Assembly (NCBI GenBank): GCA_021160245.1
Contig: JAGHCW010000156.1
Location: forward strand, 1-18,029
Origin: a bacterium
GTDB taxonomy: Bacteria > B130-G9
Reading direction: 5' to 3'
DNA length: 18,029 bases
The notes under the pieces were generated by a model. The model made no database searches and was not told where the DNA came from. It saw nothing but the letters and a program-made list of their open reading frames with translations. Below, one piece after another: positions 1 through 18,029 of the stretch (position 1 is the first letter of the stretch; every line of letters starts with the position of its first letter). Both the position numbers and the translations under genes were made by a program.

Positions 1-43
1 ATATAATGGTTATCTTGATTTTGCATAAACATAAACTAAAAGG

Positions 44-72
44 ACTATATAACCTGAGTCAAGATTTGTCAA
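44..72 (-). promoter_or_regulatory. sigma70-type promoter reading out of the left edge
   Basis: On the minus strand a perfect -35 box TTGACA (72-67) is followed after exactly 17 bases by TATAGT (49-44), five of six matches to the -10 consensus. Transcription would start near position 37 and leave the window leftward, so it serves a gene beyond the edge, downstream of rimO. I see no clear terminator between rimO (stop at 133-135) and this promoter. Seen directly; activity is inferred. Confidence 0.6.
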
Positions 73-132
73 ATTTTCTGTTGGGAATGCGTTGACCATG
101 GATGAAGGCAAAATTGCCGACCATTGCCCATC

Positions 133-1494
133 CTACTGAATCGCGGCAAGATCGCCAGGCTTCCAGGCCAGCCGACCATGAAGATCATAATATCCGGCCC
201 GAGTAATCACGGCTCTCACAATCTCTCCCGCCGACATATTGCCCGACAGCGTCAACACGCCATCTACATCCGGCGCCTGACCCCGAGTTCTCCCTATGAG
301 CGTCGGAGAGCGACCTCGCCCTCTTCTCACAACACGGTCAATGATCGCCTCATGTTCCTTGCCCACGAGGCGCGAGTTACGCTCAAGCGAGATGCCCGCC
401 TGGAGCTTCAAAAGCGAGTTGTTGCGATCGTCGGCGACGCGCTTTGGAACCTGCTCGGGCATTGAGGCGGCGTGTGTGCCATCTTCCCGGCTATATGTGA
501 AGGCGACCAGCCTATCGAACATCGTGGTTTTTACGAACTCATGAAGGCCCTCAAACTCTGCCTCGGTCTCCCCCGGAAAGCCGACCATAACCGTAGTTCG
601 AAGGACAATCTCCGGCATCGCCTCGCGTAGCTTCGACACGAGCCGGACCAAATCCTGCCTCGACACGCGCCTATTCATTAGCTTAAGCATCCGGTTTTCT
701 GAATGCTGGATAGGCATGTCGATGTACTTACAGACCTTCTCGTGACGGGCAATGGTCTGGATGAGCTCATCACTTATCCCTTTTGGATGGGCATATAACA
801 GCCGTATCCATTGGATGCCGTCGATGTCGCAGAGCTGCTTCAAAAGCTGAGGCAGTCGTGGAGCATCGGGGAGATCATGTCCGTATGCAGTGACGTCCTG
901 GGCTATCAGATTGAGCTCCAAGACACCGAGCTCCGCAAGTCGCCTGGCCTCATCGATTATTGACTCTAGTGAGCGGGAGACAAGCGGCCCCCTGATCTTC
1001 GGGATAAGGCAATATGTGCAGCAGTTGTCGCAGCCATCGGCGATCTTAAGATATGCCGTATGTGAGGCGGTCGAGAGCAGTCGGTGTGGTCTGAGTCCCA
1101 GTGAGATAGATTCGGACTTGGGACGGCTTTCGATTATCTCGACTATGTTTGCCATTTCTTTCAGGCTCACAAAGCCATCAACCTCCGGAAACATCGCGTC
1201 AAGCTCTTGGCCCATAAGTTCCGGCAAGCAGCCCGCGACAAAGAGGCGGGAAATCCGCCCGATCCGCTTTTTCTTGATAAACTCATCTATGACAGCAAAG
1301 GACTCCCGCCTCGCCACTTCCAGAAAGGAGCATGTGTTTATGACAACAATATCTGCGCGACTTGTGTCGAAGGTAATGTCGTATCCCCGCTCATTCAGCG
1401 CACCCATCATCATCTCTGTGTCAACTAGGAGCTTTGGACACCCCAGGCTCACGAAGGACACTGTCGCTTTTTTATTTGTGCTCTCCATGCTCAT
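133..1494 (-). CDS. rimO: Ribosomal protein S12 methylthiotransferase RimO
   Basis: RimO is a radical-SAM enzyme that adds a methylthio group to an aspartate of ribosomal protein S12 in the cytoplasm. The 453-residue product has the family layout. An N-terminal methylthiotransferase domain has cluster cysteines C19 (SLGCPK), C55 (NTCSF) and C89 (AGCLPE). The radical-SAM motif CxxxCxxC is at C155, C159 and C162, followed by LIPKIRG. A C-terminal TRAM-like region closes the protein. The SLGCPK and NTCSF motifs favour RimO over MiaB, which modifies tRNA. The first ATG overlaps the stop of the pseG-like gene upstream (ATGA, 1491-1494), so translation is probably coupled; a second ATG two codons in is possible. 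The length is normal for the family and nothing is missing. The pairing with a sugar-nucleotide gene looks incidental. Confidence 0.93.
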   Translation of the reverse strand: MSMESTNKKATVSFVSLGCPKLLVDTEMMMGALNERGYDITFDTSRADIVVINTCSFLEVARRESFAVIDEFIKKKRIGRISRLFVAGCLPELMGQELDAMFPEVDGFVSLKEMANIVEIIESRPKSESISLGLRPHRLLSTASHTAYLKIADGCDNCCTYCLIPKIRGPLVSRSLESIIDEARRLAELGVLELNLIAQDVTAYGHDLPDAPRLPQLLKQLCDIDGIQWIRLLYAHPKGISDELIQTIARHEKVCKYIDMPIQHSENRMLKLMNRRVSRQDLVRLVSKLREAMPEIVLRTTVMVGFPGETEAEFEGLHEFVKTTMFDRLVAFTYSREDGTHAASMPEQVPKRVADDRNNSLLKLQAGISLERNSRLVGKEHEAIIDRVVRRGRGRSPTLIGRTRGQAPDVDGVLTLSGNMSAGEIVRAVITRAGYYDLHGRLAWKPGDLAAIQ

Positions 1495-2561
1495 TGTTGG
1501 GCAGTATTACCTGTTCCTTTCATCAGCCCAACGAGGGCGCGACAGATTCTGTCTATGCCCTTCCCATCGACAGCCTCGGTCGCCGCCTCAGACAGTTTCT
1601 TTCGCTTGATGGGCGAATTACCAAACGTCGAAAGCGTAGCGGCAATGCTCTGCACCGAAGTATCGGAAAAAAGGCCGAGATTCACAACAGCCTCGTATGA
1701 GGAAAGATGACGGGCATTATTGAGCTGCGGGTCATTCTGCGCGATGACGAATCCTGGCACACCAATTGTGGCCACCTCGAACATCGTAATCCCGCCCGAG
1801 ATGATACAGGCATCGGCATCTGCGAAGATCGCAGCCTGCGATTCGTGGTTAACGTCTCGATGAATATTGACGCGCCCCTCAATGATGGCGGCAAAGAGCC
1901 TGCTAACAGTTCTCGCCTCGAATGCGGGACCGATCACAATATCGATTGTCGCGTTTTCAACTTCGAGGGCCGCCTGAAGGGCCATCGCAGAGACGGAGTT
2001 TGGGTCGCTGCCCCCCATCGAGACCGCGATCCGGGCCATGTCATCTCTTACGCAAAAGCGATCTCTTGCTTCCAGGAATGCCGCGTTAACGACCGCGAAG
2101 TCCGGCCCAAACAACGCCCTTGTGTCGGTTCGGTCGAATCTCCTTGCATCTTCAGCCGGACAATTGGCGTCAATTATCACATCAACGCAGCCGGGACGGA
2201 TACCCGCGGCGTCAAACGCTGCAATTCGAGGCGCGTTGGGCGTCCTCCTCAGCTGAGCAAGCATGTCGCAGAGCGAGCTATCGTAATGCGGCTTATCCAT
2301 AACCAAGAGTTGGCTTCGTTCCGGTGCGATTATCCTCTTGAGCAGGTTGATCTCCTGGCTGGCGTCCGCTCTTGACGAGATTCTCTGGACGGATTGAAAC
2401 GCGCTTCTGAATCGCGCGCCCAGCGCCTCGTCAGTTGAGCAAGTCAAGAGGATGCAATTGATGTCGGCGAAGGCATTCAGCGCCCTTGCGATCATGCTTG
2501 CCCTAGCTAGATGGCCGAGGCCGATCTGCGCGCTACCGTCCGCCCAGAAGAGCGATTTCAC
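1491..2561 (-). CDS. PseG/SpsG-like nucleotide-sugar hydrolase
   Basis: This resembles PseG, which removes UDP from an acetamido sugar during pseudaminic acid synthesis and has a glycosyltransferase-like fold. Visible motifs are ADGSAQIGLGHLARA near the N-terminus, VSMGGSDP in the middle, and the sugar-nucleotide site ISGGITMFEVATIGVP. The frame is open to a TTG at 2579, but I prefer the GTG at 2561. It has GGAAAG seven bases upstream, it avoids overlapping the upstream terminator's T-tract, and it puts the GLGH histidine at residue 17, the same number as the catalytic His of Campylobacter PseG (known from the family). The length is then 356 residues. It overlaps rimO by four bases. No other pseudaminic acid genes are in the window, so the exact substrate is unknown. 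Confidence is high for the family, low for the pathway. Confidence 0.8.
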   Translation of the reverse strand: MKSLFWADGSAQIGLGHLARASMIARALNAFADINCILLTCSTDEALGARFRSAFQSVQRISSRADASQEINLLKRIIAPERSQLLVMDKPHYDSSLCDMLAQLRRTPNAPRIAAFDAAGIRPGCVDVIIDANCPAEDARRFDRTDTRALFGPDFAVVNAAFLEARDRFCVRDDMARIAVSMGGSDPNSVSAMALQAALEVENATIDIVIGPAFEARTVSRLFAAIIEGRVNIHRDVNHESQAAIFADADACIISGGITMFEVATIGVPGFVIAQNDPQLNNARHLSSYEAVVNLGLFSDTSVQSIAATLSTFGNSPIKRKKLSEAATEAVDGKGIDRICRALVGLMKGTGNTAQQ

Positions 2562-2574
2562 AGATATACTTTCC

Positions 2575-2621
2575 AACAAAAAGAAAAGAGGCGCCCATCC
2601 AATTCGGTTGAGGCGCCTCTT
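2575..2621 (-). terminator. Rho-independent terminator of the FG-GAP protein gene
   Basis: Reading leftward on the minus strand, a perfect 10-bp stem (AAGAGGCGCC, 2621-2612 side, pairing with 2595-2586) encloses a 16-base loop. It is followed at once by the T-rich run TTCTTTTTGTT (2585-2575). It lies 66 bases after the stop of the 2687-4741 gene and ends just before the pseG-like start. The two neighbours are therefore probably separate transcription units. Confidence 0.85.
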
Positions 2622-2640
2622 CGTTGTTTTCCCATTCTAC

Positions 2641-2655
2641 TGCGGTCAGACCGCA
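2641..2655. repeat. Perfect 15-base palindrome with one central base
   Basis: TGCGGTC-A-GACCGCA is a perfect inverted repeat of two 7-bp arms, lying between the stop of the FG-GAP gene and its terminator. It has no T-tract, so it is not itself a terminator. It could be an operator for the pseG-like/rimO unit or a transcript-stabilising hairpin; the sequence does not decide. Confidence 0.4.
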
Positions 2656-2686
2656 ATCAGATGGCTAGATCATGCTTCATCGATGA

Positions 2687-4741
2687 TTACATTCCGTAGT
2701 CGAAGAACGCCAAAGAGATGTCGCACAGCATGTTGTTGAAATTGCCCGGCTCCGTCAAAACCGCGCCGAATGCGTAAGTACCAGGCCCATTGATCGGCGG
2801 AGAATCGCTCGGAGTGTCGATCGTGAAGAACGGCCACGGCGGGGAAATTACAAAACCACCCGGCATCGTGAAGTCCGCTAACCATGGAATGACGCCAGCT
2901 TCCCAGCTCGGGGCACAATAGATCCCACCAGTAGGCGTCACCAAGGCAACATAGACATCCACGTTCACATCCAGTCCAGTGTTCTCACAACCCAAACTAA
3001 CCTCGATCGGCTCGCCAACAACATAGGCGGCCTTGTCCGTCTCAACGGTGATCTCAACATGCGGCGGAGTTACTCCACCGTGCCCGTACACTGTGTACTT
3101 GACCGCATTGAGGTCTTCGTCATCATACTGAACCTGCCCGAGCACGAAGTTCATCTTGCCGTTGCCGGTGAGGTCTGAAGACGGATAGTTGTAACCGGCG
3201 ACTTCGGCATCATCCTTGGCCCAATTGATGCTCACGTTGTAGTCAACCGGGAACTCCTTTGACCACTCCACTGCTCCTGTCGCACCATTGCGAATCTCAA
3301 CACGTCGTTGCTCTTCACCCTCGCCGGGGCGCCAGAATATATCCAGTATGAATTCCGCAACACCGTCATCATCAAGATCGACACCGGGTCCTCGAAGAGG
3401 ATTTGTGTAGCCGATGGCTTGCTCTGAGTCTAGTTCGATCTCGAACTTCGGCTGGTAATTGTTGAGCGGGTCGTAAGCGATAAGGGTATCTGTGTAGGTG
3501 CTAGTCTCAAAGACGAAGAAGCTCAAGAATAGCTCACGAGCGCCGTCTCCATCTAGGTCATAAGCCTGGGCGGCATACAGACCATCAGTATCCTCAACCT
3601 CAAAGCGCTGGAGGAAAATCCCGCCTTCATACTCGTCAACATAGACAGCCATGCTGACCGGTCTGAGATCACCTTGTGTGTCTTCCTCGTAGGTTGTGGT
3701 ATAGTAGAAAATGTCCGGATTGCCGTCAAGGTCCATGTCGGTAGTATCCGGGCCATTCCAGAACACACCACCATTCACTCTCTCACCTTCCGCCAGGTCC
3801 TCGCCACAGCTGAAAAGGACGTCCTGAGTTACGCTGTCAACCAGCTGAAGGTTGTAGCCGGCTCTCGAGCTATCCCAGACCCTGAGAAGCATCTCTGCAT
3901 CTCCGTCTTCATCAATGTCTGTGATCTGCAGCGGTATGACGGCAGCGCAATCGAAATACCAACTCTGCGTCCACTCCATCTTGTCGCTGCCTTCATCATA
4001 ATCAAAGAGCTTCAACTCGCACTCAGTCTGATAGCCATCTTCCATTGAGCAGATCAATATCTCTTGATCGCCATCGAAGTCAAAATCGCAGGACATCGGA
4101 ATGTTGTACATCGAGACACCTTGCATCTGTGCAAGCAGCTCGTAGTCATTCGCCCCCGTATGCCTATAGAGGTAGCTGTCCAAAGAATTGAAGGCCTGGC
4201 CTTCTAGCCAAATATCAGGCACTTCGTCGTAATCGAAATCGGTTGACGGGCCGACGATAGGAGCGAGAATGACTCCCTGGCCGGACTCGAAATCCCACTC
4301 CAGATTCTGAGAGCCGACCTGATACATCTCAACAAGCGACCTGGTGATCTCCGGAATATCATCATCACCATACCGCCAGTCGTGGTCCTGACCTACAAGC
4401 ACAATCTCCTTCGCGCCATCATCATCCACGTCAGCGGAGGCTGCGTAAGATGGTGAAACGCCAGCCCCTTCGAGCGTCCAAAACGGCTCAAAATCCGGAC
4501 CAAAGAAGCTAACCTCCAGCTCGGTCAAATCCGTATAATACTGATCAGTTGACTTGAAGAGGGCCAAGTTACGCAGGCCGTCCCCATTCAAGTCATCAAA
4601 CATGAACATAAAAATACTCTCATAGTCTGGCACACCGAATACCCAGCCGGTGTCATAGACCTCCTCAAGCTCCATGCCGTAAACGAGACCGCCCAGAGCG
4701 AGCAGAGCGGCGATGAATAGTGGTAAGCTCTTTCTCACCAT
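2687..4741 (-). CDS. Exported FG-GAP/VCBS-type repeat protein with EF-hand-like calcium motifs
   Basis: The 684-residue product begins with a signal peptide (positively charged MVRK, then a hydrophobic stretch to about residue 20, likely cleavage after VYG). The body repeats the FG-GAP/integrin-alpha-like motif DxDxDGxxE/D about every 50-70 residues, for example DVDDDGAKEI near 104, DFDFDGDQEI near 219, DIDEDGDAEM near 275, DMDLDGNPDI near 335 and DLDGDGAREL near 395. This suggests a calcium-bound beta-propeller outside the cytoplasm. The last ~130 residues form a separate beta-rich domain starting near HVEITVETDK and ending with a Tyr-Gly-Met tail. An AGGAG ribosome site sits five bases before the ATG. 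It ends at its own terminator. Partner and function are unknown; adhesion or surface display is typical of such repeats but unproven here. Confidence 0.82.
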   Translation of the reverse strand: MVRKSLPLFIAALLALGGLVYGMELEEVYDTGWVFGVPDYESIFMFMFDDLNGDGLRNLALFKSTDQYYTDLTELEVSFFGPDFEPFWTLEGAGVSPSYAASADVDDDGAKEIVLVGQDHDWRYGDDDIPEITRSLVEMYQVGSQNLEWDFESGQGVILAPIVGPSTDFDYDEVPDIWLEGQAFNSLDSYLYRHTGANDYELLAQMQGVSMYNIPMSCDFDFDGDQEILICSMEDGYQTECELKLFDYDEGSDKMEWTQSWYFDCAAVIPLQITDIDEDGDAEMLLRVWDSSRAGYNLQLVDSVTQDVLFSCGEDLAEGERVNGGVFWNGPDTTDMDLDGNPDIFYYTTTYEEDTQGDLRPVSMAVYVDEYEGGIFLQRFEVEDTDGLYAAQAYDLDGDGARELFLSFFVFETSTYTDTLIAYDPLNNYQPKFEIELDSEQAIGYTNPLRGPGVDLDDDGVAEFILDIFWRPGEGEEQRRVEIRNGATGAVEWSKEFPVDYNVSINWAKDDAEVAGYNYPSSDLTGNGKMNFVLGQVQYDDEDLNAVKYTVYGHGGVTPPHVEITVETDKAAYVVGEPIEVSLGCENTGLDVNVDVYVALVTPTGGIYCAPSWEAGVIPWLADFTMPGGFVISPPWPFFTIDTPSDSPPINGPGTYAFGAVLTEPGNFNNMLCDISLAFFDYGM

Positions 4742-5051
4742 CTGTCTCCTTTCTCCGTTGCCTAATACTGTTGTTGTCTAATACTGTTGTTGCCTAATCT
4801 GTGGCTTAAATCTTGGGTTCTAAGTTACTCCAAACACGTTGACTTATGATAAATGGTCCATTGCCTTTACATCAAAAGACTAAATACGGAAAACACAACT
4901 TAAGAAACAAGTATTCTAACCATGCCCATTGACGAGTCAAGAGGAAAATTCCGCGTCCGCCACGCCCTCTAATTCCCCTTCTACAATTCGTTCAATACTG
5001 CCATTGGCCGCTCATGCCACCTGAATCTATTTTTAGCGAGTCGTTCTGAAA
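4742..5051. other. Intergenic region between recombinase and repeat-protein genes
   Basis: About 310 bases, AT-richer than the flanking genes, with no convincing coding frame. Apart from the ribosome site of the 4741 gene and the direct repeats at 4762-4792, I see no strong promoter and no clear terminator for the recombinase gene. Confidence 0.5.
4762..4792. repeat. Two direct copies of a 15-base sequence upstream of the repeat-protein gene
   Basis: CTAATACTGTTGTTG occurs at 4762-4776 and again at 4778-4792, period 16, and the first bases recur at 4793-4798. The block lies 20-50 bases upstream of the 4741 start, in the probable 5' leader. It could be a regulator site or a simple tandem duplication. 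Confidence 0.7.
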
Positions 5052-5948
5052 TCAGTGCCGTGGGTGGAATTTCGTGTGAAGACCCTTGAGACGTTCCTTC
5101 GTGATATGAGTATATATCTGAGTCGTGGAGAGATCGCTATGACCCAGCATCATCTTAAGCGAGAGTAAGTCCGCTCCATTCTCCAGAAGATGCGTTGCGA
5201 ATGAATGACGAAGAATATGCGGGTATATCGTCTTCTCTATTTCGCATTCTGCGCCATATCGCTTTATGATCTTCCACACAAACTGCCGCGTCAAATTCTT
5301 CCCGAGACGCGAGACGAACAGAAACGCTGACGTCTTGCCCTTCAGAAGCAGCGGCCGGGCGCGCGACAGATACTCATTTGCCCATGAAAGGGCAACGGTC
5401 CCAAAGGGGATTAGTCTCTGCTTTGAGCCCTTGCCCGCGCAGCGTAGAAACGCCCCCTCGAAGTCAACCTGAGCCGTCTTGAGATCGCAGATCTCGGAGA
5501 CCCTCATCCCCGTCGCATACATCATCTCCAGCATCGCTTTATTGCGCAGACCATGCGGTGAAGTCATGTCGGGAGCCTCAAGCAGCGTCTCAACCTCACG
5601 CGATGACAGAAAAGAGGGCAATCGACGCCACTTTCGAGGCGCTTGCACGTTGACAGCTGGGGACCTATCGATCACACCCTGCATAACCAAATACTTAAAG
5701 AAGTGTCTAATGCACGACAGCGCTCTTCGAGATGAGGCCGGACTCCGGCCAGAGTCCATGAGCCTCAAAAGGTAGCTCTCAACATGAGGCGCCTCGACCT
5801 CTGAGGCTACTAGTCCGTTCTCTTCTAGATATCTCCGGAAGGCTGATAGGTCATATTGATAGCTCTTGACGGTATTGAGCGAGAGCCCTCTCTCAGTCAG
5901 AAGATTGGTCGAAAATGATCCCACAAGGCTTGCGGTAGTTCCGATCAT
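5052..5948 (-). CDS. XerD-type tyrosine recombinase
   Basis: Tyrosine recombinases of this type resolve chromosome dimers at dif with a partner recombinase and FtsK, or act as integrases. The 298-residue protein has the normal Xer length, with an N-terminal SAM-like DNA-binding domain (about 1-90) and a C-terminal catalytic domain. All catalytic residues are visible: R149 (ATGMRVSE), K173 (GKGSKQR), H244 and R247 (PHILRHSF), H270 (LGHSDLST) and nucleophile Y279 (QIYTH). The tail after Tyr (THITKERLKGLH) is XerD/XerC-like rather than phage-integrase-like. The start overlaps the stop of the small membrane protein (ATGA, 5945-5948), so it is probably translated as the third gene of the selenoprotein operon. 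No attachment or dif-like site was recognised nearby. XerC and XerD cannot be told apart with certainty here. Confidence 0.88.
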   Translation of the reverse strand: MIGTTASLVGSFSTNLLTERGLSLNTVKSYQYDLSAFRRYLEENGLVASEVEAPHVESYLLRLMDSGRSPASSRRALSCIRHFFKYLVMQGVIDRSPAVNVQAPRKWRRLPSFLSSREVETLLEAPDMTSPHGLRNKAMLEMMYATGMRVSEICDLKTAQVDFEGAFLRCAGKGSKQRLIPFGTVALSWANEYLSRARPLLLKGKTSAFLFVSRLGKNLTRQFVWKIIKRYGAECEIEKTIYPHILRHSFATHLLENGADLLSLKMMLGHSDLSTTQIYTHITKERLKGLHTKFHPRH

Positions 5949-6256
5949 CTCTCTTCATGCTTAAAGTCAGCAAAGGCTCGCTTAATGAATCTGCCCCAGC
6001 AGAGCCCCATCAAGACCGCCACGACCGAACAGCTGAATATGTTCAGCAGACTGGCAAGCCCAAGCGCCTCGCATAACAGAGAGTAAATGATGTAGAGAAG
6101 AATTGCGATAGGACCAACAAGACCAATTGAGAATCCGAGCCTCGAGCCGGCAGACGGGTTCGCTCTTGGAGAAAGGAGCCGTCCAATCCCCGCGAGGACG
6201 AATGGAAGCGCGATGGCGGGGATTAGGTGCATTACTGACAATTGAAAGCTGCTCAC
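5945..6256 (-). CDS. Small three-helix membrane protein, unknown
   Basis: About 103 residues if started at GTG 6256, which has a GGAG-type ribosome site close upstream; an ATG at 6232 would give 95. Three hydrophobic stretches suggest membrane helices: LIPAIALPFVLAGIG, FSIGLVGPIAILLYIIYS, and SVVAVLMGLCWG. The tail is short and charged (FADFKHEER). The gene starts 50 bases after the selenoprotein stop and overlaps the recombinase start by four bases, so it belongs to that operon. The frame is open further upstream to 6382, but that part overlaps the cytochrome gene and reads as its shadow. I do not recognise the family. A role with the membrane-anchored cytochrome is possible but only inferred from position. 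Confidence 0.65.
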   Translation of the reverse strand: MSSFQLSVMHLIPAIALPFVLAGIGRLLSPRANPSAGSRLGFSIGLVGPIAILLYIIYSLLCEALGLASLLNIFSCSVVAVLMGLCWGRFIKRAFADFKHEER

Positions 6257-6305
6257 AACTCCCTCTCCCCCACCATCGACTTGACGCCCGTTAAAATGTC
6301 CTATA

Positions 6306-7745
6306 TCACATTGCGGAGCTTGCCGGAGCTGCCGGCTGGTGGACCAGTTTCTTGTCCCTGTACCAATCAAACGGCTTTCCATGGGCGCCGGTGTGGCATT
6401 CTCGACAGATTTGGATGTTGGGCTTCCTAAGTTTTATCTTCGAGTTGTCCAGATGCATGCTCGCCGGGCCATGACACGCCTCGCACCGCACATCAGCCAG
6501 CTGCGGCGTCTCCTTCTGATTTAAGTAGCCCCCGGAAACGCTGTATCCCGTTGTATGGCACCTGAAACAGGTCGAGTCCTTGTCCTTACCGATTCTGGTC
6601 AGCGTCGCGAGGGCATGCGCGTGCTTGGTCTTCATCCATAGCTGACTGATCTTCGGGTGACATTTGGCGCACGATGAGGTTCCCACAAACTTCGGCCTGA
6701 AAGCTAGGGCAGAGCCTGGCTTTGCCTTGTCACCAACAGAAGACATCTTCGGCGTTGGCTTCTTTCTCTGTCTGCCAGCTCGCCTCTTGGCCTCCTTAGC
6801 CATCTTGTCTATCTCTGGGTCCTTGGGAATCTTGCTGTCAATTGAGACCAATTTGCCCGTCTGCTGCGATATCTTCTTTTGCTTCATGTCAAATGTAAGC
6901 AGGAACTCGCCGACCTTCTTTCCGCGGTACGCCGCCTTCAAGAGAATGGTCCCCGAATCCTTGACCGTCTCAGGCTTATACAAGCGGCGCATGTTGCCGG
7001 AGACGATGAATAGGTGGATACCTTTGACCTGAGTCACCAGCTTCCGGGCATCCTGCATTCGCATATTGCCCATCCCGATGATCATGTCGCACTTTGCCTT
7101 GAGCTCTGAAACGACTCGCTCCGCCTCAGTAACCGGGTCCTTGACCTGAAGTTTCTCTTTGTCATCAAGGCTCATTGAACGGATAGCATCTGCCGAGGCA
7201 ACTCCGAATATGCCCACTCTGACGCCTCCGTGCTTGAACCCAAGCGTGTTCTGTTCGCCAAACGTCTTGATAACATAAGGTTTGAAGACGGGTTTCTGAC
7301 TCTTCTTATCCATGACATTCGCGGACAGGAAAGCAAAGGGAGAGTTCTTGGCCTTCTTCTGAAGATAGTCGAGGCCGTACGTAAACTCCCGCTTGCCGAG
7401 ATTGAGACAATTATAGTGCATCATCCCGTACATCTTCAGTAGGACCTCAGTGTAGATCTCGTCGCGCTTGCCCTTCTTGCCAAAGGCATCGCCCGAGTCC
7501 AGCACCAGGGAGTAGCTCCCCTTATTTGCCTTCTTTACCGCGTCTATTAAGCCTGCTCGACCAGCAAGCCCACCTTCCTTATGCTTTCACCCACAGGGAA
7601 ATAGTTCGCCCCAAGTATCACTTGAGTAAACCAGAGCCAGCTTAAAATCGTCCGGCTTCTCATCCATTCTCACGGCGACGGCAAGCAACACTCCGGCAGC
7701 GGCGACAAGACTTAAAAATACAGATATGTACCAATACTTCCGCAT
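6306..7745 (-). CDS. Selenocysteine-containing metallophosphatase-like tetrahaem cytochrome c
   Basis: Read from ATG 7745 (AGGA seven bases upstream), one frame runs to the stop at 6306 with a single in-frame TGA at codon 53 (7589-7587), giving 479 residues with TGA as selenocysteine. Residues 1-26 form a membrane anchor or signal (KYWYISVFLSLVAAAG). Residues 36-80 match the start of the UshA/5'-nucleotidase-like fold: LALVYSSDTWGELFPCG-U-KHKEGGLAGRAG. Related proteins known to me have a CGC motif before GGLARRA, so U replaces Cys. LDSGDAF keeps the family's Asp, but other metal ligands look lost (DTWG, LGKREF, SGNMRR). Residues 350-479 carry four haem sites: CAKCH 359, CFRCH 393, CEACH 421, CRECH 447, like cytochrome c554. 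The product is probably an exported or periplasmic, membrane-tethered redox protein. It is first in an operon with 5945-6256 and xer. The alternative is a pseudogene with one nonsense mutation; the SECIS-like hairpin and intact downstream frame argue against it. Confidence 0.82.
7551..7589 (-). promoter_or_regulatory. Recoded UGA plus bacterial SECIS-like hairpin
   Basis: The TGA (7589-7587) is followed 24 bases later by an apical loop GGUCG (7562-7558). It is closed by a 7-bp stem: 7569-7563 GCTTGCT pairs with 7557-7551 AGCAGGC, one U-G wobble. Bacterial SECIS elements lie in the coding region just after UGA and present a GGU/GGUC apical loop to the elongation factor SelB; the E. coli fdhF element has GGUC 18 bases after UGA. 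Position and loop both fit here. The hairpin codes GGLAGRAG, a conserved protein segment, so coding constraint explains part of the sequence. Confidence 0.78.
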
Positions 7746-7793
7746 TGCCCAATCCTAACAAGGTAAAAAAACAAAGATCACAAAACCGCAATA

Positions 7794-7822
7794 AATGTAA
7801 CCATGACTTCCGGAAGTGTCAA
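7794..7822 (-). promoter_or_regulatory. Promoter of the selenoprotein operon with palindromic operator-like spacer
   Basis: Minus strand: perfect TTGACA (7822-7817), 17-base spacer, TACATT (7799-7794, four of six to the -10 consensus). The start would be near 7787, leaving a leader of about 40 bases before ATG 7745. The spacer begins with ACTTCCGGAAGT (7806-7817), a perfect 12-bp palindrome overlapping the -35 box, as expected for a repressor operator. Confidence 0.6.
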
Positions 7823-8436
7823 CATCGCAGGCGAGTCGCATGTTCCCGTTGGGCATTGAATTGATACAGACGATTTTGCCCGTTGGATTGTAGGGGGTTC
7901 GCTCCGCTTTCCCCAAATCGCAGTGCATGCCCCCAAGCTCCTTCGACTCATCTTCATTCTACAACGACCAGAAAAGGGCGCCTTCTCATAGCCTCCGCTT
8001 GAATGACGGCTAAGCTCAGAAAACAATCTTGAGCAAGAGTTTCTTAACCCTCTTGCGGAGATGCAAGCAGACTGAAGCACATTCAGTCACAGGTTGTCTC
8101 ATAGGTCGGTCTTCAACGAAGATATCACAGAAGAATGAAATGAGCATACCACATGTGTAGGCGCAGGCCTTGTGTCTGCCTTAATATATGAATGGGAGAC
8201 AAGCTCCGCCTCTGTAAAACAGCAAATGCAACTTAAGAGACCGCCACGCCAAGTGGGTGAATTGAATGTTCGCGGTCACAAACCAGATGCTGCGAGAGAC
8301 GTTCGAGAAGTCCTTCTTGGAGTAGAATGAGACTCCACAACGTTTGTATGTTCATACTCAATGTGAATCTCGTGGGCCAGTAGGCATGACTCCCAGGCTT
8401 TCCTATCTCGCGGCCGCAGATGTCTTACACCATCAT
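7823..8436. other. Long intergenic region without recognised genes
   Basis: More than 600 bases upstream of the selenoprotein promoter. Short open frames on both strands lack recognisable domains, ribosome sites or steady coding character. I see no RNA gene, no terminator with a T-run, and no IS end that I can define. It borders the decayed region that begins with the IS110-type remnant, so it may hold gene debris too worn to read. Confidence 0.4.
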
Positions 8437-8670
8437 TCATTGCTTTTGGCCAACTTCTGGCAAGCGCCTAGCATCGGGTATCACCGCTGGAACTTCGCAG
8501 CCGCCCACTCGGAGTCCCTCGCTGAATTCATCCAAAGAGGGCTCCAATTCTTTTGGAATGTAATCCCCGCTCATAAGTCTCAACATGGCGGAATAGCTGA
8601 GATGAAAACGAATCTTATCACCGACATTAAGGCCTCCGCTATCTTCGCCCACGCTCGTCGGGCAGGGCAA
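8437..8670 (-). pseudogene. Possible gene fragment on the minus strand, unknown
   Basis: A 77-codon open frame whose middle reads like real protein (GLNVGDKIRFHLSY, then GDYIPKELEPSLDEF), unlike the plus-strand frames over the same bases. Its beginning overlaps the start of the IS110-type remnant and it has no ribosome site, so at best it is the 3' remnant of a gene cut by that element. I do not recognise a family. It could equally be chance. Confidence 0.25.
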
Positions 8671-9345
8671 GAAGGTCTATCAGAGCACACCATATCGGCT
8701 GAAACGCTTCAAAGAGGTCGGGTCCCAGTATAGAAAGAGCGACACGATTGACGCGGCTGCGTTGGCCAACTTGCTGCGGCTTCGGCGTGAAGAACTGACG
8801 CCGATCATCCTTCCACCGAAGGAGACAAAGGTTCTGTGTCATCTGTCGCGGTCAAGTCGCCGGCTATCTGTGGAGCGCACGCGTCAGGTGAATCATCTGC
8901 AGGGGATTATCATCGGCTATTGTCCCGATTTAAAGGCCAATTGGCCGGGCTATGATTTCACCTGCAAGACGATGCTGAGGGTGCTGAGAGAGCATCCTGA
9001 CATCGCTTCGATGGCCGAACTTTCGGATGCTGAGTTGCTTGGGAAGGTGAAGAAGTTCAGCCGGGGGCAGTTTGGCGAGAAGCACGCCTCGGCCATCAAA
9101 CAGGCGGCCGGCACGCTGATTACGCGCGATGCGGTTTGCGAGTTTGAGGCTTTGGAGATCCGCGACGCTATCTATTCGATAGAGATGCTTGACGCGAGAT
9201 TGGCCGGAAAAGAGAGGTTGATTAAAATAACGCTTGCGGGCGCTTACGTTGCGAGGCGGATAATGCTTCTGCCGGGGATATCGACGACTGTGGCCTCGAC
9301 GATCATTGGCGAGGCCGGGGACATAAGCAGGTTCGTGAACGAATA
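8650..9345 (+). pseudogene. IS110-family transposase remnant
   Basis: IS110-type transposases use an N-terminal RuvC-like DEDD domain and a C-terminal transposase_20 domain, with no long terminal repeats. The frame (stop at 8603-8605, then open) shows the end of the DEDD domain, FKEVGSQYRKSDTIDAAALANLL, around 8715-8780. It continues through a helical linker to the start of the C-terminal domain, MLLPGISTTVASTIIGEAGDISRF, ending near 9340. The N-terminal ~70-100 residues with the first acidic residue are absent. The C-terminal domain stops after GDISRF and runs into unrelated sequence to 9457. With both ends missing it cannot be active. It differs in sequence from the IS110-type piece at 15543-15917, so the two are not halves of one element. 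Confidence 0.75.
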
Positions 9346-9441
9346 CGAAAACTCCTCCTCAATAACAGTTGAGAAACTACAGCCCTTGTATCAAGATTAT
9401 CATATCATCTATGGTCACAAACATTGGGACAAAAAGGGAAT

Positions 9442-10170
9442 GATATGGAGCCCTTAACTGGGAAATGCGGCGGCGATTGCAGTCAGTGCTCGGGCCACAA
9501 GGCGAACGCGACAACGGACGAGGCGAGGCAGCGGACGAGCGACTCAAGAACCTGGACCGCATCCGCGCGACGCTTGGGCCTGAGGACTTGAACCCCCATT
9601 TAAGCCGAAGCCAATCAAGGCTCGCATCGTCCCGTTCCCCGATGACCTTCCGATTGAGCAGGACGAGGCGAATGCACTCATGGCCGTTCATGCGCTTGTC
9701 GTCGGCATTATGACCACGGGCGCCGAGAATTATGCCCATCAGTTGAGGCGCAAGAGAAGCAGACCGCAGATGATGGCGCTTCTTTTTTTTTGGCTCTTCG
9801 CGGAGACCTTCGGGAGGAAGACGGCGCGCAGATCGTTCTCGATGGCCGCGTTCACGGCGCGCGAGAGGATTGCGGTTGGCTTGTCCGCAAGCGCGACAAC
9901 GCCCTCCATAGCTTCATCCGCCACGCCACGAAGCACCTCAAGGGATTTGGGGCCCTTGTCGATTTCACCTCATTGGAGGATGGCTGGCAGCTAAAACTCT
10001 CCTTCGCCACAGCAGCAGGAGGCCCAGCCGCCCTCAAAGCGCTGAAGCGCTGGGTCGAGGCGCTCGCCAAAACACACGGCGAGCCCGTTTACGCCGGCAA
10101 TTCAAAGCTAAAGGGCGAGGCGTTCGAGCGGTTTAAGAGGGGGGATGAGATGGGGCTAAATACCAAATAA
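9442..10170 (+). pseudogene. Frameshifted gene with Cys-rich N-terminus, unknown
   Basis: An ATG at 9442 follows AAGGGA by five bases and opens MEPLTGKCGGDCSQCSGHKA, whose C-x3-C-x2-C spacing suggests a metal or iron-sulfur site. Protein-like sequence then moves through three frames: ADERLKNLDRIRATLGPEDLNP (frame of 9465), KARIVPFPDDLPIEQDEANA (frame of 9680), and EAQEKQTADDGAS onward (9745 to the stop at 10168-10170). The last includes HSFIRHATKHLKGFGALVDF. Together they would make about 240 residues. Three frameshifts in one gene, beside intact genes elsewhere, indicate decay rather than programmed recoding; a run of nine T at 9783-9791 lies inside the last frame and is not needed for a shift. 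I do not recognise the family. Confidence 0.55.
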
Positions 10171-11012
10171 TGCGGCCCAAGGCCAGTAGGTCCATCTTAT
10201 CCATATAATCGATCGGTTTGAATCGGGACGCAATGACTTGATGTGACAAGTAATCCCATTCACCAAAGACACGGCACGTATTCGGTTCCTTGATTGCTAT
10301 CTGGTGGAGGATGGCTGGTTCCAAAGCCATCTCATGTCGAAGGCAATCACTATGCGCACAGGCAATAAGCAATGAGGAAATGCCGGAACTCAAACCGTAC
10401 ACAGTTCTCGCGAGTTTTTCGACAAGACTCTCCCGATTGGGTTCGAATGGGAAGATGTGAATGCGTTTTGTATCGGTCGTCAACGCGCTTTGACTCCGCT
10501 TGAGAACGATATCTCTGAATGCTTGGTTTTCCCGATCGTCGAACTTGATGAGGACACTTTCCAGAAGGCCCTCAACATTTTGAACGCAGGTGGATTCGAT
10601 AGCAGGACGTCATCCATGTCTGTACCTAACCTGAAGAAGAATGGATCAGGTTTGAAAAGCATACGCAGCGTTGTGTTGCGCTGACTTCCCCCTCATCCCA
10701 GAGCAAAGCGGGCTTAATATCCAAGTAATGTGGCTGCTGTGGCGCGCCTGCTGACGGGAAATTGAGGAACTTGCAGTCCTCTCCTACGTTGACGAGTTTC
10801 CCTACACCATAGATTCTACGCTTGATAAAGAAATAAACGCTATCTCCCTCATGCATAGTTGAATAATCAGCGAAAGTGCCCTCGTAGTCTCTCCGCCATG
10901 CCCCAGAGGGTGAACGGAACTTCGTGGCATATACACCACTTCTTGTGTAGAGCTCTAAAGACTCAAGACTATCCAAACTGAAGATGTAACCAACGACGGT
11001 CTTTGCCCTTCA

Positions 11013-11013
<1 letters not shown>
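10133..11013 (-). pseudogene. Decayed EVE/PUA-like plus putative NucS-like nuclease gene
   Basis: The probable start, ATG 11013, overlaps the stop of the dam-like gene (ATGA), so the two were translationally coupled. Reading on needs three small indels: near 11000 (MKGK then TVVGYIFSLDSLESLELYT), at the A-run 10655-10658 (CVCF then FKPDPFFFRLGTDMDD), and near 10550 (WKVS then FIKFDDRENQAFRDIV). The N-terminus (DYEGTFADYS, EGDSVYFFIKRRIYGVGKLV) looks like an EVE/PUA-like ligand-binding barrel. The later part (HEMALEPAILHQI, FGEWDYLSHQVIASRFKPIDYMDKMD) recalls NucS-like PD-(D/E)xK nucleases, but the frame runs out right after DYMDKMD, so the catalytic end is missing. Coupled to a methylase, it may have been the nuclease half of a restriction or defence pair. 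Family assignment is from memory of similar proteins and moderate. Confidence 0.5.
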
Positions 11014-11986
<973 letters not shown>

Positions 11987-12111
11987 TTCACCCGTCAAAT
12001 TCGCTGCAACGACATCCCCATTCAGCACACAAGATCAGAGTATAAAGACGCGAAGTCATCCGCAAGGATTTGCATGAGGCCCGAGAAATCCGAAAGGATG
12101 GAGGATGAAAT

Positions 12112-12146
12112 AATCCGCAATCGCCAATCCCCAATCCGCAATCTTG
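12112..12146. repeat. Second heptanucleotide array, five units
   Basis: AATCCGC, AATCGCC, AATCCCC, AATCCGC, AATCTTG in unbroken 7-base register. The consensus AATCCNC equals the reverse complement of the GTGGATT units at 11684-11718 (read AATCCAC), so both arrays belong to one family in opposite orientation. The last unit overlaps the -35 box of the promoter at 12144. Confidence 0.8.
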
Positions 12147-12172
12147 ACAAGGTGGTTGGTTACGCATAGATT
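12144..12172 (+). promoter_or_regulatory. sigma70-type promoter for the ACT-like/kinase unit
   Basis: TTGACA at 12144-12149, 17-base spacer, TAGATT at 12167-12172 (four of six to the -10 consensus). The TTG of the -35 box is the end of the heptad array, so the array appears to supply part of the promoter. The predicted start near 12180 leaves a leader of about 118 bases. Confidence 0.45.
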
Positions 12173-12297
12173 GAGTATGGGTTTAACCGTTCAGAGTAGG
12201 GAACTTGCCTGCAATTGCGCGGGTGCGTGGCGTAATGGGTTGTATTGGTCGTGGCCATTAGGTTCGTAGCGGAAAACAGAGTGTGAAGGAGTTGTAA

Positions 12298-12471
12298 TTG
12301 TCCGCCAAAGTGAATTTTATTCTTAAGACAACCGATGCCAAAGCGGGTCAGGTAAAAAAGGCCCTGACTGAGGCGGGCATTGAGGTTCGGGCCGTTGTTG
12401 AGGTCTATCGGGAACAGGAGCCCGATGGCGCTTCGGAGAGTGTTGACGATAGTCCTGCCGCATCGAAGTAA
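12298..12471 (+). CDS. Small ACT-like protein, 57 residues
   Basis: Starts at TTG 12298 with a perfect AAGGAG (12286-12291) six bases upstream and ends TAA 12469-12471. The product reads SAKVNFILKTTDAKAGQVKKAL, then TEAGIEVRAVVEVYREQEPD and an acidic, Ser/Ala-rich tail. The pattern strand (VNFILKT), helix (AGQVKKALTEAG), strand (EVRAVVEV) is half of an ACT-type beta-alpha-beta fold, which usually binds amino acids or dimerises. It is too short for a full ACT domain, so it may act as a dimer. It lies 69 bases before the kinase-like gene and probably shares its transcript. The fold call is inference from pattern only. The strong ribosome site and TTG start make the gene itself believable. Confidence 0.6.
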   Translation: MSAKVNFILKTTDAKAGQVKKALTEAGIEVRAVVEVYREQEPDGASESVDDSPAASK

Positions 12472-12540
12472 GGTCGCCGGCGTGCGACGAGGAAGTAGCA
12501 GTCGTTCTGAACAATAGTCGGGGCTTGAGGACTTGTACGA

Positions 12541-14352
12541 ATGGATAAAGAGACTGTAATCGAGAACAGGTACCGCATCGATAAGCCTCTTGGCCAGGGC
12601 GATGGAGGCTCAACCGGACGGGTCTATCTTGCGCTGGACATGCAGGTCGAGCAGAAGGTCGCCGTGAAGGTTTTGCGGCCCATATTCACATCCGACAGGG
12701 AGCTCGTGAATCGGCTGCGAGCAGCGTTCAGCGACGCCAGGGCACTGCGGCACCCGTCGATTGTCCGATATCGGGACTTCATCGTTTGTGGTGACCAAAT
12801 CGTCATTGTCAGCGATTATGTTGAGGGTCGAACGCTCGAGGAGGTTCTAGAAAAGGACGGACCTCTCAATCCGAAACTGACCAAAGAATGCATGCTCGAG
12901 CTCTGTGCGGCCATGCACCTTGCCCATTCTTCAGGAGTTGGCCATTACGATCTAACTCGTCGCAACGTGATGCTGGCTGATGGAGGCGGATTGAGAATCT
13001 GCGACTTTGCGTTGTCCAGGTTGCTTAAGGATTGGCTGCTTCGCAAAGCCGGTGGCAAGAAAGCGCAGGACGTGAACAGGACGAGGCTTATGGAGTATCT
13101 CGCTCCAGAGCAGAAGCTCGCAAAACCTTTATATAGCATCACATGCGATATCTACGCGGCCGGAATCCTTCTCGAAGAGATGCAGACCTGCAAGTATCCG
13201 GACCTTGCGCATCAGACGAGGCGCGCCTCGAAGAAAGCGGAGCGTTCGGCGACTGAATCGGCGCCGGCCGTTCAATTTTCCGATAAGATGCCCAATAGCT
13301 GGGACTATATTGTTCGGAAGTCGTTGAATCCGAAGCCGTGGGAGCGGTGGGAGACCTTCATCATAGTGTCGTACGTTCTCGAGGGCAAGGTTCAGATGAG
13401 GAGGAGGTCGGCCGAGGTGACTTCGGCGCAACCCATCATCACTAACCGGCTGCTAAATAGGCGGATAATAGGTTTCACTCTAGTGGCTTTGATCGCGATT
13501 GGCGCGGTTTTTGGCGTGCTGAAATTGGTCAGCGTGATGTTTGAGGACACGCGGCCGCCACATGAGACGCTTAGCAGCTACCTTTCTGGCGAAGTGCCCG
13601 AGAAGAACCACGAGACTTCGGCGAAAGGAGCGCAGAAGCCGATTCCGAGCTCAACTATGCACATCAACGCAGCAAAAGAGCTTGCGGCAAAAGGCGATCT
13701 TGATGCGGCTGAGGCGGAGGTTAAGACCGCGCTCGATATTGCCGGCGATCACAGTGGGGCTGCGGAGGTTTTGAAGATCATTCAGAAGCGAAGAACAATC
13801 GAGTCTCTTTTTGAGAAGGCCCGGCTCCACATTCGAGCGTTCAGGTATGTTAGGGCCAGCGCCTTGCTTGACGAGATCGCGGAGATGGACCCCGGCAATG
13901 TGGCGATACCCAAGCTAAGAGCGGTCGTCGAGAAGGGCCAGCGCATCAGCTCGCTACTCGCAAGCGCGAGACGGGCTTTTGACAACCGATTCTTCACAAC
14001 ACCCAAGGAGAAGAGCGCTTACGCCTTCTGCATGAAGGTTTTGGAACAAGAACCTGGCAATAAAGAGGCCAAGTCGATAATCGCCAAGATGGCCGAGGCG
14101 TACATAGAATTGGGTGATGTGAGCTTTGGCAAGGGAGATTTCTCAAGCGCAGCGTTGTACTACAGCAGGGCGCTCTCTGTGAGCCCCAAAAACGGCCGCG
14201 CCTCGAAACAGCTTAAGCTATCCCGTGAGCGTGCCCGCGAGGCGAAGCGAGAGGCTGAGGAGGCTTCCACAGAGACGGAGACAGAGACTCAACCGACAGA
14301 ACCTGATTCAGCGCCTGGTGATGGCTCTCCAACGAACGACGAAACGGAATAG
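12541..14352 (+). CDS. Membrane Ser/Thr protein kinase-like protein with TPR-like C-terminus
   Basis: The 603-residue protein has a Hanks-type kinase domain (about 1-285), a membrane helix (about 309-334, RIIGFTLVALIAIGAVFGVL) and an outer region with TPR-like helix pairs. Examples are AAKELAAKGDLDAAEAEVKT near 375 and FGKGDFSSAALYYSRALSVS near 535, followed by an acidic Glu/Thr-rich tail. Kinase motifs: Gly-rich loop LGQGDGGSTGRVY 18-29, catalytic-site Lys K43 (VAVKVL), HYDLTRRN 135-142 and LAPE 187-190. Two key motifs are altered: HRD is HYD, with D137 kept, and DFG is DFA (155-157), with the metal-binding Asp kept. It may be weakly active or a pseudokinase. It follows the small ACT-like gene, probably in one unit. 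Substrates are unknown. Confidence 0.85.
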   Translation: MDKETVIENRYRIDKPLGQGDGGSTGRVYLALDMQVEQKVAVKVLRPIFTSDRELVNRLRAAFSDARALRHPSIVRYRDFIVCGDQIVIVSDYVEGRTLEEVLEKDGPLNPKLTKECMLELCAAMHLAHSSGVGHYDLTRRNVMLADGGGLRICDFALSRLLKDWLLRKAGGKKAQDVNRTRLMEYLAPEQKLAKPLYSITCDIYAAGILLEEMQTCKYPDLAHQTRRASKKAERSATESAPAVQFSDKMPNSWDYIVRKSLNPKPWERWETFIIVSYVLEGKVQMRRRSAEVTSAQPIITNRLLNRRIIGFTLVALIAIGAVFGVLKLVSVMFEDTRPPHETLSSYLSGEVPEKNHETSAKGAQKPIPSSTMHINAAKELAAKGDLDAAEAEVKTALDIAGDHSGAAEVLKIIQKRRTIESLFEKARLHIRAFRYVRASALLDEIAEMDPGNVAIPKLRAVVEKGQRISSLLASARRAFDNRFFTTPKEKSAYAFCMKVLEQEPGNKEAKSIIAKMAEAYIELGDVSFGKGDFSSAALYYSRALSVSPKNGRASKQLKLSRERAREAKREAEEASTETETETQPTEPDSAPGDGSPTNDETE

Positions 14353-14388
14353 ATTAGGTCCAAGAGGCCTATCAAGTTCTAGATTGAT

Positions 14389-14405
14389 CGCGGCTTAACG
14401 CCGCG
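14389..14405 (+). terminator. Hairpin after the kinase gene, weak terminator at best
   Basis: CGCGGC-TTAAC-GCCGCG: a 6-bp GC stem with a 5-base loop, 37 bases after the kinase stop. No T-run follows, so intrinsic termination is doubtful; it may be a Rho-dependent end or a stabilising hairpin. Confidence 0.3.
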
Positions 14406-14445
14406 TATTGCCCATTCATTTGGCGTCCATGTATTGGAGAGGAGT

Positions 14446-14826
14446 ATGTCCAAGCACGTTTATTTGGATAATATATGCGTGGCCGTGGGCCTGCTATTCA
14501 TTTGCTCTTTGATGGGCTGCTCCTGGCGGCCTGTGAACATGCAGCCGCTGAAGAACATCTTCTATGAACCACAGCCGGGATCGCTGGAGATAGGTGATGC
14601 TCCTGGCGTGCCGATAGCTATTATCGAGAGATTCTCGGATGAAAGGTGTGGAGAGGCCACTGACCCAGATTATTACAAATCGATAACTGCTATCCCGCTC
14701 GTGCCCTATTGTACATTTGAGTTTCCCCAGTTCTACCGTGTGAAGCCCAAAGAAGGTCTGTGTCCAGACGACCCGGATTGCCCGACATGGCCCACTCTGC
14801 GCGAGCAATGCAGACGAGTTGTTTAG
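14446..14826 (+). pseudogene. Lipoprotein, probably cut short at its 3' end by an IS fragment
   Basis: ATG 14446 is preceded directly by the ribosome site GGAGAGGAG; the upstream TTG at 14434 is not needed. The N-terminus has a hydrophobic stretch (ICVAVGLLFICSLMGC) ending in a lipobox-like LMGC with C25 as lipid site, so the product should be an exported lipoprotein. The rest (EPQPGSLEIGDAPGVPIAII, then a Cys-containing stretch) matches no family I know. The frame ends at 14826, where minus-strand IS1182-type transposase sequence begins. The last residues (QCRRVV) and the stop are therefore probably supplied by the insertion, and the native 3' end is lost. The exact junction cannot be fixed from sequence alone, somewhere in about 14750-14830. 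It may still be expressed as a truncated 126-residue protein. Confidence 0.6.
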
Positions 14827-15917
<1,091 letters not shown>

Positions 15918-16263
15918 CTTCAATCACAGTCACTTCAGGGAACCAAGACATCGCATGACCTCGACCTCAATTCCACCTATTTACTCACCGCAACCGGGCC
16001 CCGGGGCCAATAACACAATCACTCACAAACCCAAAATGCGAAAACTCCTGGCATTGAGATATGCGGACCTTTTGAGTTGAGTGTTTGACCAGAAATCAGC
16101 TGGTTTGCCTCCTTCCGCCCTCAAGTTTAGGGCCTCGTCCGCGGCTGCTTTCTTTCCTTGCATACGCGCTTGGGTGATCCATATACTCGACCTTTCATAT
16201 ACAACTCAGAAAGTGCTCAGGATTGGTTCAAGCTAACAGATTTCGGGGAGGTCAAAGCAATCA
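15918..16263. other. Intergenic region after the IS110-type fragment
   Basis: About 345 bases with no convincing gene. It contains a perfect 12-bp palindrome GGCCCCGGGGCC (15997-16008), 80 bases past the transposase stop, and the ribosome site GGGGAGG (16245-16251) of the next gene. The IS110 right end should lie here, but IS110 elements lack long inverted repeats and I cannot place it. Confidence 0.45.
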
Positions 16264-16764
16264 ATGAAGAAACACCCTCAGTTATTCGGCTGGATTGCGG
16301 GCGCGCTGACGATGGCGGTTCTGGTTCTCGCCGTTTTTCTCGAACGAGGCGAATTGGTGTCGCTTCGTAAGATTGGAGCGGGCGTCTTAATTGCTGCCGG
16401 CGCCCTCGTATTCCTGCCCTTCATGACGCTCCGCAAGCACGGCAAGCCGCCAAAAGGCAAGAGTTATATGGACGCCACCGTGGTCGTGGATCGAGGCATA
16501 TATGCGATTGTCAGACACCCTCAATACTTGGGCTATATCCTGCTCAATCTGGGGTTCATGCTCATGCTGCAAAGTCCGTTCGCACTGTCGTTGGGCATTT
16601 TGGCGATTGCCTTCTTCCTTGTGCATACGATTCAGGAGGATAAGTTCTGCGCCGCCAGGTTCGGCGAGAGTTGGCAAGATTATTCACGCAAGACCCCGCG
16701 CCTCAACTTCCCGTTGGGTATCGTGCGACTCGTGCGAAAGCAGCCACCAACAGGCTCAGTTTGA
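16264..16764 (+). CDS. Isoprenylcysteine carboxyl methyltransferase-like membrane protein
   Basis: The 166-residue protein fits the bacterial ICMT/PEMT-like methyltransferase family, integral membrane enzymes using S-adenosylmethionine; bacterial substrates are mostly unknown. Visible are helices near 8-26, 38-54 and 90-120, the conserved motif RHPQYLG (84-90) preceded by VVDRGIYAIV, and the downstream ED pair (E125, D126) with FGESWQDYSRKTPR, all typical. The length is in the usual range. ATG 16264 has GGGGAGG 12 bases upstream, rather far but no nearer start fits. The gene stands alone after the IS remnant, and 50 bases separate it from the DNA methyltransferase, so they may share a transcript without an evident functional link. 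Confidence 0.82.
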   Translation: MKKHPQLFGWIAGALTMAVLVLAVFLERGELVSLRKIGAGVLIAAGALVFLPFMTLRKHGKPPKGKSYMDATVVVDRGIYAIVRHPQYLGYILLNLGFMLMLQSPFALSLGILAIAFFLVHTIQEDKFCAARFGESWQDYSRKTPRLNFPLGIVRLVRKQPPTGSV

Positions 16765-16814
16765 GGATGCAGTTGTGCTGAGGGATTTTCTATATCAAGT
16801 CTAGGTGATTTCGG

Positions 16815-17954
16815 ATGCTGCTTGAGTATCAGAACAAAGCATCAAAAGCAGATATACTGGCCAAGAAACATCATAGCCGTCTGGTGTGCGAGAATGGCTG
16901 CAATGGCACCAAAAAGAAGCTGATTCTCGGCGATAATGCCGAGATTCTGCGACATTTGATTGCTGATTGCAATGTGTGTGGGCACGTTGATTTGGTCTAT
17001 ATCGACCCACCTTTTGCGACGAATAGCGTCTTCAGAATCGGCAAATTGAGGGCCGCCACGATCAGCTCGAGCCATTCCGATCGGGCTGCGTACAAAGACC
17101 TGCTAACTGGTTCAGACTTCATTGAGTTTCTTCGTGAACGGCTGATTCTTCTGCGTGAGGTGATGTCGCAGAGCGGATCGATATACCTGCACATCGACTA
17201 CAAGATAGGCCATTATGTGAAGATAGTGATGGACGAGGTATTCGGCGCCGAGTGCTTTCGGAGCGATATTGCCAGAATTAAGTGCAATCCGAAGAACTTT
17301 GAACACCGAGCTCCCGGCAACGTCAAGGATCTGATCCTGTTTTACACAAAATCCGCTCAATATACCTGGAATGAGCCCAGAACCGCTTTTAGTGAGGAGG
17401 ACATCACGAGGCTGTTTGCGAAAGTTGATGAGAACGGCAGACGCTATACGACTGTGCCTCTCCATGCCCCAGGGGAGACGCAAAATGGCCCGACCGGACA
17501 GCCCTGGAAGGGCATCCCACCTCCGAAAGGCCGGCACTGGCGCAGCGATCCGAAAGCCTTTGATGAGCTAGACCGCGAGGGGCTAATCGAGTGGTCGCGG
17601 ATGGGAGTGCCCAGGAAAATATTATATGCTGACGAGGCAAAAGGGAAACGGTTGCAGGACATCTGGGAGTTCAAAGACCCGCAATACCCATCGTACCCCA
17701 CGCAGAAGAATCTGGATATGCTCAAACTCATTATCTCGATGTCGTCAAACAAGGGCGATCTTGTGCTGGATTGCTTCTGCGGCTCTGGGACAACGCTATT
17801 GGCAGCCGAGGCGCTCGGCAGGAACTGGATCGGCATCGATCAATCAGAGGAGGCAATGGCGGTTACAAGGCGCAGATTGGATGAGATGACGGAGACGCTA
17901 TTTCAAGGGAAACCCGAGTATGATCTTCTGAGAGTCGCGCCTCCCGATGCATAG
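16815..17954 (+). CDS. Beta-class site-specific DNA methyltransferase (N6-adenine or N4-cytosine)
   Basis: The 379-residue protein has the motif order of beta-class amino-methyltransferases: catalytic motif IV first (LVYIDPPFATN, DPPF 64-67) and the SAM-binding motif I last (LVLDCFCGSGTTLLAAEALG, D319 to T327), then WIGIDQSEEA. YPTQKNLDMLKLI just before motif I is typical of Mod-like enzymes. Two Cys pairs near the start (C25/C29, C52/C55) are unusual and could bind metal. The target-recognition part lies about 150-290 (RAPGNVKDLILFYTKS onward). DPPF fits N6-adenine or N4-cytosine; I cannot tell which. No restriction gene is visible, so it may be an orphan methylase, or its partner lies to the right. 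The gene end overlaps the tag start by eight bases. The ribosome site is weak. Confidence 0.85.
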   Translation: MLLEYQNKASKADILAKKHHSRLVCENGCNGTKKKLILGDNAEILRHLIADCNVCGHVDLVYIDPPFATNSVFRIGKLRAATISSSHSDRAAYKDLLTGSDFIEFLRERLILLREVMSQSGSIYLHIDYKIGHYVKIVMDEVFGAECFRSDIARIKCNPKNFEHRAPGNVKDLILFYTKSAQYTWNEPRTAFSEEDITRLFAKVDENGRRYTTVPLHAPGETQNGPTGQPWKGIPPPKGRHWRSDPKAFDELDREGLIEWSRMGVPRKILYADEAKGKRLQDIWEFKDPQYPSYPTQKNLDMLKLIISMSSNKGDLVLDCFCGSGTTLLAAEALGRNWIGIDQSEEAMAVTRRRLDEMTETLFQGKPEYDLLRVAPPDA

Positions 17955-18029
17955 ATGCGGCTGGGCCACCAGCAAGATATTGATCTCATATCACGACAAG
18001 GAGTGGGGCGTCTTCACGCTGGACGAGAG
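17947..18029 (+). CDS. tag: DNA-3-methyladenine glycosylase I, 5' end only
   Basis: Tag removes 3-methyladenine from alkylated DNA. From ATG 17947 the frame reads MHRCGWATSKILISYHDKEW, then GVFTLDE, to the window edge. It matches the family start (RCxW, then YHDxEWG), whose Cys and His take part in the zinc-binding site known for Tag. The ATG lies inside the end of the DNA methyltransferase gene (eight-base overlap), suggesting translational coupling. Only 27 codons are visible; the gene continues off the right edge. Confidence 0.85.
   Translation, partial: MHRCGWATSKILISYHDKEWGVFTLDE

Follow-up and report, generated by a model that had tools for sequence, protein, structure and literature searches.

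UshA-like proteins with selenocysteine (Sec) in a CxU motif were described within COG0737 in the 2008 Global Ocean Sampling survey, which counted 76 Sec sequences (PMC2398784), and they were taken up again in a 2022 review (PMC9312934). A 2026 review and catalogue files the UshA-like selenoprotein under the family NF041198, or UshA_like_PCGU (PMC13188914). Our literature search found no biochemistry of the UshA_like_PCGU family, and a search on selenoproteins combined with multihaem cytochromes found nothing; the family is filed as UshA-like.

Here we analyse a gene on the minus strand of a bacterial stretch of 18,029 nucleotides (the window), which a sequence-only reading had proposed as an unannotated selenoprotein. 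Judged from sequence, the gene almost certainly encodes a genuine selenoprotein of the NF041198 UshA-like (PCGU) family.

Results

The locus and its relation to described families

The features of the window on which the analysis rests are the following.

6306..7745, minus strand: coding sequence of the predicted UshA-like tetrahaem selenoprotein, 479 amino acids with Sec at residue 53, terminal TGA included; open when TGA is read as Sec, above the NF041198 cut-off, orthologues aligned end to end
7587..7589, minus strand: in-frame UGA, the predicted Sec codon 53, in the motif PCGU; 12 TGA and 22 TGC/TGT in 34 aligned homologues
7548..7572, minus strand: bSECIS-like hairpin UGGGCUUGCUGGUCGAGCAGGCUUA with loop GGUCG; from fold energy, synonymous-codon conservation and published bSECIS rules
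7668..7742, minus strand: N-terminal hydrophobic helix YWYISVFLSLVAAAGVLLAVAV, residues 2-26, putative signal anchor; from an AlphaFold2 helix and the sequence
6780..7652, minus strand: domain of the UshA/CD73/SoxB fold, about residues 32-322, most metal-ligand positions lost; from VIA-align to 4wwl and substituted ligand columns
6369..6692, minus strand: tetrahaem cytochrome c554-like domain, residues 352-459, with CXXCH at 359, 393, 421 and 447; from Pfam PF13435 and invariant motifs
7784..7816 (approximate), minus strand: sigma-70-like promoter TTGACA-17-TACATT; the same -35, 17 bp spacing and -10 stand upstream of both orthologues, by eye
5945..6382, minus strand: ORF for a small membrane protein, real start probably further in; a similar small ORF adjoins both orthologues
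5052..5948, minus strand: XerD-type tyrosine recombinase; TIGR02225 at 355.7 bits, above cut-off, same order in L084 and L085

The protein scores 280.6 bits against NF041198, a small margin over the curated cut-off of 275, with an E-value of 2.2e-83 in two stretches, and the PCG-C/U motif of the family is present in the window as PCG-TGA. Like the window protein, the family combines a PCGU or PCGC motif with an UshA-like and a tetrahaem C-terminal domain. A Cys member from another genome (L051) has four CXXCH and aligns without a break to positions 14-519 of the model, which means that the family already takes in the haem domain. The window protein differs from the Planctomycetota members in belonging to another, small phylum, in being only about 25% identical to them, and in having GG directly after KHKE where they have a longer K..IKLGS/VRQGS spacer. 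It resembles the COG0737 selenoproteins of the ocean survey in being UshA-like with Sec in CxU, a likeness by description; the survey's passages on these proteins mention no haem motifs.

Other selenoprotein families are more remote. The UshA-like selenoprotein family 2 (NF049981) has a CxxU instead of a CxU motif and is matched weakly, at 60.5 bits, below its cut-off of 140. ExtKL (NF040886) is likewise a multihaem c-type cytochrome with Sec, but the window protein reaches 16.7 bits against a cut-off of 250, through similarity of the haem region only, and ExtKL is thus another family. The initial statement that no selenoprotein had been described in this family was mistaken, given the match to NF041198 and the three publications cited above. 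Since the databases already hold the selenoprotein family, the locus represents a correctly recognized family member and not a new family; the window protein is a divergent addition to it from a sparsely sampled phylum.

Reading frame and start site

Minus-strand translation gives 479 sense codons from ATG 7745 to the TGA at 6308-6306, and the sole internal stop is the TGA at 7589-7587. The uninterrupted frame that had been read through this codon was confirmed with exact coordinates, and a mechanical ORF list likewise agreed that a default caller starts at GTG 7505 and drops 80 residues. These residues had been taken to provide a membrane anchor and the first strand of the fold, and in the AlphaFold2 model they indeed form the helix 2-26 and the first strand. 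By eye, the N-terminal MRKYWY, a Shine-Dalgarno-like stretch upstream and a promoter-like TTGACA-17-TAYATT are common to all three orthologues (the window and two others), and position 7745 is supported as the start because all three are shared.

In Planctomycetota homologues a Cys (V-x-C-P-K) is conserved close to the C-terminus, and the terminal TGA of the two orthologues (L017 and L018) falls opposite it in the alignment. We considered whether this TGA might encode a second Sec and rejected the idea, since the sequence that follows lacks conservation and Gln occupies the position in the window. The terminal TGA of both is probably a former Cys codon that has turned into a stop.

Selenocysteine decoding in the source genome

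The source assembly comprises 3.43 Mb in 244 contigs and is 94.8% complete. The search for selA, selB, selC and selD which the initial reading had called for found all four, with SelB at 350.7 bits (above cut-off), SelA at 559.5 bits, SelD at 364.4 bits and tRNA-Sec at 75.1 bits (gathering score 47). The selD gene (L082, G000:C157:13563-14486) contains one in-frame TGA, so that SelD of this genome is probably itself a selenoprotein and the organism would decode Sec at other genes too. Moreover, tRNA-Sec is found above threshold in all three relatives within a four-genome sample of the phylum.

Homologues and the codon-53 column

In the four-genome phylum sample, two orthologues from other genomes of the same family of bacteria, at 63% identity, have TGA at codon 53. 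Homologues in Planctomycetota came from a scan that covered 85,000 species genomes, and further ones from a family search of 392 genomes of that phylum; when aligned, at least nine distinct Planctomycetota homologues have TGA at this codon. Whether homologues would show Cys or TGA at residue 53 had been named as a decisive check, and every one of the 34 aligned proteins does, 12 having TGA and the remaining 22 a Cys codon (TGC or TGT). Only three columns of the 34-row alignment are invariant, and residue 53 is among them. Because the TGA sequences split into two clades of the homologue tree, Cys and Sec must have been exchanged at least twice, in either direction. No relative was found on viral contigs, and the best matches among plasmid records were ordinary nucleotidases and SoxB only.

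Paralogues L029, L019, L020 and L025 (in G000, G001, G003 and G002, respectively) have an UshA-like domain with PCNC replacing PCGU and lack the haems; their long C-terminal part appears thioredoxin-like by eye, with a motif SFCPxSKP. In a further haemless set (L022, L023, L026 and L028), the second Cys alone is kept.

A SECIS-like hairpin downstream of the UGA

The 25 nucleotides UGGGCUUGCUGGUCGAGCAGGCUUA can form a stem of 10 bp with a GGUCG loop starting 24 nt past the UGA, at about -12.6 to -13.4 kcal/mol. Published rules for bacterial SECIS elements ask for a loop of 3-9 nt with a G in its first two positions, 16-37 nt from the UGA, on a stem of 4-16 bp with a minimum free energy of -7.5 or below (PMC13188914); the window hairpin, with GGUCG at 24 nt, 10 bp and -12.6 kcal/mol, lies within all of these ranges. 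The energy is not unusual, and fold energy alone is weak evidence, because 20 of 40 sequences that recode this GC-rich peptide synonymously fold equally well. Since energy does not discriminate here, third-position conservation was taken as the test instead. Where the three orthologues share an amino acid with degenerate codons, 23% of the 237 codons are identical in all three, and within codons 57-67 eight out of nine are; among the conserved codons 58-64, six of seven are identical, as against 15% gene-wide for four- and sixfold degenerate codons. The sole run of at least four identical synonymous codons in the gene (60-67) lies over the hairpin. At the level of sequence, this conservation is strong evidence for a SECIS element. 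In the Sec copies of Planctomycetota, another hairpin, CUGGGCAGUUUGCCCAG, follows the UGA at nearly the same distance.

Protein architecture and a decayed active site

An AlphaFold2 model was built from 34 sequences, with a mean pLDDT of 82 and low confidence in the haem part. Its N-terminal domain aligns with E. coli UshA (4wwl) at a VIA-align Z of 35.5 over 287 residues (rmsd 1.9), with CD73 at a Z of about 35 and with SoxB (2wdc) at 33.3, and a Pfam search of the window protein found no metallophosphatase domain. The same search places a cytochrome c554 domain (PF13435) at residues 358-426 with an E-value of 1.2e-16, and the Cys and His columns of all four CXXCH are invariant in the 29 haem-bearing homologues of the 34-row alignment. 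The protein had been called a multihaem cytochrome, and with four CXXCH in a c554-type C-terminal domain it can be specified as tetrahaem.

We take the metal ligands of UshA-type enzymes to be D-x-H, GD, GNHE, H and GH-x-H/Q. At these positions the window has D-T-W, GD, GKRE, N and GN-M-R, a set that departs from the ligand pattern. In the predicted model, the first strand leads into a loop that carries CGU, beside the site where the first metal ligands would stand. Compared with SoxB and E. coli UshA, with which it shares its fold (Z 33-35), the N-terminal domain has for the most part lost the metal ligands and catalytic His, and the protein has gained CGU and the haems.

Gene neighbourhoods

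In all three genomes of the window's bacterial family, the selenoprotein gene is followed downstream by the small membrane protein, for which no family match was found in the window (5945..6382), and by the XerD-type recombinase. Upstream of the orthologue at L084, a Cas6 gene (TIGR01877, 126 bits; L084:12575-13339, in G002:C140) is flanked by genes for an MCE protein and an ABC ATPase, and the order is similar in L085. Within the window, the ORF at 14494-15633 (minus strand, 379 aa) is IS1182-type transposase-like by eye, and 8762-9457 (plus strand) looks, again by eye, like part of an IS110-type transposase, with no Pfam match below 0.001.

Two distant Planctomycetota have a Sec copy directly followed by a Cys copy (L086:6378-9340 and L088:4756-7949). 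Upstream of the Sec copy are genes for an ECF sigma factor, a zf-HC2 anti-sigma protein and a beta-eliminating lyase (threonine aldolase-like), a neighbourhood that may point to a response to envelope stress. Further genomes of Planctomycetota show the Sec/Cys pairing as well.

Discussion

The proposal that TGA 7587-7589 encodes Sec is strongly supported by the decoding machinery, by a column that holds only Cys or Sec, by the SECIS-like hairpin and by the conserved start and promoter. A frame kept open by a near-cognate tRNA, or by reassignment of UGA to Trp, would look the same when TGA is translated as tryptophan. However, the homologues show Cys codons only and never Trp opposite the TGA, tRNA-Sec is present together with SelA, SelB and SelD, and the gene itself ends at a TGA beyond which its orthologues have no conserved sequence, which speaks against reassignment; such decoding is therefore very improbable. 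The fragmentation of the assembly into 244 contigs would favour a sequencing or assembly error, which, together with a nonsense mutation in a pseudogene, has to be weighed against the recurrence of TGA at codon 53: two other genomes, 63% identical in this protein, have it, and so do nine of the aligned homologues from Planctomycetota; the frame downstream is intact, with all four haem motifs kept, and neither error nor pseudogene has any appreciable probability. The same holds for a short gene with noncoding sequence upstream: GTG 7505 is indeed the start that default ORF callers give, but the 80 residues before it are kept in three orthologues, MRKYWY and PCGU included, they supply the first strand of the predicted fold, and the promoter-like and Shine-Dalgarno-like sequences lie upstream of 7745.

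Taking the gene as a selenoprotein, we propose that SelB and tRNA-Sec would decode UGA codon 53 as Sec, directed by the hairpin just downstream, and that the product would be anchored in the cytoplasmic membrane, facing outward. The Cys-Gly-Sec pair would lie at the edge of the former active site of an UshA/CD73/SoxB fold poor in metal ligands. There C51 and U53 may act as a selenylsulfide/selenol couple in electron exchange with a small substrate or with the thiol of a protein, and the haems would deliver electrons to this centre or draw them from it. A selenol/selenylsulfide redox centre at C51/U53 with the haems as electron carriers appears to be the most likely mechanism, and we favour it with some reserve. 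A rival to this mechanism, though not to the assignment as a selenoprotein, is a working metallophosphoesterase/nucleotidase or SoxB-like hydrolase tuned by Sec. Such an activity would fit the fold, which is that of UshA, CD73 and SoxB, but it is unlikely, since in the window GNHE is replaced by GKRE, the positions of the later His ligands are taken by Asn and Arg, and Asp43 and Asp86 alone remain.

Under the favoured redox mechanism, a nucleotidase fold that has lost its metal site might have been converted into a selenol redox enzyme wired to haems. Sec would then have been fixed on separate occasions in the small phylum of the window and in Planctomycetota, and the substrate might be new to selenoenzymes; we offer this broader scenario tentatively, as somewhat less probable than its alternatives taken together. 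The tandem pairs of Planctomycetota would make the value of Sec over Cys testable in one operon. A UGA-aware reading of raw sequence can recover real selenoproteins that are cut by default ORF callers, and in the present case the window adds to the UshA_like_PCGU family a branch that is divergent and has a SECIS-like hairpin of its own.
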